Source of the DNA: Limosilactobacillus caccae
Lineage (GTDB): Bacteria > Bacillota > Bacilli > Lactobacillales > Lactobacillaceae
Assembly (NCBI RefSeq): GCF_900156885.1
Contig: NZ_FTOY01000011.1
Coordinates: 486,501-550,500, forward strand
DNA length: 64,000 bases
Direction of reading: 5' to 3'
Shown here: positions 1 to 64,000 of the stretch, piece by piece
How positions within the stretch are numbered: position 1 is the stretch's first letter
Layout: the number at the start of each line of letters is the position of its first letter
Made by a program: the position numbers and the translations under genes
The notes under the pieces: generated by a model
Told to the model about the DNA's origin: nothing
Seen by the model: only the letters and a program-made list of their open reading frames with translations
Databases searched by the model: none

Positions 1-41
1 GCAATTAGTAAGATTAATGCTAAAAAAAGCCAGCTTTCCAT
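1..41 (-). CDS. Start of a membrane protein, UPF0756/DUF441-like (partial)
   Basis: Only the first 13 codons are inside the window; the gene runs off the left edge. The start is an ATG preceded by GAGGAGG seven bases upstream, a strong ribosome binding site. The visible N-terminus, MESWLFLALILLIA, is a membrane segment and matches my memory of how UPF0756 (DUF441) small four-helix membrane proteins of lactobacilli begin. The family has no established function. It is divergently transcribed from the next gene, so 42-148 holds both promoters. Identity from 14 residues is tentative. Confidence 0.5.
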   Translation of the reverse strand, partial: MESWLFLALILLI

Positions 42-148
42 TTTAATTCCTCCTCAAAACTCTTCCTAGTATAACAGAAGCCCAAACTAAATGTCTGATT
101 TACTTACCAAACTTCGCTATACTGGAGTGGTGGAAAGGAAGGGAGAAC

Positions 149-2251
149 ATGGCACCATTAACATACTGGCTGCTTGACTATGACGAAGAACAGTTAACGG
201 TCGCATTTCAACCAGCAAAGCAGGGAAAAATATTTAAACTAACCCTTATGCCTGATAGCAGCGATGCACGACTACAGCAGTTCACCCGGTTAATGAGCAA
301 TCTCGCAAAAGATGACCAGCACACCTATATCAGCTACGCGTCCCGCTTTTGGGAGATGCCTTTATTGGTGTTTGCTAATCGCCAATCAGCACAAGAGATC
401 ATTGCCCTAGTCAATGAACGGCAAAAGTATTTAACTAGCCTCGACTCCCCTTTCACCGTCATCAACCAACACCGGCAATTATGGAATGATGCCGAGGTCA
501 ACTTACTTTCTAGTTGGCAGCATAATGAATACTTTCTCGATATCCGTACCCTTGACGGCCGCATCGACCATGGAGAGCTAAGCCGCTACCAACGATATCT
601 CGTTCAAGCTAACTTTCCCCTGCCCACTTCAGAAATGAGCCTTGCTGACCGGGTCGCGCTGGAACTAGCAAACCGCCGGCAACTATTTTTAATGCCTCAT
701 TTTCAGCTGGCGTGGTCGCAGCACCGGGCAATTTTAGCCCGTTACCAGCAGGAAATAACTGCTGATCCCCACGAAAAATGGCAGGGAATGATGACAATTA
801 TGCCGACCACCACGGATGCCGAAACGATCGAAGCAATTCTCTACCGTGACCACCATATTATTGACCGCCCGGTGGTTACTTTGCCGACACCCGCCAAGCT
901 TGAATTGACAACACCCTGGGCTAAGCAATTGTTTGCGTACTACCACTCATTTGATCAGATTGACCGTCATAACCCCGTCGCCCTTGCCCGTGCCAGGCTT
1001 AAAAATAAACACTACCGACCACCAGTAATTGACAATCACGGGACACCATTTGCCCTTATTCCGTCAGAAGATGGCATTCATGGTTTTCCAATTAACCGCG
1101 ATGCCTTTGCCCAGACAAGCAATTTCCAGCAAGCAACGGCTTTTAACCAGCCTAACACTGCCCCAACGGTGATTAAGATAGAGCGGCCCCTCATCCACCA
1201 GGAATTAATGCTTGACCTAGGTGTTTTTGATGACCATGCGCGCCAGATCGTCGGTAAAATGATTTCGAACGTAAACGCGCATTACCCGCAAGCGACGAAG
1301 GAAAGTCACTTAGAACAAAAACTCTTACATGCACTTAAAGGAGCAGCCGATACTAGTTTTGACAACCATTTAAAGCAGCCAAATACGATTTTACAGGTCC
1401 GGTTAACCACCCAGCTGATAATGATTAAGCTTTGCCAGCAATTAATCAAAAATGGCTACCGGCTACTGTCAGTCAATACGACCCTCCTGTACGTCACCCC
1501 AACACCACGGGCAAATCCGTCCTTCCTTCAGCAGTTGCCAGACCAATTTAAGGTTACTGACCGGGGAACGAAATGGTTTGCCAAAAGTGCCAATGACCAC
1601 CTTTACCGCAGTAATGACGGGACGGTTAAGGTTGCTGGGGATAACACTAATCATTATCGTGGTCCCAATGTCTATACTGACCAACAACGGCCGACGGTCA
1701 CTGAAACTGTCCTGGTCGAATACCTCTTGGCGGCGGGCAACAAGCTGCCAATTAATGAACGGTTGCTGCGGCAACTACTTGAAAACCACCTAACGCGCGG
1801 GTTTCAGCCAGCGGAATGGATCCAACCAATTATTACTTCTAAATTAAAGCAGATTTTTACCATTGCTGATAAGAAAAGCAAGGCAATCGTTGCTAACCCG
1901 GTTTTACGTGGTTTCTTTGTCACAACACCAACTGAGTGGAAAGTCGTCCGCCTTTACGGCAGCAACCAACGGCCCAAAAATAGCCAGTGGGTGCAAGAGC
2001 TCGCTGGCCGGGCAGACCTGAGCACAAGTTTTTACCTTACCAGGCGTTATTTAAAACTTGAGCAAAATCACCTGTTTGATGGCCGCCACTTATCCTTAGT
2101 TTTTGACCCGCAAAAGATTGATCTGCCAAGTCTTAAAAGAAAAATCGACCGCGAAGCCTATTGTGCTATTATTAAGCAAATGCTGACGACATGGTTGGCG
2201 CCCTCGCCGCAGAAAACACAGGCAACAGAACAAACATCACTATTTAACTGA
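149..2251 (+). CDS. 700-residue protein, candidate inactivated phage-type DNA polymerase
   Basis: Not a protein I know by name. The order of motifs parallels the DNA polymerases of Gram-positive phages (NTDG type). Residues 6-15 (LLDYDEE) resemble exonuclease motif I and residues 61-77 (YISYASRFWEMP) resemble the GYN...D exonuclease II motif. D308-G312 (DGIHG) resembles the GGxHG motif. Residues 392-399 (LLHALKGA) sit where LNSxYGK would be, and residues 416-450 read like the conserved segment ending in NTDG. The metal-binding Asp of that last motif is replaced: N443-T444-T445. The motif A region (residues 341-351, VIKIERPLIHQ) also lacks the expected Asp-x-x-x-x-YP. The frame is full length without stops, so it seems maintained as a non-catalytic protein. 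Start: ATG after AAGGAAGGGAG. It stands alone and is followed by a hairpin. The reading frame is certain; the polymerase relationship is inference. Confidence 0.55.
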   Translation: MAPLTYWLLDYDEEQLTVAFQPAKQGKIFKLTLMPDSSDARLQQFTRLMSNLAKDDQHTYISYASRFWEMPLLVFANRQSAQEIIALVNERQKYLTSLDSPFTVINQHRQLWNDAEVNLLSSWQHNEYFLDIRTLDGRIDHGELSRYQRYLVQANFPLPTSEMSLADRVALELANRRQLFLMPHFQLAWSQHRAILARYQQEITADPHEKWQGMMTIMPTTTDAETIEAILYRDHHIIDRPVVTLPTPAKLELTTPWAKQLFAYYHSFDQIDRHNPVALARARLKNKHYRPPVIDNHGTPFALIPSEDGIHGFPINRDAFAQTSNFQQATAFNQPNTAPTVIKIERPLIHQELMLDLGVFDDHARQIVGKMISNVNAHYPQATKESHLEQKLLHALKGAADTSFDNHLKQPNTILQVRLTTQLIMIKLCQQLIKNGYRLLSVNTTLLYVTPTPRANPSFLQQLPDQFKVTDRGTKWFAKSANDHLYRSNDGTVKVAGDNTNHYRGPNVYTDQQRPTVTETVLVEYLLAAGNKLPINERLLRQLLENHLTRGFQPAEWIQPIITSKLKQIFTIADKKSKAIVANPVLRGFFVTTPTEWKVVRLYGSNQRPKNSQWVQELAGRADLSTSFYLTRRYLKLEQNHLFDGRHLSLVFDPQKIDLPSLKRKIDREAYCAIIKQMLTTWLAPSPQKTQATEQTSLFN

Positions 2252-2296
2252 CAAGGAGTCAGCATTACAATTGAACCGTAATGCTGACTCCTTGTC
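2250..2296 (+). terminator. Perfect 18-bp inverted repeat after the polymerase-like gene
   Basis: GACAAGGAGTCAGCATTA (2250-2267) pairs fully with 2279-2296 across an 11-base loop. The repeat overlaps the stop codon. The T tract behind it is short, so it may act as a terminator or as an mRNA 3'-end stabiliser. Confidence 0.6.
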
Positions 2297-2410
2297 TTTG
2301 CTGGTAATTCGCAACGAATTGATCAAGGCCTTGCTGGATTTAATTAAATTTTGTCTCAGTGGCAATTAGGTTCACTCGGCTAGTTTACATAATATGGAAT
2401 ATAGTGTTAC

Positions 2411-2500
2411 ATGAATTATTTTCATTTAGCTTGGTTGTTTTTTCTGGTTGGATTTTATTTATTGATTAGATTTGTAGTAACAGTTAGAAGGCCAGTTTGA
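2411..2500 (+). CDS. 29-residue hydrophobic peptide, type I toxin-like
   Basis: A short frame encodes one membrane segment (MNYFHLAWLFFLVG, then FYLLI) followed by a basic tail, RFVVTVRRPV, and a double stop TGA TAA. This architecture (about 30 residues, one helix, positive end) is that of small membrane-acting peptides such as type I toxins. No named family was recognised. No good ribosome binding site is visible. Support for coding comes from a second, broken copy on the same strand at 12529-12624: the two share 20 identical bases (ATTTGTAGTAACAGTTAGAA), keep the same frame from ATG to TGA TAA, and differ by a two-codon length change. Otherwise 2297-2579 holds nothing I can assign except the leader of the next gene. 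Confidence 0.4.
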   Translation: MNYFHLAWLFFLVGFYLLIRFVVTVRRPV

Positions 2501-2579
2501 TAATCATTATCCATCCCCCATTCCGCCAAAACATGCTATATTGGTGTTATAAATAAGTTACGTAAAAAGGAGGAGTTTT

Positions 2580-3413
2580 ATGTTCCCCTACCAGGAAAAA
2601 TATCTCAATTGGTGCGAGACAGTCGATCTGCTATCCACTCGTTCGGTTCAGCTGAGTCAATTTGTAATCAATGACTTCTTTGCCTACTACGCTGACCAAC
2701 ATTCGACGGACCAGATTGGCCTAAACCAGGTAACTAATGCTGACATTCGTAACTATATCGCCCACCTTAAGGAAGACCGCCACCTGGCGAGTCGGACAGT
2801 TAACAAGTACATTTCCCACCTCAAGAAATACTTTACTTATCTGTACGAGCAAAAGCTGATTAAGAACTACCCCCTGACCACTATCAAGGGGCTCAGCTTT
2901 AACCGCAGTGGTCACTACCAAATTGGCTGGCAACGTGACATTCGGCTGATGATTGGTCACGTTAAACCGGCGACCATTAAACTCCTATTAGCAATCAGCT
3001 GTGGCTATCACCCCGACGAACTCTTACAACTAAAATGGGGCGATATTAATAGCCGGCTGGAAGACGACCGCTTAAGTGCCGCCTTAAAAAAGGCCCCTGA
3101 CTTCCAGCTTGCTAATGATGACTACCTCTTTACTGATGGGCGGTCAGAGGACAGTGGCCGCCCCCTTACCTCGATGGTTGCCCTGGCAAACCGGGTAAAA
3201 GACGACCGGGAAGTCCTCAACCTTAACCTTGCCCCTAGTAAGCTCCGCAACAGCTTTGTCTACTCCCAGGTAATCAGGGAAGATATGACGGACCACCAGC
3301 TTATGCAGCTACTGCATTGTAACCAGAAGACCCTTTCTTACTACCGCCAATGCGCAATCGACGCTGACCTGACCGTCTACGAGCTACCACCAGCGATTAA
3401 GGATGAGCAATAA
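2580..3413 (+). CDS. Tyrosine recombinase-like protein with altered catalytic residues
   Basis: 277 residues, the size of XerC/XerD relatives. Residues 5-95 form the SAM-like core-binding domain (KYISHLKKYFTYLYEQ is typical). The C-terminal half follows the recombinase fold: residues 139-155 (ISCGYHPDELLQLKWGDI) align with the TGLRxSELLxLxWxDI box and residues 219-226 (PSKLRNSF) with HxLRH. The first catalytic Arg is His144 and the box II His is Ser220; Arg223 and a Tyr at 254/255 remain. Strand exchange is therefore doubtful. Start: ATG behind AAAAAGGAGGAG. No att sites or mobile genes flank it, so it looks like a resident chromosomal gene rather than a phage integrase. The family call is firm; activity is inferred to be lost. 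Confidence 0.7.
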   Translation: MFPYQEKYLNWCETVDLLSTRSVQLSQFVINDFFAYYADQHSTDQIGLNQVTNADIRNYIAHLKEDRHLASRTVNKYISHLKKYFTYLYEQKLIKNYPLTTIKGLSFNRSGHYQIGWQRDIRLMIGHVKPATIKLLLAISCGYHPDELLQLKWGDINSRLEDDRLSAALKKAPDFQLANDDYLFTDGRSEDSGRPLTSMVALANRVKDDREVLNLNLAPSKLRNSFVYSQVIREDMTDHQLMQLLHCNQKTLSYYRQCAIDADLTVYELPPAIKDEQ

Positions 3414-3417
3414 AAAT

Positions 3418-3438
3418 GCCCCGTTAAAGGGCGCTTTT
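3418..3438 (+). terminator. Terminator after the recombinase-like gene
   Basis: GCCC (3418-3421) pairs with GGGC (3429-3432), followed by GCTTTTTGCTTTT. The stem starts four bases after the stop codon. Confidence 0.6.
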
Positions 3439-3513
3439 TGCTTTTAAAGGGTAATTACCTAATTAACAACTTCTGAGCTTACTACCAGTGGATTAGTCTT
3501 GTTTTTTAATTTT

Positions 3514-3546
3514 TAAATGTTATTGTATTTATAACAAATACATTTA
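3514..3546 (+). promoter_or_regulatory. Near-palindromic operator in front of the Rrf2 gene
   Basis: The outer arms TAAATGT and ACATTTA are exact complements, and inner TTGT/AACA also pair, giving a 33-bp interrupted dyad centred near 3530. It lies directly upstream of the ribosome binding site of an Rrf2-type regulator, so autoregulation is the simplest reading. Confidence 0.5.
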
Positions 3547-3558
3547 AGGGGGATCCGC

Positions 3559-4008
3559 ATGCAAGACACTAAATTCACCGTCGCCATTCATATTCTTGTC
3601 ATGCTTGCCGCCAGTGACAAGAATCTTAATTCCACCGACCTGGCAAACAGCGTGGGAACAAATGCGAGCTACATTCGTAAAGTGATGGCAATCCTAAACG
3701 AGCACAAAATTATCGCAAGCCAGCGTGGCAAATCGGGCACCCAGCTGCTAGTTTCGCCCGCAAAGTTAAACCTCCTCGACCTCTACCAAGCAATTGAGGG
3801 AACTGACCCGCATATCTTCCAGTTCCACCAAAACCCTAACCCGGCCTGCCCAGTGGGGAGAAACATTAAACAGGCTCTCTTCCCCTTCTTAGAAGATGCT
3901 GAATATCAGCTACAACAAGCACTTAAAAAAGACACCCTCGCCGATGTAATCAACCGCCTGACTAACTTAGAAAGGAGTCGTCACAATGAAAGCCGCCCAA
4001 CTGATTAA
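3559..4008 (+). CDS. Rrf2-family transcriptional regulator
   Basis: 149 residues with the Rrf2 winged-helix signature at the N-terminus (FTVAIHILVMLAASD, then SYIRKVMAILNEHKII, then the wing RGKSGTQLL). It resembles the YwnA subgroup: it lacks the three-cysteine Fe-S cluster pattern of IscR/NsrR and has one Cys, in ACPVG. It should act as a cytoplasmic repressor, probably of its own operon. Its last 23 bases overlap the start of the following quinone reductase, which ties the two together in one transcript. A large dyad sits directly upstream. Start: ATG after AAGGGGG. The effector cannot be read from the sequence. Confidence 0.85.
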   Translation: MQDTKFTVAIHILVMLAASDKNLNSTDLANSVGTNASYIRKVMAILNEHKIIASQRGKSGTQLLVSPAKLNLLDLYQAIEGTDPHIFQFHQNPNPACPVGRNIKQALFPFLEDAEYQLQQALKKDTLADVINRLTNLERSRHNESRPTD

Positions 4009-4984
4009 ATATGACCGCCACCACCCACGAATCGAAGTTAACACCCTCCCCCGACCAGTAATGGCTGATAATGATGTCCGTATCCGGCTGACCTTTGCTG
4101 GCGTTAACCCGCTTGACAACCTGATTGCCCACGGGGACCTGCGCCTCGTTGTCCCCTACCAGCTTCCCCAAACCCTCGGCAACGAGTTCGTCGGGATCGT
4201 TGAAGAAGTTGGGACGAAGGTTCGTGAATTTAAAGTGGGTGATCGCGTCTTTGCGCGTAGCCCGCTGGATAATATCGGGGCATTTGCGGAAGAAGTGGTT
4301 GTTAATAAAGACGCGCTAGCTAAAGTTCCCGCTTACCTCACTGATGCCGAAGCAGCAGCAATCCCCCTAACGGCCTTAACGGCAATGCAAGCACTAGATA
4401 CGCTGGACGCACAAGCTGGCCAATCACTCTTTATCGCGGGTGGTACCGGGAGCTTTGGCGCCATGGCAATTCCGCTTGCCGTCGCGATGGGACTGAAACT
4501 AATCACAAGTGGTAACGGCAAGCACCGTCAACGGATGCTTAAAATGGGCGTGAGTCAGTTTATTGATTACCAGCAAGAAGACTACCTGAAGACCGTGAGC
4601 GACGTTGACCTGGTAATTGATACGGTCGGGGAAAGCGAATTGCCGCGTGAGTTTGCAATTCTAAAGTCTGGTGGCCGCCTAGTTTCTTTACGAGCAATGC
4701 CAAACCGCGCTTTTGCTAAGAAGACGGGGATGGGATTTTTCAAGCAGCTCCTATTCAGCGCTGCTGCCCACAAAATTGAAAAACAGGCGGCCAAAAAGGA
4801 CCAACAATACGACTTCCTCTTTGTTCACGCGGATGGGCAACAACTCACAACCGCGGCAAAAATTCTAGCAGCAAACGAGGTTCATCCCCCTGTCGGCAAT
4901 TGCTACCCCCTCACAGATGTGCCCCTTGCCATGAAAGATGTCCGCGAACACCACAGCAAAGGAAAAGTATTAATCGAATTCTAA
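3986..4984 (+). CDS. NADPH:quinone reductase-like MDR oxidoreductase
   Basis: 332 residues of the zinc-free medium-chain dehydrogenase/reductase family. The N-terminal GroES-like domain carries the usual NEFVGIVEEVG and KVGDRVFA segments. The NADPH-binding Rossmann domain has AGGTGSFGAMAIPLA near residues 150-165. The structural zinc cysteines of alcohol dehydrogenases are absent. Such enzymes reduce quinones or reactive enones and aldehydes using NADPH. The start lies inside the upstream Rrf2 gene behind AAAGGAG, so translation is probably coupled and expression follows that regulator. Substrate unknown. Confidence 0.85.
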   Translation: MKAAQLIKYDRHHPRIEVNTLPRPVMADNDVRIRLTFAGVNPLDNLIAHGDLRLVVPYQLPQTLGNEFVGIVEEVGTKVREFKVGDRVFARSPLDNIGAFAEEVVVNKDALAKVPAYLTDAEAAAIPLTALTAMQALDTLDAQAGQSLFIAGGTGSFGAMAIPLAVAMGLKLITSGNGKHRQRMLKMGVSQFIDYQQEDYLKTVSDVDLVIDTVGESELPREFAILKSGGRLVSLRAMPNRAFAKKTGMGFFKQLLFSAAAHKIEKQAAKKDQQYDFLFVHADGQQLTTAAKILAANEVHPPVGNCYPLTDVPLAMKDVREHHSKGKVLIEF

Positions 4985-4985
4985 A

Positions 4986-5028
4986 AAATAATCCCTAGCA
5001 AATCACTAATGATCTGCTAAGGATTATT
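4986..5028. terminator. Bidirectional terminator between convergent genes
   Basis: AAATAATCC...TAGCA pairs with TGCTA...GGATTATTT around a loop of about 14 bases. A-rich on the left and T-rich on the right, it can serve the quinone reductase and the permease. Confidence 0.75.
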
Positions 5029-5029
5029 T

Positions 5030-6460
5030 TTATTTTAGTTTCATTTTATCAAGCGGGACCAGGTGAGTATGGTGCCGCAACTTATAGTATACGTAAAAAG
5101 CGATAAATAAGGGAACGCTCATGTAAGTAATGAGGATGTTGGCCCAGTCAAGTTTAAGAAAGGCGTCAACGTTTTGCCCCGCGATAACCACAATGCAAAG
5201 AATAAAGGCAAAAATTGGGCCAACGGGGAACAGACCTGCATGGTAGCTAAGTTCGTCTAAGCTATGCCCCTGCTTGATAAAGCCACGGCGGAAGCGGTAA
5301 TGCGCAATCGCAATTCCCAGCCATTCCATAAAGCCACCGAGGCTAGTCGCAGCAATCAAGTAGTTGTAGACGTTGGGACCGATAAACTGGAGGGCCCAGA
5401 GCGCAAGACTCAAGACGGCCATTGCGATGAAACTAACGATGGGTACCCCGCGCTGATTGACTTTCTTAAAGCCGTGCCACAAGAAGCCATCCAGCGACTG
5501 GGAAAATAAAATCCGCGAAATCGCGTAGAGCCAGGAATTGGCCGAGGACAAGACAGCAATTAAGATCACAAAGTTCAGCATTCCCGCAGCATACCGTAAA
5601 CCGGCATACTGGAAGATCAAGGTGAACGGACTCGTCACAATGTCTTGCACGTCAGAACTAAGTAAATTTTTATTAGTATAGGGTAAGACACAGGCAATCA
5701 CGAAAATTGTCAAGATATAGAACAATAGGATCCGCCAAAAAGTCGCGTGAATCGCAGTTGGCACACTGTGTTGTGGGTCTGCCGACTCTCCAGCCGCAAT
5801 TCCAACCATCTCAGTTCCCTGAAAAGAAAATCCGGACACGACAAAAGCGCTGATGATTCCCGGCACCCCATTGACAAACGGGGCTTGCCGATAGGTAAAA
5901 TTCTTAAAACCAATCGAGTGTCCACCGATTAAGCCCACAATTAAGCCAATGCCGACGATGACAAAAGCCACCACTGCTAATACTTTTAACAGGGCTAGCC
6001 AAAATTCGGTTTCCCCATAGGCCCGGACCGAAAAGTAGTTGATCGTAAAGATAATGACGAATGCAAGGATGCTAAAGACCCACGAAGCAACTTCGGGAAA
6101 CCAGAAATTCATCACGATGCCGACGGTGGACAGTTCCACAGCAACGGTAATCGCCCCGCAAAACCAATAGTTCCACCCCATCGCAAAACCGAGCGCCGGG
6201 TCAACGTAGCGGTTAGCATATTCCGCAAAAGAACCACTCCGCGGATTGTAAGTTGCCATCTCCGCCAGACTAGTCATCAAGAAGAAGACCATCACCCCCA
6301 TGATCAGGTAGGCAATTAAGCTTCCACCTGGTCCCGCGGTAGTAATCGCCGACCCACTGGCAATGAATAAGCCAGTACCAATTGTTCCGCCCAAAGCGAT
6401 CATCGAAAGGTGCCGGGTTCGTAAGGTATGTTTAATCCGTCCAGCTTGATTATTATTCAT
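5030..6460 (-). CDS. Amino acid permease, APC family (LysP-like)
   Basis: 476 residues with about 12 membrane segments. The N-terminus RHLSMIALGGTIGTGLFIASG is the diagnostic APC/AAT substrate-binding loop, and SGFSFQGTEMVGIAAGES is conserved in helix 6 of the lysine/aromatic/GABA permease group. It imports an amino acid with protons across the cytoplasmic membrane. LysP is the closest type I recall, but basic, aromatic and neutral amino acid members cannot be separated by eye. It is a single gene between terminators; 6461-6579 contains only its promoter region, with no T-box or riboswitch that I can see. Confidence 0.85.
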   Translation of the reverse strand: MNNNQAGRIKHTLRTRHLSMIALGGTIGTGLFIASGSAITTAGPGGSLIAYLIMGVMVFFLMTSLAEMATYNPRSGSFAEYANRYVDPALGFAMGWNYWFCGAITVAVELSTVGIVMNFWFPEVASWVFSILAFVIIFTINYFSVRAYGETEFWLALLKVLAVVAFVIVGIGLIVGLIGGHSIGFKNFTYRQAPFVNGVPGIISAFVVSGFSFQGTEMVGIAAGESADPQHSVPTAIHATFWRILLFYILTIFVIACVLPYTNKNLLSSDVQDIVTSPFTLIFQYAGLRYAAGMLNFVILIAVLSSANSWLYAISRILFSQSLDGFLWHGFKKVNQRGVPIVSFIAMAVLSLALWALQFIGPNVYNYLIAATSLGGFMEWLGIAIAHYRFRRGFIKQGHSLDELSYHAGLFPVGPIFAFILCIVVIAGQNVDAFLKLDWANILITYMSVPLFIAFYVYYKLRHHTHLVPLDKMKLK

Positions 6461-6579
6461 CTAATGCCTTCTTTTCCTAGTTATTCAGTTAACACTATAG
6501 GAAAGATCATTAGAAATGTTAAATGCTTATTTATAGTGGTTAAGTATCGAAAAAAGGCATGGTTAATTTTTAGACGATA

Positions 6580-6612
6580 AAAAGCCCACTAGTCATTTCT
6601 AGTGGACTTTTT
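6580..6612 (-). terminator. Terminator of the higBA operon
   Basis: On the minus strand AGTCCACTAG pairs with CTAGTGGGCT and is followed by a T-rich run. It overlaps the stop codon of higA. Confidence 0.7.
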
Positions 6613-6908
6613 TATCGCGCTTGCTGGTATTGCTTTATTCGGTCGTACTCTTCCCTTTTGGCTAACTCTGTATTTCTTAAATCAATATCATTTTGTAAGT
6701 TCAAGAAATACTGATCCGCAACGCCAAAAAAACGTCCCAAGCGAATAGACGTGTCAATTGTCACTTGGCGGCGATCATGAAGAAGGTCTTGGATCCGGGA
6801 AGTTGGCACATTAATCTGCTTAGCAAGGTAGTAAGCTGAAATGCCCAGTGGCTCCATAAACTCTTGACGCAAGATCTCACTAATTTTGGGTGTCATAATT
6901 CTCGTCAT
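6612..6908 (-). CDS. higA: HigA-family antitoxin (XRE helix-turn-helix)
   Basis: 98 residues. It begins with the HigA signature (ISEILRQEFMEPLGISAYYLAKQINVPTSRI), a helix-turn-helix in which LAKQINVPTSRIQDLLHDRR is the reading head, followed by the typical SIRLGRFFGVADQYFLNLQNDID. It should bind and neutralise the toxin encoded just upstream and repress the shared promoter. The toxin-first gene order with a 12-bp gap is the characteristic higBA arrangement. Confidence 0.9.
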   Translation of the reverse strand: MTRIMTPKISEILRQEFMEPLGISAYYLAKQINVPTSRIQDLLHDRRQVTIDTSIRLGRFFGVADQYFLNLQNDIDLRNTELAKREEYDRIKQYQQAR

Positions 6909-6920
6909 TTATCTTCTCCC

Positions 6921-7211
6921 CTAACCACGGTGATAATCAACTATTGTCACATCATAAAATTCATTTATTCCAACTAAAGTAAAACATATTCGAAATTGCT
7001 TATTTATCCTAATGCTATACTGGTCACTATGACCACCAACTAATCTTTCTAAATGATTAGCTGGCGGAACACGTAAGTCATTTATATTGATTGCATTATC
7101 AATCATAATAAGCTTTCTTAAAGCAGTTTTCTGAATACTAGTTGGCAGACGCTTAGAGTAAACCTGACAAAAGACTTTTTCTGTTTCCCTATCACCAAAA
7201 CTTTTTATCAT
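6921..7211 (-). CDS. higB: HigB-family toxin (RelE/ParE superfamily)
   Basis: 96 residues. It opens with MIKSFGDRETEKVF, as HigB toxins do, and carries LRVPPANHLERLVGGHSDQYSIRINKQFRICF, the conserved RelE-fold core with basic residues for mRNA binding. Members cleave mRNA on the ribosome. ATG start after GTAGGAAAAA. First gene of the operon, with a TATAAT/TTTACT promoter just upstream. Confidence 0.9.
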   Translation of the reverse strand: MIKSFGDRETEKVFCQVYSKRLPTSIQKTALRKLIMIDNAININDLRVPPANHLERLVGGHSDQYSIRINKQFRICFTLVGINEFYDVTIVDYHRG

Positions 7212-7231
7212 ATTTTTCCTACTTTCTATAT

Positions 7232-7260
7232 ATTATATCCGTGACACAGGTATAAGTAAA
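7232..7260 (-). promoter_or_regulatory. higBA promoter
   Basis: On the minus strand TTTACT and TATAAT are separated by exactly 17 bases, about 20 bases before the higB start codon. The region is AT-rich with overlapping TATA repeats that could be the HigA operator. Confidence 0.6.
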
Positions 7261-7330
7261 GAAATACAAAAATATCTCCTATAATATATATACGGAAAAA
7301 ATAGGAAAATTCATTTATTTAGTCAACTTT

Positions 7331-8155
7331 TTAATAATACTGTTCAATCATCATCGACAGTGGCCAGCCGGACTCGCTCGTCTTCTCATCTTCTTTGCGG
7401 ATCCGTTCAATATCATTAGCGCTAAGCTCAAAGTCAAAGATATCGATATTCTCCTTTAAGTGGCTTACACTCGTCGTCTTGGGGATCGTCAGGATATGTT
7501 CTTGAACATCAAAACGAAGCATCACCTGGGCGGCCGACTTGCCATACTTCTCCCCAATCTGGTTAAGGGTCTTGTTGGAAATGACACTGCCACTTCCCTC
7601 ACCAAGCGGTGCCCAGGCTTCGTGAACGATTCCGTGGGCATTGAGAAACTTGTGCATCCCCTGCTGTTGCCAACGCAGGTGGGTCTCAATCTGGTCGACA
7701 GCCGGTGTGATATCACACTTGTCAATGATTTGCTGGACTTCCTGGTGGTTAAAGTTACTTACACCAATTGCGCGAAGTTTTCCTTCCCGGTATGCGTCTT
7801 CTAGCGCCTTGTAGGTTTCAATGTCATTACCCGTCGGCCAGTGGATAATCATCAAGTCAAAGTAATCCAAGCCCGCTACTGCTAGAGAGTTATCAATCCC
7901 CATCTTGGTGCTGCGGTAGCCACTTGTCTGCGCCTTGGATGTCACGAAAATTTCATCCCGGGCAATCCCACTATTAGCGATCGCCTTCCCGACTTCCCGT
8001 TCATTACCGTAATTTTGTGCCGTATCAATCAACCGGTAACCAACCTTCAGCGCTTGGGCGACATTCTTTTCGGTTACCCGTGGCTGTGTCAGGTAGGTAC
8101 CATAGCCAAGAGCCGGAACTTTTACGCCATTATTTAATGTTAAATATTCCATCAT
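7331..8155 (-). CDS. Aldo/keto reductase
   Basis: 274 residues, a TIM-barrel NADPH-dependent reductase of aldehydes and ketones. The catalytic tetrad is visible: Asp and Tyr in DTAQNYGNE, Lys in TSKAQ, His in IHWPTG. The coenzyme loop IPKTTSVSHLKENIDIFDF is near the C-terminus. It is a clear paralogue of the reductase at 57685-58503, sharing for example QIETHLRWQQ. GAGGT lies six bases before the first of two adjacent ATGs. Its start overlaps the end of a 46-codon frame and it is divergent from a LysR regulator, which probably controls it. Confidence 0.9.
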   Translation of the reverse strand: MMEYLTLNNGVKVPALGYGTYLTQPRVTEKNVAQALKVGYRLIDTAQNYGNEREVGKAIANSGIARDEIFVTSKAQTSGYRSTKMGIDNSLAVAGLDYFDLMIIHWPTGNDIETYKALEDAYREGKLRAIGVSNFNHQEVQQIIDKCDITPAVDQIETHLRWQQQGMHKFLNAHGIVHEAWAPLGEGSGSVISNKTLNQIGEKYGKSAAQVMLRFDVQEHILTIPKTTSVSHLKENIDIFDFELSANDIERIRKEDEKTSESGWPLSMMIEQYY

Positions 8156-8270
8156 TATTACCTCGCTTACTCATTTTTACCTGCACCTGCTCTTCTTTTG
8201 GCAGCAGGCGCGGACTGGTCAACGTCAATAGGATGATTATGAGAATAGTTAAGACGATAATTTGCATCAT
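8130..8270 (-). CDS. 46-residue small membrane peptide upstream of the reductase
   Basis: Begins ATG ATG eight bases after AGAGGTGA. Residues 3-20 (QIIVLTILIIILLTLTSP) form one strongly hydrophobic segment. The tail is charged (LLPKEEQVQVKMSKRG). It overlaps the first 26 bases of the aldo/keto reductase in another frame, so it may be translationally coupled to it. No family recognised. It could be a real small membrane protein, a leader peptide or a toxin-like peptide; the good ribosome binding site and clear topology argue against chance. The rest of 8271-8420 holds only the divergent promoters. Confidence 0.4.
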   Translation of the reverse strand: MMQIIVLTILIIILLTLTSPRLLPKEEQVQVKMSKRGNNDGIFNIK

Positions 8271-8420
8271 CGTTGTAATCACCTCTGTCTTCAAATTTGT
8301 ACCAATTATTATAATGGCGCTTGCGGGACAAAAGAATAGCTAATTGTTTAGTGCCGTGTTAACCTAAAGTTAGTACAGAAACGAAAACGCTAACATCAAC
8401 CATAATGAAGGTGAAGTCTA

Positions 8421-9338
8421 ATGTACAATCCTGTCCTTGATACCTTTATCGCCGTCGTGAAAACGGGGAGCTTTACTAAAGCCGCCGGCAGTCTCTTCAT
8501 CTCAGCAGTTTCCGTGATGAAGCAAATTAATAATCTCGAAAACACCCTTGGTCTCCAGCTCTTTACCCGGTCGCCAAGGGGCGTAACCCTGACTGCTGCT
8601 GGACAGGTGATCTATGATGCAGCGATTAAAATGGTCGACGACGCTGCCACAACAATTGACCTTGCCCACAACACCGCCCGTCAGGATAATAAAGTAATCC
8701 GGATTGCGACATCATTGCTCCGGTCTGCCCAGCCAATTTTGAATGCCTGGGAAAGCCTGGGCGATAAAAAAGGCGACTTCGAATTGCAGATTATCCCCTT
8801 TAACGATGACCCGGCATCACTGCAAGCTGCTGTCAGTGGGCTGGGGACAAGCAGCGACCTAATCGTCGGTCCCGTCAACGCCAACTACCTGATGAACAAT
8901 GATTATGCCTTCTTTAACCTCGGCGACCGCCAATGTAACATCATGGTGCCCCGGGACAGCGATTTGGCTAATAAGAAAATACTCACCTGGGATGATCTCG
9001 ATGGCCAGTCAATGATCCTCTTACGGCCCCACCTGTCACCGCAAAGTGATGAGTTGCGCGCCGAGATTGTTTCTCACCACCCGGCAATCCAGATTGTTAA
9101 CACCGACCACTTTTACGACATGTCCGTCTTCAACCGGGCAGCAAATAACAAGTACCTGGTAAAGTCCCTTGATATCTGGCACGACGTCCACCCCGCCCTG
9201 GTCGATATTCCGATGAAGTGGAACTACACAATCAGCTACGGCATCCTGTACGCTAGCACCGTGTCTGACCACGTCCGTGAATTTATCAGCCTGGTCGGCC
9301 AGCAGTATTTGAAGTTGCACCGCCAAGGGTCCGTTTAA
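8421..9338 (+). CDS. LysR-family transcriptional regulator
   Basis: 305 residues. The N-terminal winged helix is canonical (TFIAVVKTGSFTKAAGSLFISAVSVMKQINNLENTLGLQLFTRSPRGVTLTAAG) and is followed by a periplasmic-binding-like effector domain. Divergent from the aldo/keto reductase and upstream of the Old Yellow Enzyme gene; either or both are plausible targets. The effector cannot be deduced. Confidence 0.85.
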   Translation: MYNPVLDTFIAVVKTGSFTKAAGSLFISAVSVMKQINNLENTLGLQLFTRSPRGVTLTAAGQVIYDAAIKMVDDAATTIDLAHNTARQDNKVIRIATSLLRSAQPILNAWESLGDKKGDFELQIIPFNDDPASLQAAVSGLGTSSDLIVGPVNANYLMNNDYAFFNLGDRQCNIMVPRDSDLANKKILTWDDLDGQSMILLRPHLSPQSDELRAEIVSHHPAIQIVNTDHFYDMSVFNRAANNKYLVKSLDIWHDVHPALVDIPMKWNYTISYGILYASTVSDHVREFISLVGQQYLKLHRQGSV

Positions 9339-9381
9339 CACGTCCTTACCATTATCTATCGCAGTTAAAAGCTACTAATCT

Positions 9382-9410
9382 TTTACATGGAAGCGCTTTA
9401 ATGATACTAT
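9382..9410 (+). promoter_or_regulatory. Promoter with embedded cre-like site for the flavin oxidoreductase
   Basis: TTTACA (9382-9387), a 17-base spacer and TACTAT (9405-9410). The spacer contains TGGAAGCGCTTTAA (9388-9401), close to the CcpA binding consensus TGNAANCGNWNNCA except for its last bases. Catabolite repression of the downstream gene is inferred. Confidence 0.6.
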
Positions 9411-9449
9411 ACAATAGTAAGTAATATTACTAAATTGGGAGGTACTAAG

Positions 9450-10685
9450 ATGTTAAAAGATTCGTTAACGTTCCCGAATGGGGCAACGGTAGCTAACCGC
9501 TTCGTGATGCCAGCAATGCTAACCAATAGTGGCTTGGACGGTTTTGCAACCCAGGACACGATTGACTACTACCGTGAACGTGCTAATGCCGGTGGGATGA
9601 TTATCACCGAATACATGTACGTGAGTGAAAATGGTGGGCCGGCAATGACCTGGCGAGAAGGCCGGGAGCAACTAGCCGCCTATGATGATAAGTTTATTCC
9701 CCAACTGAAGAAGGTCGCCCAGGCAATGAAGCGGAACGGAAACAAGGCGATCATGCAAATCGCCCATACTGGACGGGAAGCTAATTACCGGGCCATGCGT
9801 GGTGAGAAGGTATACGCCCCAAGTGCAGTCGATTATCCCTTCCTGCCTTACCGGGTCCATGAACTATCTGATGCCGATATCAGGCAAATCGTTGCGGACT
9901 TCGGAGCTGCAGCAAAACGGGCTATCGACGCGGGCTTTGATGGTGTTGAGATTCACGGGGCCAACCACTACCTAATCCAACAGTTTTTCTCTGCCTATGC
10001 TAACCAGCGAACGGATGACTGGGGTGGCTCCCTTGAAAAACGGATGAACTTCCCCGCTGTGGTGGTGAAAACCGTAATGGCGGTGGTGAAAAAGTATGCG
10101 CCGAAGGACTTTATTGTCGGTTACCGGATCTCGCCAGAAGAAATTCATGGGGAAAATGTTGGCTATACCTGGCATGAAGCGACCCAATTGATTAATAAGC
10201 TGACGAGTGAAACAAAGCTCGACTACCTTCACCTATCAATGATGAACTACAATTCTAAACCGGGCGACGCACTCTTAATGGACCGCGAACAGGCTGCCGC
10301 AAAGTTTAATGACTCTACTAAGCCGTTTGCGACTCTCTTTAAGCCCTACCTCAACGGGGCAAAGGAAATTATTGTCGGTAACATTACCAATGGTGAACAG
10401 GCTGTTGCTGCAAGCAAGCTTGCGGACCTCGTTGCTGTCGGCCGGGAGAACTTGATCGACCCCCACTTTGCGGAAAAGGTTTTGCGCAATGATGAAAACC
10501 AGATCGTCACCATCCTATCTGCTGCCCAGGCAAAGAAAGTCCAGCTCACCCCGGGCTTGATCGACACTTTCTCTGCTGCAACGCCGGGGATGCCAATTAC
10601 TCGCTCGGCGGACCTGCAGTCATTGCACCAGGGCTTTGGTGCCTGGAATGAAATGAAGTATCCGCACAATGCTGAAATGAAATAA
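9450..10685 (+). CDS. NADH:flavin oxidoreductase, Old Yellow Enzyme family
   Basis: 411 residues. FMN-dependent TIM barrel with recognisable segments: NRFVMPAMLTNSG at the N-terminus, MQIAHTGREA, the catalytic HGANHYLIQQFFSAYANQRTDDWGGS, and VGRENLIDPHFAEKV near the C-terminus. It reduces activated double bonds or acts as an NADH-dependent reductase of small electrophiles. I place the start at the ATG behind GGGAGGT; an upstream in-frame TTG lies before that ribosome binding site and would be wrong. Its promoter contains a cre-like element and the gene ends at a strong hairpin, so it is a single-gene unit. Confidence 0.9.
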   Translation: MLKDSLTFPNGATVANRFVMPAMLTNSGLDGFATQDTIDYYRERANAGGMIITEYMYVSENGGPAMTWREGREQLAAYDDKFIPQLKKVAQAMKRNGNKAIMQIAHTGREANYRAMRGEKVYAPSAVDYPFLPYRVHELSDADIRQIVADFGAAAKRAIDAGFDGVEIHGANHYLIQQFFSAYANQRTDDWGGSLEKRMNFPAVVVKTVMAVVKKYAPKDFIVGYRISPEEIHGENVGYTWHEATQLINKLTSETKLDYLHLSMMNYNSKPGDALLMDREQAAAKFNDSTKPFATLFKPYLNGAKEIIVGNITNGEQAVAASKLADLVAVGRENLIDPHFAEKVLRNDENQIVTILSAAQAKKVQLTPGLIDTFSAATPGMPITRSADLQSLHQGFGAWNEMKYPHNAEMK

Positions 10686-10693
10686 CGGTATTC

Positions 10694-10740
10694 AAAAGGC
10701 CACTAGCGAATCTTGCACAATCAGCTAGTGGCCTTTTAGT
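10694..10740. terminator. Bidirectional terminator
   Basis: AAAAGGCCACTAGC pairs with GCTAGTGGCCTTTT. It separates the convergent flavin oxidoreductase and deoR genes. Confidence 0.8.
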
Positions 10741-10795
10741 TTACAAATATTTTTTATACACGAGAAGTAGTTACCAGCTAGGCACTACCATCTTC

Positions 10796-11746
10796 CTAAT
10801 CTTCGTCATCAAGCAGGTGGAGGGCTATCTGGGAATCCGTCACCAGGATATTAGCGTACTTGCCATGCAGGGCAGCTTTAATCGCCGCTAGTTTGTCCAT
10901 CCCCCCAGCAATGAGAACAGCATCCCGCTTCTCCTTTAGTTGGTCAAGTGGCAAGGCCATTGTCCGCGCATTGAGTTCAGGATCAACAATTTCCCCCTTC
11001 TCATCAACAAACTGGGAAAGAATATCGCCAACCGCGTGCTTTTGTAGATAAGCAATCTTCTCTGGCGGTAGGTAGCCAAGCTCAAACAAAGTAGCATCAG
11101 GGGCAGTTGTGCCAACAGTAAATAGTGCCACCTGTGCCTGCTGACCTGCGGTAATGATGCTATTGATAAAGCGGTCTTTTTTCACCATCTTCTTAATCCT
11201 TTTACTATCGAAAATGACCGGTAGCGGGAGAATCTGTGCCTGGGTGTGGTAGCACTCATTAAACTGCTTGGTAACCTCAACGACATAGTTATTGTGGGTA
11301 GAGTTCGCGACGGTCCCCTTCAAGTAGACGGCCTGGACATTCGTCTGCTCACTAGGCGTCAAGTAGCTGGCAACGGCTGCCAGTGTCTTTCCCCAGCTAA
11401 TGCCAACCGTATCATTGTTCTGAATAATAGTCGGCAAATAGTCGGCCGCAGCCTTCCCCAGTAAGTCGCGGCTTTCCTGTGGATCATCAACGGCACTCGT
11501 TTCTGCAATCACCACATCATCAAGGCCATACTTGCATTGAATTTGCACCCGCAGGTCATCAACGTTACTCAGCGGGTCATTTACCTGAATATTGACGATG
11601 TTGTTGTCGCGGGCATATTGAAGGGCGCGAGAAATCGTTGGCCGTGACAAGTTTAATTTTTTGGCAATCTGTGACTGAGTGGCGCCCTCAAGATAGTAGA
11701 GCCTGCTGATTGCGACTGCCTGTTTGATTTGGTGTTCTGTATTCAT
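10796..11746 (-). CDS. deoR: SorC/DeoR-type sugar-phosphate-responsive regulator
   Basis: 316 residues. The helix-turn-helix (YYLEGATQSQIAKKLNLSRPTISRALQYARDNNIV) is followed by a sugar-phosphate-binding domain with GISWGKTLAAVASYL and the C-terminal VLIAGGMDKLAAIKAALHGKYANILVTD, all typical of the SorC family that includes Bacillus subtilis DeoR. Its place immediately downstream of deoC supports a role as the deoxyribose 5-phosphate-responsive repressor of deoC. The start is the ATG after AAGGATGATC; a longer frame begins 45 bases earlier but contains the ribosome binding site. A hairpin lies between deoC and this gene, so it is probably expressed by partial readthrough. Confidence 0.85.
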   Translation of the reverse strand: MNTEHQIKQAVAISRLYYLEGATQSQIAKKLNLSRPTISRALQYARDNNIVNIQVNDPLSNVDDLRVQIQCKYGLDDVVIAETSAVDDPQESRDLLGKAAADYLPTIIQNNDTVGISWGKTLAAVASYLTPSEQTNVQAVYLKGTVANSTHNNYVVEVTKQFNECYHTQAQILPLPVIFDSKRIKKMVKKDRFINSIITAGQQAQVALFTVGTTAPDATLFELGYLPPEKIAYLQKHAVGDILSQFVDEKGEIVDPELNARTMALPLDQLKEKRDAVLIAGGMDKLAAIKAALHGKYANILVTDSQIALHLLDDED

Positions 11747-11763
11747 TTGATCATCCTTTGCAA

Positions 11764-11795
11764 CAAAAAAACGGTGGTTAAGCGTAATCACCGTC
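11764..11795 (-). terminator. Hairpin between deoC and deoR
   Basis: On the minus strand ACGGTG pairs with CACCGT and is followed by seven T. It sits eight bases after deoC and could limit deoR expression. Confidence 0.7.
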
Positions 11796-11802
11796 TATTA
11801 TA

Positions 11803-12456
11803 CTATTCTTTGCCAATGATCGTCATACTGTGACTAACACCGAGCCGGCTTGCTCCCGCATCAATCATTGCTTGTGCTTCTTCAGCAGAATGGATACCAC
11901 CAGATGCCTTAACGCCAGTGCCTGTCCCCTTTACGGCAGCAGCCATTAATTCAACCGCGTGAACAGTTGCTCCTTCAGTAGAGAAACCAGTAGACGTCTT
12001 AACGAAGTCAGCCCCTGCATTAGCAGCAATCTTCGCAGCGCGGGTAATTTCATCATCAGTTAACAAGCAAGTCTCAAGGATAACCTTAACGATCTTATTT
12101 GCCTGGTGGCCGGTGTCAACAACCGCCTTGATATCGGCTGCTACCTTGTCATCATGACCAGACTTCAGTTCACCAATGTTCATTACCATGTCGAGTTCGT
12201 CAACCCCATTAGCAATTGCATCTTCTGCTTCGGCAACCTTGATCTTGGTGGTGTTGGCCCCGAGTGGGAAACCAACGACGCAGGCAGTAGCAACATCTGT
12301 CCCGGCAAGCGCCTTGTGCGCCTTGGTAACCCAGTATGGATTAACCATTACTGTGTGAAAGTGGTTGTCAATCGCCTGTTGGATAACCGTGTCTGCTTGT
12401 TCTTCACTAGCGTCAGGGGCCAGCAAGGTGTGGTCAATGTACTTATTAAATTCTAT
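11803..12456 (-). CDS. deoC: Deoxyribose-phosphate aldolase with an apparent ATA start
   Basis: Class I aldolase that splits 2-deoxyribose 5-phosphate into acetaldehyde and glyceraldehyde 3-phosphate. The Schiff-base Lys is in ADFVKTSTGF; GVDELDMVMN and VKASGGI are also conserved. Family members begin around xxxNKYIDHTLLxP. Here that segment (EFNKYIDHTLLAP) is encoded, but the codon at the start position is ATA (12456-12454), eight bases behind a perfect AAAGGAGG. No ATG, GTG or TTG exists in frame near it; the first alternative, TTG at 12426, would remove about ten conserved residues. Either ATA initiates weakly or the ATG was mutated. Expressed from a clear promoter with a possible DeoR operator. 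Enzyme identity is certain; the start is the open question. Confidence 0.85.
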   Translation of the reverse strand: MEFNKYIDHTLLAPDASEEQADTVIQQAIDNHFHTVMVNPYWVTKAHKALAGTDVATACVVGFPLGANTTKIKVAEAEDAIANGVDELDMVMNIGELKSGHDDKVAADIKAVVDTGHQANKIVKVILETCLLTDDEITRAAKIAANAGADFVKTSTGFSTEGATVHAVELMAAAVKGTGTGVKASGGIHSAEEAQAMIDAGASRLGVSHSMTIIGKE

Positions 12457-12485
12457 GAATATTTCCTCCTTTAACTTACAATTTA

Positions 12486-12514
12486 ATAGTACACTTTATT
12501 TTACAAATGTTCAA
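12486..12514 (-). promoter_or_regulatory. deoC promoter with TTTACAAATGT motif
   Basis: On the minus strand TTGAAC and TACTAT are spaced by 17 bases. On the plus strand TTTACAAATGT (12500-12510) overlaps the -35 region. The same 11 bases occur in the promoter region of the sugar operon at 41.5 kb. A further TGTAAA lies at 12530-12535. These half-sites may be the DeoR operator. Confidence 0.5.
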
Positions 12515-12528
12515 GTGATCAAGAAATA

Positions 12529-12624
12529 ATGTAAAGTGATTTATTAAGGGTGTAGTTTTTTTACTTTACTGTCGTTTGTTTCATTATATTTGTAGTAACA
12601 GTTAGAAAGTTACTGTTGGACTGA
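12529..12624 (+). pseudogene. Broken second copy of the small hydrophobic peptide gene
   Basis: Aligns codon for codon with the 29-residue gene at 2411-2500: an ATG at the same position, FF at the same position, then FVVTVR and the same TGA TAA end. It carries in-frame stop codons at codons 2 and 9 (TAA, TAG) and a two-codon insertion near the end. The 20-base identical core is at 12588-12607. I read it as a decayed paralogue. Confidence 0.4.
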
Positions 12625-12654
12625 TAATCTCCGATCTTGTGCTTCATTTAAACC

Positions 12655-12688
12655 AAAAAAGGACCGGCCCACTCGCCAGTCCTCTTTA
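12655..12688 (-). terminator. Terminator of the lrgA-lrgB-ldh operon
   Basis: On the minus strand GGACTGG pairs with CCGGTCC, followed by TTTTTT. It starts just after the ldh stop codon. Confidence 0.75.
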
Positions 12689-12701
12689 ACATCATTAACA
12701 A

Positions 12702-13697
<996 letters not shown>

Positions 13698-13705
13698 TCA
13701 CCATG

Positions 13706-14446
13706 TTACATAAATAAGTGGGCGTAAATTGGTACTAAGACATCCATTGCAAGGGAAACGATAACAACGGCAACAGCGGCCATTGCCCCTTGGATTGACC
13801 CTAATTGAACGGCCTTAGCTGAACCAACAGTGTGGCCGGCTGAACCTAAACCAAGTCCCGTCCCAATCTTAGAAATCTTGTTAAGCCGCAAGACCTTGAT
13901 CAAGAATTCTGCAAGGGCGTAGATGATAACCGCGTTAAGGATGCAGGCCATCGCAGTAACTGCCGGGTCACCACCGATTCCTTGTGCAACAGGCATCGCA
14001 ACGGCCGTAGTAGCAGCTTGTGGCAACATCGCCGCAGTTGATACCCGTGATAAGGCAAAGACCTTTGCAACACCGTGGATTAAGAAGAGTGATAAGAAAC
14101 CACCAACAAATAAGGTCAAGATAACATCAAGCCAGTACTTCTTGAAGATATCATTCCGCCGGTACAGTGGGATCGCGAAGGCCATCGTCGCGGGGTTTAA
14201 GAACCAGAAGATTAGGTTTCCACCAGGCAAATAGAACTTCTTGTAAACTGCAGCGGTGGTTGAACCAGTGCACTTGGCCCACACGACGAGGATGGCAATC
14301 CCTAATACCATCCCGACAAGCAATGGAGTGAATAAGAAAAAGCCGTGGCTAATCTTAAACAATCCCATCCCAATTAGGTAAACAATCAGTGAAATAACAA
14401 TCCCCGTAATCGGTAAGGTTAAACTCTGGACAATTGTAGCGGACAT
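13706..14446 (-). CDS. lrgB: LrgB-family membrane protein (pyruvate transporter subunit)
   Basis: 246 residues with about seven membrane segments; the conserved GLGSAGHTVGSAKAVQLG and MLPQAATTAVAMPVAQGIGG are LrgB/CidB/PftB signatures. The family was first described as antiholin-like. In Bacillus subtilis (PftAB) and Streptococcus mutans (LrgAB) it has been shown to mediate pyruvate transport under LytST control. Two bases separate it from lrgA and ldh follows, which fits a pyruvate function better than autolysis control. Confidence 0.9.
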   Translation of the reverse strand: MSATIVQSLTLPITGIVISLIVYLIGMGLFKISHGFFLFTPLLVGMVLGIAILVVWAKCTGSTTAAVYKKFYLPGGNLIFWFLNPATMAFAIPLYRRNDIFKKYWLDVILTLFVGGFLSLFLIHGVAKVFALSRVSTAAMLPQAATTAVAMPVAQGIGGDPAVTAMACILNAVIIYALAEFLIKVLRLNKISKIGTGLGLGSAGHTVGSAKAVQLGSIQGAMAAVAVVIVSLAMDVLVPIYAHLFM

Positions 14447-14448
14447 GA

Positions 14449-14871
14449 TTAATCTTCTCCCTTCTTATTCCCAGTGATCTTATTGTGAATTCCAACAAAG
14501 AAGGTCCCAACATAGGCGATAACCGCTAAGAGGATAATCGTTGAGATAATGATCACGATTACGTCTTGGAGTCCTTCCCGCTTCATCAAACCGAGGCTGC
14601 CGGCCAACTGGATACCAGATGGCACAAACAAGAAGGCGATTAAGCTAATCATAAAGTCACCGAACTTTTCAACTTGTTCCAGCTTAACAATGTGAGTTGC
14701 CAGCAGGATATACAAGAGGATCATCCCAATCAACGGGGTTGGAACGACGAAGCTCTTCGGGAATAAATCAGAAATTAATTGTGAAACGAATAAAATTGCA
14801 GCGAAGATTCCCATTTGAACTAAAATTGGTGCAGCTTTCTTTTGCTGTTCTTTTGGCTGTTCTTTTTTCAT
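14449..14871 (-). CDS. lrgA: LrgA/CidA-family membrane protein (pyruvate transporter subunit)
   Basis: 140 residues, four membrane helices, with a charged N-terminus (MKKEQPKEQQKK). The FVVPTPLIGMILLYILLATHIVKLEQVE and FVPSGIQLAGSLGLMKREG segments are typical of LrgA. It forms the transporter with LrgB. First gene of the operon; two copies of an 11-base direct repeat about 120 and 140 bases upstream of its start probably bind LytR. Start ATG after TAGGAGGAAC. Confidence 0.9.
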   Translation of the reverse strand: MKKEQPKEQQKKAAPILVQMGIFAAILFVSQLISDLFPKSFVVPTPLIGMILLYILLATHIVKLEQVEKFGDFMISLIAFLFVPSGIQLAGSLGLMKREGLQDVIVIIISTIILLAVIAYVGTFFVGIHNKITGNKKGED

Positions 14872-14989
14872 GATAGTTCCTCCTAAACAGTAAGTTTAGG
14901 CATTAACGTTAATACCATCGAACAACTATATTCTACCTACTTTTCATCTTTTGTGTCGGTTTTCACAACCACTTAACCCGAATTAGTGT

Positions 14990-15021
14990 TGAAATGCCTT
15001 CCAGTCGAAATGAAATGCCTT
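14990..15021 (-). promoter_or_regulatory. Two 11-base direct repeats, likely LytR binding sites
   Basis: TGAAATGCCTT occurs at 14990-15000 and again at 15011-15021 with a 21-base period, that is, two helical turns. LytTR-domain regulators bind paired direct repeats with this spacing. The site lies between lytR and lrgA, upstream of the lrgA promoter (AGAATATAG near 14930 on the minus strand). Confidence 0.6.
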
Positions 15022-15030
15022 TCATTTTGC

Positions 15031-15086
15031 TAAAAAAGCAAAAAAAGCACTGATGACTTGCGATTTTCTCACAAATCATCAGTGCT
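15031..15086 (-). terminator. Terminator of the lytSR operon
   Basis: On the minus strand GCACTGATGA (15086-15077) pairs with TCATCAGTGC (15056-15047) and is followed by TTTTTTTGCTTTTTT. Confidence 0.8.
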
Positions 15087-15097
15087 CAATTGTTTAC

Positions 15098-15820
15098 CTA
15101 TTCACCTAGGGCCTCTTTAGTGGCATTGACGTACGACCGGCTAACCGGTAGCTTGCTCCCGTCAACGAGGGTCAACTCATAGGTATGATTAAAACTCGGC
15201 TGGATTTCCTTTACCGCGTCGAGGTTGACGATAAAGCTCCGGTGGATGCGGAGAAACTTCGCCGGATCGAGCTGGTGGGCGATATTAACCAGCGACTGCT
15301 TACTGACTATCTCCTGCCGGTCAGCTGTTTGGATGTGGACGTTACCGTCCTGCGCCTGGAGAAACAAGATGTCCCGCTTTTTTACCACCAGGACACGTTC
15401 GTCACTTGAAATCAACAAGCGGGGGTTCGCTTGCTTATGGCTGCTACTGTCCTCTTTAGTCTGCCCCAGCTTGGCAACCCGGTCGATGGCTTCGTCAATC
15501 CGTGACTGGCGAAACGGTTTTAGGACATAGTCAACCGCGTTTACGTCAAAGGCGGCCAGGGCATACTGGTCATAGGCAGTCGCAAAAACGACATGTGGCG
15601 AGTGCGGAAGCGATTCAAACCAGGCGGCCAGCGCCATCCCACTACCATCAGTTAGCTGGATATCTAAGAAAACCATCTCCGGTTGGTAGGCCTTGACGAC
15701 CTTTTTAGCTTCTTCAACCCCGTCAGCCTCTAAAACGGCGGCAACCTGGTCGTTATTTTCAACGAGGTACTTTAATTCTTCCCGTGCAAGTGGCTCGTCA
15801 TCAACGATCAATATCTTCAT
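15098..15820 (-). CDS. lytR: Response regulator of the LytR/AlgR (LytTR) family
   Basis: 240 residues. The receiver domain (LIVDDEPLAREEL, phosphoacceptor Asp in MVFLDIQLTDG, Lys in YVLKPF) is followed by a LytTR DNA-binding domain (about residues 140-238: RDILFLQAQDGNVHIQTAD ... FLRIHRSFIVNLDAVKEIQP ... LPVSRSYVNATKEAL). Its gene overlaps the kinase gene by 20 bases. The start is the ATG behind AAAGGTGA; an upstream in-frame GTG is part of that ribosome binding site. The adjacent lrgA-lrgB-ldh operon, preceded by paired direct repeats, is the expected target. Confidence 0.9.
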   Translation of the reverse strand: MKILIVDDEPLAREELKYLVENNDQVAAVLEADGVEEAKKVVKAYQPEMVFLDIQLTDGSGMALAAWFESLPHSPHVVFATAYDQYALAAFDVNAVDYVLKPFRQSRIDEAIDRVAKLGQTKEDSSSHKQANPRLLISSDERVLVVKKRDILFLQAQDGNVHIQTADRQEIVSKQSLVNIAHQLDPAKFLRIHRSFIVNLDAVKEIQPSFNHTYELTLVDGSKLPVSRSYVNATKEALGE

Positions 15821-17567
15821 TACTTTCACCTTTCTTTAACTGGTATGGAATGACAATCTTAACGGCCGTCCCATACTGACCGCTATCAATTTTCATTGCG
15901 CTTTGCGGACCGTACAGGCCAATCAACCGCTGGTTTAGGTTGTACAGGGCGGTCCCGCTGCCATGCGCCGATTCAACTACCCGCTGGCCAAGTTGGTTGA
16001 TAACGGCCGGGTCAATCCCCACCCCATTGTCAGCGACCGTTATCCGCATCCGGTCGCCCTCTTTGGCAAGGCAAATCTTAACCTTGTTGCCAGTCTTCCG
16101 CGTACCAAAAGCGTGTTTAAGGGCGTTTTCGACTAACACCTGGATGGTAAACGGCGGCAAGAGGGCCTGACTTTCAACCTCTTCATCAAGGATAACTTCA
16201 TATTTATCAGGAAAACGTGTCTGCTCTAAGTCAAGGTAGGCCTGGACTTGCTGCCGTTCCTGGTCAACGGTTACCTTGACCGTCCGTGCGCCGATTAAGT
16301 TTGCCCGGAAATAAGTGCTTAGTTGTAATAATAGCTCCCGCGCCTTGTCTTGGTCAAAGCGCATAATCGCTGCAATTGTATTGACAGCATTGAAGAAGAA
16401 GTGCGGGTTAACCTGGGCCTGCAGGGACTTGATCTCAGCATCGCGGACTAACTGGGCCTGTGCTTCAGCTTCCCCCAGGGCGATTTGGTTGGCAAGAATT
16501 TCTCCCAGACCAAACGCCAGCTGGATTTCAACCGGGGTTAACCGCCAGCGGTCAGTGTAATACATTTTCAGGGTACCGATAACTGTCCCCCGTACATGCA
16601 AGGGGGTGACAATCGCTGCTTCGAGGGGACAATTCGGGTCAATGCAGCCAATCTCCTCGCTCTTATGGGCAATCTTAATCTGACCCGTCCGGATCACGGT
16701 ACTCGACAGCGATGTTTCAATTGGGTTGCCCGGCCGGTGGTGGTCACTACCGGCCCCAACATGTGCCAGGATATGGTCACGGTTAGTGATGCTGACGGCA
16801 TCAAAGTTGGTGTATTTCTTAATAATCGCCACCACCCGCTGGGCTGATTCCTGGTTTAGCCCCTGACGGAAATACGGCAAAGTTTCCTTAGTCAATTCCA
16901 GCACCGAGTGAGTCTGTGTTGCCTTGACCTCCGCTTCTTGCTGGAGGTACATAAAGATGATTGACAAGAAGATCGAGGTCCCGGCGGCACTGACGATGAT
17001 CATCGGCAAGGCAATATATTTTACCAGGTGCCAGCCGGCTGGACTAAAGATCAGGATAAACATCATCTGGATGCTTTCCATCAATAAGCCGACGATGAAA
17101 CCGTGCCAGGGCGTCATCACCTTAAAGTAGTTGCGATGATTGTGGTACAAGAAGCCCGATAGTCCCCCAATCAAGATTGAGCTGGGGAGGTAAAACCAGG
17201 TCTGCACCGCAAAACTCGCCTGGATCATCCGGTGGATTCCGGCGACCACCCCCACCGCAATGCCGACAAAGGGACCGCCGATAATCCCCGCAACTGACAC
17301 GGCCAGGATCCGGGCGTTAACGATGGAATCGTTGGCCCCAACGCTCGTTAGCAGGACGAAATTGCGCAAGTGGTTATCAAGGCTAATTTCAATCCCGGTC
17401 ATGTTCGCCATAATTGCAAAGGCGGAAAATAAAATTGTCAGCTCAATTTTGGCCCGGATCGATGGGTTGAATAATAGCCGCCGAAAAGACGGCACACTTA
17501 CCAAGAGGAAGGCAAGGATAATGATCAGTCCCACCCGCTCGGCCATCAAGACTGTTAAGTAAATCAT
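15801..17567 (-). CDS. lytS: Sensor histidine kinase LytS
   Basis: 588 residues. The N-terminal 5TM-5TMR_LYT sensor has about six helices in residues 1-205 (with the conserved NARILAVSVAGIIGGPFVG). A GAF domain follows at roughly 225-355. Then comes the HisKA-type phosphoacceptor His in QVNPHFFFNAVNTIAAI, and an HATPase domain with QVLVENALKHAF and VADNGVGIDP. In other Firmicutes LytS senses extracellular pyruvate and works with its response regulator. GGAGG lies 13 bases before the chosen ATG, a little far, so a start a few codons later is possible. Confidence 0.9.
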   Translation of the reverse strand: MIYLTVLMAERVGLIIILAFLLVSVPSFRRLLFNPSIRAKIELTILFSAFAIMANMTGIEISLDNHLRNFVLLTSVGANDSIVNARILAVSVAGIIGGPFVGIAVGVVAGIHRMIQASFAVQTWFYLPSSILIGGLSGFLYHNHRNYFKVMTPWHGFIVGLLMESIQMMFILIFSPAGWHLVKYIALPMIIVSAAGTSIFLSIIFMYLQQEAEVKATQTHSVLELTKETLPYFRQGLNQESAQRVVAIIKKYTNFDAVSITNRDHILAHVGAGSDHHRPGNPIETSLSSTVIRTGQIKIAHKSEEIGCIDPNCPLEAAIVTPLHVRGTVIGTLKMYYTDRWRLTPVEIQLAFGLGEILANQIALGEAEAQAQLVRDAEIKSLQAQVNPHFFFNAVNTIAAIMRFDQDKARELLLQLSTYFRANLIGARTVKVTVDQERQQVQAYLDLEQTRFPDKYEVILDEEVESQALLPPFTIQVLVENALKHAFGTRKTGNKVKICLAKEGDRMRITVADNGVGIDPAVINQLGQRVVESAHGSGTALYNLNQRLIGLYGPQSAMKIDSGQYGTAVKIVIPYQLKKGESNEDIDR

Positions 17568-17748
17568 ATTAGAGTTGATGCCTCCAGATGTAATCGCTTT
17601 TTATTAGTATCTTATCATATCTTTTTCGCCGAACAAGACGTGAATTATCGAACAAGTTGGTACCATCTCCCGGTTAGTTATCACTGTTTTTCACCGATTT
17701 ATCCGTAAATGACGTATCATCTAGCAATAGTACACGACACTTTTTTTA

Positions 17749-17770
17749 ATCTGTCCATTAACAGACAGAT
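17749..17770. promoter_or_regulatory. Inverted repeat upstream of the sirtuin operon, possible TetR operator
   Basis: ATCTGTC (17749-17755) and GACAGAT (17764-17770) are perfect complements eight bases apart, just upstream of the operon promoter. The operon ends with a TetR gene, which would be the natural ligand. The rest of 17568-17748 shows only the lytS upstream region and no gene. Confidence 0.4.
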
Positions 17771-17784
17771 CGGCCAAAGTGATA

Positions 17785-17813
17785 TTAACTTTACTGGCAA
17801 AAGCTAATATTAT
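17785..17813 (+). promoter_or_regulatory. Promoter of the sirtuin operon
   Basis: TTAACT and TATTAT with a 17-base spacer. The leader that follows contains another inverted repeat, CGACAC (17831-17836) with GTGTCG (17857-17862), directly before the GAGGAGG ribosome binding site. Confidence 0.5.
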
Positions 17814-17878
17814 CGAAATCGTTAAATTAACGACACCTTGTAGTGAAACTAACATCGTGTCGACGAGGAGGATTATCA

Positions 17879-18739
17879 ATGAGTAAAATTCAAACACTAG
17901 TTGACCACATCAACGATGCTGACGCAATCGTGCTGGGAGCCGGTTCTGGTATGTCGAACGCGGCCGGAATGGACTTTTGGTACGAGGCTAGTCCGTTATT
18001 CATGAAGTACATGAAAGACTTCTACGATAAATATCACTTTAAAGGATTATTCAACGGTTTTTACAACCGCTTCGAATCAGAAGAAGAACACTGGGCATTT
18101 TTATTGAAGGATGCCGAAATGGTCAGGTCCATTCCACCACAAAAGCCCACTTATGAATACCTTCAAAAATTACTTAGCACCAAGCCGTATCACATTATCA
18201 CCACTAACCAGGATGGACTGTTCAAACGCTTTTTCCCCGCAGACAAAGTGAGTGAAATCCAGGGATCGTTTGAATTTTTCCAAAGTTCTAACTCAAAAAC
18301 TGACCGACATCTCTACCCGTTCACCCCAATCCTGGACCAACTACTACCGAAAATTAAGGATAATCGCCTACCAAAGGAACTAATCCCCACCAGTGATGTT
18401 GATGGTGCGCCCCTGATCCCCTGGGTCCGCGGTCCAGAATTTTTGGAAGACCAGCGCTATTACGAAGAATACGAAAAGGCTAACCGCTTCATCGGTAAGT
18501 ACCGCGATAAGAAGATTGTCTTCATCGAAATTGGCGTTGGCCGGATGACACCAATGTTTATCCAGGAACCGTTCTGGGAAATGGCCAACTACTTGCCACA
18601 CGCTTTTTACGTCAACTTCAACCCGAAAGATGCATTAACTAACCCGGCGATTGAGGACAAATCGTTATTGATTAACGGAGACACTAATGAAGCGTTGAAG
18701 CAAACCGTCGAACTTTTCAAGGAGGAACACCATGACTAA
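17879..18739 (+). CDS. Sir2-family protein, class M-like (SirTM-type)
   Basis: 286 residues. The NAD-binding motifs are present: VLGAGSGMSNAAGMDFW (residues 18-34) and TTNQDGLFKRFF. Canonical sirtuins have His in ExHG as general base; here the segment is SEIQGSFEFF, with Gln. The structural zinc cysteines are absent. Gln at this position is, as I recall, a hallmark of the SirTM group, which ADP-ribosylates proteins (lipoylated GcvH-L in streptococci and staphylococci) rather than deacetylating them. The usual SirTM partners (macrodomain, GcvH-L, lipoate ligase) are missing here; the partner is a second sirtuin overlapping by eight bases. The start is the ATG after GAGGAGGA, 36 bases inside a longer frame. 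Confidence 0.8.
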   Translation: MSKIQTLVDHINDADAIVLGAGSGMSNAAGMDFWYEASPLFMKYMKDFYDKYHFKGLFNGFYNRFESEEEHWAFLLKDAEMVRSIPPQKPTYEYLQKLLSTKPYHIITTNQDGLFKRFFPADKVSEIQGSFEFFQSSNSKTDRHLYPFTPILDQLLPKIKDNRLPKELIPTSDVDGAPLIPWVRGPEFLEDQRYYEEYEKANRFIGKYRDKKIVFIEIGVGRMTPMFIQEPFWEMANYLPHAFYVNFNPKDALTNPAIEDKSLLINGDTNEALKQTVELFKEEHHD

Positions 18740-19688
18740 TTCAATTCAAACTGCTCAACAATGGCTCCACGATGCGGATGCACTCTTAATTACCGCCAGC
18801 AACGGTTTTTCAATTACCGAAGGGCTAAACCTCTTTGCCCAGGACAGCAAGGTCAAAACCGTCATTGGTGACCTCGCCGAAAAATACCGGCTTCCTAACC
18901 TCTTATCCGCAATGTCTTATAATTACCCGGACGCCCTTGACCGCTGGCGGGTATATGCCCGGGTAGCCGAATATTACCAGTATAACTACCACCCCGGCGA
19001 ACTAATGGATAAGTTGCGCCAAGTGATTGGTGATAAGCCGTACTTTATTTGGACCTCCAACGTCGACCACCACTTTGCCCTGGCCGACTTTGATCAGCTC
19101 TTAGAAGTCGAAGGAAACTGGCAAACTGCTTCCTGTTCAACACACCCCAAGGAACATGCCCATGTTGATATTCGGGAAACCCTACACCAAATTTATGAAA
19201 AGGACCAAGCAGGCACCCTGACAGACGCAGATATTCCCAGCTGTGATGAGTGTGGTGCGCCATTAGCGATGAACGTTCCCGGCCCTGCTTTTCAAATGGA
19301 CCAGGCCCAGGTTGCGAAGTTTGAATCCTTCATCAACCAGTACCAAGAAAAGAAAATCCTCGTCCTTGAACTCGGCATTGGCCCGCAAAACCAACTGATC
19401 AAGGCCCCGAGTATGCAACTCGTGGCCGGCAATGACCAAAGCCACTACATTACAATTAATAAGGGGCAGCTCTATATTCCCGATGTAATCGGCGACCGGT
19501 CAATTGGTTTCTCGTCAACCATCCTTGACGCATTTGACGCCTTAATTACCGGGAAAGGAAAGGTCGACGTCCAGGGTCCGACTGCCCCAGCGCCCAAAAT
19601 GACCGCCGCTGAGAAAAAACAGCAAGATGAAATGCTGCAAAAGTTTTACCCTTCTTATACGATTAACCGGGGTATCCGCCCTGGTTAA
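18732..19688 (+). CDS. Second, diverged Sir2-family protein, apparently cut by a stop codon
   Basis: 318 residues, overlapping the first sirtuin. The fold is recognisable (ADALLITASNGFSITEGLNLF, WTSNVDHHF, VLELGIGPQNQLIKAP), but the glycine-rich GAGxS is TASNG and the catalytic His position reads EVEGNW. A CxxC pair (SCDECG) remains of the zinc ribbon. NAD binding may therefore be altered. The frame ends GIRPG-TAA, yet the same frame stays open for 121 more codons immediately downstream and encodes a conserved-looking domain. Start: ATG behind AAGGAGGAAC. Confidence 0.75.
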   Translation: MTNSIQTAQQWLHDADALLITASNGFSITEGLNLFAQDSKVKTVIGDLAEKYRLPNLLSAMSYNYPDALDRWRVYARVAEYYQYNYHPGELMDKLRQVIGDKPYFIWTSNVDHHFALADFDQLLEVEGNWQTASCSTHPKEHAHVDIRETLHQIYEKDQAGTLTDADIPSCDECGAPLAMNVPGPAFQMDQAQVAKFESFINQYQEKKILVLELGIGPQNQLIKAPSMQLVAGNDQSHYITINKGQLYIPDVIGDRSIGFSSTILDAFDALITGKGKVDVQGPTAPAPKMTAAEKKQQDEMLQKFYPSYTINRGIRPG

Positions 19689-19694
19689 TTAGCG

Positions 19695-20054
19695 ATGTAC
19701 ATGACCGTTGACCCGACGCACCCGTCCCACCTCCACACTACTCAAGAAGGGCGGAGCATCATGTACTCCTTTGGTGACCCGGTCAACGTCCACTGCTTTA
19801 CCCAGGATGGCCGCTACTATATGGTAAAATTAGGGTTGAACAAGAGGAAGGGCGAAGTCCATGGCTTCTACGCGGAACAAGGCACCTTTATCGCCATGGA
19901 AGCCCCGAAAAAGGGCCACACTGGTTTTTCCCAGGTTAGCCTCGGCCTTTTAGCGAACGGTTCCGGGCAGCTACTCGTTCCAAAAGTTGAGCAGCTAGTC
20001 AAGATGTTCCCCACCCAGGCCAAACTAATCAAACGCTTAGCAGTAAAGGATTGA
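19695..20054 (+). pseudogene. C-terminal domain of the second sirtuin, separated by an in-frame TAA
   Basis: 119 codons in exactly the same frame as the preceding gene, separated only by TAA TTA GCG. There is no ribosome binding site before its first ATG. The domain (SFGDPVNVHCFTQDGRYYMVKLGLNKRKGEVHGF ...) looks globular and is of unknown function; I recall similar tails on other lactobacillal Sir2 proteins. Most likely a nonsense mutation or sequencing error split one 440-codon gene; reinitiation or readthrough is possible. It runs four bases into the next gene's leader. Confidence 0.55.
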
Positions 20055-20059
20055 TTGAG

Positions 20060-20620
20060 ATGAAGAATAAAAAAACTGACCGCCGGACACTTTATACCAT
20101 CAGAGTCATCAAGGACGCCTTTCTTGCCGCCGTCGATGACCAGCCGTTTAACAAGGTCACCATCACCCAGGTCTGCAAGCTGGCAGAAATTACGCGGTCA
20201 ACTTTTTATCTTCACTATGGCTCAATTAATGACTTATTGAATGCGGTCTTAGACGATGCCCTCTTCCAGGCTGATGAAGAAATGATTGCTCAGCTCGATA
20301 GTGCTTACCAGACCCTGCTCACCACTTGTCAGCGAATTGGTAGCAATCCCAAGTACCGGAAACTCTTAATGGAGCCCGATTTAAGTGAGTACATCATCAA
20401 CCGGATCATCCGCCGCGAGGGGCCAAAGATCATCCCCTCAATTATGAAGAAGGCCCAGGTTAGCCAACGGGATGCGGAGATGCTCTTTTCCTACGCTATC
20501 CACGGTTCCTTTGCGGTCAGCAGAACCCACCAGTTTGAAATGGACGAGCAATGGCTCCACGATGTCCGCCTCCTTAACAACTTCACCGACGCTGGTTACC
20601 GCTATTTGAAGAATAATTGA
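20060..20620 (+). CDS. TetR-family regulator
   Basis: 186 residues. The N-terminal helix-turn-helix is typical (IRVIKDAFLAAVDDQPFNKVTITQVCKLAEITRSTFYLHYGSINDLLNAV), and the C-terminal part resembles the TetR_C domain of the Firmicutes YcgE/DhaS-like regulators. The start is the ATG nine bases after AAAGGA; a TTG nine bases earlier is less likely. It is the last gene of the sirtuin transcript and may repress it through the inverted repeat upstream of the operon. Confidence 0.85.
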   Translation: MKNKKTDRRTLYTIRVIKDAFLAAVDDQPFNKVTITQVCKLAEITRSTFYLHYGSINDLLNAVLDDALFQADEEMIAQLDSAYQTLLTTCQRIGSNPKYRKLLMEPDLSEYIINRIIRREGPKIIPSIMKKAQVSQRDAEMLFSYAIHGSFAVSRTHQFEMDEQWLHDVRLLNNFTDAGYRYLKNN

Positions 20621-20625
20621 TATAA

Positions 20626-20671
20626 AAACCACCCGTCCTTAGATCATTCATAATCTAGGGACGGGTGGTTT
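20626..20671. terminator. Strong terminator after the TetR gene
   Basis: AAACCACCCGTCC...TAGAT pairs with ATCTA...GGACGGGTGGTTT. A-rich on one side and T-rich on the other, it can serve both convergent operons. Confidence 0.8.
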
Positions 20672-20732
20672 GCGTTCTTGGTTAGGGTTCTCACTTTACT
20701 GGTTACTACTGATTCTTCCATGATAAATATTT

Positions 20733-21236
20733 CTAAATTACCAACTGCGCTTTCTTTCGTATTTCATCAAATACATCCATTGGTAACATTTCAACAAATT
20801 GCCATTTACGGTGGTTAAAGTCAAATGACTTAATTTGTTCAACATATACTGTTCCATCAATATTTGTCCGATTATCCAGTTGAACATGTAATGGATAATC
20901 TTCACCGTTAAAAGAACCATGTGAAATGGGGACAACCCAGGCAAACGGTGACGTTTGAGCCAAGATATTATTACTAATTACCACTGCCGGGCGCCGCTTC
21001 TGAATTTCTGCATCAACGGAAGGATCAAAATCAATATAGATAATACTTCCGGTTTCCGGATAATCTATCCATAATTCCCTCCCTACTGGTTTAATATCCT
21101 GCCAATCCTTTAAATCATCCGGCATCTGATATTTTCCATGCCAGTCCTTAAAAAGTTCTTCCATTGTTGACGGGACCTTTTTAGCTGGTGTTAACGTTAA
21201 AACACCACCTTTCCCATCATCTTTTGCCTCGCTCAT
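20733..21236 (-). CDS. MazF/PemK-type toxin fused to an antitoxin-like N-terminal tail
   Basis: 167 residues. Residues 58-167 are a MazF/PemK endoribonuclease fold (GSIIYIDFDPSVDAEIQKRRPAVVISNN ... WVVPIS). Residues 22-57 (STMEELFKDWHGKYQMP ... DIKPVGRELW) look like the C-terminal toxin-binding segment of MazE/PemI-type antitoxins of lactobacilli, which typically end in a GKPVGxEVW-like stretch. No AbrB-type DNA-binding domain is present and no separate antitoxin gene lies next to it. It may be a self-neutralised toxin. It overlaps the upstream MerR gene by 20 bases and has no clear ribosome binding site at the first ATG, so translation may be coupled. Confidence 0.7.
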   Translation of the reverse strand: MSEAKDDGKGGVLTLTPAKKVPSTMEELFKDWHGKYQMPDDLKDWQDIKPVGRELWIDYPETGSIIYIDFDPSVDAEIQKRRPAVVISNNILAQTSPFAWVVPISHGSFNGEDYPLHVQLDNRTNIDGTVYVEQIKSFDFNHRKWQFVEMLPMDVFDEIRKKAQLVI

Positions 21237-22035
21237 TTGTCACTAGATATTGTAGCCACATCTTCTTCGACGACCCCTTATTGCTCAACGCTTTACCAAC
21301 ATTTATCTGCCACAGGTACTCGTTTACTACTAATTGATGTTCCTGACAAAACTTTTGCAAAGTCGTCAAGCCATGATTAACTGCATCGTTAGTATTTTCA
21401 ACACAAATCATGGCGTAATTACCAGCAGGCTTTTCTAGCACCGGCATGACGATATTACTATCTGGCGATACCTCCTTGATTACCCGAAATGAAGACTCAT
21501 CATACTGATCGTGCTGGCCGAGGGCGAGGTAAGTTAGATAGCCCGATTTCAATGTATTTGCCATTGCCGTTGGGCTTAGCTCACGATAAAAGTTGGTAAA
21601 GAGCGTGGCAATCTCTTCATCCGTGCAGCCTACTGATTGCGGGGAGCACCAAAACTTTTGCTGGGGCAAGGAGTGAACTACTGGTTCATATAGTGGTACA
21701 TCCTGGGGTTGGCTATTTTCGATATTTTGCGTAATCACTGTTTGAAGTTGTTGGAGGTCAGAAATTCGCTGGCTAACGTTTGCTAATAGTTCCTGCAACC
21801 TCTTTACGGGCATTTTATCTGGATTCGTTTTTATTTGCTTTACCTCGTCAAGGGATAAGCCGAGGCTTTTTAGGCTTAATATGAACAATAAATCATAAAG
21901 TTGATTATAACTGTAATACCGATATCCCGTAGCGCTCTTTTTAATTGGCGAGAAAATTCCTTCCTCATCATAATAGATGAGGGTCCGCCGCGTGGTATTA
22001 GCTAGCTTCGCCATTTCACTAATTTTTAGCATCAT
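21217..22035 (-). CDS. MerR-family regulator with GyrI-like effector domain
   Basis: 272 residues. The MerR helix-turn-helix (ISEMAKLANTTRRTLIYYDEEGIFSPIKKSATGYRYYSYNQL) and a coiled coil are followed by a C-terminal half of GyrI/BmrR type (KPAGNYAMICVENTNDAVNHGL), which binds drugs or other hydrophobic cations. The start is the ATG after AAGGGAGA; a longer frame starts 15 bases earlier. Three promoter-like sites with the 19-bp spacer diagnostic of MerR activators and a shared dyad (ACTRTMACGT-N-ACGTTACAGT type) occur nearby: before the UvrA-like gene, behind it, and before the oxidoreductase/ABC operon. Confidence 0.88.
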   Translation of the reverse strand: MMLKISEMAKLANTTRRTLIYYDEEGIFSPIKKSATGYRYYSYNQLYDLLFILSLKSLGLSLDEVKQIKTNPDKMPVKRLQELLANVSQRISDLQQLQTVITQNIENSQPQDVPLYEPVVHSLPQQKFWCSPQSVGCTDEEIATLFTNFYRELSPTAMANTLKSGYLTYLALGQHDQYDESSFRVIKEVSPDSNIVMPVLEKPAGNYAMICVENTNDAVNHGLTTLQKFCQEHQLVVNEYLWQINVGKALSNKGSSKKMWLQYLVTNERGKR

Positions 22036-22049
22036 TTTGTCTCCCTTCA

Positions 22050-22080
22050 TTGACTATCACGTAACGTTACAGTCTAAAAT
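22050..22080 (+). promoter_or_regulatory. MerR-type promoter P1 (UvrA-like gene)
   Basis: TTGACT (22050-22055), a 19-base spacer and TAAAAT (22075-22080). The spacer and flank carry the 21-bp dyad ACTATCACGT-A-ACGTTACAGT (22053-22073). An over-long spacer with a centred dyad is the hallmark of MerR-activated promoters. Confidence 0.75.
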
Positions 22081-22135
22081 TATATGTTAGTTTAGCTTAA
22101 TAATAAATCTAATTAGTAGCAGAAAGGTCGGATTG

Positions 22136-24646
22136 ATGATGAGCTTACCTAATAAAATTGAAGTTCGTGGTGCTCGCGTTCATAATCTTAAAAACATTAA
22201 TATTGATATCCCCTTGCATAAGTTTGTTGCGATCTCTGGTTTGTCCGGTTCAGGCAAGAGCTCTCTTGCAATGGGAATCCTATATGAAGAAGGCTCACGA
22301 CGCTACCTCGAAGCACTATCTACCTACACTAGGCGGCGGATCAAGCTCGGTGCCCAGGCAGATGTCACAAGTGTTAAACACATTCCATCAGCACTGGCGC
22401 TCAAGCAGCGGCCGGCAATTCCTTCAGCCCGGGCAACTGTCGGGACAATGAGTGAATTATTTAATATCATTCGCCTAATTTTCTCTCGTTTGGGCTCGCC
22501 CGTTTGTCCTAATGGTCACCGACTAACGCCAAGTTTAAAAATTGCTGAGGCAATGGCCAAAGATGGTTACCAAATGGGCGAAATTGTCTGCCCCGTTTGC
22601 GGAAGCAAATTTAATGCCTTTAGCGCAGAAGACTTTGCCTTTAATTCTGCCGGTGCCTGCACAAATTGTCATGGGACCGGCCTCGTCCGCAGCATTGATG
22701 AAAGTAAACTGATTAAAGATCCAAACCTAAGCCTTGAAGATGGGGCAATTGCTTCTTGGCACCTTCCCGGACGGAATTTTATGCCAACCGTTGCTGAACA
22801 TGCTGGGGTGCGCATCGACATCCCCTTCAAGGACCTAACCGCAAAGGAAAAGGATTTCGTACTGAATGGTCCCCGTAAAAAGTATACCCTTGATTTTCAA
22901 TCGTCCACTGGGCGAGTTTTCCATGACTTCACAGCCTTATATGAAAACGCCCATGCTGCTGTCCTCGCCTCGGCAAAAAGCAGTAAGAGTGAGCGGGCGC
23001 AAAAACGGATTAGTGAATTCTTCCATTACTCAACCTGCCCGGTCTGTCATGGCACCCGGTTAAAACCCGAACTGTTAACCCAGTTGGCTGGTCAGCGCAA
23101 TATAGCCCAGGTGACTGACCTTACACTCGGCGAATTAGCAGATTGGAAACAGGCCGTTCTCGCTAGTCTTCCCGCTAACATGGCAAAAATTAGCCACAGC
23201 CTGTTCAAGGAGTTTGACGACGACCTGCAACCATTACTTGAACTTGGGCTTGATTACCTCACCCTTTCCCGCAATGGTAATTCCCTCTCTACCGGTGAAC
23301 TCCAGCGTATTCAGCTGGCAAGAACCTTGCGGACACAAACTACTGGTGTTCTCTATGTGCTTGATGAACCATCAATTGGCCTCCACCCTGATAATATCAC
23401 TGGCCTCCTCCATGTTTTCCATGAGCTGGTTAATCAGGGAAACTCCCTTGTCGTCGTCGACCACAACGTCGATATCATCAAAAGTGCCGATTGGATAATC
23501 GAAATTGGCCCGGGTTCTGGTCAAGAGGGGGGACAGGTAATTGCGCAGGGGTCGCCACAAGCAATTACAGCAAACCAGCATTCAAAAATTGCTCCTTACT
23601 TGAACGGCCACGCTGATTTAATGGCCCGCTCGCTTAATGACCAGCCCGCAACGGATCAAATTAGCTTTACCGTCAAGGACTACTATAACCTCAAAAACGT
23701 TCAAGCGGCCCTGCCAGTTAACCGCCTAAGCGCCGTCACCGGTTTTTCTGGCGCTGGAAAAACGAGCTTAATTCTCGACAGCCTGGTACCCGCAATTAAA
23801 GCCCAGGCCAAAGGAGCGGCCTTGCCGGCACAGGTTAAGAATCTTCATGCCCCAATTAAGGAAGTAATCAGCGTTGATGCCAGCCCTATCGGCAAAACCC
23901 AGCGGTCGACGGTGGCAACTTACACCAGTATCATGGACAACTTACGGAAACTATTTGCCGCCCAGCCAGAAGCAAAGGCAAACCACTACACCCCAAGTTA
24001 TTTTTCCTACAATAATAAGCAAGGCGCCTGCCCGACCTGTGGCGGTGCCGGGGTTGTTACCTTAGATATCCAGTTTCTCCCCGACATGAAGCAAACCTGC
24101 CCTACTTGTAACGGAGCACGCTACAACCAGGAAGTCCAACAAGTTAAGTGGCATGGTTATTCGATTGTTGACCTACTAAAGCTTGACGTTCGCACCGCCC
24201 TTCCGGTTTTCAAAGACATTGCCCCCATTGAACAAGAGCTACAATTACTGCAAGAGGTCGGCCTTGACTACCTCCACCTTGGTGAAAGTACCCCCAGTTT
24301 ATCAGGAGGTGAAGCCCAACGGTTAAAACTTGTTAAACACCTCAACCATAACCAGAAAACGACGCTGTTTGTCTTTGATGAGCCGACAATTGGTCTCCAC
24401 CCCTTAGATGTCAAAACATTAGTAGAAGTAATGCAACAATTAATCACACGGGGGGCAACAATTGTGACCATTACCCACGACCTTAACCTAATTGCTAATG
24501 CCGATTATATTCTCGATATGGGTCCCCGTGGTGGTAAAAATGGTGGCCAAGTTGTGGCTAGTGGGTCAGCAGCATCGCTTATCAGCAAGCCGACAAGCCT
24601 CACCAGTCAATACCTTGCCGATTACTGGCACCGGTACCAACATTAA
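22136..24646 (+). CDS. UvrA-like ABC ATPase, short paralogue
   Basis: 836 residues, against about 940-950 for housekeeping UvrA. Two ABC modules: Walker A GLSGSGKSS near residue 40 and GFSGAGKTS near 540; signature motifs LSTGELQRIQLARTL and LSGGEAQRLKLVKHL; Walker B VLDEPSIGLHP and VFDEPTIGLHP. Zinc fingers are visible (CPVCGS, CTNCHGTG, CPTCGG, CPTCNGARY). Such short UvrA paralogues are often linked to resistance to DNA-binding drugs. A MerR-type promoter and a divergent MerR gene with a drug-binding-type domain support induction by a small molecule. Two adjacent ATGs follow AAAGGT. Confidence 0.85.
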   Translation: MMSLPNKIEVRGARVHNLKNINIDIPLHKFVAISGLSGSGKSSLAMGILYEEGSRRYLEALSTYTRRRIKLGAQADVTSVKHIPSALALKQRPAIPSARATVGTMSELFNIIRLIFSRLGSPVCPNGHRLTPSLKIAEAMAKDGYQMGEIVCPVCGSKFNAFSAEDFAFNSAGACTNCHGTGLVRSIDESKLIKDPNLSLEDGAIASWHLPGRNFMPTVAEHAGVRIDIPFKDLTAKEKDFVLNGPRKKYTLDFQSSTGRVFHDFTALYENAHAAVLASAKSSKSERAQKRISEFFHYSTCPVCHGTRLKPELLTQLAGQRNIAQVTDLTLGELADWKQAVLASLPANMAKISHSLFKEFDDDLQPLLELGLDYLTLSRNGNSLSTGELQRIQLARTLRTQTTGVLYVLDEPSIGLHPDNITGLLHVFHELVNQGNSLVVVDHNVDIIKSADWIIEIGPGSGQEGGQVIAQGSPQAITANQHSKIAPYLNGHADLMARSLNDQPATDQISFTVKDYYNLKNVQAALPVNRLSAVTGFSGAGKTSLILDSLVPAIKAQAKGAALPAQVKNLHAPIKEVISVDASPIGKTQRSTVATYTSIMDNLRKLFAAQPEAKANHYTPSYFSYNNKQGACPTCGGAGVVTLDIQFLPDMKQTCPTCNGARYNQEVQQVKWHGYSIVDLLKLDVRTALPVFKDIAPIEQELQLLQEVGLDYLHLGESTPSLSGGEAQRLKLVKHLNHNQKTTLFVFDEPTIGLHPLDVKTLVEVMQQLITRGATIVTITHDLNLIANADYILDMGPRGGKNGGQVVASGSAASLISKPTSLTSQYLADYWHRYQH

Positions 24647-24720
24647 CTAAACGCGTAAAAACTGCATTAAATCCCTGTCGTTTGTCTTAAATCAAGGAAA
24701 GCACTTACACGCGCATTGAT

Positions 24721-24749
24721 AAAAAAAGCTGGTCTAATGCCCAGTTTTT
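24721..24749. terminator. Bidirectional terminator behind the UvrA-like gene
   Basis: Seven A, CTGG (24729-24732), a loop, CCAG (24741-24744) and five T. It is also only about 20-25 bases downstream of the predicted start of transcripts from the minus-strand MerR-type promoter P2. Confidence 0.6.
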
Positions 24750-24774
24750 AATGGATTAAGGAATGTCCACTTTT

Positions 24775-24805
24775 AGGGTAAGATATAACGTTGCGTTACA
24801 GTCAA
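24775..24805 (-). promoter_or_regulatory. MerR-type promoter P2 with no gene behind it
   Basis: Minus strand: TTGACT, 19 bases, TACCCT, with half-site ACTGTAACG shared with the P1 and P3 sites. Transcription would start near 24768 and meet a hairpin within about 50 bases; no open frame follows. Either a decoy or a relic of a lost gene. Confidence 0.55.
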
Positions 24806-24850
24806 GTGATATTTAACCGTTCAACAACTATTTAAATAATTAGATAACAA

Positions 24851-24896
24851 AGACCGCTAGTATTTCCAAAACAAAATACTGGCGGTCATTTTTTAG
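24851..24896 (-). terminator. Terminator of the ABC transporter operon
   Basis: GACCGCTAGTATTT pairs with AAATACTGGCGGTC around an eight-base loop, then a T run on the plus strand and TTTG on the minus strand. It lies just beyond the last permease gene. Confidence 0.65.
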
Positions 24897-24915
24897 CTTA
24901 TAATCAAGAAGTTTT

Positions 24916-25551
24916 TTAATCAACAACCTGTTTCCATGAATGCACTAGTGACCACTTAATCAGGCCAACAATGCCTGCACACCCCAAGGTCAAACCAATC
25001 GTTAAGATCGTCCCCCACAAGATCGGCACAACTTGCTGTCCCTGCAGTCCTTCAAACAGTAATTGTCCCAAGCCACCGGCATTAATTGTCGCCGCAATTG
25101 TTGCCATCGCCATTGTCGATGCAAGAGCGACCTGGATCCCACTAAAAATGGCGGGGATCGCTAGTGGCAATTGGACCCGCCAAAAGCTTTGCAAGTTAGT
25201 CATCCCCATTCCCAGGGAAACTTCAACTAGCTGGGGATCAACTGCTTCAATCCCCGTAATAAATGAACGGAGCAAGATATATTCACAGTAAATGGTCAGG
25301 ACAACCACTGCGGTCTGCATTCCAAGGCCAAATAGTGGCAAGAGTAACACAAAGAACGCAAAACTCGGAATCGAATATAGCAAGGAAAAGAAATAGACGA
25401 GACCTGCCAGCCACCGCTTAGCCCGCAAAAAGATTGCAACCAACAGGATTGCAATGACCAGTGCAAAGGCCAAGGAAAGGCCGACCATTACCAGGTGCTG
25501 CTGGACATCAATTAGCATTTCCGCAGAGTTTTGCTGCCAATAATCAATCAT
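24916..25551 (-). CDS. Osmoprotectant-type ABC transporter permease (OpuCD-like)
   Basis: 211 residues with six membrane segments. The EAA loop is EVSLGMGMTNLQSFWRVQLPLAIPAIFSGIQ and the end of the family core is AGGLGQLLFEGL. With the other permease and the ATPase it forms the channel of a glycine betaine/carnitine/choline-type importer. It is last in the operon and overlaps the ATPase gene by eight bases. Confidence 0.85.
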   Translation of the reverse strand: MIDYWQQNSAEMLIDVQQHLVMVGLSLAFALVIAILLVAIFLRAKRWLAGLVYFFSLLYSIPSFAFFVLLLPLFGLGMQTAVVVLTIYCEYILLRSFITGIEAVDPQLVEVSLGMGMTNLQSFWRVQLPLAIPAIFSGIQVALASTMAMATIAATINAGGLGQLLFEGLQGQQVVPILWGTILTIGLTLGCAGIVGLIKWSLVHSWKQVVD

Positions 25552-26314
25552 TAAAATCCCTCCACAATGCCTGATTTTGTTGGACGGTCCCTAATAGTTC
25601 CCGGACAAAATTAGTTGCTGGATGACTAACAATTTCTGTGGGCGTTGCAAACTGTTCGATCCTTCCATCTTTCATCACCATCACCCGTTGGCCGAGAAAG
25701 AGGGCTTCATTGATGTCATGAGTGACAAAAAGAAAGGTTTTCCCCTGCAATGCCGTATGAATCTGTTTAATCTCTTCTTGTAGCTTTTCCCTAGTCAACG
25801 CATCAAGGGCACCGAATGGCTCATCAAACAAGACCGTCGGCGGATTAGCGGCAAGTGCGCGAGCAACACCCACCCGCTGCTGCTGACCCCCGGATAATTG
25901 TTTGGGATAACGGTCACGGTATTCAGCCGGCGCAAGTTGGACAAGCGTCAACAGCTCATCTACTCGTTGCTTAATCGCTTCCTGATCCCACTGTAGCATC
26001 CGGGGAACGACCGCAATGTTTTCTGCGACCGTTATGTGGGGGAAGAGACCGATTTGCTGGACCACATAGCCCGTGTGACGGCGCAAACGAACCAGGTCGA
26101 GTTCGCTAATTTGCTGGCTATTGACCATGATTTTTCCCGCACTGGGTTTTAATAGGCCATTGACCATCTTCAGCGTGGTTGTCTTTCCACACCCGGATGA
26201 GCCAAGGATTGTAATAAACTCCCCCTGGTTAATCTTAAAATTCAAGTCCGGGATCACCACTTCATTGCCAAAGCTTTTGCGGACGTGTTCAAACTGAATT
26301 GCTGTTTCTGTCAT
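25544..26314 (-). CDS. Osmoprotectant-type ABC transporter ATP-binding protein (OpuCA-like)
   Basis: 256 residues. Walker A GSSGCGKTTT, signature LSGGQQQRVGVARAL, Walker B TVLFDEPFGALD, switch His in FVTHDINEA. Bacillus OpuCA has C-terminal CBS domains (about 380 residues); this protein ends right after the ABC domain, so ionic-strength sensing through CBS is absent. Start: ATG seven bases after GAGGTG; an upstream in-frame GTG overlaps that site. It overlaps both neighbouring permease genes. Confidence 0.87.
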   Translation of the reverse strand: MTETAIQFEHVRKSFGNEVVIPDLNFKINQGEFITILGSSGCGKTTTLKMVNGLLKPSAGKIMVNSQQISELDLVRLRRHTGYVVQQIGLFPHITVAENIAVVPRMLQWDQEAIKQRVDELLTLVQLAPAEYRDRYPKQLSGGQQQRVGVARALAANPPTVLFDEPFGALDALTREKLQEEIKQIHTALQGKTFLFVTHDINEALFLGQRVMVMKDGRIEQFATPTEIVSHPATNFVRELLGTVQQNQALWRDFND

Positions 26315-26939
26315 TCTTTTGCACCTCACTAATCAAAAAGTCAAAACCGATCATCGCCAGTAATGATAAAAGGGCCACACTGACACCACCAATCACCACG
26401 TAAGACATGTCATACAGGCCAAGCCCCGTAAAAATCAGCGTGCCGAGCCCGCCGGCACCAATATAGGTGGCTAAAGTTGCACTCGCAATCACCTCTACTA
26501 GGGCGAGCTTAACCCCGTTTAAGAGGTACGGCAGCGCCAAGGGGATTTCAACCTTCCTGCGTAATTCTTGGGCAGTCATTCCCAGGGCGCTCCCAACCTC
26601 TTTATACAACGGACTAACTTCATTGAAACCAAGGATGGTATTAACCAGTAAGGGTGGAAAAGCCAACACTACCAAAGCGGTAAGTGCTGGCCAGTAACCG
26701 GTCCCTAAAAACGGGATTAATAAGAATAACAGTGCAAGACTTGGGATAATCCGTAAGACCTGCGAAAACAAGGTACAAAAGTTAGCAATTGTTTTATTGC
26801 GTGAGCCAAGGTAGCCCAACGGGAAAGCAATGACCATTGCAATCAGCATCGCACTCGTACATAGCCACAGGTGCTGACCAACATATTGCCAATACTGACT
26901 ACTATTATTTTGAAAATATTGAATTATTTGTTGGGTCAC
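26289..26939 (-). CDS. Osmoprotectant-type ABC transporter permease (OpuCB-like)
   Basis: 216 residues, about five to six membrane helices. The EAA-type loop is EVGSALGMTAQELRRKVEIPLALPYLLNGVKLAL and the conserved IGAGGLGTLIFTGL follows. It pairs with the second permease downstream. The end of its gene overlaps the ATPase gene by 26 bases; the binding-protein gene lies 25 bases upstream. Confidence 0.85.
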   Translation of the reverse strand: MTQQIIQYFQNNSSQYWQYVGQHLWLCTSAMLIAMVIAFPLGYLGSRNKTIANFCTLFSQVLRIIPSLALLFLLIPFLGTGYWPALTALVVLAFPPLLVNTILGFNEVSPLYKEVGSALGMTAQELRRKVEIPLALPYLLNGVKLALVEVIASATLATYIGAGGLGTLIFTGLGLYDMSYVVIGGVSVALLSLLAMIGFDFLISEVQKNDRNSNSV

Positions 26940-26964
26940 TTGTCTGATTCGCTCCTCATACCTG

Positions 26965-27855
26965 CTAGTTCATATTTTGCTTATACCAGTTTTTGGCGAC
27001 CGTCTTATAGTTTTGCCCGTCAACGTTAACCTTCTTATTCAGCTTCGTCAGTTGCTTGGTTGTCAACTTCGCGTCAACCTGGTTAAGCGTCTTTTCCATC
27101 TTTGGGTATTGCTTAGCAGCTTTTTGGTTTACAACGGGAACGAGGTTATATGGTGGCCAAATCTTCTTATTATCCTTAATTAAGGTAAACTTGCTTGTCG
27201 CTAACTGGCCATCTGTCGTTGAAACCGGCGCAACGTCTGCCTTCCCCTGGTCCATAATCTTGTACAAGAGGTTAACATCGTAGTCCTTTAATGACTTCCA
27301 ATTATACTTGCCATATGCCTTATCCATTGCTGGTAACGCATCGGCCCGCTTTTCAAATTCACCTTGGGAAGCGAAGCGTAACTTCTTGGCATTCTTTTGC
27401 AGGTCGCTTAAGTTTTGAATATGGTACTTCTCTGCAACCTTTGTCGGCATTCCGACACCCTGCCGGTTATCACCAGGGGCATACTTGAAGGTCGTTACCC
27501 CTTTTTTCTTTAGGCCAGTTTGGGCAATATTAGCCATTTGTGCTGCTGACTTGCCCTGGCCCTTTTTCTTTAGGTAACTCTCAACAATTGTCCCGGTATA
27601 GTCGGGATAAACATCAACTTGGCCGGATTCAGTCGCTTTTAGAATTACGTTATTCGCAATATTGGGCTTCCGGGTAACCTTGTAGCCATCGTGCTCAAGG
27701 GCGAGGGCATAAATTTCACTAACTGTTTTACTTTCCGAAACGTTCTTTGAGCCAACAATAATTGGCTTACTATCTGCGCTGGCAACCGTTGGCAAGACAG
27801 CCCCAGTCATCAAGGTCGCCACGCCAATGATTGCTGCTAATTTACTAATCTTCAT
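26965..27855 (-). CDS. Osmoprotectant-type substrate-binding protein without lipobox
   Basis: 296 residues of the OpuAC/ProX-like fold (PIIVGSKNVSESKTVSEIYALALEHDGYKV ... DVYPDYTGTIVESYL). It begins with a Sec signal peptide (KISKLAAIIGVATLMTGAVLP then TVASA-DS). Gram-positive binding proteins are normally lipoproteins with a Cys after the hydrophobic core; no Cys is present here, so it should be cleaved at ASA and released or held by another contact. Start: ATG behind GGAGGA. Thirteen bases separate it from the oxidoreductase gene upstream, implying one operon. Confidence 0.85.
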   Translation of the reverse strand: MKISKLAAIIGVATLMTGAVLPTVASADSKPIIVGSKNVSESKTVSEIYALALEHDGYKVTRKPNIANNVILKATESGQVDVYPDYTGTIVESYLKKKGQGKSAAQMANIAQTGLKKKGVTTFKYAPGDNRQGVGMPTKVAEKYHIQNLSDLQKNAKKLRFASQGEFEKRADALPAMDKAYGKYNWKSLKDYDVNLLYKIMDQGKADVAPVSTTDGQLATSKFTLIKDNKKIWPPYNLVPVVNQKAAKQYPKMEKTLNQVDAKLTTKQLTKLNKKVNVDGQNYKTVAKNWYKQNMN

Positions 27856-27868
27856 CTTTTCCTCCAAA

Positions 27869-28846
27869 CTAATCTAATACAACAACATGCTTGCCACTAA
27901 ACTTACCTGATTCAAGGTTGGCCTGTGCTGCGCCGACTTCTGCTAAGCCATGGTAAACCTTGGCAATCGGCACTACTAACTTCTTTTCTTCTACCAGTTT
28001 GAGAACCTGGTTAAAGTATTCCGCTGGCAAATCATTACTTTCCCCAGCATAGCCAGTTAAGAAAACCCCGGTAGGAATCATCCATGGTGAAAAATTATCC
28101 ATCGTCCACTGTCCACCTAATGAGCCAGTAAAACATACCAGGCCGCCCTTCTTGGTTAGCCCCATATCCTGGAACAAAGTTGTAAAGCCAACTAATTCAA
28201 GGACTTTATCAACCTTATCCGGTGCTACTTTCATTACGCACTCTTCAAATTGATCATCATCTAACAGCGGGTAATCAACGCCTAATTCTTTCATCTTTGC
28301 GAGTTTGCTCTCATTACGGCTAGTAGCAATTACCGTCGCTCCCATCCGTTGGGCTTGAACTGCCGCCATTAAACCAACCGTCGAACTACCACCACGGATC
28401 AAAAGTGTGTCGCCCTTTTGCAGGTGGAGCCCTTCCGTAAGGGAGCCATAAGAAGTCTGGAGCATTTCTGGTAATGCACCAATCGTTGCCCAGTCAAGGT
28501 CGCTGTCAAATGGGATCAAGTTTTCTTCTTTGATTAACATGTATTCCGCATAGGAACCATCAATTGCACGACCCATGCCGCCCATCATCGTGGCGACTTT
28601 TTGGCCGGGCCTAAATTTTGAGTCAGGGTTAGTGGCAGAGATAACCCCGACCCTTTCAATTCCTAAAATACGGGGATATTTGAAGTCGGGGGATGATTCC
28701 CCTTTGCGGCTGGTAACTTCTGATTCGTTAACCCCAAACGCTTTCACTTTGACTAAGGCGTAACCAGGCTTTAGTTCTGGTGTGGCAACTTCGGTTGGAA
28801 CTAGCTCATCAGCTGCACAAGGATGAGATATTTTAATTGCTTTCAT
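27869..28846 (-). CDS. MDR-family NADPH-dependent oxidoreductase, first gene of the ABC transporter operon
   Basis: 325 residues of the quinone-oxidoreductase branch of the medium-chain dehydrogenases: GVNESEVTSRKG and FRPGQKVATMMGGMGRAIDGSYAEY in the catalytic domain, then LIRGGSSTVGLMAAVQAQRMG as NADPH-binding loop. No zinc ligands. The upstream region carries a MerR-type promoter with a 19-bp spacer (28879-28909), so the whole five-gene operon is probably induced by the MerR protein encoded at 21.2 kb. Pairing an oxidoreductase with a quaternary-amine-type transporter is unusual. Substrate unknown. Confidence 0.85.
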   Translation of the reverse strand: MKAIKISHPCAADELVPTEVATPELKPGYALVKVKAFGVNESEVTSRKGESSPDFKYPRILGIERVGVISATNPDSKFRPGQKVATMMGGMGRAIDGSYAEYMLIKEENLIPFDSDLDWATIGALPEMLQTSYGSLTEGLHLQKGDTLLIRGGSSTVGLMAAVQAQRMGATVIATSRNESKLAKMKELGVDYPLLDDDQFEECVMKVAPDKVDKVLELVGFTTLFQDMGLTKKGGLVCFTGSLGGQWTMDNFSPWMIPTGVFLTGYAGESNDLPAEYFNQVLKLVEEKKLVVPIAKVYHGLAEVGAAQANLESGKFSGKHVVVLD

Positions 28847-28878
28847 TAGTCAAAACCTCTTTTCATATCGTTATTTCT

Positions 28879-28909
28879 ACCTTAAACTATCACCTTACGT
28901 TACAGTCAA
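28879..28909 (-). promoter_or_regulatory. MerR-type promoter P3 (oxidoreductase/ABC transporter operon)
   Basis: Minus strand: TTGACT (28909-28904), 19 bases, TAAGGT (28884-28879), enclosing the dyad ACTATCACCT-T-ACGTTACAGT (28886-28906), nearly identical to the P1 dyad. Confidence 0.75.
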
Positions 28910-28924
28910 TATTATTTTTAAAAT

Positions 28925-28955
28925 AAAAAAGCCCATCGCTAGTAAATGCGTGGGC
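28925..28955 (-). terminator. Terminator of mazEF
   Basis: On the minus strand GCCCACGC pairs with GCGATGGGC, followed by six T. Confidence 0.7.
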
Positions 28956-28998
28956 GATAGTATCACCGGATGGGTTGTGCGAGTGTTTTTTACAATTT

Positions 28999-29346
28999 CT
29001 ATATAAATTGTCGAATCGTTGCCATTAAACTTTGGCATTCCTGCTGATCAAGCTGGTCAATGACTAATCCATTCGTCCTTTTGGTAGGATCAATAGTTCT
29101 GATATGTTGAAGCAAGGCGGTTCCGTGAACATGTTTCTTTTCAATTGTCATAAATAAGGGCGAAACTTTATACTTGGCAAGTTCTACATACTTACTTGCC
29201 GAACTGATGGGGATAACCATTATTGTATTAAAGTAATGGTTATATTGATTATTGCTTACCACTATACAAGGGCGATTCTTTTTTATTTCAGTTCCTTTTG
29301 TAGGATCCAGATTAACCCAGATAATATCACCTTGTGAAAATTCCAT
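28999..29346 (-). CDS. mazF: MazF/PemK-type toxin
   Basis: 115 residues. The family opening GDIIWVNLDPTKGTEIKKNRPCIVVSNN, then NTIMVIPISS and LLQHIRTIDPTKR, are typical of MazF sequence-specific endoribonucleases. Its ATG shares one base with the stop codon of the antitoxin gene (TAATG). Confidence 0.9.
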   Translation of the reverse strand: MEFSQGDIIWVNLDPTKGTEIKKNRPCIVVSNNQYNHYFNTIMVIPISSASKYVELAKYKVSPLFMTIEKKHVHGTALLQHIRTIDPTKRTNGLVIDQLDQQECQSLMATIRQFI

Positions 29347-29609
29347 TAGTCAAACTCTTCACTTTCCAAATCTGTTCCCCAATCTATTTCAGGAGTGCTA
29401 AGGTTACCATATTCCCTTTCTTGTTCGCCGACGACATCCCATAAGTCTTTTTTCGTCTTTTTAACCCTAACCGTTCCATCGTTGTCAATACTCCATTCAA
29501 TTGAATCGGCAGGTTTAACCTGTAATGCTTCACGAACAGTCTTGGGTACCGTTATCTGGTTTTTACTCGTAATTCGTGATGTTGTTTTAATCGTTGCTTT
29601 TAAAATCAT
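29346..29609 (-). CDS. mazE: MazE-type antitoxin (AbrB fold)
   Basis: 87 residues. The SpoVT/AbrB DNA-binding segment is SRITSKNQITVPKTVREALQVKPADSIEW; the acidic tail (STPEIDWGTDLESEEFD) should wrap around the toxin. It acts as neutraliser and autorepressor; a long inverted repeat spans the promoter directly upstream. Confidence 0.88.
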   Translation of the reverse strand: MILKATIKTTSRITSKNQITVPKTVREALQVKPADSIEWSIDNDGTVRVKKTKKDLWDVVGEQEREYGNLSTPEIDWGTDLESEEFD

Positions 29610-29618
29610 TAAATCATC

Positions 29619-29669
29619 TCCTTACTTTCTCCTTACATTATACAATAGAACGTAAGGGAAAAGTAAGGA
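29619..29669 (-). promoter_or_regulatory. mazEF promoter inside a large inverted repeat
   Basis: TCCTTACTTTCTCCTTAC (29619-29636) and GTAAGGGAAAAGTAAGGA (29652-29669) are complementary over almost 18 bases and flank a TATAAT on the minus strand (29642-29637). Each arm also contains two CTTAC units, giving four half-sites. Binding of the MazE-MazF complex here would block the promoter. The following 29670-29843 shows nothing assignable. Confidence 0.65.
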
Positions 29670-29843
29670 CTTTTTTATAATGAACTATCAGTAGCGGTTC
29701 ATCATGGCTAATACACTATCGCATTCATTCATCTGGGCTTTAGGTTGAATTACACAGTCTTGATAACTCTTATTTAGCAGAATTCTTCTTGTCAGTAGCT
29801 TAACTTAATGACAGTGATTTAAACGGCCTAGTTCCAGACCTAC

Positions 29844-30164
29844 TTAACTATTCCAGACCTTCTTTGCAACATTAAACGCCGACCATGCATTCGGCCAACC
29901 AACGTAAAATGACAAGTGGGTAATTACTTCCGCAATTTCTTCCTTTGTAATCCCATTCTTCTTAGCTGTCTGCATGTGGTAAGGCAACTGTTCAAAGGCG
30001 CCCTTGGAAATCAGCGCTGTGACGGTAATCATGCTACGGTCGCGCGGACTTAATTCCTTTTCGCGTGACCATACCTGGCCGAATAAGACATCGTCGTTTA
30101 ATTCCGCAAATTTTGGCGCAAATTCGCCTAATTGGTCGTGACCAGCAGTTTGTTTTTCTACCAT
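29844..30164 (-). CDS. Carboxymuconolactone decarboxylase-family protein
   Basis: 106 residues, all-helical AhpD-like fold: PKFAELNDDVLFGQVWSREKELSPRDRSMITVTALIS, then a C-terminal HLSFYVGWPNAWSAFNVAK. The CxxC motif of AhpD peroxidoreductases is absent, so a decarboxylase-like or unknown role is more likely. Twelve bases behind the cupin gene and surely in the same operon; cupin plus this family is a common pair in lactobacilli. Confidence 0.82.
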   Translation of the reverse strand: MVEKQTAGHDQLGEFAPKFAELNDDVLFGQVWSREKELSPRDRSMITVTALISKGAFEQLPYHMQTAKKNGITKEEIAEVITHLSFYVGWPNAWSAFNVAKKVWNS

Positions 30165-30176
30165 TATATCTTCCTC

Positions 30177-30593
30177 CTAGTCGCTAAGCTTCGCATAGTA
30201 ATCATCATCAACTGGTTCCAGCCACTCGCTAGTGCCCTTGGTGATCGCGATGTGGGAGAACCAGGAATCCTTTGTTGCCCCGTGCCAGTGCTTGACACCT
30301 TCATGGATTGCGACCACGTCACCTGGCGTTAGCAGTTGAGCCGGCTTTCCTTCTTCTTGGTACCAGCCTTCCCCAGCAGTACACATGATGATCTGGAAAC
30401 CATCATGGTGGATGTGCCAGTTGTTCCGGCAGCCCGGTTCAAAGTTAACGTTGGCAACATTAATATCAATATTATCATCTGGGGAAACTAAGCCGTTTAA
30501 ATAGCTCGTCTTAATAAAGTACTTCGCAAAGGCAACATTCTTGTCGCCAAAGCCAAACACGTCATTTTTCACTTCATTTTCATGCTTTGCCAT
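30177..30593 (-). CDS. Cupin-domain protein
   Basis: 138 residues with the cupin metal-binding motifs: NWHIHHDGFQIIMCTAGEGWYQEE (motif 1, HxH...E/Q-type) and GDVVAIHEGVKHWHGAT (motif 2). It probably binds one divalent metal. Start: ATG after GGAGGTAATTG. First gene of a two-gene operon, next to a flavodoxin gene and a divergent LysR regulator; a redox or detoxification role is plausible. Confidence 0.85.
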   Translation of the reverse strand: MAKHENEVKNDVFGFGDKNVAFAKYFIKTSYLNGLVSPDDNIDINVANVNFEPGCRNNWHIHHDGFQIIMCTAGEGWYQEEGKPAQLLTPGDVVAIHEGVKHWHGATKDSWFSHIAITKGTSEWLEPVDDDYYAKLSD

Positions 30594-30695
30594 TTACAAT
30601 TACCTCCAGTGGATTTGTTGTTTCCATCTTATTCCGCTGGTGAAGCAATGTAAAAAGCCTATTTTTCATCAAAGATGATTCGGAAAATGAATGGT

Positions 30696-31172
30696 TTATA
30701 GTTTTCGCAGCCAGGACCCAGCCGCCAGCTGATTAAAGCGTGGATTAGCGTGGGTCAAAACATGGTAACCCGCCACCACCTTGAGTTTCCCGGCATGGGC
30801 AACAAAGTCTTCCTGGTACTTACCGGTATCGCTCCAGCCAGAGCTAAACGGGGCAACTTCTCCCTGATACCCCTGGAGCATCTGCAAGGCTGCCAGCACC
30901 GGTGAAGCAACCTTGCCATCCCAAACAGGCCCACCGAGTAAAACGAGGTCATAATAATTAAGGTCTGGCAGGGTCGTTGTAATCGGCGGTAAGTGACCGC
31001 CAGTCAGTTGTTGCTGGTAAACCTTATCCGTTTCCTGCATATCATCAGGAAAGGTTCCCGCTGGCACTTTCAATTGTAAGATATCAGCACCCGTCAGCTG
31101 GTGGAGGTGACCAGCGAGCTTGGCCGTGTTGCCGAACTGTGAATAGTAAAGAATCAGTGCTTGTTTTGCCAT
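30696..31172 (-). CDS. Flavodoxin-like protein
   Basis: 158 residues. The N-terminal FMN phosphate loop is YYSQFGNTAKLAGHL; the middle has the DLVLLGGPVWDGKVASPV segment and the end GKYQEDFVAHAG, as in flavodoxin_4-type proteins. Electron carrier or small NAD(P)H-dependent reductase in the cytoplasm. The start is the ATG after AAGGAGTGA; a frame opening 69 bases earlier lacks a ribosome site and covers the divergent promoter. Divergent from the LysR gene, a likely regulator. Confidence 0.82.
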   Translation of the reverse strand: MAKQALILYYSQFGNTAKLAGHLHQLTGADILQLKVPAGTFPDDMQETDKVYQQQLTGGHLPPITTTLPDLNYYDLVLLGGPVWDGKVASPVLAALQMLQGYQGEVAPFSSGWSDTGKYQEDFVAHAGKLKVVAGYHVLTHANPRFNQLAAGSWLRKL

Positions 31173-31278
31173 TTCAATCACTCCTTCATGGATAATTTTA
31201 CGGCGTCCAGCTTGTAATGTACAATAATAATTGGTAATCACTATTCATTCAATAACTGCATAGAAAGGAAGGACGCTA

Positions 31279-32163
31279 ATGGATACCCGGGTCCTCAAAT
31301 ACTTCTTAACCGTTGCCCAAACCAACAATATCACCAAGGCAGCTGAACAATTACACATCACGCAACCAACCCTCTCCCGCCAAATCATGGAGCTAGAAAA
31401 AGAATTAGGCGTAACGCTATTTGACCGGACCAACCGCCACCTCCAGCTAACTAAGGCGGGGATTATGTTCCAGCAGCGAGCAACGACCCTTATCCAACTG
31501 CTCGAACAGACAACAACCGAGCTGCACCAGCAAAAGAAACAGTTAACCGGGCAGATCAATCTTGGTTGTGCGGTCTCAAACGCTTCCCCCTTTATGATGA
31601 AGTTGGTCGCGGCATTCCAAAAGAACCACCCCGCAGTCAGCTTTAATATCTTTGACGGCGATGGTGATATTCTCCGCCGCCAGCTTGATGAAGGAGTGAA
31701 CGACCTCGCCTGCCTGCTCGAACCGGTCGAGGCAGCAAAATATAATTTTCTGGTGTTACCCGTTAGGGAGGAATGGGGATTATTAATGCGTAAGGACGAC
31801 CCGCTGGCCAGCCGTGAATACATCACTAAGGAAGACCTCTATAAGCTGCCCCTAATCCTCCCACGACGAAACATTGTTCGGGACGAGGTCAGCGATATCC
31901 TCAAACTTGACCAAACGAGACTAAACGTTCGCGCCACGTCAAATCTCCCTAGCAACTCGACAGTCTTACTACGGACAGGAAGGTATTATAGCCTCGTCAT
32001 CCGCGGGGTTCTCGACAGCTTCAACGACCCGACCCTTGCCTTCATCCCCCTTTCCCCCAATAAGTCGACTGGTGATGTCTTGGTCTGGCGCAAGAACACG
32101 ATCCTCTCGCCCGCGACGGAAAAGTTCCTCCAGTTTGTCGGCGACCACTGCCAGCAGTCATAA
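31279..32163 (+). CDS. LysR-family transcriptional regulator
   Basis: 294 residues. MDTRVLKYFLTVAQTNNITKAAEQLHITQPTLSRQIMELEKELGVTLFDR is a textbook LysR helix-turn-helix, followed by a two-lobed effector domain. It is divergent from the flavodoxin gene and 106 bases from it, the usual arrangement for a LysR protein and its target. Effector unknown. Confidence 0.9.
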   Translation: MDTRVLKYFLTVAQTNNITKAAEQLHITQPTLSRQIMELEKELGVTLFDRTNRHLQLTKAGIMFQQRATTLIQLLEQTTTELHQQKKQLTGQINLGCAVSNASPFMMKLVAAFQKNHPAVSFNIFDGDGDILRRQLDEGVNDLACLLEPVEAAKYNFLVLPVREEWGLLMRKDDPLASREYITKEDLYKLPLILPRRNIVRDEVSDILKLDQTRLNVRATSNLPSNSTVLLRTGRYYSLVIRGVLDSFNDPTLAFIPLSPNKSTGDVLVWRKNTILSPATEKFLQFVGDHCQQS

Positions 32164-32317
32164 TTATTTTTATAAAGAATTATCATGTTTTATAACCGTT
32201 ACTAATATAGTAGTATACCAGTTTTTACTTAAATAACAGATTTGTTTAGATTGTATAAATTACATCGAGTTAAAAAGTTATATAATATAAGAGATTTAAT
32301 GAAAGGATTAATTATTA

Positions 32318-33001
32318 ATGACTACTAATACTCGAGGCAATTTGACCAAAAAAGCATACGACCTTATTTCTAGTAAAATAATCAATCTTGACTTTAAGCC
32401 CGGTGAAAAGATTTCAGAAAAAAAGATTGAAAATAACCTGGGAATTGGCCGTACCCCCGTCCGCGAGGCTCTCCTGCAACTGAAGCAGGAGCACCTCATC
32501 AACGTGGTTCCCCAATCTGGTACATATGTTTCTAAAATTGACCTGGAAATGGTGAAAGAATCCTGCTTTGTCCGCGCGGGACTGGAACGCAAGATCATGC
32601 ACCAAGCGGCAGAACACGATTTCGCTGCTGACCAGGTGGCTGTTTTAGCCAAAATACTGGAAAAGCAGCAGGAAGCAAGTAAAAACAATGAGTACGCCCT
32701 CTTTTTTAAGTATAATGACGAATTTCATGAATACTTTTACCGCCTGACCAACCACATGATCGTCTGGCAATGGCTACGGCAGATCAACATGGCGTTTAAG
32801 CGGTTCCGCTACTTGCGGCTAAAGGTTAACAACCTTTCCTGCACTGATATTCTCCAGGAACACCAACGGCTTTTGCAGGCGACAATTGATAATAATACCC
32901 AACTAGTCGACCAGATCACCGCCAACGATATCCAGCTACAAAGTCAGCGGGTCGAATTGGTCCTCGATCGCTTTCCGGACTATTTCCAACGCACCCGCTA
33001 A
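32318..33001 (+). CDS. GntR-family regulator with FCD domain
   Basis: 227 residues. The N-terminal winged helix (KKAYDLISSKIINLDFKPGEKISEKKIENNLGIGRTPVREALLQLKQEHLINVVPQSGTYVSKI) and an all-helical FadR C-terminal domain with likely metal-binding residues (FKYNDEFHEYFYRLTNH). It probably controls the aldo/keto reductase 40 bases downstream, with which it appears to be co-transcribed. Members respond to carboxylic acids or sugar acids. Confidence 0.88.
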   Translation: MTTNTRGNLTKKAYDLISSKIINLDFKPGEKISEKKIENNLGIGRTPVREALLQLKQEHLINVVPQSGTYVSKIDLEMVKESCFVRAGLERKIMHQAAEHDFAADQVAVLAKILEKQQEASKNNEYALFFKYNDEFHEYFYRLTNHMIVWQWLRQINMAFKRFRYLRLKVNNLSCTDILQEHQRLLQATIDNNTQLVDQITANDIQLQSQRVELVLDRFPDYFQRTR

Positions 33002-33041
33002 GCTAAGGGCAATGCTATAATGGTGGTGGAAGGTGATTATA

Positions 33042-33932
33042 ATGAACAAAAATCTACAACCCCAGGTCAAATTAAACAACGGCCTGCTTATCCCCCAGCT
33101 CGGTCTCGGCGTGTGGAAGACCCCCAACGACCAGACTGCCCAGACGGTCGAGCAAGCGATCATCAACGACTACTGCTTAATTGATACCGCGAAGCAGTAT
33201 GGCAATGAAGCCGGCGTCGGTGAAGGATTAAAGCGGGGGTTAGCAGCGGCCAAGCGGCAACGGCAAGATATTTTCCTGACTACCAAGATCTTCAACGGTG
33301 ACCAGGGTGATTACGATAAGTTACGGGCCGCCTTTAACCAGCAACTAGTCGCTTTGGGAACTGACTATGTCGACCTACTCCTTCTCCACTGGCCCGTCAA
33401 TGATAAGTACAACGAAAGCTGGCGCGCCCTTGAAGACATTTACCGGGATGGGCAGGCCAAGGCCATCGGTGTCTGCAACTTCAACGTTGAACGCTTGCAA
33501 GACTTACTCGATCACGCAACCATCAAACCGGCAATCAACCAGATCGAGTTTAGTCCACTGATCCACCAGCCAGAAATCGTAAAAATTTGCCAGGAAAATG
33601 ATATCAAGGTTGAGGCCTGGTCACCGCTGGGCAATGGGCGCTTACTAGCCAACCCGTTAATCGCTAAGCTGGCAGAAAAGTATCACAAGACCCCGGCACA
33701 GGTGATCCTCCGCTGGGCCATTCAGCAGGGAATCATCGTCATCACCAAGACGACCCACGCTAATCGGATGGTCGAAAACGCCGCTGTCTTTGACTTTGCG
33801 ATTAGCCCAGCTGATATGGAAGCCATTGACCAGTTAGACGAAGAAAAGCACTCAATCTGGTATGACAAGTTCAAATGGAGTGGTAACCCAGACGGAGTCG
33901 ATGACTACATCGCCGATCCCGACCACTTTTAA
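33042..33932 (+). CDS. Aldo/keto reductase
   Basis: 296 residues, NADPH-dependent carbonyl reductase. Tetrad residues: Asp and Tyr in DTAKQYGNE, Lys in TTKIFN, His in LHWPVND. C-terminal coenzyme loop ITKTTHANRMVENAAVFDF. More distant from the two other reductases of this window than they are from each other. The start is the ATG after GGAAGGTGA; the GTG nine bases earlier is inside the ribosome site. Follows the GntR regulator. Confidence 0.9.
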   Translation: MNKNLQPQVKLNNGLLIPQLGLGVWKTPNDQTAQTVEQAIINDYCLIDTAKQYGNEAGVGEGLKRGLAAAKRQRQDIFLTTKIFNGDQGDYDKLRAAFNQQLVALGTDYVDLLLLHWPVNDKYNESWRALEDIYRDGQAKAIGVCNFNVERLQDLLDHATIKPAINQIEFSPLIHQPEIVKICQENDIKVEAWSPLGNGRLLANPLIAKLAEKYHKTPAQVILRWAIQQGIIVITKTTHANRMVENAAVFDFAISPADMEAIDQLDEEKHSIWYDKFKWSGNPDGVDDYIADPDHF

Positions 33933-33943
33933 TTAATAACTAC

Positions 33944-33974
33944 GAGACGAGCAAGTTTGCTGGTCTCTTTTTTT
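33944..33974 (+). terminator. Terminator after the aldo/keto reductase
   Basis: GAGACGAGC pairs with GCTGGTCTC (one mismatch) around a six-base loop, followed by seven T. Confidence 0.8.
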
Positions 33975-34140
33975 GACCAAAATTAACCAGCCATGCTGAA
34001 ATATACCAGTTGTACCATTATTATTTATCTTTAAATTAAGATTAAGTAGCTATTTTTAGGAGAAATTATTTTTCTAATGGTAATAAGGGCGAATTTGTAT
34101 TAGACTATGAATACGATTAAAAGAAAGTGAGGATTCTTTA

Positions 34141-34407
34141 ATGAAAGCAGTAGTAACCGTCCTGGGGGAAGATAAAGTGGGGATCATCGCAAAGGTCAGC
34201 CAGCTCCTCGCCCAGAGGAACATCAATATTTTAGACGTTTCCCAGACAATTATGGCAAATAACTTTGTCATGATGATGGCCGTGATGGTGCCCGACGACC
34301 TTGACAACCACCAGCTCAACGACGAGTTTACCAACCTGGGAAAGGAAATCGGTGTCGAAATCACCCTCCGTAACGCGAAAATTTACGATGCCATGCACAA
34401 CCTATAG
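34141..34407 (+). CDS. ACT-domain protein, UPF0237 family
   Basis: 88 residues, a single ACT domain ([38 protein letters not shown]). The family occurs beside UPF0210 genes in many Firmicutes, as here (11-base gap). Presumably an amino-acid-binding regulatory subunit; no proven function. Start behind AGTGAGGA. Confidence 0.88.
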
Positions 34408-34418
34408 GAGCGTTTCAA

Positions 34419-35762
34419 ATGAATTCACAACAAATCTACGAAACTAGTCACATGATCTCAAACGAAAACCTTGACGTGCGAACAATCACCATGGGGATTT
34501 CCCTCCTCGACTGTATTGACAGTGACAGCGACCAGGCGTGTCAAAAGATCTATGACAAAATCACCAGCAAGGCCAAGGACCTGGTCAAAGTCGGCCAGCA
34601 GATTGAAACAGAATATGGGATTGCAATTGCCAATAAGCGGATCACGGTGACACCAATTGCGCTAATCGCGGCCGCTTCCGCAGATAAAGACTACGTAAAG
34701 TATGCTAAAACCCTCGATAGGGCGGCCAAAGCTCTCGGCATTGACTTTATCGGTGGTTACTCGGCGCTGGTGCAAAAAGGCTACCAACGTGGTGACCGCA
34801 CCCTCATCGCTTCCCTTCCCGAAGCACTCGCCGAGACGGACTATGTCTGCGCCTCTGTCAATGTTGGCTCATCAAAGAGCGGGATTAATATGGATGCGGT
34901 CGCCCAGATGGGAGAAGTCATCGTTGACGGGGCCAACCGTGACGTGATGACCAACGCTAAGCTGGTCGTCTTCTGTAACGCTGTCGAGGATAACCCCTTC
35001 ATGGCTGGTGGCTTCCACGGGGTTAGCGAAGCCGACACGGTTATTAACGTCGGGGTTTCCGGGCCGGGAGTAGTTAAAACCGCCCTAGAAAAAGTCAAGG
35101 GTGCGTCAATGGACGTCGTTGCTGAAACGATCAAGAAGACCGCCTTCAAAGTTACCCGGATGGGGCAGCTGGTCGGTACCCTCGCGGCAGAAAAGCTTGG
35201 TGTCCAGTTTGGGATCGTCGACCTTTCCCTCGCCCCGACTGCTGCCGCGGGTGATTCCGTCGCGGAAGTCCTCGAAGAAATTGGGGTTTCCCAGGTCGGC
35301 ACTCACGGCACTACTGCAGCCCTGGCGATGCTCAATGATGCGGTGAAAAAAGGGGGCATTATGGCCTGCAGCCATGTCGGCGGTCTTTCCGGTGCGTTCA
35401 TCCCTGTTTCTGAAGACGCCGGGATGATCAAGGCAGTTAATGCCGGCACCCTTAACATTGAAAAGCTGGAAGCAATGACGGCCGTTTGCTCAGTCGGGCT
35501 AGACATGATTGCAATCCCCGGCGACACCCCGAAGGAGACAATCAGCGCAATGATTGCGGATGAAGCAGCAATCGGAATGATCAATAACAAGACCACCGCC
35601 GTCCGGGTAATCCCCGTTCCGGGTAAAAAGGTCGGTGATACCGTTGAATTCGGTGGGCTTCTCGGTTATGCTCCGGTCATGGCCGTCAACAGTGCCCCAA
35701 GTACCGCAATGATCAACCGTGGTGGCTTAATTCCCGCCCCAATCCATAGTTTTAAGAATTAA
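34419..35762 (+). CDS. UPF0210 (DUF711) family protein
   Basis: 447 residues. Begins with the conserved [27 protein letters not shown] and contains [30 protein letters not shown] and the long glycine-rich C-terminal half ([30 protein letters not shown]). Related in fold to glycyl radical enzymes but lacks an obvious glycyl-radical motif. Co-transcribed with the ACT-domain gene. Function not established; a metabolic enzyme regulated by the ACT protein is the usual guess. Confidence 0.88.
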
Positions 35763-35786
35763 CCGACAACTTAGTCACCGTCTACA

Positions 35787-35826
35787 AAAAAACGACCGGA
35801 GAAGCTCTCTTCTCTGGTCGTTTTGC
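35787..35826. terminator. Bidirectional terminator
   Basis: AAACGACCGGAGAAG pairs with CTTCTCTGGTCGTTTT around CTCT. Serves the convergent UPF0210 and MerR genes. Confidence 0.8.
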
Positions 35827-35836
35827 TAACTTCAAG

Positions 35837-36271
35837 CTATTCGTCTATTATCGTGGTCAATGGCTGCTTGTGTTCAGCGACGTACTTTTCCGTTCCGTCT
35901 GCAACAGCTTGCCGGTAGTAGCGCTGTTTATAATCAATCACCCGTGAAATGGCAGTTAGACGTTTTAAGCGGGCGTTTACCTGCTTGTCTAATTTTTCAA
36001 ATAATGCCAGCCGCTCCTTGAGGGTGCTATCCCCCGCCAAGTTCCACTCCATGAAGCGCTTGATGTCTTTCAGCGGCATGTCAACATCTTTTAGGCACTC
36101 GATAATCTGAACGGCATCAATATTTTGCGAATCAAATTGCCGGTGCCCTGCACTATCCTTATGAAGGTTGGGAATCAGTCCTTCCTGGTCGTAGTAGCGT
36201 AGTGTCGGCACCGAAAGGTTAAACATCTTGGCAACTTCACCGATGGTATAAGTTTCTTTTACAAAATCCAA
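35837..36271 (-). CDS. MerR-family regulator (short type)
   Basis: 144 residues. The helix-turn-helix is YTIGEVAKMFNLSVPTLRYYDQEGLIPNLHKDSAGHRQF, followed by a dimerisation coiled coil; there is no large effector domain and no Cys, so it is neither a metal sensor nor a drug sensor of BmrR type. It resembles the AdhR/NmlR-like regulators of lactobacilli, which often control a divergent oxidoreductase or hydrolase. Here a divergent hydrolase gene has a MerR-type promoter 19 bp apart. Confidence 0.87.
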   Translation of the reverse strand: MDFVKETYTIGEVAKMFNLSVPTLRYYDQEGLIPNLHKDSAGHRQFDSQNIDAVQIIECLKDVDMPLKDIKRFMEWNLAGDSTLKERLALFEKLDKQVNARLKRLTAISRVIDYKQRYYRQAVADGTEKYVAEHKQPLTTIIDE

Positions 36272-36290
36272 AAAAATCTGTCCTTTCCTC

Positions 36291-36321
36291 TTGACCTCAA
36301 GTCGACTTTAGGTTTTATTAT
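36291..36321 (+). promoter_or_regulatory. MerR-type promoter of the alpha/beta hydrolase gene
   Basis: TTGACC (36291-36296), 19-base spacer, TATTAT (36316-36321). The spacer contains the dyad ACCTCAAGT-CG-ACTTTAGGT. The site is different from the P1-P3 dyads, so it belongs to the short MerR protein encoded next to it. Confidence 0.75.
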
Positions 36322-36354
36322 ACAGATAATCAATCAAAAGAAGAAGGGATTTTT

Positions 36355-37374
36355 ATGATGAATTTTAACCAAACCGCTTTAACTAACGATACCCGGGTTT
36401 TCAAGATTAACCCCGCAATTCAAGTCCAAAATGTCCGCTTTGACAACCGTTATGGCTTTACCGTTGCCGGTCACCTCTACTTACCACAAGATTTTGACGC
36501 TGATAAGCAATACGCCGCCATCGCCATTTCTGGTCCATTTGGGGCCGTTAAGGAACAATCAAGTGGGCTATATGCACAAACGCTAGCTGAACGGGGCTTT
36601 GTCACCCTTGCCTTTGACCAATCAGGTACTGGTGAAAGTTCCGGGAAGGTTCGTAACATGGCCTCGCCTGATATTTTTGTTGAAGATTACTCTGCTGCCG
36701 TTGACTTCTTAGGCTTGCAAAAGTTTGTTGACCGCGAACGGATCGGGGCAATTGGTATCTGTGGACTAGGTTCTCACGTTTTAACCGCGGCTTCAATAGA
36801 CGTCCGGATCAAGGCCGTTGCAACTAGTGTAATGTATGACATGTCTGATTCCATGTGGAAGGGATTAAACAACAGCAAGACCGCTGAACAACGTGACTTA
36901 GAAAAGCAATACCTTGCTGATATGCGGTGGAAGGAAGCGGAAAACGGCCACGTTCCTGGTCCTCACGAATTAGCCTTTGATGATAATAACAAGCCAGTTT
37001 ACTGGGACAAGATGTTTGGCAAGACTTTGCCTGCCGGGGCTGATCCGGTGACAACTGACTTCTTCAACTACTATGTTGGTCGCGCCTTCCACCCTCGTTC
37101 CGTCAACTCCAACGGTGCCTGGGATGCCACTTCCCCATGGGGATACTACAACTTCCCCCTGCAACAACGGATTGGTGAGATTAAGGCTCCGAAGTTAATC
37201 GTTACTGGTGAAAAGGCCCACTCTCGTTACATGGCTGAAGAAGCATACGAACGCTTAACTGATCCAAAGGAATTAGTAATCGTTCCAAATGCAACCCACG
37301 TTGACCTCTACGACCAAATGGACAAGATCCCATTTGATAAGTTTACCAGTTTCTTCAAGGAAAACTTGAAATAG
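36355..37374 (+). CDS. Alpha/beta hydrolase
   Basis: 339 residues. The oxyanion segment is AIAISGPFGAVKEQSSG, the nucleophile elbow is IGICGLGSH with Cys in the nucleophile position (as in the dienelactone-hydrolase-like group), and the C-terminal NATHVDLYDQ supplies the catalytic His. A cytoplasmic esterase- or lactonase-like enzyme. Two adjacent ATGs follow AGAAGAAGGGA. Induced through the adjacent MerR protein, to judge from its promoter. Substrate unknown. Confidence 0.85.
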   Translation: MMNFNQTALTNDTRVFKINPAIQVQNVRFDNRYGFTVAGHLYLPQDFDADKQYAAIAISGPFGAVKEQSSGLYAQTLAERGFVTLAFDQSGTGESSGKVRNMASPDIFVEDYSAAVDFLGLQKFVDRERIGAIGICGLGSHVLTAASIDVRIKAVATSVMYDMSDSMWKGLNNSKTAEQRDLEKQYLADMRWKEAENGHVPGPHELAFDDNNKPVYWDKMFGKTLPAGADPVTTDFFNYYVGRAFHPRSVNSNGAWDATSPWGYYNFPLQQRIGEIKAPKLIVTGEKAHSRYMAEEAYERLTDPKELVIVPNATHVDLYDQMDKIPFDKFTSFFKENLK

Positions 37375-37410
37375 TTATCTTCCTTCCGCCGATTACGGTG
37401 GAAGTCTTAA

Positions 37411-37449
37411 AAGTGGCGAGGGAAATGTCCATCCCCTCGCCACTTTTTG
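37411..37449 (+). terminator. Terminator after the hydrolase gene
   Basis: AAGTGGCGAGGG pairs with CCCTCGCCACTT, followed by TTTTG. A smaller hairpin (CTTCCGCC/GGTGGAAG, 37382-37404) precedes it. Confidence 0.8.
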
Positions 37450-37457
37450 TTAAGCTA

Positions 37458-37499
37458 AAAAAACAGCTCGTGCCTAACTAACGGCACGAGCTGTTTTTA
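37458..37499. terminator. Terminator of the sugar operon
   Basis: ACAGCTCGTGCC pairs with GGCACGAGCTGT; A7 on the left, T5 on the right, so on the minus strand it ends with a T run behind the permease gene. Confidence 0.85.
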
Positions 37500-37526
37500 C
37501 ATCATTTTAATTACAACTATCAATAA

Positions 37527-38876
37527 TTAATGTTCTTGAACTTGGTCGGGGTGCGCCTTTTCCCAGCGGTGTTCGCTGAAGAAGTAAGCAGCAATCAGCG
37601 CGAAACAGATAGCTGGGACAATGAATGATAATTGCATTGAACCAGAAAGGTCTGATACCCGGCCCATGATAAGTGGTACTAATGAACCACCGATTAAGGA
37701 CATTACCATGAAGGCACCACCAGTTTCCGTGTACTTCTTTTCGTGAACTTGGTCTAAACCGTGAGCATAAATAGTTGGCCAGAATGGACCGAAGAAGAAG
37801 TCACTCATTACGGCACCCCAAACAGCAGCACTACCATGGTAAGTAAAGGCAAAGACTAAGCTAAGGGTTCCTAAGATCCCGTACCACGCCATTACCTTGG
37901 TAATTGAGAAGCGGTGCATTAACCAGGTAGCTGGTAACTTACCAACGAAGAAGGCCGCATAACCAATTATCATGTAGTTAGTAGCGGCGTGGTCAGAAAT
38001 CCCCGGAATGGTCCGTAAAGCGAAACGAATCGTAAATGACCAGACACATGTTTGCATTCCGGCGTAAAGGAACTGGGCACCAACAGCCTTCATGAACCGC
38101 TTGTTATGAATTAGGTAACTAACTGATTCACGAGTTGATGGCTTCTTTTCCTCCACCCCGTTTGCATCCTTTTGCGGTGCCGCCTTGGAGTATGGCATCC
38201 GGGTAATGGCAATCAAGATGAAGAGGATGATTAAGGCAACAAGGATATACTTGTATGGCTTTAACGTCAACTGCAGAACTTCCTTGTTGTATGCTAGCTT
38301 TTCCGCGGCACTTAAGCCCCGTACTTCGTCTTCCATGTTCCCGTGGCCGGCGAAGACTAAGTACTTCCCTAAAACGATCCCAGTGATGTTACCAATTGGA
38401 ATCAATAATTGTGAAATATTAATCCGCAGGTTGGCAGAATCTTTTGGTCCTAACATCGTTGCGTAAGTATCACATGAAGTTTCCAAGAAACTCAGCCCAA
38501 TGGCGATGATAAATACCGACATTAGGAACATTCCATAAGTAGCCATGTGTGAAGCCGGGAAGAACATTGCACACCCGATGATGAAGAATGTCAAACCAGT
38601 TAAGATGGCAAACTTATAAGTATTTTTCCGAATAATTGATGCAGCAGGTAAGGCAACTAAGAAGTAGCCACCGTAGAATGCGAATTGAACAAGTGCTGTT
38701 GCTGTATCGTTTAATGTAAAGACGGTCTTGAACTGCGTAATTAAGATATCGTTCAAGGCTGCTGCCATGGCCCAAAACGGGAAGACCATCGAAACTAAAA
38801 TATATTGCCAAATTGGCGTCTTACTTAAATAACCATCTGGATATTGAACCCAGGATTGTTTTTTTGCATTATCCAT
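37527..38876 (-). CDS. deoP: FucP-family sugar:H+ symporter, probably deoxyribose permease
   Basis: 449 residues, 12 membrane segments. The N-terminus (YILVSMVFPFWAMAAALNDILITQFKTVF) has the Asn-Asp pair of FucP-type major facilitator symporters, and SVFIIAIGLSFLETSCDTYATMLGP is the conserved helix-4 region. In Salmonella the deoxyribose permease DeoP belongs to this subfamily and is encoded with a deoxyribokinase, as here. Last gene of the operon and 19 bases after rbsD. Fucose or ribose transport cannot be excluded by sequence alone. Confidence 0.75.
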   Translation of the reverse strand: MDNAKKQSWVQYPDGYLSKTPIWQYILVSMVFPFWAMAAALNDILITQFKTVFTLNDTATALVQFAFYGGYFLVALPAASIIRKNTYKFAILTGLTFFIIGCAMFFPASHMATYGMFLMSVFIIAIGLSFLETSCDTYATMLGPKDSANLRINISQLLIPIGNITGIVLGKYLVFAGHGNMEDEVRGLSAAEKLAYNKEVLQLTLKPYKYILVALIILFILIAITRMPYSKAAPQKDANGVEEKKPSTRESVSYLIHNKRFMKAVGAQFLYAGMQTCVWSFTIRFALRTIPGISDHAATNYMIIGYAAFFVGKLPATWLMHRFSITKVMAWYGILGTLSLVFAFTYHGSAAVWGAVMSDFFFGPFWPTIYAHGLDQVHEKKYTETGGAFMVMSLIGGSLVPLIMGRVSDLSGSMQLSFIVPAICFALIAAYFFSEHRWEKAHPDQVQEH

Positions 38877-38895
38877 TACTGTACCTCTCTTTTAT

Positions 38896-39291
38896 TTAAA
38901 ATGTGACTCCAGATTCGAGAATAATGTTGGAGTAGGGCGTCATCTCGCCAGTCCGAATAAAGGCATGGGTTTTAGCCAGGTTCTTTTTCAAGTCAGCGTG
39001 GGGCATGAATTCAATTTCAACCCCTGGTAAGAGCTTCTTGATATTTTCAAGCTGGGCTGGATTTTGCTCCTTTATTTCGGCGGCTAAGTAAATCTTTTGT
39101 ACCTTCATTTCGGTTAAAACATTCTTGACAACATCAGTGAAGCGCGGTAGGTCCTTATCAACACAGAGGTCGATTTTCTTGGTGCCCAGTGGAACGGGCA
39201 TCCCAGCATCGCCAATTGAGAGCCAATCCATATGGCCCAGATTGGCGACAACGGAAGCAACTTCTGAATTTAAAATCCCATTTTTCTTCAT
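38896..39291 (-). CDS. rbsD: D-ribose pyranase (RbsD/FucU family)
   Basis: 131 residues. [34 protein letters not shown] is the family signature including the catalytic His20, and the C-terminus has [21 protein letters not shown]. It interconverts pyranose and furanose forms so that the kinase gets its substrate. It normally serves ribose; in this operon it may act on deoxyribose. Located between the kinase and permease genes. Confidence 0.9.
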
Positions 39292-39328
39292 TACCTATTT
39301 TCCTTTCGCAATAATAATGTAAGAATCG

Positions 39329-40270
39329 TTATTCGTGCGGCGTTACCGCAATCCCTAATTTCTCTTGGAGTGCTGGTAGTTCAGCAGCGCTTGGGTATGA
39401 TGTTTGACTGCCCGACCGGGTAACCGTGACCGCTGCGTATGCATTTGCATGGCGCAACGCGGTACTAATATCTTCCCCACTGGTGTAATAGTGTGAAAAA
39501 GCACCGACAAAGGAATCACCGGCCCCGATAGAGTCGACAGCCTTAACCTTATATGAAGGGATTAGTTCTTCATGGTCTTTGCTAACCCACAGGGCGCCCC
39601 GTGAGCCAATCGTCACGATGACATTCTTAACACCAAGGTCAACTAATTTATTCGCAGCCGCCTTGATTTGCTCAATCGTCTCAATCGGCATCTTCGTTAA
39701 CCGCCCTAATTCCGTTTCGTTTGGGGAATAGAATTCACACATTGCAACGTGGTCAATGTCAATCTGGTCATTTGCTGGCGCCGGGTTGAGCATCACCGGC
39801 ACACCATATTCATGCGCAATCTCAATCGCCCGGTAGTCGGTCGCAAGTGAGATTTCTTGCTGCAAGACGATTAGCTTAGAGTTTTTAATGATATCGCGAT
39901 AATCTTCTAAAGTATCTGGCGTTAACTCACTATTTGCCCCTTGCACAATAATGATGCTGTTCATCTCGCCTTGAATAAAGCACGGGGCCACCCCGTTGTT
40001 CTTCTTGCCGACACTAACCCCTGATACGTCAATACCGCTCTCTTCAAAGTGCTTTAGATACTCACGACCGAGGACATCGGCACCAACTTTGGAAATCATC
40101 GCAACCTTTGCACCTAGTTGCGAAGCGGCAAATGCCTGGTTAGCACCTTTCCCACCAAAGGCCATATGAAAATCAGGTGCGGCGACGGTTTCCCCTAGCT
40201 TGGGCATCCGGTCAACATCCGTTGAAAGTTCCATCATGTTGGAACCAATCACTGTAATATCGTAAGTCAT
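39329..40270 (-). CDS. deoK: PfkB-family kinase, deoxyribokinase by specificity residue
   Basis: 313 residues. Ribokinase fold: GGKGANQAFAASQLG near residue 40, anion-hole and catalytic segment SIGAGDSFVGAFSHYYTSG with the catalytic Asp. In Escherichia coli ribokinase the sugar contact Asn14 lies in GSIN; in Salmonella deoxyribokinase the segment is GSNM and the Met is, as I recall, what admits 2-deoxyribose. This protein reads IGSNMMEL, placing Met12 at that position. Product would be deoxyribose 5-phosphate, the substrate of DeoC encoded at 11.8 kb. Ribokinase is the alternative. Confidence 0.8.
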   Translation of the reverse strand: MTYDITVIGSNMMELSTDVDRMPKLGETVAAPDFHMAFGGKGANQAFAASQLGAKVAMISKVGADVLGREYLKHFEESGIDVSGVSVGKKNNGVAPCFIQGEMNSIIIVQGANSELTPDTLEDYRDIIKNSKLIVLQQEISLATDYRAIEIAHEYGVPVMLNPAPANDQIDIDHVAMCEFYSPNETELGRLTKMPIETIEQIKAAANKLVDLGVKNVIVTIGSRGALWVSKDHEELIPSYKVKAVDSIGAGDSFVGAFSHYYTSGEDISTALRHANAYAAVTVTRSGSQTSYPSAAELPALQEKLGIAVTPHE

Positions 40271-40282
40271 CTTAGGGTCCTC

Positions 40283-41302
40283 CTATTTTTCAAGCCCGGT
40301 AATAACATGGAATTCTTTTTCTTCACCCGGTTGCAACGTAATCAGCGTGCCTGCCTTTTTAGCGGCTGCTTGTCCTTCAGGAGTACAAGTAGCTGGCAAA
40401 CAGTACGCGGCGACCTGCTGGTCAGCATTGTAAAGAATCCACCGGGTGACGATTGGCAGGCTTGCGGTATCAAATGCGGTTAAGAAGTTGTGACCATCAT
40501 CCAGTTCCATCCGAAATTCTGCCTTATCGGTGAACTCGCGCAAGTCTGTTGAGAAAAAGACGATTTCTGGGTCGTAATGACTAGCATCATCTAACTTATC
40601 AATCATCTTGCCACTTTCTACCAACTCATTCGTAAACTTAGTCCATTCAGGAGTTGGGTGAACATGGGCCGGAATTGAAGTCCGTAATTGGAAGGCTTCA
40701 TCAGGAATATTAGAAGTCATCACCGCATTCTCAACATAGGCATAGCACAAGTGGCACATGTATTGCAGGGTCATCGGTGCATAGTTGGAGAGGTTCTTTA
40801 CGGATTGGCGGATGTCGAACAGCCCGCTGTCTTTATGGAGGGTAACAGATGGCTTTGCAATGTAGTGGTCACCAAAGCCCTTAATATATTCATAATCGCT
40901 TTGGACGGTAATTGCATCGTCATCACCAATCTCCAGGTAGGCATGGTCCATCCGGGCAGTCGCTGCTTCACCATGCTGAACATGGTCGTCTTCTGGGCCG
41001 GGGTTACCGTTGGCTAATAAGCCAGAAGTAAACTCAAAGGCGCCATAAGTGTCAGCAATTTGCTCTCCCCAGTGAGGTTGGGTAAAACCATCCTTTTCCT
41101 TCAAGTTAATCCCATCAAAAACGGCATCCCAAATAATGAGCCCGTAAAATGGTAATAGTGTTAAGTAACCACGATTGTTAGAAACCTTCAACGCTTCGAC
41201 TCCCGCGGGAAACTTATATGTCTCCACCTTGAAGTTATCATCTTCATATAATAAGTACTTCGCATCGGAGAACATCGCGTGACTTAAGTTAATCTGCTTC
41301 AT
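40283..41302 (-). CDS. Aldose 1-epimerase-like protein, DUF4432 family
   Basis: 339 residues, a galactose-mutarotase-like beta-sandwich: GYLTLLPFYGLIIWDAVFDG, HWGEQIADTYGAFEFTSGLLANG, and CHLCYAYVENA with a likely catalytic His. Proteins of this type accompany deoxyribose kinase and permease genes (for example DeoX of Salmonella) and probably act as mutarotases. First gene of the operon. The start is the ATG after GAGGTGAAT; the GTG nine bases earlier overlaps the ribosome site. Confidence 0.8.
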   Translation of the reverse strand: MKQINLSHAMFSDAKYLLYEDDNFKVETYKFPAGVEALKVSNNRGYLTLLPFYGLIIWDAVFDGINLKEKDGFTQPHWGEQIADTYGAFEFTSGLLANGNPGPEDDHVQHGEAATARMDHAYLEIGDDDAITVQSDYEYIKGFGDHYIAKPSVTLHKDSGLFDIRQSVKNLSNYAPMTLQYMCHLCYAYVENAVMTSNIPDEAFQLRTSIPAHVHPTPEWTKFTNELVESGKMIDKLDDASHYDPEIVFFSTDLREFTDKAEFRMELDDGHNFLTAFDTASLPIVTRWILYNADQQVAAYCLPATCTPEGQAAAKKAGTLITLQPGEEKEFHVITGLEK

Positions 41303-41465
41303 ATTATTCACCTCGGTATATTATAATTTTTGCCAATCGCTTGCTTGATACCAGTAGCAGCATCTCTTTCATTAGCATCTGGGACGATGAAAGATAAACA
41401 ATGTTGCCCATTGAATTTCATTCAGCGATCCACCGCAGTACAAAAGTTACTTCCCATCGCATTCT

Positions 41466-41507
41466 TGAATGCGCTTCCACAATTATACTTGATTTTACAT
41501 TTGTAAA
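41466..41507 (-). promoter_or_regulatory. Promoter region of the deoxyribose operon: cre site, TATAAT and operator
   Basis: On the minus strand TGGAAGCGCATTCA (41479-41466) matches the CcpA cre consensus perfectly and lies just downstream of TATAAT (41487-41482), a position for roadblock repression. Upstream is the palindrome TTTACATTTGTAAA (41494-41507); read on the minus strand it contains TTTACAAATGT, also present at the deoC promoter. A further TTGTAAA lies at 41524-41530. The remainder of the gap 41303-41748 shows no gene; 41303-41465 is an untranslated leader and 41531-41678 is AT-rich with nothing assignable. Confidence 0.65.
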
Positions 41508-41678
41508 CACCTAAAATTTAAAATTGTAAAATAAATAAATTCATAATAAGAGTAAAAAAGACGGAGCAGAATAGCTGTAACAGTTGATAAATCAATGCGT
41601 TACGCAAAGTAAACTATTTGAGAATATTTGGCAAAATTAGCCGAAAAAGTTTTAAAATTTTTCCTTCAAGATACAAAA

Positions 41679-41717
41679 ATCCGGGCGATGAATCAAAAAT
41701 GACTCATCGCCCGGATT
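41679..41717 (-). terminator. Terminator of the acetyltransferase gene
   Basis: AATCCGGGCGATGA pairs with TCATCGCCCGGATT; on the minus strand it is followed by TTTTTG. Confidence 0.8.
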
Positions 41718-41748
41718 GTGGATTTGGTTTAAGATTTTCTCGACTAGC

Positions 41749-42273
41749 CTAGTTTCCCGTTAATAAAGCATATACGTATGAATTTTCGTCAGGACGATAA
41801 ACCCCGTGGAGTTCGCCGACCTTAGAGAAACCATTCTTGGTGATCAAGTGTTGCATGATCTTGTTGTCTTCGTGCGTGTCGATCCGGATTGTCTTGATGT
41901 CTGTCCGGTTTTTCTTAATGTAGTCAATTACATTGGTGAATAATTGTGAAGCGTATCCCTTGCCGGCATGGGCGGAGTGGATAGCAACCCGGTGGATAAC
42001 AACGTACTTGTCAGTATCAATCAGCCAGTCACCGTCTAGTTCGTCATAAGCGTGGTCTGGGGCTTCAACGATGGACAAAGCACCAATGGTCTCATCATCA
42101 TCAGACCCAACAAGGTAGGCGAAACCATCTTCAATATCTTGCTTAATATGTTCTTCGTTCGGGTAATCTCCCTGCCATTGATCAATCCCCTGTTCAGCTA
42201 ATTGGTTGCGACCGTCACGCAGGATTTCTAAGATTTGATTTAAATCCGCCATTTTTGCTTGTGTGATTTGCAT
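41749..42273 (-). CDS. GNAT-family N-acetyltransferase
   Basis: 174 residues. The acetyl-CoA-binding motif A is VAIHSAHAGKGYASQLF, and KTIRIDTHEDNKIMQHLITKNGFSKVG completes the GNAT fold. It transfers an acetyl group to an unknown amine. The start is the ATG behind GGGAAGGTAA; an in-frame extension of 75 bases upstream lacks a ribosome site and is not believed. Confidence 0.85.
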   Translation of the reverse strand: MQITQAKMADLNQILEILRDGRNQLAEQGIDQWQGDYPNEEHIKQDIEDGFAYLVGSDDDETIGALSIVEAPDHAYDELDGDWLIDTDKYVVIHRVAIHSAHAGKGYASQLFTNVIDYIKKNRTDIKTIRIDTHEDNKIMQHLITKNGFSKVGELHGVYRPDENSYVYALLTGN

Positions 42274-42432
42274 CGTATTACCTTCCCTTCTCATTACATT
42301 ATTTATCATTATGTTAGTCATTTTTACAACTTTAATAATGTACCACATTTTATCTTTTGATTACAACTATTTAATCCTCAAAATATTCATTAGAATGTGC
42401 TATCATATTTTCGAAATAAAGAAGGTGTTATT

Positions 42433-43278
42433 TTGAAAAGAATATTAAGCGTAATCGTCGTGGTAATTATCTGCCTAACCGGGATAATTTTGGCCCGTAC
42501 CCCCGCCACGGCAAGTGACCACCAACAAGCGCCTAGCTATGTCCAGTCGTCCACCCCGACACTTTTTTTTCACGGTTTTGGAAGTGGTGCCCACGCTGAA
42601 AAGTACATGGTTAACGGAATCGTCAAGGCGGGTGTTTCAAAGACCGTCGTGGTGGCAAACGTGGCCGGTGATGGAACGGTCACCCTTGATGGCCGCATCC
42701 CCCGTCACGCAAGTAACCCGCTAGTCGAGGTCAATTTTGCAGATAACCACAACAGCGACTACCCAACCCAGGGGCAATGGGTCAAAAACGTCCTCGAGGT
42801 CCTCCAGCAAAAATACCATGTCAATAAGGTCAACATCGAGGCACATTCAATGGGGAACATGGCAGTGATGTACTACCTGCTCGACAATGCTGGCAACCAT
42901 AACCTGCCGCAGATTCAAAAGCTAGTCACAATGGCCGGCACCTTTGACGGGGCCATCGGCTGGAACGAACCAGCCAACCTCACAGTCGACAGCACGACCG
43001 GCAAGCCATCAGCAATGAACGATAGCTACCGCCGCCTTCTCCCCCTTCGGCACCGCTTTCCACAGCAGATTAAGGTGTTAAATATTTACGGGGACCTGGC
43101 AAACGGTAATGATACCCAGGTGACGAACAACTCTAGTAAGAGTTTGAAATACATCATCAATCACCGGGCGAAGTCCTATCAGGAGGTAAAGATTACTGGT
43201 CCCAACGCCAAACATGAATTACTTCACCACAATCCCCAAGTCAACAAGTTATTGATCGACTTCTTCTGGGGCAAATAA
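42433..43278 (+). CDS. Secreted alpha/beta hydrolase, DUF915 family
   Basis: 281 residues beginning with TTG behind GAAGGTG. An N-terminal signal segment (RILSVIVVVIICLTGIILA) has a possible cleavage after ATA. The hydrolase motifs are PTLFFHGFGSG, nucleophile Ser in VNIEAHSMGNM, and the catalytic His probably in KHELLHHNP. DUF915 proteins of lactobacilli are cell-surface esterase-like enzymes (Lp_2631/EstA-like). An in-frame reading upstream of the TTG lacks a start signal. Followed by a hairpin. Confidence 0.82.
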   Translation: MKRILSVIVVVIICLTGIILARTPATASDHQQAPSYVQSSTPTLFFHGFGSGAHAEKYMVNGIVKAGVSKTVVVANVAGDGTVTLDGRIPRHASNPLVEVNFADNHNSDYPTQGQWVKNVLEVLQQKYHVNKVNIEAHSMGNMAVMYYLLDNAGNHNLPQIQKLVTMAGTFDGAIGWNEPANLTVDSTTGKPSAMNDSYRRLLPLRHRFPQQIKVLNIYGDLANGNDTQVTNNSSKSLKYIINHRAKSYQEVKITGPNAKHELLHHNPQVNKLLIDFFWGK

Positions 43279-43281
43279 TGC

Positions 43282-43342
43282 AAAAAACTCATTAAACGAC
43301 CACAAATGGTTTATGATAACCAGGTAGTTTAATGAGTTTTTT
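43282..43342 (+). terminator. Long inverted repeat between the hydrolase and the glycosylase gene
   Basis: AAAAAACTCATTAAAC (43282-43297) is the exact complement of GTTTAATGAGTTTTTT (43327-43342) around a 29-base loop. The right arm covers the first ATG of the downstream frame, so either that ATG is not used or the hairpin controls it. Confidence 0.6.
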
Positions 43343-43358
43343 GATTGGAAGTGATAAT

Positions 43359-44003
43359 GTGCAATTAACTGTTTATGACCTGTACCAAAAGCTGCGCAAG
43401 GAGATGGGCCCATCAGGATGGTGGCCGGCCGACTCAAAGGAAGAAATCATCATCGACGCCATCTTGATTCAAAATACCAACTGGCAAAACGCTGATAAAG
43501 CCCGCCAGCTATTTGCCGACAAGACCGCCTTTGCTCCAACGAAAATCTGCCAGCTCGACATAGCCAGTCTGGAAACACTCGTCCGCCCAGCTGGCTTTTA
43601 CCGCAACAAGAGTAAGGCAATCCGGGGCGTTTTTTCCTGGCTGGCCGAGCACGACTTCGATTATCCCGCAATTCGGCGGCAATATGGTGATGACCTCCGA
43701 AATAAACTACTCGCCCTTCACGGGATTGGTCAGGAAACAGCCGATGTCTTGTTGACCTATGTCTTTGATGTCCCCCGCTTTATCAGTGATAAGTATGCAC
43801 GGACCCTCTTCACCCTGCTTGGCATTGATGGCCTAGCAAAATACCAGGACCTTGACCTGCGTTACCAGTTAGACGACCGGTTTACCCCAGCGATGGCAAA
43901 AGATTTTCATGGCCTAATCGACGAGTTTGGCAAGGTCTACTTCCACCCCCGTAGTAAGTTTGCGGGCAGCTTCCTTGCTGGCGACCGGTTAATCCTCCAT
44001 TAA
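43359..44003 (+). CDS. Endonuclease III-family DNA glycosylase (MagIII-like)
   Basis: 214 residues. The helix-hairpin-helix is LLALHGIGQETADVLLTYVF and the catalytic Asp lies in PRFISDKYARTLF. Endonuclease III has Lys in GxGxKTA; here the motif is GIGQETAD, as in monofunctional 3-methyladenine glycosylases of the MagIII type, and no C-terminal Fe-S cluster cysteines exist. It should excise alkylated bases but not nick DNA. I choose GTG behind GGAAGTGA as start; the ATG 27 bases upstream is inside a hairpin arm. Its end overlaps the convergent glycosyltransferase gene by 15 bases. Confidence 0.82.
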   Translation: MQLTVYDLYQKLRKEMGPSGWWPADSKEEIIIDAILIQNTNWQNADKARQLFADKTAFAPTKICQLDIASLETLVRPAGFYRNKSKAIRGVFSWLAEHDFDYPAIRRQYGDDLRNKLLALHGIGQETADVLLTYVFDVPRFISDKYARTLFTLLGIDGLAKYQDLDLRYQLDDRFTPAMAKDFHGLIDEFGKVYFHPRSKFAGSFLAGDRLILH

Positions 44004-44813
44004 CTTCGTCGTCAGCTGGAAGTAGTTCTTATAGAGGGCAGTAAAGCGGCCGGTGTTCTTTTCAGGCAGCCAAGGTTTATCCCGCCCACAATAGTGAAGA
44101 ATCACCGTGTTGCGCATTACCCAGTCAAGGGTCCATTCGCCAAATGAGATTGTCTCATAGACACGGCCTTTGCGGGTGTCAAAGTTGTATAGCTGGTCAG
44201 GGACCGATTTGATTTGGCGACCGTAAAGGGCATTTAAGACGTCCTGGTCTGGCAGTAACAAGGTATGGGCGTGACTGCGAATATAGGCAAAGATGTCTGC
44301 CGAATCCACCTGCTGGCGAATGCTGTCGAGGTTCATCAAGAGCACCCCTGAATTATAGTAACCATCCGCATCAAAGTTTTGCAGGCGGATCTTATTGATG
44401 ACGTCAGTCGTATTGGTCAGCTCGGTATGGATCGCTGATGCATAGAGGTAGCCGTCAAGGTCAGTCTCATAAAAGCTGGTCAAGTCATTGATGCACAGGA
44501 GGTCAGCATCGAGGTAGAGGATCTTATGAAGTTCCTTTGGCAAGAGCTCGTGGGCCAAGAGACGGTAGTAGATTGTCGTCGGGTAGCGATCAGTGACCGG
44601 CGCCCTTGCAAAAAGATTATCATCGACAAGCACCGGGTGGTAGTGCATCCCCAGGCGGGTGCAGACCTTCTCAAGGTCAGCTGTCCGCGCCAGCTTTTCC
44701 TTTTGCAAAACATAAATATGAAAATCTTGCGGCTTGGTATTTAGCTTAATTGATAGCAAGACCGTTGAGAGCTGGATCACAAATTTATCATTGATTGAAA
44801 AAAGTAGGTTCAT
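43989..44813 (-). CDS. Glycosyltransferase family 8 protein
   Basis: 274 residues. Start region NLLFSINDKFVIQLSTVLLSI, metal-binding DxD motif in KILYLDADLLCINDL, then YYNSGVLLMNL and C-terminal ILHYCGRDKPW, all typical of GT8 (galactosyl/glucosyltransferases using UDP-sugars). Probably decorates a surface glycan or glycoprotein. No other cell-wall genes flank it. The ATG nine bases after GGAGGT is chosen; a GTG one codon earlier is equally possible. Confidence 0.88.
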   Translation of the reverse strand: MNLLFSINDKFVIQLSTVLLSIKLNTKPQDFHIYVLQKEKLARTADLEKVCTRLGMHYHPVLVDDNLFARAPVTDRYPTTIYYRLLAHELLPKELHKILYLDADLLCINDLTSFYETDLDGYLYASAIHTELTNTTDVINKIRLQNFDADGYYNSGVLLMNLDSIRQQVDSADIFAYIRSHAHTLLLPDQDVLNALYGRQIKSVPDQLYNFDTRKGRVYETISFGEWTLDWVMRNTVILHYCGRDKPWLPEKNTGRFTALYKNYFQLTTKLMED

Positions 44814-44920
44814 CACAAAAAACCTCCACGTATTTTCTACCTATTTTAACGAAAGTTGACGCTGATTGCGATTGTATTGTATAAAAGAACGAGAAGCTAT
44901 TTTTAAGGAGCACCAGCAAA

Positions 44921-45577
44921 ATGAAACAAGAAGAGCAATTAGTCGCAGTAAAAGAGTACACAATCAGTAAACTCGGCCAGGACACAACCGGGCATGGCAT
45001 GGACCATATCAACCGGGTGGTCAAGATGAGCAAGCGCCTTGCCGCAGGTGAAAACGTCGATCCCTTTTTGCCCATGGTTGCGGCCTACCTGCACGATACG
45101 ATCGACGAGAAATTAGTTACTGACGTGCCAGCAGCCAAGCAGGAGCTAAAAGGTTACCTCCAACAAAATGCTTTTACTGCCGACCAGGTCGACATTATCA
45201 TGGATGTCATTGACAATATTTCCTTTGCCCACACCCTCGATGGTGAAAAGATCCAGCTATCGATTGTTGGGCAGATTGTCCGGGACGCTGACTGGCTTGA
45301 TGCCATCGGCGCAATTGGGATCACCCGGGCCATCTATTATGGCGGTGGTCACCAGGAGAAGATCTACGACCCCCAGATTAAGCCCCGCCACAACATGTCA
45401 CGGGAAGAGTACCGCAACCTTGCCAATGAGACAATTATCAACCACTTCGACGAAAAGCTCCTCCACCTAAAGGACATGATGAACACCGCTACTGCGAAAA
45501 AGATTGCCGAGCACCGGCAACAAGTAATGAAGGATTACTTAGCCGAATTTCATGCTGAATGGAATGCCGAGAAATAA
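44921..45577 (+). CDS. HD-domain phosphohydrolase (YedJ-like)
   Basis: 218 residues. HD superfamily motif H...HD...D: HGMDHINRV, then AAYLHDTIDEK, then DADWLDAIGAIGITRAIYYGG. A metal-dependent phosphohydrolase, probably on a nucleotide or small phosphate ester. Start: ATG behind AAGGAG. Single gene, ended by a strong hairpin. Confidence 0.87.
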   Translation: MKQEEQLVAVKEYTISKLGQDTTGHGMDHINRVVKMSKRLAAGENVDPFLPMVAAYLHDTIDEKLVTDVPAAKQELKGYLQQNAFTADQVDIIMDVIDNISFAHTLDGEKIQLSIVGQIVRDADWLDAIGAIGITRAIYYGGGHQEKIYDPQIKPRHNMSREEYRNLANETIINHFDEKLLHLKDMMNTATAKKIAEHRQQVMKDYLAEFHAEWNAEK

Positions 45578-45589
45578 CCGAATAATTAT

Positions 45590-45634
45590 AAAGCAAAAAG
45601 ACCGCGGAGCTGATTTCCGCGGTCTCTTTGCTTT
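45590..45634. terminator. Bidirectional terminator
   Basis: AAAGCAAAAAGACCGCGGA pairs with TCCGCGGTCTCTTTGCTTT, one of the longest stems in the window. Confidence 0.85.
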
Positions 45635-45676
45635 ATAACAGGTGCTCCAGCCTTGGTTGTCCCGGGCACCTCCAGA

Positions 45677-46303
45677 TTATTTATCTTCTTTTTTATCGTG
45701 GTGGTCACTCAGGTCAACAATTACTGAGCCTGAACCACCATCTTGGTCATCATGATGGTCGTCAATTTGCAGAACCTTCTTTGCACCCCACCGCATTACC
45801 ATTGCGACTGGGGCGACCAAGAACCCATACAGCAACCCCGTCAGCAATGCAATGGGGATAATCTGCTGGATAAAGGCTAAACTGGCAGTTGTCGTCCCAC
45901 CAACCACCCAGCCAATTAAGCCATAGATGATGCATAGGTATATCAGTGAAACCAGGCCGGTTACCACCGCTAACCACCGTAACTGCTGGTGACTAACCCT
46001 TGTTTGGAGGGTCAGCTGGTCATGGATGATCAGCCATACCGCCAATAAGATAACCAAGTAGCAGCTAGCAGTCACCCAGTCAGCATTGCCCAGCAAGATG
46101 ACGACTACGGTAGCAACAATGACCGCCACCACCGTCAGTAGCCAGTTAAGTGTGAGGGCTAGGCCGACTGCGATGATCCCCGCTAAGGGCATAAATGCTA
46201 GTCCGGTCGGCATCACCGTTTGAACGCCAACAAATGATAATAAGATCATCAAAATCGCGGCTAGTGCGGCAATCCCGGCCTTAATCCATCCTTGCTTCTT
46301 CAT
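45677..46303 (-). CDS. Integral membrane protein with His/Asp-rich tail, function unknown
   Basis: 208 residues. Five to six membrane segments from residue 8 to about 175, then a cytoplasmic-looking tail rich in His and Asp (IDDHHDDQDGGSG ... DLSDHHDKKEDK), which could bind metal. No family recognised. The ATG overlaps the stop codon of the DegV gene by one base (TAATG), so the two are translated together. The first 36 bases of the longer frame lie inside degV and are excluded. Confidence 0.7.
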   Translation of the reverse strand: MKKQGWIKAGIAALAAILMILLSFVGVQTVMPTGLAFMPLAGIIAVGLALTLNWLLTVVAVIVATVVVILLGNADWVTASCYLVILLAVWLIIHDQLTLQTRVSHQQLRWLAVVTGLVSLIYLCIIYGLIGWVVGGTTTASLAFIQQIIPIALLTGLLYGFLVAPVAMVMRWGAKKVLQIDDHHDDQDGGSGSVIVDLSDHHDKKEDK

Positions 46304-47181
46304 TATGCTAACGGCTGCTTTTCGGTGTCTTGCATCCACGCTAAGGCAAGGGCTCCCCGGCCAAGGTGGGTTCCGATGATTGGCCCAAAGTAGCTCAGTT
46401 CAAAGTTAATGTCCGGGTGGTCTTCTTGTAACTTGTCAAGCCACTTTTGTCCAGCTTCCGGTGCATCGGCATGGATCACCATCGCCCGAACAGGGTAATC
46501 GAGCTTAGCAATGTCTTCGTCGAAGATTTGCTCACAACGTAGCTTAGCCTTCTTCATCGACCGGACCTTTTCAAAGGCTTCAATCGCGTGGGTTGGCGTG
46601 TGCATTGTCAACAGCGGCTTAATCTTTAAGATTGAGCCGACAAATGCGGACGCATTGGATAAGCGACCACCGCGTACTAAGTTTTGTAAGTCGTCAACAA
46701 CAAAAACATTGTTGAAGGTGTCACGGTATTCGGTGATCTTTTTTAAAACATCGTCGAGATCGTCGCCATTGTTCGCTAACTTAGCTGCTTCGAGGGCCAA
46801 GTACCCCATCATCTTAACCGTTAGATGGGAGTCAAACGGGATAATCTTAATGGTGTCCTTCATCTCTTCAGCAATTTGTTCGACCGTGTCGAGGTACCCG
46901 CTGATTGCCCGGGTCAGGTGAATGCTGATAACGGCATCGTAGCCTTCATCAGCTAAGCCCTGGTAAACCTCCATTAATTGGCCGATCGGTGTCTGGGCAG
47001 TCGTTGGAAATGAGCTCGACTGCGCCATCTTGTCGTAAAAGTCAGTGGTTGAAATGTCAATTCCTTCGCGGTAAGTCTGGCCATCCAGCGTAACCGGAAT
47101 GGGAATAACATGGATATTATTAGCCGCCGCCTCTTCAGGCGTGAGGTAGGCAGTGCTGTCAGTAACAACAGCAATTTTCAT
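46303..47181 (-). CDS. DegV-family fatty-acid-binding protein
   Basis: 292 residues. MKIAVVTDSTAYLTPEEAAANNIHVIPIPV and the TTAQTPIGQLMEVYQGL / HLTRAISGYLDTVEQI segments are DegV signatures (two-lobed fold binding a fatty acid). Members such as FakB deliver fatty acids to the kinase FakA for incorporation into phospholipids. No kinase gene is nearby; the partner here is a membrane protein. The start is the ATG after GGAGTTGA. Confidence 0.9.
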   Translation of the reverse strand: MKIAVVTDSTAYLTPEEAAANNIHVIPIPVTLDGQTYREGIDISTTDFYDKMAQSSSFPTTAQTPIGQLMEVYQGLADEGYDAVISIHLTRAISGYLDTVEQIAEEMKDTIKIIPFDSHLTVKMMGYLALEAAKLANNGDDLDDVLKKITEYRDTFNNVFVVDDLQNLVRGGRLSNASAFVGSILKIKPLLTMHTPTHAIEAFEKVRSMKKAKLRCEQIFDEDIAKLDYPVRAMVIHADAPEAGQKWLDKLQEDHPDINFELSYFGPIIGTHLGRGALALAWMQDTEKQPLA

Positions 47182-47395
47182 CTTATCAACTCCAGGTTTT
47201 AAAATCATAAAATTAAGAATAATTGCATGTTATGCAGAATTACCCACATAATAACATGAGCATACCACATTAAAGGCGATAAACCAACTATAAATCTTAT
47301 CAATCAAGCGCCTTTACTTCCCATCACTTTGCCAACACGTTATAATTAATAGTGCTATTTTCGTTTACTTAATTATTATTAAGGAGGATTAAATC

Positions 47396-49081
47396 ATGTC
47401 TTTTGACGGCTTTTTTACCCATGCGATTGTGCATGAGTTAAACCAACAATTAGCTACCGGCCGGGTCGCTAAGGTTAGTCAGCCCTATCCTGCGGAACTA
47501 ATCATTACTATCCGTGCCCACCGGCATAACTATCCCCTATTACTATCAGCAAACCCGACCTACCCGCGGATCCAAGTGACCACAATCCCCTACCAAAATC
47601 CAGCGGTCCCGACAAACTTTACGATGACGATGCGGAAGTATTTGGAGGGGGCCATCGTCAACCAGATTGAGCAAGTCGATAATGACCGGATTATCAAGCT
47701 AACCTTTGATACCCGTGATGAGCTTGGTGACAGTCAGCAGCTTGTTCTCGTTAGCGAAATCATGGCCCGGCACAGTAACATTTCCCTGGTCAATAAGAAG
47801 ACAGGGAAGATCATCGACAGTATTAAGCACGTTGGTTCAGACCAAAACCGGGTCCGGCTCCTCTTGCCGGGAGCAACATTTGTCATGCCACCAAAGCAAG
47901 ATAAGGTTAACCCATACCTCCCTAACCAGGTCTACAGTAACCTCGCACGCCAGTACCATGAAGTACCGTCGCTTGCCAAGGCCCTCCAGCAACGCTACCA
48001 AGGTTTGGGAAGGGATAGTGCGCAGGAACTGGCAAGTGAACTATTGGCCAGCGACAACTTACCAACTGCTTACCAGCAGTTTATCAACAGTTTCAACGAT
48101 CCTGACCCGGTCCTCATCAAGCCAACTGATGGAAAAACACAGTTTGCCGCTTTCCCACCACGGAATGCTTCACCAGACGAGCTCCAACACTTTGCAACTG
48201 TCTCTGAACTACTCGATGCCTTCTACGCTAATAAGGCACAGGAAGATCGGTCAAAGGAACTGGCGGGGCAGGTACTGAAGGTGATTAAGAATGAACTCAA
48301 GAAGGATCGGCGGAAGGTCAAAAAGCTCAACCAGCAGCTGGCCGATGCCGCTAGTGCTGACCAGTACCGGGTCTGCGGTGAGATCTTAACCACCTACCTC
48401 AGTAAGCTGAAGCCGGGAATGACCGAAATCACCCTGCCAAACTTCTATGATGAAAACAAGCCACTGGCAATCAAACTTTCACCCGAACTTTCGCCGTCAC
48501 GAAATGCCCAGAAGTACTTTACCAAGTACAACAAGCTGAAAACCTCTGTTGCCTACGTTAATGAACAACTAAAGCTAGCAAATGATGAGATCACTTACTT
48601 TGAAAACATCGAAAACCAGATTAAGTTAGCTAACCCGGCAGATATTCAAGAGATCCGCCTGGAACTTCAAGAACAAGGCTACATCAAGAAAAAGAAGAAG
48701 GGCAAAAAGCAGCGGAAAATCCAGGTCAGCAAGCCTGAAGAATTTCACGCTAGCGATGGAACCTTGATCTTAGTTGGTAAAAACAACATGCAAAACGACC
48801 GGCTGAGCTTTAAGATTGCTAACAAAAACGAAATTTGGCTCCACGTCAAGGACATTCCTGGCTCACACGTGGTGATCCGGTCGACTGCACCTAGTGAGGA
48901 CACCATCCTCGAGGCTGCCGAGCTAGCAGCCTACTATTCAAAGGGTCGTGACTCAGACAATGTGCCGGTCGATTACCTCCCGGTTAAACGCCTTCACAAA
49001 CCAAACGGTGGTAAGCCGGGCTTCGTGACGTTTACCGGGCAAAAGACCCTGTACGTGACACCGCATAAGCTCGGGGATTAA
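47396..49081 (+). CDS. rqcH: RqcH, ribosome quality-control protein (NFACT/FbpA family)
   Basis: 561 residues. NFACT-N domain (MSFDGFFTHAIVHELNQQLATGRVAKVSQPYPAELIITIR ... MARHSNISLVN), helix-hairpin-helix and coiled-coil middle (about 260-420), and NFACT-R domain (FHASDGTLILVGKNNMQNDRLSFKIANKNEIWLHVKDIPGSHVVIR). Older annotation calls it fibronectin-binding protein; the established role is to bind stalled 50S subunits and add alanine tails with tRNA-Ala. Start: ATG behind AAGGAGG. Single gene; 49082-49290 contains nothing assignable. Confidence 0.92.
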   Translation: MSFDGFFTHAIVHELNQQLATGRVAKVSQPYPAELIITIRAHRHNYPLLLSANPTYPRIQVTTIPYQNPAVPTNFTMTMRKYLEGAIVNQIEQVDNDRIIKLTFDTRDELGDSQQLVLVSEIMARHSNISLVNKKTGKIIDSIKHVGSDQNRVRLLLPGATFVMPPKQDKVNPYLPNQVYSNLARQYHEVPSLAKALQQRYQGLGRDSAQELASELLASDNLPTAYQQFINSFNDPDPVLIKPTDGKTQFAAFPPRNASPDELQHFATVSELLDAFYANKAQEDRSKELAGQVLKVIKNELKKDRRKVKKLNQQLADAASADQYRVCGEILTTYLSKLKPGMTEITLPNFYDENKPLAIKLSPELSPSRNAQKYFTKYNKLKTSVAYVNEQLKLANDEITYFENIENQIKLANPADIQEIRLELQEQGYIKKKKKGKKQRKIQVSKPEEFHASDGTLILVGKNNMQNDRLSFKIANKNEIWLHVKDIPGSHVVIRSTAPSEDTILEAAELAAYYSKGRDSDNVPVDYLPVKRLHKPNGGKPGFVTFTGQKTLYVTPHKLGD

Positions 49082-49290
49082 AGGACTTTATTTATTGATG
49101 ATTATTGAGAGTGCCTATTTTATTGTAATTTGAAGAATTGCTTTGAGCTTTTGTGAATTAAAAGCAGTGTTTAATATTTATGTTAGTTAGATAGATTTTG
49201 CTTATTACTTGAACCTCACCGCTATCCTGGGTGCCTTAATCGGCATCCTTTTTTATTGCATAATAAAAGACGGTAGCTAATGCGATCGCC

Positions 49291-49605
49291 CTAGTTATAT
49301 GGAATATGTTTAAGAACATCATGACTGCCCGTTGTAAGTAATAACAAAACTAGCCGATCATTTTCAAGTCGATAGCATAGGACCCAGTCATCGTTGTAGT
49401 CCCTATCTACATGGACATGCCAAATAGTTGGATGTCTACCCTGGATTCTTCCTAACTTATGCTTTCTTTTAAGCTCAGCTGTATTGTTCTCAGCTATTAG
49501 CTTAACGACTTTCTTAATCCTTTCTATTTCGTAATGCTTTCGTTTTAACTTCTTTACATTCCGCTTGAAAGCTGGCAACGTCGCCCCGTCATTTTTCGAA
49601 ATCAT
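49291..49605 (-). CDS. YafQ/RelE-type toxin without adjacent antitoxin
   Basis: 104 residues: FKRNVKKLKRKHYEIERIKKVVKLIAENN, KHKLGRIQGRHPTIWHVHVDRDYNDDWVLCYRLENDRLVLLLLTTGSHDVL, which is the YafQ-like mRNA interferase fold with conserved His, Asp and terminal His. These toxins are normally preceded by a DinJ-type antitoxin gene. Both strands of the 220 bases upstream contain no such frame; stop codons interrupt every reading. The ribosome site is weak (TGGAAACG). Either an orphan toxin or a decaying locus. Confidence 0.78.
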   Translation of the reverse strand: MISKNDGATLPAFKRNVKKLKRKHYEIERIKKVVKLIAENNTAELKRKHKLGRIQGRHPTIWHVHVDRDYNDDWVLCYRLENDRLVLLLLTTGSHDVLKHIPYN

Positions 49606-49780
49606 CGTTTCCAGAATTCAAACCTTTATATTTTCTTAGCCAGCTTATATATTAAGAAGGCTTCTGAATTTATGAAAAATTGCACTAATCTCAAACGGTA
49701 ACTTGTTTTATAAATTTTATCAAAAGCAGCTTATCGCATAATGTATTAACATTTGTTCCAGAAACGAGCTTTAACTAAAT

Positions 49781-49821
49781 AGCGACTGACGAAATATCAG
49801 CTTAGCTTTTCGTCAGTCGCT
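49781..49821. terminator. Hairpin behind the carB-like gene
   Basis: AGCGACTGACGAAA pairs perfectly with TTTCGTCAGTCGCT around a 13-base loop. The T run is better on the plus strand, but it is placed to end the minus-strand operon. Confidence 0.65.
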
Positions 49822-49825
49822 ATTT

Positions 49826-52321
49826 TTATTTCAAAAAGTGGATATGGGCACCAATAACCTTATCACTGCCAGGGTGTTCACCCGTGACCCGTAAGGCCTT
49901 AAATGGAAATGTTGTCCGGTAAGTAACTACTCCCGGATCGCGCTCTGGCTTTAAGATGGCAGCGGTCTGCTCACCAAGGCCATCAGTGTTTAACCGAATA
50001 AACAAGCCGGGAAGGTTTAAGCGGAGAACCTTTGAAAGGAAGGCAGTCGCTGTCAGCGGTAATGGCTGCACACCGACCTGCTGGTAGTCCCCTTCACCAT
50101 CCTGTTCAAAGATTACCTGGTAAAGTCCGGGCTGCTGTTCATCCATCAAGGCAGCACTGGCCTGCTCACCTAATTGCTGGGTGATATTTGTCGGTAGCTC
50201 TGCTGGATAGCGGAGAGCCGTCGCCTGGTAAGTCAGCTCCGTTGGTGAAAACAGGCTTGCCATCGTCCCTAATGGATAGGCGTACTTGCCGTCATAGACA
50301 AAGTTAAAGAAGTAATGCTGGTTTTCATTATCTACCGGATTAGCCGGTAATTCATCAGGAATGACAATCAATTTTGCCTTCAAGTCATACTTCTTAAGGG
50401 CGGCCAAAAGGTTTGCATAACTGGCTGGAATAACCAGCAGCTGCGGTTGCTCAACATTGATGATCTGTAAGATGTTTTCAACCGTCGCAGGCTCAATATA
50501 GCGCTTATCCGTCAAGAGTGGGCTAAGGGTGACCGAACTTGGGTTAGAGTTAACGATAATGTTGTTGAAGCCCTCACTACGCAATTGCTGGAGCATCATC
50601 GCCACAAAGTAGTCCCCCGCATTGCTTAAGCCTAGGCGAAGGCCACCCGTCCCGATGACTAGTGCTGCCGGCTGTGGTGTCTTACTGATCTCATTTTCAT
50701 CCTCAAGGGCAGAGTAAAAGCTACCTGTGTGCTGGTCAAATTCACCGGCCGACGGCTCAATCTCCTTGTACTTACTAGTCAACTGGTGGTCGACACACAT
50801 CTGATAAACCTGCTCCTGGGTCGTATTCCAAAGGCTAGCAATCAGCTGGTTACTTAAGCCGTAATACTTCGCCTTTTTGAGGACCGGTTCCTTGCCCGCG
50901 TGTTCAATGATGTCCTTAATCAGCAACCGCATCTGGTTGATCTGGTCAAAGTAGAAGGGGTCAATTTTGGTCATTTCAGCAAGTTCACTGACCGAGTACC
51001 CCCGCTCCATTGCCTCAATTAAAACAAATAGCCGGCCAGCTTCTGGGTGAACCAGCTTGGCGATCAGTTGATCTTCCGTCAACTTTTTCTGGGCGGCAAG
51101 ATGGAAGTCTGTCGGCTCATGGTAGCGGGATTCAATCGCCTTAAATAAAGCTTCAATACTACTCCGACCAATTCCAAAGACAGTCCCAACTGACCGTTTC
51201 TCCGTCCCTAATAAGTGACTAGCACCAGGAATAACGTCAAAGCCCCAGATCGGTACCCGGGCTGCGATGTGGTCCATCGTCGGTTCTATTAAGGCTGCGT
51301 GGTGGACATAGCTTGGCCCAAGGTCAATGTCACGTAGGTGCTTACCAAGGTAGAGCTGGGCAGCTACTAACGCAATTGGATACCCCGTCGATTGACTTGC
51401 AAAGGCAACCATTCGGTCAAAATAGGGACTACTCTTGATTACATAAAAGCGATCGCTGTTCGGATCAAGGGCAAATTGCAGGTGGTTTATCCCAACAATC
51501 CGCAGTTTTCGGGTAATCGCAAAGGCCGTGTCCCGCATATCCTGAATCTGGCGGTCAAGCAAGGTCTGCACAGGGTTGAAGGCAATCGAATCACCAGCGT
51601 GAATCCCGATTGGGTCCATGTCCTCAATCATTGCCAGCATCATCATCGTCCCGGATGCATCACGTTGGACGACCAGCTCAATTTCCTTAAAGCCGGCCAG
51701 ACTCTGCTGGACAAAAACCTGTTCCGACCGTGACTGGTCAAGGCACTGCTTAACTGCATCAGCAAGTTCACTCCGGTCGTGAACAATCCGCCGGGTACTG
51801 CTACTCTTTGGCAAAACAGAGCGGATGATGACCGGGTAGCCAATTTTCGTTGCTTCATCAAGGGCGTCCTGGTAGTTATTCACGGTGACCGTCTTCTTGA
51901 CCGGAGCTTCCATTTGCCGGAGGGTGCGCTCAAGTAGGACCGCGTTATTAACCTGGCGGATCGTGGCTTCAGGAACCCCCAAGATCTTGATTCCTTCCTT
52001 ACGCAAGATTCCCTTCTCCAGTAACTCCTGGGTGAGTTCGAAGGCCCGCCGGTTCCCAAGCGTCGGTAAAATTGCATCCGGGTGGTAATCCTCAATAATC
52101 TTGACCAAGCTCTCTACTTTTAGCGGGACAACGCAGCCATGGTCGACCACCGCCGTGTTTTCGAGGCTAACAGAGAAAGGATTATCATCAGCAAGAATTG
52201 TTTTGACCTTTAGCTGTTTAAAAACGCGGGCAATCTGGTAAATCGCTGAGTCAAGCTCATCCCCATGCTGGACATCGTTTGCTCCCGCGCCAATTATCAA
52301 GACAGATTTGATTGCTGCCAT
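49826..52321 (-). CDS. Shortened, catalytically degenerate carbamoyl-phosphate synthase large-subunit-like protein
   Basis: 831 residues against about 1060 for CarB. The N-terminal synthetase half is alignable (EIELVVQRDASGTMMMLAMIEDMDPIGIHAGDSI, LQFALDPNSDRFYVI, ASQSTGYPIALVAAQLYLGKHL) but its ATP-grasp residues are gone: the glycine-rich RPxFTxGGxGGG loop is RSVLPKSSSTRR (167-178), and the metal ligands of VIExNPR are VIKSSPY (Lys296, Ser298, Tyr300). GGQTALN is TLGNRRA. The second synthetase half is about 200 residues short and the C-terminal allosteric domain is missing. No stops interrupt it, and its ATG overlaps the stop of the carA-like gene (TAATG). It cannot be a normal synthase; a binding or regulatory role, or recent decay, is inferred. 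Confidence 0.75.
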   Translation of the reverse strand: MAAIKSVLIIGAGANDVQHGDELDSAIYQIARVFKQLKVKTILADDNPFSVSLENTAVVDHGCVVPLKVESLVKIIEDYHPDAILPTLGNRRAFELTQELLEKGILRKEGIKILGVPEATIRQVNNAVLLERTLRQMEAPVKKTVTVNNYQDALDEATKIGYPVIIRSVLPKSSSTRRIVHDRSELADAVKQCLDQSRSEQVFVQQSLAGFKEIELVVQRDASGTMMMLAMIEDMDPIGIHAGDSIAFNPVQTLLDRQIQDMRDTAFAITRKLRIVGINHLQFALDPNSDRFYVIKSSPYFDRMVAFASQSTGYPIALVAAQLYLGKHLRDIDLGPSYVHHAALIEPTMDHIAARVPIWGFDVIPGASHLLGTEKRSVGTVFGIGRSSIEALFKAIESRYHEPTDFHLAAQKKLTEDQLIAKLVHPEAGRLFVLIEAMERGYSVSELAEMTKIDPFYFDQINQMRLLIKDIIEHAGKEPVLKKAKYYGLSNQLIASLWNTTQEQVYQMCVDHQLTSKYKEIEPSAGEFDQHTGSFYSALEDENEISKTPQPAALVIGTGGLRLGLSNAGDYFVAMMLQQLRSEGFNNIIVNSNPSSVTLSPLLTDKRYIEPATVENILQIINVEQPQLLVIPASYANLLAALKKYDLKAKLIVIPDELPANPVDNENQHYFFNFVYDGKYAYPLGTMASLFSPTELTYQATALRYPAELPTNITQQLGEQASAALMDEQQPGLYQVIFEQDGEGDYQQVGVQPLPLTATAFLSKVLRLNLPGLFIRLNTDGLGEQTAAILKPERDPGVVTYRTTFPFKALRVTGEHPGSDKVIGAHIHFLK

Positions 52322-53403
52322 TAATGACGTGCCTCCCTTCTCTTCATCGTGTCAACAAATTCGTCAAACAAGCCATCGGTTTCATCAGGACCCGGCGCCC
52401 CATCAGGGAAAAACTGCACCGAAAAGGCCGGATAGTGCCGATGGCGCAATCCCTGGACGCTATTATCAATCATGTCGACATAGGTGATGAACAACTGGGA
52501 GCGGTCAACTGAGTTGCGGTCAATCGCATAGCCCTCCCCCTGGGTCGCATAGACGACATGGTCAGTGATGATTTCATGGATGGGGTGGTTCATCCCGTGG
52601 TGTTCGACCGGCATCCGTTTTACTTTGGCGCCATTGGCAATCCCAAATAGCTCGTGACCAAGCCCGATCGCAAACAACGGTACCTTGGTCTGGACCGTCC
52701 GGATCATTTGCAAAACAGAAGCCTTGACATAGCGCGGGTTGCCAGGACCACTCGAAAGGACAACCCCGTCTGGGTCAAGCCGGAGAATTTCTTCAGCCGT
52801 CGCCGTGTACGGTAAAACGGTAACGTTACACTTCCGCCGACTAAGCTCCCTCAATACCCCGTGCTTTAACCCAAAGTCAACGACTACAATACTCAAGCCC
52901 GTTCCCGGGTTCGGGTACGGCTTTGGCGTTGAAACCTGGGCAACCTGCTGGTTCGTTAACACGGTGGCATGAAGTTGGTCAAAGGCGTGGTCATCAGGGA
53001 CCGGGACAATGCTCCCCTTTAGTGGTTTGTTGGCTGCCCGGAGCTTATGGACTACCGCCCGCGTATCAATCCCGGTAATGCCCGGAATATTCATCTGCTG
53101 GAGGTACTGGTCAAGGGTCATCCGCCGGACGTTATTTGTCGCCACGTCTGAGAGGGACCGGACAATTACCCCCTTAATCGTCGGGACAATCGACTCGTAA
53201 ATATTCCGCTGAATACCGTAGCTGCCAATGTTGGGCTGCGTGAAGACGACGAGCTGGTTATTGTAAATCTGGTTAGTGATGATTTCTTGATAGCCGGTCA
53301 TGCTGGTGTTGAATACGACCTCCCCGAAGGTAACGGCGGGGGCGCCAAACCCCTTCCCAGCAAAAATCGAACCGTCTTCAAATATTAGGTATCGTGCTGC
53401 CAC
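52321..53403 (-). CDS. CarA-like protein lacking the glutaminase catalytic residues
   Basis: 360 residues, full CarA length. The CPSase small-subunit domain (1-150: FEDGSIFAGKGFGA, FNTSMTGYQEIITN) and the class I amidotransferase domain (170-350: SSGPGNPRYV, ANGAKVKRMPVEHHGMNHP) are both present. The nucleophile Cys of GICLGHQ is Gly247 (AIGLGHE), the catalytic His/Glu of QYHPEA are Phe332/Asp334 (QFFPDG), and the SQNHG loop is TQGEG. All three triad positions are therefore lost, so glutamine cannot be hydrolysed by the normal mechanism. GTG start behind AGGAGAGTGG. It lies between rluD and the carB-like gene, where pyrR-pyrP-pyrB-pyrC-pyrAA would stand in Bacillus. Confidence 0.8.
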   Translation of the reverse strand: MAARYLIFEDGSIFAGKGFGAPAVTFGEVVFNTSMTGYQEIITNQIYNNQLVVFTQPNIGSYGIQRNIYESIVPTIKGVIVRSLSDVATNNVRRMTLDQYLQQMNIPGITGIDTRAVVHKLRAANKPLKGSIVPVPDDHAFDQLHATVLTNQQVAQVSTPKPYPNPGTGLSIVVVDFGLKHGVLRELSRRKCNVTVLPYTATAEEILRLDPDGVVLSSGPGNPRYVKASVLQMIRTVQTKVPLFAIGLGHELFGIANGAKVKRMPVEHHGMNHPIHEIITDHVVYATQGEGYAIDRNSVDRSQLFITYVDMIDNSVQGLRHRHYPAFSVQFFPDGAPGPDETDGLFDEFVDTMKRREARH

Positions 53404-53487
53404 TTTACCACTCTCCTAAAGCACTTGTTAAAAATTGATCAAGTATTATTATGAACGTCTTTGATACTAAACACAAGGATTTGCCTA

Positions 53488-54399
53488 TTATTGGTCAGTC
53501 TTTTCTAAATGGTCGACCATCTGTTGAAAGTAAGCCGGTAGCGGGCTGGTAAAGACCATCTCCTCACCTGTCCGTGGGTGCTTAAACCCTAACAGCCGAG
53601 CATGAAGGTACTGGCCATTTCCGGCCAGCGTCTTCCGCGGACCATACAAGGGGTCGCCTGCTAAGGGGTGGCCAATGTATTTCATATGCACCCGGATCTG
53701 GTGCGTCCGCCCCGTCTCCAACCGGCAGGCAACGAGGGTATAGTGCTTAAACCGTTCTAAAACCTTAAAGTGTGTCACCGCATGCCGGCCATCAGCGACA
53801 ATTGCCTGCTTTTTCCGATCCTTCAACGACCGACCGATTGGGGCATCGATTGTCCCGCTTTCTTCCTTAATTACCCCGTGGACAAGTGCAACGTACTCCC
53901 GCTCATTCGTCTTGGCCTTCAACTGGGCAGCTAGTGAACGGTGGGCCATATCATTTTTTGCTACCATCAACAGCCCCGACGTGTCCTTATCAATCCGGTG
54001 AACGATGCCTGGCCGAAATTCACCGTTAATCGTCGACAAAGGGCAGTGATAAAGCAAGGCGTTAACCAGGGTATGGTCAGGGTGGCCCGGTGCAGGGTGG
54101 ACGACCATTCCCTGGGGCTTATTAACCACAACCACATCATCGTCTTCATAGACAATATCTAGAGGAATCTTTTCCGGCTCCAGGTCGATTTTCTTGGGCT
54201 CCTCTGGCAAGATCTTAACATGGTCGCCAGTGCTTAGCTTGTACTTTGGCTTCACCTGTTGGTCGTTGACGACGACATGGCCGTCTTCTATCCAGTGTTG
54301 GAGCTGGGAGCGGGAAAACTGGGTAAAGTGATGGCCTAATTGCTTATCAATTCGCCCAGTCATTTCAGCGGTAATCGTTAGTTCAATTGCTTCTGTCAT
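53488..54399 (-). CDS. rluD: RluD-family 23S rRNA pseudouridine synthase
   Basis: 303 residues. An N-terminal S4 RNA-binding domain (about 15-75) precedes the catalytic domain with HRIDKDTSGLL, where Asp137 is the nucleophile, and TGRTHQIRVHMKYIGHPLAGDPLYG. It isomerises uridines of large-subunit rRNA. Follows lspA by one base, the order also found in Bacillus (lspA-ylyB). Confidence 0.92.
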   Translation of the reverse strand: MTEAIELTITAEMTGRIDKQLGHHFTQFSRSQLQHWIEDGHVVVNDQQVKPKYKLSTGDHVKILPEEPKKIDLEPEKIPLDIVYEDDDVVVVNKPQGMVVHPAPGHPDHTLVNALLYHCPLSTINGEFRPGIVHRIDKDTSGLLMVAKNDMAHRSLAAQLKAKTNEREYVALVHGVIKEESGTIDAPIGRSLKDRKKQAIVADGRHAVTHFKVLERFKHYTLVACRLETGRTHQIRVHMKYIGHPLAGDPLYGPRKTLAGNGQYLHARLLGFKHPRTGEEMVFTSPLPAYFQQMVDHLEKTDQ

Positions 54400-54400
54400 G

Positions 54401-54847
54401 CTAGTCCTTCTCCCTTAAAATGCAAATGATCAACCACACTACCCCGACAGTCAAGCAAACATCTGCAATGTTGAAGATGGGGAAGTTGATGAAAAGGGTC
54501 TCAAACATGTCGACAACGTAGCCCTGGCTTAATCGGTCAATAAAGTTTCCCAGGGTGCCAGCCATCACCAGGCTGAGGCCAACCAGCATTGCCCCATTTT
54601 TTCGGTAGCGCCAGATGAAATAGCTAATCACCATAATTGCAATTACGGTAATCAGCGCAAAGAAGCCCTGCCTGCCTTCAAGCATACTCCAAGCGGCCCC
54701 GTCATTGCGCAGGTTAGTCAGGGCTAATGTCTGGGGAATAACTGTCCGGCTGGCCCCCAGGGCAATCGTTGAAACAATCCAGTGTTTTAATAATTGGTCA
54801 CAAATTGTTAAAATAATGATAATGACTGCAGAAAATACCAGTAACAC
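54401..54847 (-). CDS. lspA: Signal peptidase II (lipoprotein signal peptidase)
   Basis: 148 residues, four membrane helices. The catalytic aspartates are Asp104 (AGTLGNFIDRL) and Asp129 (FNIADVCLTVG). Cleaves prolipoproteins at the cytoplasmic membrane. Directly follows the EbsA-like gene with no gap, and leads into rluD. Confidence 0.93.
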   Translation of the reverse strand: MLLVFSAVIIIILTICDQLLKHWIVSTIALGASRTVIPQTLALTNLRNDGAAWSMLEGRQGFFALITVIAIMVISYFIWRYRKNGAMLVGLSLVMAGTLGNFIDRLSQGYVVDMFETLFINFPIFNIADVCLTVGVVWLIICILREKD

Positions 54848-55240
54848 TTACTTTTCCCCCTGCTGCTTAAGCGCTAGTTTGAGCCGGTTAACGGCCTTGG
54901 TGGTAAAGGTAAAATTGAGTACTTCCCCGTTGACCGTCATCGTTACCGTGTGCTTGGTAAACTGGGGCTGGCGGATGTCGGCGATTGGAATTACCAGGTA
55001 GTTTTTTTGTAAAAGGCGGCTAAAGACCATCTTGGTCGGCGTGATGACAACCGTCCGCCGCCGCCACTCTAGGAGGGTCAAGATGAGAAAAACCGCAAAA
55101 AAGGCGGCACTAAGCCACTGAAAATGCGTAATTTCCAACCAGATAACCAGGCCCGCAATGAAGAACAGGAACGTCCAGCTCCAGCAAATAATCGTCCCGG
55201 TTAAGTCCGGCTGGTAAAAATAGCGGGTTTCTTCTTCCAT
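54848..55240 (-). CDS. ebsA: EbsA-family membrane protein
   Basis: 130 residues. Two membrane segments (about 15-55: GTIICWSWTFLFFIAGLVIWL and LSAAFFAVFLILTLL) then a PH-like soluble domain (RRRTVVITPTKMVFSRLLQKNYLVIPIADIRQPQF). EbsA-type proteins stand between lspA and an RNase HI gene in lactobacilli and enterococci; their function is not established (sometimes called pore-forming protein). First gene of the ebsA-lspA-rluD transcript. Confidence 0.82.
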   Translation of the reverse strand: MEEETRYFYQPDLTGTIICWSWTFLFFIAGLVIWLEITHFQWLSAAFFAVFLILTLLEWRRRTVVITPTKMVFSRLLQKNYLVIPIADIRQPQFTKHTVTMTVNGEVLNFTFTTKAVNRLKLALKQQGEK

Positions 55241-55276
55241 TAGGTAAATCTTCCTTTCAGAAATGAGGTGTTAATG

Positions 55277-55669
55277 ATGATTAAGTTATATACTGATGCA
55301 GCAACCAAGGGCAATCCAGGACCGACTGGACTGGGGGCGTTAATTATCGCCGACCACCAACAGATCCAGCTCAATAAGCCCTTTGAAATCACTGATAATC
55401 ACCACGGTGAATTTGCGGCTGCCCAGTTTGGCTTTAGCTACCTTCGTGATCACTTTCCGGCAACCGAAACAATCTTATTCTACACTGATAGCCGGATCTT
55501 AAGCGATGCGATTGGCAAAAATTATACAAAACATTACCAATCAGAACTCGCCGCCCTTAACGACCTGCTGAGCTACTTTGCAACGGTGGTTACCCAGTGG
55601 GTTCCAGAAAGTAAAAACCACGGGGCTCACCACCTCGCTAACCAGGCATTGCAAGAGCTGGAAAGTTGA
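55277..55669 (+). CDS. RNase HI-family protein
   Basis: 130 residues. Catalytic residues of RNase H are visible: Asp in LYTDAATKGNPGP, Glu in HHGEFAAAQ, Asp in FYTDSRI, and the C-terminal GAHHLANQA region where the fourth carboxylate is normally Asp but here is Ala or His. Degrades RNA in RNA-DNA hybrids, or a related non-standard function. The start is the ATG six bases after GAGGTG. Divergent from ebsA. Confidence 0.85.
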   Translation: MIKLYTDAATKGNPGPTGLGALIIADHQQIQLNKPFEITDNHHGEFAAAQFGFSYLRDHFPATETILFYTDSRILSDAIGKNYTKHYQSELAALNDLLSYFATVVTQWVPESKNHGAHHLANQALQELES

Positions 55670-55974
55670 TCGCCGTCCTTGGGATTGCCGACTACCACCT
55701 TATTTTCACTTTGCACGCCAATTATAGCATATTAGAAATACCAGCTCAGCAAAAGCGCGACCGGGAGAGCTAGTTTGCGGGCTTTAGATTTTCTTGCGAC
55801 AAGATACGATCATGGTTTTTAATAGACCTCAAAAGCGACAGCTCATTTTGAACTGTCGCTTTTTATATTCTTTGAAAATGCACGATGACGATTATCTAGT
55901 CCTTCAACTTTAAAACAATTGCCCCCTATTTGTCCCCTAGCGGGTTTTTAAACTCCTTACACCCCTTGTAAAGC
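55670..55974. other. 305-base gap with one hairpin
   Basis: Contains AAAAGCGACAG (55831-55841) pairing with CTGTCGCTTTT (55853-55863), a terminator usable in both directions. The rest, including the C-rich stretch near 55920-55945, has no open frame or RNA signal that I can recognise. Confidence 0.6.
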
Positions 55975-57132
55975 CTAGTGCTTCAAGGGTTTGAACTTCG
56001 ACCGATCTTTTTTGCCCCAGTATTGGAAAAGGTCGGTCCGTAGTGCCCCGTTGTATAGCTTACGGCGCTTCGTTGCGGGAGCCCCATAGAAGGTTTCAAA
56101 CTCCATGTCGGCAGTCAAAATGTACTTGCTCCAGGTGGTCAAGGGGCGGTAGAGTGTCCCCATTTGCCGGTATAATTCCCGGACGGTCTGCTGGTCGCTC
56201 AACCGTTCACCATATGGTGGGTTGGCGACAATTACCCCGTTTACCTTATCCGTCCGCCAATCCTTTACCGCCAGCTGCTTAAAGGTGATATCATGGGTTA
56301 ACCCTGCTGCCCGGCAGTTTTCCTGGGCGATATCGATCATCTGCTGGTCAATATCATATCCATGGATATCCAATTCGATATCATAATCTGCTGCTGCATC
56401 AGCCGCATCACGAACTTCATCAGATAAGCCATCCGGAACCAAGTTGGTCCACTGTTCACAGATAAACGGCCGGTTTAAGCCAGGAGCAATGTTATGACCG
56501 TATAAGGCGGCCTCGATCGGGATCGTCCCTGACCCACAAACCGGGTCAACAAAGGGGTTATCCGGGAACCAGTGGGCCAGCATCACCAGGGCAGCGGCCA
56601 TGTTTTCCTTTAATGGCGCGCCCCCCTTATTCTTCCGGTACCCCCGCTTAAACAGGGCTTCACCACTCGTATCCAGGGTCAGCAGTACGTGGTCCTTATT
56701 AATTGCTACTTCTAGTGGGTAGCGGGCCCCATCTTCGGGAAGCCGTGTCCGCCGGTGGTAAGCCGAACTCAGCCGTTGAACAATCGCTTTTTTCGTAATC
56801 GCCTGGACACTCGGCACATTGTGCAGCTGAGAGTTGTGACTCCGCCCCTCGACAGGGAATTCGGCATCAAGCGGCAAGATATCCTCCCAGGCAATTGCCG
56901 CTGTCCGGTCAAATAATTCTGTAAATGTGCGGGCATCAAACTCACCGACGATAATCTTGACCCGGTCAGCAGTCCGTAACCAAACATTCGCGCGTAGCAC
57001 GTCCTTCATCGTCCCGGTAAACCGCACCCGGCCGTTTTCAACCCGGGTCGTGTAGCCGAGATCTTTTAATTCCTTGCCGACTAAGGCTTCAATCCCCGCC
57101 GCGGCAGTAGCAATCAGTTGATATGTTTGCAA
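55975..57132 (-). CDS. THUMP-domain class I RNA methyltransferase (RlmL/YpsC-like)
   Basis: 385 residues. The N-terminal ferredoxin-like/THUMP part runs to about residue 160. The SAM-binding motif is FVDPVCGSGTIPIEAAL, and the catalytic NPPY is in VIVANPPYGERL. Predicted N2-guanine methylation of 23S rRNA. In many Firmicutes this gene adjoins gpsB and rnpB, as here. Confidence 0.9.
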   Translation of the reverse strand: MQTYQLIATAAAGIEALVGKELKDLGYTTRVENGRVRFTGTMKDVLRANVWLRTADRVKIIVGEFDARTFTELFDRTAAIAWEDILPLDAEFPVEGRSHNSQLHNVPSVQAITKKAIVQRLSSAYHRRTRLPEDGARYPLEVAINKDHVLLTLDTSGEALFKRGYRKNKGGAPLKENMAAALVMLAHWFPDNPFVDPVCGSGTIPIEAALYGHNIAPGLNRPFICEQWTNLVPDGLSDEVRDAADAAADYDIELDIHGYDIDQQMIDIAQENCRAAGLTHDITFKQLAVKDWRTDKVNGVIVANPPYGERLSDQQTVRELYRQMGTLYRPLTTWSKYILTADMEFETFYGAPATKRRKLYNGALRTDLFQYWGKKDRSKFKPLKH

Positions 57133-57207
57133 TTTAAAACGCTCCTCAATATTATTACTATTTCTTATTCTACCTTATGTTTAACAAAAATAAAAAGCAT
57201 TTAGGAA

Positions 57208-57672
57208 TTAATCGCCAAATGCTTCTACTGATAATTTTTTATATATTTTTTCGATATCCCGAATCGTCCCCCGGGACTCAAATGCTGCAATCAGCGGCCG
57301 CCCATAATCTTTGGCGTAGGTCTTAGCAGTAATTACGTACATCTTCCCCAATGTAATATTACCGCTCCCGATAAACCCCTGGCACTTATCAATATTATGG
57401 TAGCTTTCCAAATAATCCCGCATCGGTGTTGTGAGCATCTCCGTCATCTCTGGAGTAAACTCACTTCCCCCTGTCATGTAAGTGGGGAGGATTACAAAAA
57501 ATGGTGCTGTCGCCTTCTCCGGAATCGTCGCTTCACTAATCTCTAGCAACTTCACGGTCGGCCGGTCAGCCAACAGTTGGTGCTGCTGGGCGGCATAGTC
57601 TTGTAGCCGCCGTGCAAAGGAACGGACATTTCCAGAAAACGAAATGTATACAATATTAATCTCTTTTTCCAT
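57208..57672 (-). CDS. nrdI: NrdI-like flavodoxin
   Basis: 154 residues: IVYISFSGNVRSFARRL is the NrdI-type FMN phosphate loop, and GGSEFTPEMTEML and GFIGSGNITLGKMYVITAK are conserved. NrdI supplies superoxide to build the dimanganese-tyrosyl cofactor of class Ib ribonucleotide reductase. No nrdEF genes are near, so it is an isolated copy. Confidence 0.85.
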   Translation of the reverse strand: MEKEINIVYISFSGNVRSFARRLQDYAAQQHQLLADRPTVKLLEISEATIPEKATAPFFVILPTYMTGGSEFTPEMTEMLTTPMRDYLESYHNIDKCQGFIGSGNITLGKMYVITAKTYAKDYGRPLIAAFESRGTIRDIEKIYKKLSVEAFGD

Positions 57673-57684
57673 AAAACCTCAAAC

Positions 57685-58503
57685 TTAATAATTATTCTCG
57701 TTCATTGATTCTGGCCAGCCATCAATCGCTTGATGTTGGTCCAGCGCCTGCAAAGCTGTCATTTCTGCTGCACTTAACGCGAAGTCAAAGATGTTCAAGT
57801 TATCCACCAAGTGGTTCGCGCTAAGGGTCTTAGGAATAACCACGATTCCCTCCTGGACGAGAAAGCGGAGGGTTACTTGTGCTGGCGTCTTACCGTATTT
57901 TTGCCCGATCGTCTTAAGAATTGGCAGGTCAAGCATGCCTAACTGCCCTTCCCCAAGTGGTGCATATGCCTCATGGACTAGCTGGTGGTCGCGAAGGAAA
58001 TGGGCCATCCGCTTTTGCTGCCAACACAGGTGGGTCTCGATCTGGTCAATCACCGGTTTGACACTAGCATTATCAATGATGCTTTGCACCTGGGGAGCGT
58101 TAAAATTGCTCAGGCCGATCGCCCGGGTTTTTCCTTCCTGGTATGCTTCTTCCAGCGCCCGGTAAGTAGCAAGATCGTCACCAGTCGGCCAGTGAATTAA
58201 TACCAAGTCAAAATAATCACCATTAAAGCGCTGCAACGATTGGTCTAACCCCTGCTTAGTCGCTTCATAACCACTAGTTTGGACCTTCGTCGTTACAAAA
58301 AAATTAGCACGGGGGAGGCCGCTTTCCCGGATGGCCTCACCAACCCCTGCTTCATTACCATAGTACTGCGCCGTATCAATTAAGCGGTAACCAGCCCGGA
58401 TCGCCCGGAGCACGTATTCCGTCGTTTTCCTTCCCGGGATCTGGTAGGTCCCATACCCAATAAGCGGCATCTCAACGCCATTATTAAGTGTTACGTTCTT
58501 CAT
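57685..58503 (-). CDS. Aldo/keto reductase, paralogue of the 7.3-kb gene
   Basis: 272 residues. Tetrad in DTAQYYGNE, TTKVQ and LIHWPTGDD; coenzyme loop IPKTLSANHLVDNLNIFDF. Shares long identical blocks with the reductase at 7331-8155 (for example DQIETHL, EAYAPLGEG/EAWAPLGEG), indicating gene duplication. The start is the third in-frame ATG, behind AAGAAGAGATTG. Twelve bases upstream of nrdI, possibly in one transcript. Confidence 0.88.
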   Translation of the reverse strand: MKNVTLNNGVEMPLIGYGTYQIPGRKTTEYVLRAIRAGYRLIDTAQYYGNEAGVGEAIRESGLPRANFFVTTKVQTSGYEATKQGLDQSLQRFNGDYFDLVLIHWPTGDDLATYRALEEAYQEGKTRAIGLSNFNAPQVQSIIDNASVKPVIDQIETHLCWQQKRMAHFLRDHQLVHEAYAPLGEGQLGMLDLPILKTIGQKYGKTPAQVTLRFLVQEGIVVIPKTLSANHLVDNLNIFDFALSAAEMTALQALDQHQAIDGWPESMNENNY

Positions 58504-58623
58504 AACAATCTCTTCTTTCATGATAATCATTATAAACGCTTTCAGCAAGAAAAAGCAAATACGGCTGGAATAAAAAGGCTGGGCCGTAAAAACACGAAAT
58601 TACCCTTTATTTTGGAATAAAAT

Positions 58624-58633
58624 ATGCTATACT
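58624..58633 (+). promoter_or_regulatory. Extended -10 promoter of the candidate small RNA
   Basis: TATGCTATACT fits the TRTGNTATAAT extended -10 consensus with one mismatch. Transcription would start near 58640. No good -35 element is seen, as is common for extended -10 promoters. Confidence 0.55.
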
Positions 58634-58639
58634 AATTAC

Positions 58640-58787
58640 GGTTCGATGTACCGTCGGACCTCGTATCATATATTCTTCGTATTATACTCGTTCCCCCATT
58701 AATATGTGCGGGTATAATATCTGTTTCTATGTGCTTACTTATGATACGTAAAAGAGGCTGAGGATAATCCTTGGCCTCTTTCTTTTT
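58640..58787 (+). ncRNA. Candidate structured small RNA next to rnpB
   Basis: About 148 nt from a predicted start at the first base of a hairpin to a T run. Parts in order: hairpin GGTTCGA/TCGGACC (58640-58660); a long-range stem CGTATCAT (58662-58669) with ATGATACG (58741-58748) enclosing an inner stem TATTATAC with GTATAATA (near 58680-58719); and a strong terminator AAGAGGC...AGGA-TAA-TCCT...GCCTCTT plus TCTTTTT (58752-58787). No open frame of note. The rod-like shape with internal loops is reminiscent of 6S RNA, but I cannot identify the class. The gap 58504-58620 holds only the divergent reductase promoter. Confidence 0.5.
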
Positions 58788-58810
58788 GCCCCTAATTAAT
58801 TTTAAAAATA

Positions 58811-58832
58811 AAAAACCCGAGCGAACTCGGGT
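58811..58832 (-). terminator. rnpB terminator
   Basis: On the minus strand CACCCGAG-TTCG-CTCGGGT followed by TTTTTATTTTT, immediately after the RNase P RNA. Confidence 0.85.
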
Positions 58833-58837
58833 GCCTG

Positions 58838-59223
58838 GATGCAAGAGTCTGTAGGCCATGTTTTGTCGTAATATGGCCATCAGGCATGACCATATCGAGG
58901 TAATCATCTATCTCAGAGCAAAAAGCTCTCCCCTGGAATCACTTCAATTCGTTATCCAAAGCTCCCCTACCGTAGTTTGGGTTTACCGCTTGAGGGGTTT
59001 ACCGCGTTCCACCAATCCGGTTTCCCGGATTGTATCGTCACTGTGGCACTTTTCAGGAATACTAGGACATAGTAAAACCGTAGCCCGTTTTTCCGCCGTC
59101 ACCGTTGCCGGTGCCCCGCCTTATTTTTTCAGCGAGCACAAACACTACAGGCATCGCAGCCTGTGCGAGCATGGACCTTCCTAACACAACCAACGCTGTG
59201 CTCAATTACCCAAAACTTGCATC
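58838..59223 (-). ncRNA. rnpB: RNase P RNA, type B
   Basis: About 386 nt. The universally conserved segments are readable on the minus strand: AGGAAGGTCCATGCTCGCAC near the 5' end, GAAAAGTGCCACAGTGACG, GGTGGAACGCGGTAAACCCC, AAACCCAAA, GGTAGGGG, and the 3' part AGATAGATGATTACC ... ACAAAACATGGCCTACAG. Terminal helix: GATGCAAG (59223-59216) with CTTGCATC (58845-58838). It is the catalytic subunit that matures tRNA 5' ends; Bacillus-type architecture. Ends inferred from the closing helix. Confidence 0.95.
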
Positions 59224-59249
59224 ATTATTAACTTAATCTATGATACGCA

Positions 59250-59615
59250 CTAAAGCAGATGTGAATCGTTGTTATTGTCACTACCGTCTAACTGGGAACC
59301 AAAAACCCGGCGTTCAAGATTTGACAGCCGCTTTAAGATATCCATGTTAGTGGCGCTTGAAACGGGCTGCCGTGACGCATTTTGCGTGTTCATTGATGAG
59401 CCGACTTCTACTTGGCGATTTAATTCGTCAACCTTAGCCCGTAGGCGTTCAGTCTCATCATTTAACCGTTCGATTTCCTTGTTATAGGTGTCGTAGTCCT
59501 TAATAACATCGTCTAGGAAAGCATCAACATCAGCTTCATCGTAGCCCTTACCAATGCTTCTCTCCTTAAATTGCTTATGCAAAATATCTTGTGGAGTAAA
59601 TTTTATGTTATCCAA
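59250..59615 (-). CDS. gpsB: Cell-division protein GpsB
   Basis: 121 residues: DNIKFTPQDILHKQFKERSIGKGYDEADVDAFLDDVIKDYDTYNKEI is the DivIVA/GpsB N-terminal lipid- and PBP-binding domain, followed by a coiled coil, a linker (MNTQNASRQPVS) and the C-terminal trimerising helix (MDILKRLSNLERRVFG). It coordinates septal and side-wall synthesis, including class A PBPs such as the one encoded 1.5 kb away. The start is TTG six bases after GAGGTG; the GTG nine bases earlier is within the ribosome site. Confidence 0.92.
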   Translation of the reverse strand: MDNIKFTPQDILHKQFKERSIGKGYDEADVDAFLDDVIKDYDTYNKEIERLNDETERLRAKVDELNRQVEVGSSMNTQNASRQPVSSATNMDILKRLSNLERRVFGSQLDGSDNNNDSHLL

Positions 59616-59687
59616 CTTGAACACCTCAATTGTTTAGTTTGCGTAGTCCACAAACTATATTACCAAATTCCGGCATAATTGCAAGCA

Positions 59688-60272
59688 CTAATAACCATAT
59701 TTTTCCGCCCGCCGTTCTCGTTCCCGCTCCTGCCACTCCTCGGCAGCTTCTTGTAATTCATCAAAGTCAACCAGGTGAACCTGGTAGTCAGTTTGCTCAC
59801 AATACTTATTAGCCGCCCGGTAATCATACTGGGTCTTCCCCGGATGTTCTGGGTCATAGATGAAGAGTGCAGCGTCAGTATGGGTCAGCATAAACTGCTG
59901 GTAATTACGCAACTGCTGGGGCGACTGGTAGGGTTTATCAGACACCTCCGCAGAAAAATCTAGCCCGGCCTTTGCTTCGGCTAGCTTCACCTGGTTAGTT
60001 TCATTCCACTGCTGGCCAAACTGGGCAAAGGGAAACATCATTGCAATCTTGAGCTGGGGATAGTCAGCTTGCAAGTCCTTACCGATCTCAACAGCCCAAC
60101 GTTCACTCCCCATCTGTGGTCCGGTAATCAGCCAAAACTCATCTGCTTGCTGGTCAAGAAAGTTTTTCAACCGGCTTTTTAGCACTTCTTTAATAATTGC
60201 AACTTTCGGGTCGTTGTCCTGAAAGACGTTTAATTCGTAGCTCCGGTAGCCACTCACCCATAATCGGCGCAT
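59688..60272 (-). CDS. ypsA: DUF1273 family protein (YpsA)
   Basis: 194 residues, TIM44/SLOG-like Rossmann fold: MRRLWVSGYRSYELNVF at the N-terminus, FWLITGPQMGSERWAVEIG, and ALFIYDPEHPGKTQYDYRAANKY. In Bacillus and Staphylococcus YpsA has been linked to cell division and oxidative stress; its ligand is unknown. Start: ATG after GGAGGAGA. Confidence 0.88.
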   Translation of the reverse strand: MRRLWVSGYRSYELNVFQDNDPKVAIIKEVLKSRLKNFLDQQADEFWLITGPQMGSERWAVEIGKDLQADYPQLKIAMMFPFAQFGQQWNETNQVKLAEAKAGLDFSAEVSDKPYQSPQQLRNYQQFMLTHTDAALFIYDPEHPGKTQYDYRAANKYCEQTDYQVHLVDFDELQEAAEEWQERERERRAEKYGY

Positions 60273-60427
60273 ATTCTCCTCCATATTTTTTCAACTGGTT
60301 TCTTCTTATTTTAATCGACCTGCCAATTGTATGCCATCTCCTTGTTGCTGGCAACTTGTAATCATCTTGTATCATCAAAATGCCTTCATTCTGGTATAAT
60401 ATAGTCCTAGTTAGGAGAGTGATTATT

Positions 60428-61042
60428 GTGACCATTCACTATCCCAATGGTCAGCGACCCACTCAACACTTTCGCGCAACGCAAGAATTACCGACACCCC
60501 ACCAGTCGATTTACGCTAAGCGGGGAATGTCGTTAGAGGATGAGATCAACCATAGTAACCAGTATTACCTGTCAAGACACATTGCGGTCATCCATAAAAA
60601 GCCCACGCCAGTTCAGCTGGTAAAGGTCGATTACCCCAAGCGGAGCGCCGCGGTAATCAAAGAGGCGTATTTTCGGCGCCCATCGACGACTGATTACAAC
60701 GGGGTATATAAGGGTTACTACATTGATTTTGATGCGAAGGAGACACGAAATAAAAACTCCTTCCCATTAAAAAACTTTCACCCTCACCAAATTCAGCACA
60801 TGCGCGAATGTGTCGCCCAGGGTGGGATTTGTTTTGCCTTCATAAAATTCACCACGCTCGACCTCCTTTACCTCCTCCCGGCAGCAGACCTCTTTCGGCA
60901 CTGGGATCTGCAAGAAGCTGGCGGTCGTAAGTCGATCCTGCGAAAGGATATTGCAAAGGAAGGCTTTCAAATTCATTATCGACTGAATCCACGTTTACCA
61001 TACCTGGAAGCCGTCGATAAAATAATTGCTGCAAAATCGTAA
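60428..61042 (+). CDS. recU: Holliday junction resolvase RecU
   Basis: 204 residues. IHYPNGQRP at the N-terminus, then EDEINHSNQYYLSRHIAVIHKKPTPVQLVKVDYPKR and the nuclease core YKGYYIDFDAKETRNKNSFPLKNFHPHQIQHM with catalytic Asp, Glu and Lys. Cuts four-way junctions during recombination. GTG start behind TAGGAGAGTG. Eleven bases before pbp1A, the standard recU-pbp1A pair, divergent from ypsA. Confidence 0.92.
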   Translation: MTIHYPNGQRPTQHFRATQELPTPHQSIYAKRGMSLEDEINHSNQYYLSRHIAVIHKKPTPVQLVKVDYPKRSAAVIKEAYFRRPSTTDYNGVYKGYYIDFDAKETRNKNSFPLKNFHPHQIQHMRECVAQGGICFAFIKFTTLDLLYLLPAADLFRHWDLQEAGGRKSILRKDIAKEGFQIHYRLNPRLPYLEAVDKIIAAKS

Positions 61043-61053
61043 AGGAGTTTACT

Positions 61054-63312
61054 ATGTCAAATGATAATCAGCCAACACGCAGTGATCGTCATCTCAACAA
61101 TAGTGATGACGATCAAGAGCGCAATGTTGGTGGTCTAATAAAGAAGATATTGCTCTGGATAGCAGGGATTGTTGTTCTACTGGTCGTTGCTGCCGCAGCA
61201 TTGTTCTTCTACTATGCTTCTAGTGCCCCCAAGATCAGTCGGAGTGATCTGAGTAGTCAGAGCATCACGACGATTTATGATGACCAAGACCGGGTTATCT
61301 CCCGGCTAGGTGCTCAAAAGCGGGAGTACGCAAAGAACAACCAGATCCCGACTACGTTGAAGAACGCGGTGGTCTCAATTGAAGACCGTCGTTTCTATAA
61401 GCACCACGGGGTTGACCCGATCCGGATCTTTGGGGCCGCGGCATCAAATGTTCTCGGCCGTTCTTCAGGAATGCAGGGGGGAAGTACCCTGACCCAGCAA
61501 CTGGTCAAGCTGTCGGTCTTCTCGACAGCTGCCTCCGACCGAACGCTAAAGCGGAAAGCCCAGGAAGCGTGGCTAGCGATCAATGTCGAACGCCACTTCA
61601 CAAAGTCCCAAATTATTGATTTCTACATTAATAAGGTCTACATGGGAAATGGGGTCTACGGGATGCAAACCGCTGCCCAGTATTATTATGGTAAAGATTT
61701 AGACGAACTGGACCTCTCCCAGCTCGCCCTCATCGCCGGAATGCCACAGTCGCCAACTTACTACAACCCCGATACGGGAAACATCAAGTATGCGACGCAG
61801 CGGCGAAACGAAGTCCTTAACGCCATGGTAAGAAGCAAGTACATCTCCCAGTCACAAGCAAACGAAGCTGCTGGTGAGAGTGTCACTGCCGGGCTTGATC
61901 CAGATCACGGTAATACTTCCGGGACAGATAACAACGTTAAGGAAAAGGTTGTTGACTCTTACGTCAAGCAGGTACTGGCCGACTTAAAGGCCCAGGGCTA
62001 TGACCCATATAATGACGGGTTAAAAGTCCACACTAACCTTGACTTAGATGCCCAGCAACACCTGTACGATGCCGCCAACAAGTCAGTGTCCTTCCAAAGT
62101 GACAAGATGCAGACCGGGGTTGCGGTTACTGACCCTCACAATGGGCAGATCGTTGCCATGCTTGGTGGCCGTCACACCGGTAATGTTGTTTACGGCCTTA
62201 ACCGGGCGGTTCAGACCAACCGGAGCTCTGGTTCGACCGCTAAGCCGCTGATGGATTACGGTCCAGCCATCGAGTACCTTCAATGGCCAACCTTTAAGCA
62301 GATCCAGGATACCCGCTTCGTCTTCCCTGGGACCAACAGTGTACTTCATGACTTTGATAAGAAGTACAAGGGTTCAATGACGATGCGCGATGCCCTCGTG
62401 CAATCACGGAATGTCCCGGCTATCCGGGCACTACAAGCGGTCGGCCTTGACCGGGCAACCTCCTTCCTCGGTGGCTTAGGAATCTCACAAAAGGACCCTT
62501 ACACCCTCCAAAACGGGATTGCCCTATACATCTCACCACTGCAAGTTTCAGCGGCCTATGCTGCTTTTGCTAACGGTGGTACTTACTATAAGCCGTACTA
62601 CATCAGTTCAATTACCACCCAGGACGGAAATGTTAAACAGTTTAGTCCTAAGGGGAAGCGAGCGATGAATGAAGCAACTGCCTACATGATCACTGACATG
62701 TTAAAAGGGGTCTTCACTGACTCTCAAGGTAGCGGTACCGCTGCAAGGATTGATGGCGTTAACCAGGCCGGGAAGACCGGGACGACTAACTACCCAAGTA
62801 ATACTGGCCAATCTGGAGTAATGGACTCCTGGATGGCTGGTTACACCAAGAACTACTCAATTGCTGTCTGGACTGGTTATGACCACCCGTTAGAACCAGG
62901 GGCAAGCATTTCAGAGCAGTTTGAAAAGTCCGCCCAGTGGCTGTACAAGGACCTGATGCAGTTCCTTGACAGTCGCAACCACGCCTCTGACTGGACAATG
63001 CCTGACACGGTAGAAGCCGTGAAAGTCAAGGGCAAGCGCCAGTTAGTAATCCGTGATTCTAAGTGGGCCCTTGAGTATACAGAAGATAATTCACCAGAAA
63101 GCAGTTCTGACTCATCCAGTTCTGAGAGCTCTTCATCTTCCGACTCTTCTGCAAGTTCTAGCGAGAGCCGGCCAGAAGAACGGAATGACAGCAACCGTGA
63201 ATCATCATCTTCCTCAAGCGCACCAGCTAGTTCAAGCTCAGCGCCAGCCCAAGCCAGCTCAAGCGGACCGGCTGCTCCAGCGAATACCCAGCCAAGTGGC
63301 GACCAACATTAA
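61054..63312 (+). CDS. pbp1A: Class A penicillin-binding protein 1A
   Basis: 752 residues. A cytoplasmic tail, one membrane anchor (about 31-53), glycosyltransferase domain (catalytic Glu in VVSIEDRRFYKHHGVD; GGSTLTQQLVK), and transpeptidase domain with S394-T-A-K, SRN and KTG (574-576). Polymerises and cross-links peptidoglycan outside the membrane. The last 85 residues are an extracellular low-complexity region dominated by Ser with Asp, Glu, Pro and Ala, probably a flexible wall-spanning tail. Start: ATG behind AAAGGAG. Confidence 0.94.
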   Translation: MSNDNQPTRSDRHLNNSDDDQERNVGGLIKKILLWIAGIVVLLVVAAAALFFYYASSAPKISRSDLSSQSITTIYDDQDRVISRLGAQKREYAKNNQIPTTLKNAVVSIEDRRFYKHHGVDPIRIFGAAASNVLGRSSGMQGGSTLTQQLVKLSVFSTAASDRTLKRKAQEAWLAINVERHFTKSQIIDFYINKVYMGNGVYGMQTAAQYYYGKDLDELDLSQLALIAGMPQSPTYYNPDTGNIKYATQRRNEVLNAMVRSKYISQSQANEAAGESVTAGLDPDHGNTSGTDNNVKEKVVDSYVKQVLADLKAQGYDPYNDGLKVHTNLDLDAQQHLYDAANKSVSFQSDKMQTGVAVTDPHNGQIVAMLGGRHTGNVVYGLNRAVQTNRSSGSTAKPLMDYGPAIEYLQWPTFKQIQDTRFVFPGTNSVLHDFDKKYKGSMTMRDALVQSRNVPAIRALQAVGLDRATSFLGGLGISQKDPYTLQNGIALYISPLQVSAAYAAFANGGTYYKPYYISSITTQDGNVKQFSPKGKRAMNEATAYMITDMLKGVFTDSQGSGTAARIDGVNQAGKTGTTNYPSNTGQSGVMDSWMAGYTKNYSIAVWTGYDHPLEPGASISEQFEKSAQWLYKDLMQFLDSRNHASDWTMPDTVEAVKVKGKRQLVIRDSKWALEYTEDNSPESSSDSSSSESSSSSDSSASSSESRPEERNDSNRESSSSSSAPASSSSAPAQASSSGPAAPANTQPSGDQH

Positions 63313-63325
63313 ATATTAGTTAACA

Positions 63326-63367
63326 AAAAGGGAATGGCAATTTTCACGCTTTGCCATCCCCTTTTTT
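63326..63367 (+). terminator. Terminator of recU-pbp1A
   Basis: AAAAAGGGAATGGCA pairs with TGCCATCCCCTTTTTT around an ATTTTCACGCTT loop. Confidence 0.85.
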
Positions 63368-63388
63368 ATTAATAATTGAGCGGATTTA

Positions 63389-63431
63389 AAAAGCGCAGTG
63401 ATGACGAAATTCTTCATCACTGCGCTTTTTC
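63389..63431. terminator. Terminator of the EamA transporter gene
   Basis: AAAAAGCGCAGTGATGA pairs with TCATCACTGCGCTTTTT. Symmetric A and T runs; its place suits the minus-strand transporter gene. Confidence 0.85.
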
Positions 63432-63441
63432 ATATCAATCG

Positions 63442-64000
63442 TCACGACTCCATTGCATGCCGGCGCCGGCCATTTTGCAAGATGTAAACTGCCACGATTA
63501 CCAAGATAATCCCAACAATCTCCACCCAGTTTAACTGAAGATGGAAAAAGATCACACTCAAAAGTGAGGTTGTAATTGGTTGGACGGCATCCATGATACT
63601 TACAACATCAGACGGCGCATACCGGGTCGCATGAAGCAAGATCCCAAACGGAAGGATCGTTCCAAATAAGACCACCGTTGCTACCGAGGCAACAAGAGTC
63701 GTTGAAATGTGTGGTGGGTTGACCCAAAATGGCCGGTATAAGTTGAATAATACCCCCGCAATCATCGTTCCCCAACCGAGGACAACAATTGGTGGATTAT
63801 CCTTCGCTGCCCGTTGCGGGAGGACAACATAGAAGGCAGCGGTAATCCCGGAACCCAGCCCCCACAAGAGGGAAACCAACGGCAACGCCAACTGGGTAAA
63901 GTTCCCCCGGGTGATGCACAAGGCGACCCCGATTAAGGCCACCACGAAGGCGACAATATCACTTCTAAACGGCCGCCGCCGCATGAAGACGATCCCCCCG
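63442..64000 (-). CDS. EamA/DMT-family transporter (5' end outside the window)
   Basis: The C-terminal about 186 residues of a drug/metabolite transporter with six visible membrane helices; ILPFGILLHATRYAPSDVVSIMDAVQPITTSLLSVIFFHLQLNWVEIVGIILVIVAVYI is the typical last-two-helix EamA repeat. The frame stays open to the right edge (GGIVF before the first internal Met), so the gene continues beyond it. Substrate cannot be predicted. Confidence 0.85.
   Translation of the reverse strand, partial: GGIVFMRRRPFRSDIVAFVVALIGVALCITRGNFTQLALPLVSLLWGLGSGITAAFYVVLPQRAAKDNPPIVVLGWGTMIAGVLFNLYRPFWVNPPHISTTLVASVATVVLFGTILPFGILLHATRYAPSDVVSIMDAVQPITTSLLSVIFFHLQLNWVEIVGIILVIVAVYILQNGRRRHAMES

Follow-up and report, generated by a model that had tools for sequence, protein, structure and literature searches.

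Comparison of sequences indicates that psA and psB, two adjacent genes of Limosilactobacillus caccae, are an ancient and conserved pair of homologues of the carbamoyl phosphate synthetase (CPS) subunits, located where other Lactobacillales carry the CPS genes of the pyr operon. Their pseudoenzyme status, that is, descent from CPS with loss of the catalytic residues and retention under purifying selection, is well supported. The pair lies in a 64,000-nucleotide stretch of contig NZ_FTOY01000011.1 (hereafter, the window). psA (52321..53403, minus strand) has a GTG start and encodes a CarA-like pseudo-glutaminase subunit of 360 aa, and psB (49826..52321, minus strand) encodes a CarB-like pseudo-synthetase subunit of 831 aa. 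As an earlier note on this DNA had claimed, both frames are undamaged while the active sites are destroyed, and the ORFs share base 52321 in a TAATG stop/start junction (52319..52323, minus strand; an overlap of one base). AGGAG at 53413..53417 (minus strand), 9 nt before the GTG, is the likely ribosome-binding site of psA. Just upstream of psA is an rluD-like gene for an RluA-family pseudouridine synthase (53488..54399, minus strand; TIGR00005 341.5 bits, cut-off 192.7), which does not reach the cut-off set for the RluD equivalog; lspA, encoding signal peptidase II, is at 54401..54847 (minus strand; TIGR00077 114.2 bits, cut-off 73.95).

psA carries both CarA Pfam domains, CPSase_sm_chain and GATase (PF00988 and PF00117), and scores over both CarA cut-offs (TIGR01368, 359.8 vs. 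307.35 bits; NF009475, 425.1 vs. 221 bits). psB has matches to CPSase_L_D1, D2, and D3, and remains under the CarB cut-off of TIGR01369 (486.8 vs. 1027 bits), compared to 1537.3 bits for the CarB of the same genome. Pfam and the predicted model agree that psB keeps the CarB fold with the pre-ATP-grasp and oligomerisation domains. The model (pLDDT 88.7, pTM 0.91) has TM-scores of 0.87–0.89 to E. coli CarB, consistent with the CPS architecture. The psA model, with a pLDDT of 78.4, a pTM of 0.53, and a TM-score of ∼0.5 to E. coli CarA, is of mediocre quality and was given no weight. Besides the window's own sequences, the structure alignments comprised 47 named psB (of 50) and 39 named psA (of 50).

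The lost residues are those needed for glutamine hydrolysis and for both ATP-grasp half reactions. In all 97 distinct psA sequences, the position of Cys269 is occupied by Gly (Gly247 in the window) and the position of His353 has no His (Phe in the window), while both residues are kept in all 36 compared intact CarA. The earlier note had listed Gly247, Phe332-Pro333-Asp334, and the TQGEG loop among the psA changes. These residues are as described, but Asp334 is not a loss, since Asp is also found in 35 of the 36 intact CarA; hence, by this comparison, the lost members of the psA triad are Cys and His. In psB, the substitutions Lys296, Ser298, and Tyr300 were read correctly. They correspond to E299, replaced by Lys or Arg in 98/98 distinct sequences, N301, lost in 80/98 with Asn kept in the other 18, and R303, lost in 98/98; all three are present in each of 34 intact CarB. 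The first half of psB has all its domains and has lost the metal ligands. The core of the second ATP-grasp is deleted, as R675, R715, G721, and G722 fall in a gap in all 98 distinct psB. The MGS (allosteric) domain, found by Pfam in the genome's own CarB, was not found in psB, which is 234 residues shorter. The second half is therefore short and the allosteric domain absent, as claimed, but this is not a simple cut-off, because the end of the second-half ATP-grasp domain is still recognisable by eye. In these counts, identical sequences were merged, the sequence L153 was kept apart from the intact set, and CarB fragments below 950 aa were left out, yielding 34 CarB against 36 CarA.

The loss pattern is uniform in the 97 psA and 98 psB and is seen in none of the intact CarA and CarB; identical substitutions in dozens of species mean that it did not arise by chance. 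Some positions have been switched and then fixed: C to G247, Q to E251, R to H269, E to D310, and E to Q317 in psA, and G to R177 (97/98) and E to K/R296 (98/98) in psB. Residues 131–154 of psA had been considered as a new conserved motif, which was withdrawn because most of them are already common in intact CarA.

We found psB in 174 of the 301 sampled genomes, spanning 20 genera; within these genera it is kept in 174 of the 175 sampled genomes, and the sole genome lacking it is 76% complete. A search with the DNA pattern for GIGLGHE was too strict (68/301 genomes, the window missed), as the residue before IGLGHE varies, and a profile built from the C-terminus of psB was used instead. This profile is weak in five Pediococcus-type genomes (G004, G129, G153, G230, and G261), counted by protein search, and also in G028, left out of the counts, where a CarB-like match has the strength of psB. 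In the tree (32 of the 97 psA, 29 of the 36 intact CarA, and L153), psA forms one clade with support of 100/100 and a long stem. It branches beside CarA from lspA-rluD-pyrR loci, the support for this join being only 91/75. The recurrence across Lactobacillaceae that the earlier note proposed to look for is thus general, and dN/dS lies far below the value of 1 about which it also asked, at about 0.02 for psA and 0.04 for psB. These values come from few usable pairs, as our own Nei-Gojobori script placed 116/120 psA pairs and 117/120 psB pairs outside the set dS limits: 0.013–0.021 for psA (four pairs) and 0.032–0.049 for psB (three pairs), with 0.027–0.054 for rluD for comparison (three pairs).

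Ordinary decay, in which the remaining pyr genes drift towards loss and their frames are intact by chance, would agree with the position of the pair at the CPS place of the pyr operon, with the shortening of psB, and with a separate, partial degeneration of CPS in Loigolactobacillus rennini. However, it is already contradicted by the low dN/dS (about 0.02–0.04), by the same replacements in 97–98 distinct sequences, and by the retention of psB in nearly every genome of its genera, and we consider it scarcely credible. The earlier interpretation is thus supported in part: its reading of a pyrimidine operon remnant kept as a pseudoenzyme pair agrees with the loci with intact CPS, and the checks it proposed (recurrence, dN/dS, an intact carAB elsewhere in the genome) turned out in its favour. 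The dead CPS-like pair is confirmed, and is ancient and far more widespread than was seen from the window.

The common gene order in relatives is lspA-rluD-pyrR-psA-psB. Among 61 loci, pyrR is found between rluD and psA in 40, that is, in every locus outside two genera, g1 and g3, and is absent before psA in all 21 loci of these genera, including the window. Outside g1 and g3, the identity to the window is 30–39% for psB and 46–66% for psA. In 61/61 loci the rluD-like gene is next to pyrR or psA, even where pyrR is absent, and lspA is present in 53/61. This constancy could point to a function tied to the rluD-like gene or lspA and not to pyrimidines. Yet the same order precedes CarA/CarB with the intact Cys in loci of Lacticaseibacillus, Loigolactobacillus, Latilactobacillus, and Enterococcus. 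The linkage was thus probably inherited, and such a function seems very improbable.

The absence of pyr genes noted earlier holds at this locus only, since the genome carries pyrB, C, D, E, and F together with a pyrR and an intact carAB at other places. This carAB, intact by sequence and PyrR-controlled, answers the question, raised with the first description, of a functional copy. With the common architecture, it would allow psA-psB to be an inactive partner or assembly factor of genuine CarA/CarB. Against this, 35 of the 174 psB genomes had no detectable intact CarB, intact here meaning a profile score, and the nearest named relative, L094, also showed none in its genome; we regard a role as CarA/CarB partner as improbable. 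PyrB was also not detected in 27 of these 35 genomes, which include most sampled Levilactobacillus. Neither the pyrR neighbour in most relatives nor the loss of CPS and even PyrB in many genomes keeping the pair had been foreseen.

Genomes without CarB and PyrB had exactly one strong PyrR in 15 of 15 tested cases, in 14 of them beside psA. In these genomes, the genes found behind PyrR RNA elements encode uracil- or cytosine-type permeases or a nucleoside deoxyribosyltransferase and, in one case, an MFS transporter. No such element or attenuator was found before psA in the window, and of 46 sites listed for 26 genomes only one, in G044, is at the psA-psB operon, before pyrR. In two Lactiplantibacillus genomes there are two strong PyrR each, 63.6 and 64.6% identical. 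By elimination from these genomes, the psA-linked PyrR is probably PyrR2 of L. plantarum, listed as lp_1782 in a published table. According to the introduction of a paper, PyrR1 and PyrR2 respond to pyrimidines and inorganic carbon. The window's lineage has the same residues fixed although no pyrR adjoins its psA, which excludes PyrR2 as the sole partner of the pair.

Taken together, these observations are best explained by an ancient complex that has the shape of CPS without its catalysis and that probably senses a ligand in the PyrR-governed pyrimidine economy; we give this reading an even chance. psA and psB may still assemble into the alpha-beta complex, with the role of a sensor or a scaffold. 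The first ATP-grasp pocket would have become metal-free and positively charged, with Arg177 from Gly, Lys296 from the Mg-ligand Glu, and Arg or Lys at position 169, and with His241, Asp244, and Ser245 kept. Such a pocket would suit an anionic ligand (nucleotide, carbamoyl phosphate, or bicarbonate), bound without turnover, although the switched charges could instead be structural. The bound state might be passed to the PyrR-controlled network through the neighbouring PyrR in most lineages, whereas in Limosilactobacillus and Paucilactobacillus it might go to the PyrR that is left, which is unlinked, or to a different partner; this transfer is the least certain step. Judged by identity, psB diverges much faster than psA, which is odd for a precise receptor. 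The strong constraint, the switched and fixed residues, and the CPS-like fold of the predicted model would also be expected if the old scaffold catalysed a different reaction. This seems unlikely given Lys or Arg in place of the metal-binding Glu, the Asn kept in few psB, and the Gly in place of the nucleophile; inspection by eye also revealed no new catalytic motif.

More specifically, though doubtfully, both CPS subunits could have been turned once, in the ancestor of the psA-psB lactobacilli, into a dedicated sensor, with psB binding an unreacted pathway ligand (bicarbonate, carbamoyl phosphate, or a nucleotide) and signalling to PyrR. Such a sensor would be the missing receptor that explains both how inorganic carbon controls pyrimidine genes and why growth of L. 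plantarum depends on CO2; in pyrimidine auxotrophs it would govern uptake alone. The inorganic-carbon link draws on one passage of a paper and on an abstract. Our literature search found no named receptor for this published phenotype; if the sensor reading is true, the pair is a concrete candidate for the link by which lactobacilli tie the control of pyrimidine genes to CO2/bicarbonate or carbamoyl phosphate.

As a large branch of lactobacilli keeps both genes under strong selection, their function is probably another one, outside catalysis, and the database label misleads. This is also a practical matter for annotation. Since psA passes the NCBI CarA cut-offs, a CPS subunit is seemingly present in lactobacilli that have neither CarB nor PyrB, and their metabolic models may include a reaction that they cannot run. 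Pseudoenzymes as such are a known kind, but our literature search found no report of a CPS that lost the active sites of both subunits and was then kept across ∼20 genera, its replacements being nearly invariant. Nor did it find a description of the PyrR2-adjacent pair as pseudoenzymes, the search having stopped short of the PyrR2 papers themselves.

Among known systems, the inorganic-carbon regulator PyrR2 (lp_1782) of Lactiplantibacillus plantarum is probably encoded by the pyrR beside psA. CarAB/PyrAaAb (E. coli 1BXR, 1JDB, 1C30) has the same fold, carA-carB order, first-half domain plan, and oligomerisation domain. Unlike psA-psB, it has the glutaminase Cys and His, the Mg ligands of the first ATP-grasp, the second ATP-grasp core, and MGS. 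A dead glutaminase domain is also kept in vertebrate CPS1 (chains 5DOT and 5DOU, found among the structure matches), but CPS1 is still an active, ammonia-using synthetase, whereas the synthetase half of psA-psB has lost its active sites as well. A TIGR01369 score over the cut-off is no proof of an active CarB, since the degenerate CarB of L. rennini passes it. Finally, the inactive dihydroorotase homologues, Pseudomonas pDHO and yeast Ura2, are structural partners of aspartate transcarbamoylase and, like psA-psB, are dead enzymes of the pyrimidine pathway whose conserved role is non-catalytic. Their active partner is present, whereas 27 of the 174 psB genomes keep psB with neither CarB nor PyrB detectable.

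The CarA-like and CarB-like genes of the window, psA and psB, very probably form an ancient, selected and non-catalytic pair. They are minus-strand ORFs of 360 aa (psA, 52321-53403) and 831 aa (psB, 49826-52321) overlapping by one base. Upstream of psA are a gene for an RluA-family pseudouridine synthase (rluD-like) and lspA; downstream of psB are a YafQ-like toxin ORF (49291-49605, minus strand; PF15738, 49.5 bits) and then a convergent 561-aa gene, which is related to EfbA/RqcH and scores beneath both cut-offs. No ORF of at least 25 aa, as a candidate antitoxin, was found between the toxin ORF and psB. The window also contains a class B RNase P RNA (58847-59217, minus strand; Rfam RF00011, 307.8 bits). 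PsA consists of the CarA N-domain and a class-I glutamine amidotransferase domain, and NCBI models assign it to the small subunit of carbamoyl-phosphate synthase, CPS (425.1 bits vs. the cut-off of 221). In psB, the CarB domains recognised are pre-ATP-grasp, ATP-grasp, and oligomerisation, and its score falls below the large-subunit cut-off (486.8 vs. 1027 bits). A structure model of psB built on a 48-row alignment (pLDDT 88.7, pTM 0.91) superposes on E. coli CarB with a TM of 0.88 by query and an rmsd of 4.3 over 923 columns; judging by this match, the CPS architecture seems to be retained.

Residues, numbered as in E. coli by alignment and motifs, were compared between 97 distinct psA and 36 intact CarA in one alignment, and between 98 distinct psB and 34 intact CarB in another; each set comprised 111 loci before identical sequences were merged, and a degenerate locus of Loigolactobacillus rennini was kept apart. 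The glutaminase Cys269, reported as lost in the earlier note, is Gly in all 97 psA. The reported alteration of the HPE motif stands for His353 (Phe in 81, Ser in 13, Leu in 2, and Asn in 1), but not for position 355, as Asp, present there in 95/97 psA, is shared by 35/36 intact CarA and hence is no loss. Gln273 is replaced by Glu in 95/97. In psB, the ExNxR ligands are indeed replaced: E299 is Lys (83/98) or Arg (15/98), so that this substitution, like that of Cys269, recurs in every distinct sequence, R303 is never retained (Tyr in 80), and N301 is kept in 18/98. All 98 psB have a gap where R675, R715, G721, and G722 would align. Unlike these lost residues, H243 and E215 are retained in 94/98 and 93/98, respectively. 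PsB also shows two conserved gains, in the numbering of the window's psB: Gly to Arg177 (97/98) and Lys or Arg at 296, the E299 position (98/98). Both place positive charge at the ATP-phosphate and magnesium sites of the enzyme.

Among 16 distinct Limosilactobacillus loci, considering only pairs with dS of 0.05-1.2, dN/dS was 0.013-0.021 for psA (4/120 pairs), 0.032-0.049 for psB (3/120), 0.027-0.054 for the rluD-like gene (3/120), and 0.042-0.104 for lspA (3/120). In Levilactobacillus, the values were 0-0.025 for psA (8 of 13 pairs) and 0.011 and 0.074 for psB. Thus, over these few pairs, both genes are under strong purifying selection, with dN/dS below 1 as expected under the earlier reading of a retained pair.

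Of the 301 Lactobacillaceae genomes sampled, 174 carry psB: the C-terminal profile identified 169 (E < 1e-15) and a protein search five more, with the undecided G028 left out. They span 20 of 40 genera. The only genome of these genera without psB, G174, is 76% complete. At each of the loci inspected (61 in one set, 50 in another), which do not cover all 174 genomes, psB has psA as its neighbour. A search of 198 genomes of the order, including at least 26 family members, found no psB outside Lactobacillaceae; the best outside match was 2.8e-13, and every outside match listed was in an ORF of at least 1004 residues. The best 80 of at least 80 named loci comprised 50 psA and 30 CarA with Cys retained. 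Among the matches listed, psA occurred in Limosilactobacillus, Paucilactobacillus, Lactiplantibacillus, Secundilactobacillus, Pediococcus, Levilactobacillus, Periweissella, Furfurilactobacillus, Lentilactobacillus, Weissella, Apilactobacillus, Leuconostoc, Fructobacillus, and unplaced records, and Cys-keeping CarA, many of them behind lspA-rluD-pyrR, in Lacticaseibacillus, Loigolactobacillus, Latilactobacillus, Enterococcus, Lactococcus, Streptococcus, and uncultured Lactobacillales. The phylogeny of 62 CarA/psA sequences places all 32 psA on one side of a branch of length 0.74 with support 100/100; their placement beside Lacticaseibacillus-Enterococcus-Streptococcus CarA has support of only 91/75, and some intact CarA form long branches.

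The locus of L. rennini DSM 20253 (L153, 1189-5513), beside the same downstream gene as psB, is apparently a second, independent and partial degeneration of carA/carB. This species groups with L. iwatensis, whose CarA retains Cys. Its CPS is full-length and retains Cys, with His353 changed to Leu, E299 to Ala, and N301 to Lys; its CarB has lost several second-site residues, so that both ATP-grasp sites are damaged, and exceeds the NCBI CarB cut-off. No other CarB match above 70 bits was found in this genome.

In 35 of the 174 psB genomes (one of them, G165, 87% complete), no CarB match is stronger than psB itself, and 27 of these also lack a PyrB match above the cut-off (best 3.9e-41, or none; three are inferred from absence in the table of matches). 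They include 13 of 14 sampled genomes of a genus inferred to be Levilactobacillus from a PyrR identical to that of the named locus L117. By contrast, the window genome, for which the earlier note had raised the question, has intact carAB elsewhere (L033 8569-13016; CarB 1537.3 bits); a PyrR RNA element (56.5 bits vs. the cut-off of 54) precedes this carA. The same genome also has a pyrBCDFE operon and one strong PyrR match, not adjoining psA. The carAB genes lie apart from pyrBCDFE (L174 8084-12646), with a PyrR RNA element at each. The genome of the nearest named relative (L094) lacks intact CarB. In the Limosilactobacillus-group genomes G215 and G130 (L043, L044) and in G077, the region some 7-15 kb upstream of psA-psB holds, on the same strand, an intact carB accompanied by its own pyrR.

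In 40 of the 61 loci, the rluD-like gene and psA flank a pyrR gene, confirmed as PyrR in one representative; the 21 loci without it are exactly those of Limosilactobacillus and Paucilactobacillus. Each of the 15 genomes without CarB and PyrB that were tested has a single strong PyrR, adjoining psA in 14 and located elsewhere in G276. Of 26 genomes scanned, 23 had PyrR RNA-element matches at E ≤ 0.001, and 14 had matches above the curated cut-off. At 20 of 46 listed places we read the genes that follow, which include nucleoside deoxyribosyltransferase with a cytosine-type permease, uracil-type permeases, an MFS transporter, and, in genomes having them, pyr genes; three places had no clear target on that strand. 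Therefore, salvage and uptake in the auxotrophs seem to remain under PyrR control. At L184, L187, and L190, the matches are beneath the curated cut-off, with no close downstream same-strand ORF listed.

In two genomes assigned to Lactiplantibacillus by matching coordinates, there are two strong PyrR apiece: one is encoded at the pyr operon and the other next to psA, and the two copies share 64.6% identity in one genome and 63.6% in the other. PyrR1 and PyrR2 of L. plantarum are said to be 62% identical, and deletion of PyrR2 reportedly leads to CO2-dependent growth. A pair that senses an anionic ligand and signals to PyrR would account most economically for the anatomy and the neighbouring gene; we give this explanation, taken whole, an even chance. 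The window lineage counts against a strict partnership with PyrR2, as its sequences keep the same fixed residues with no linked pyrR. The L. plantarum literature identifies PyrR1 as lp_2704 and PyrR2 as lp_1782, and describes them as answering to pyrimidines and inorganic carbon.
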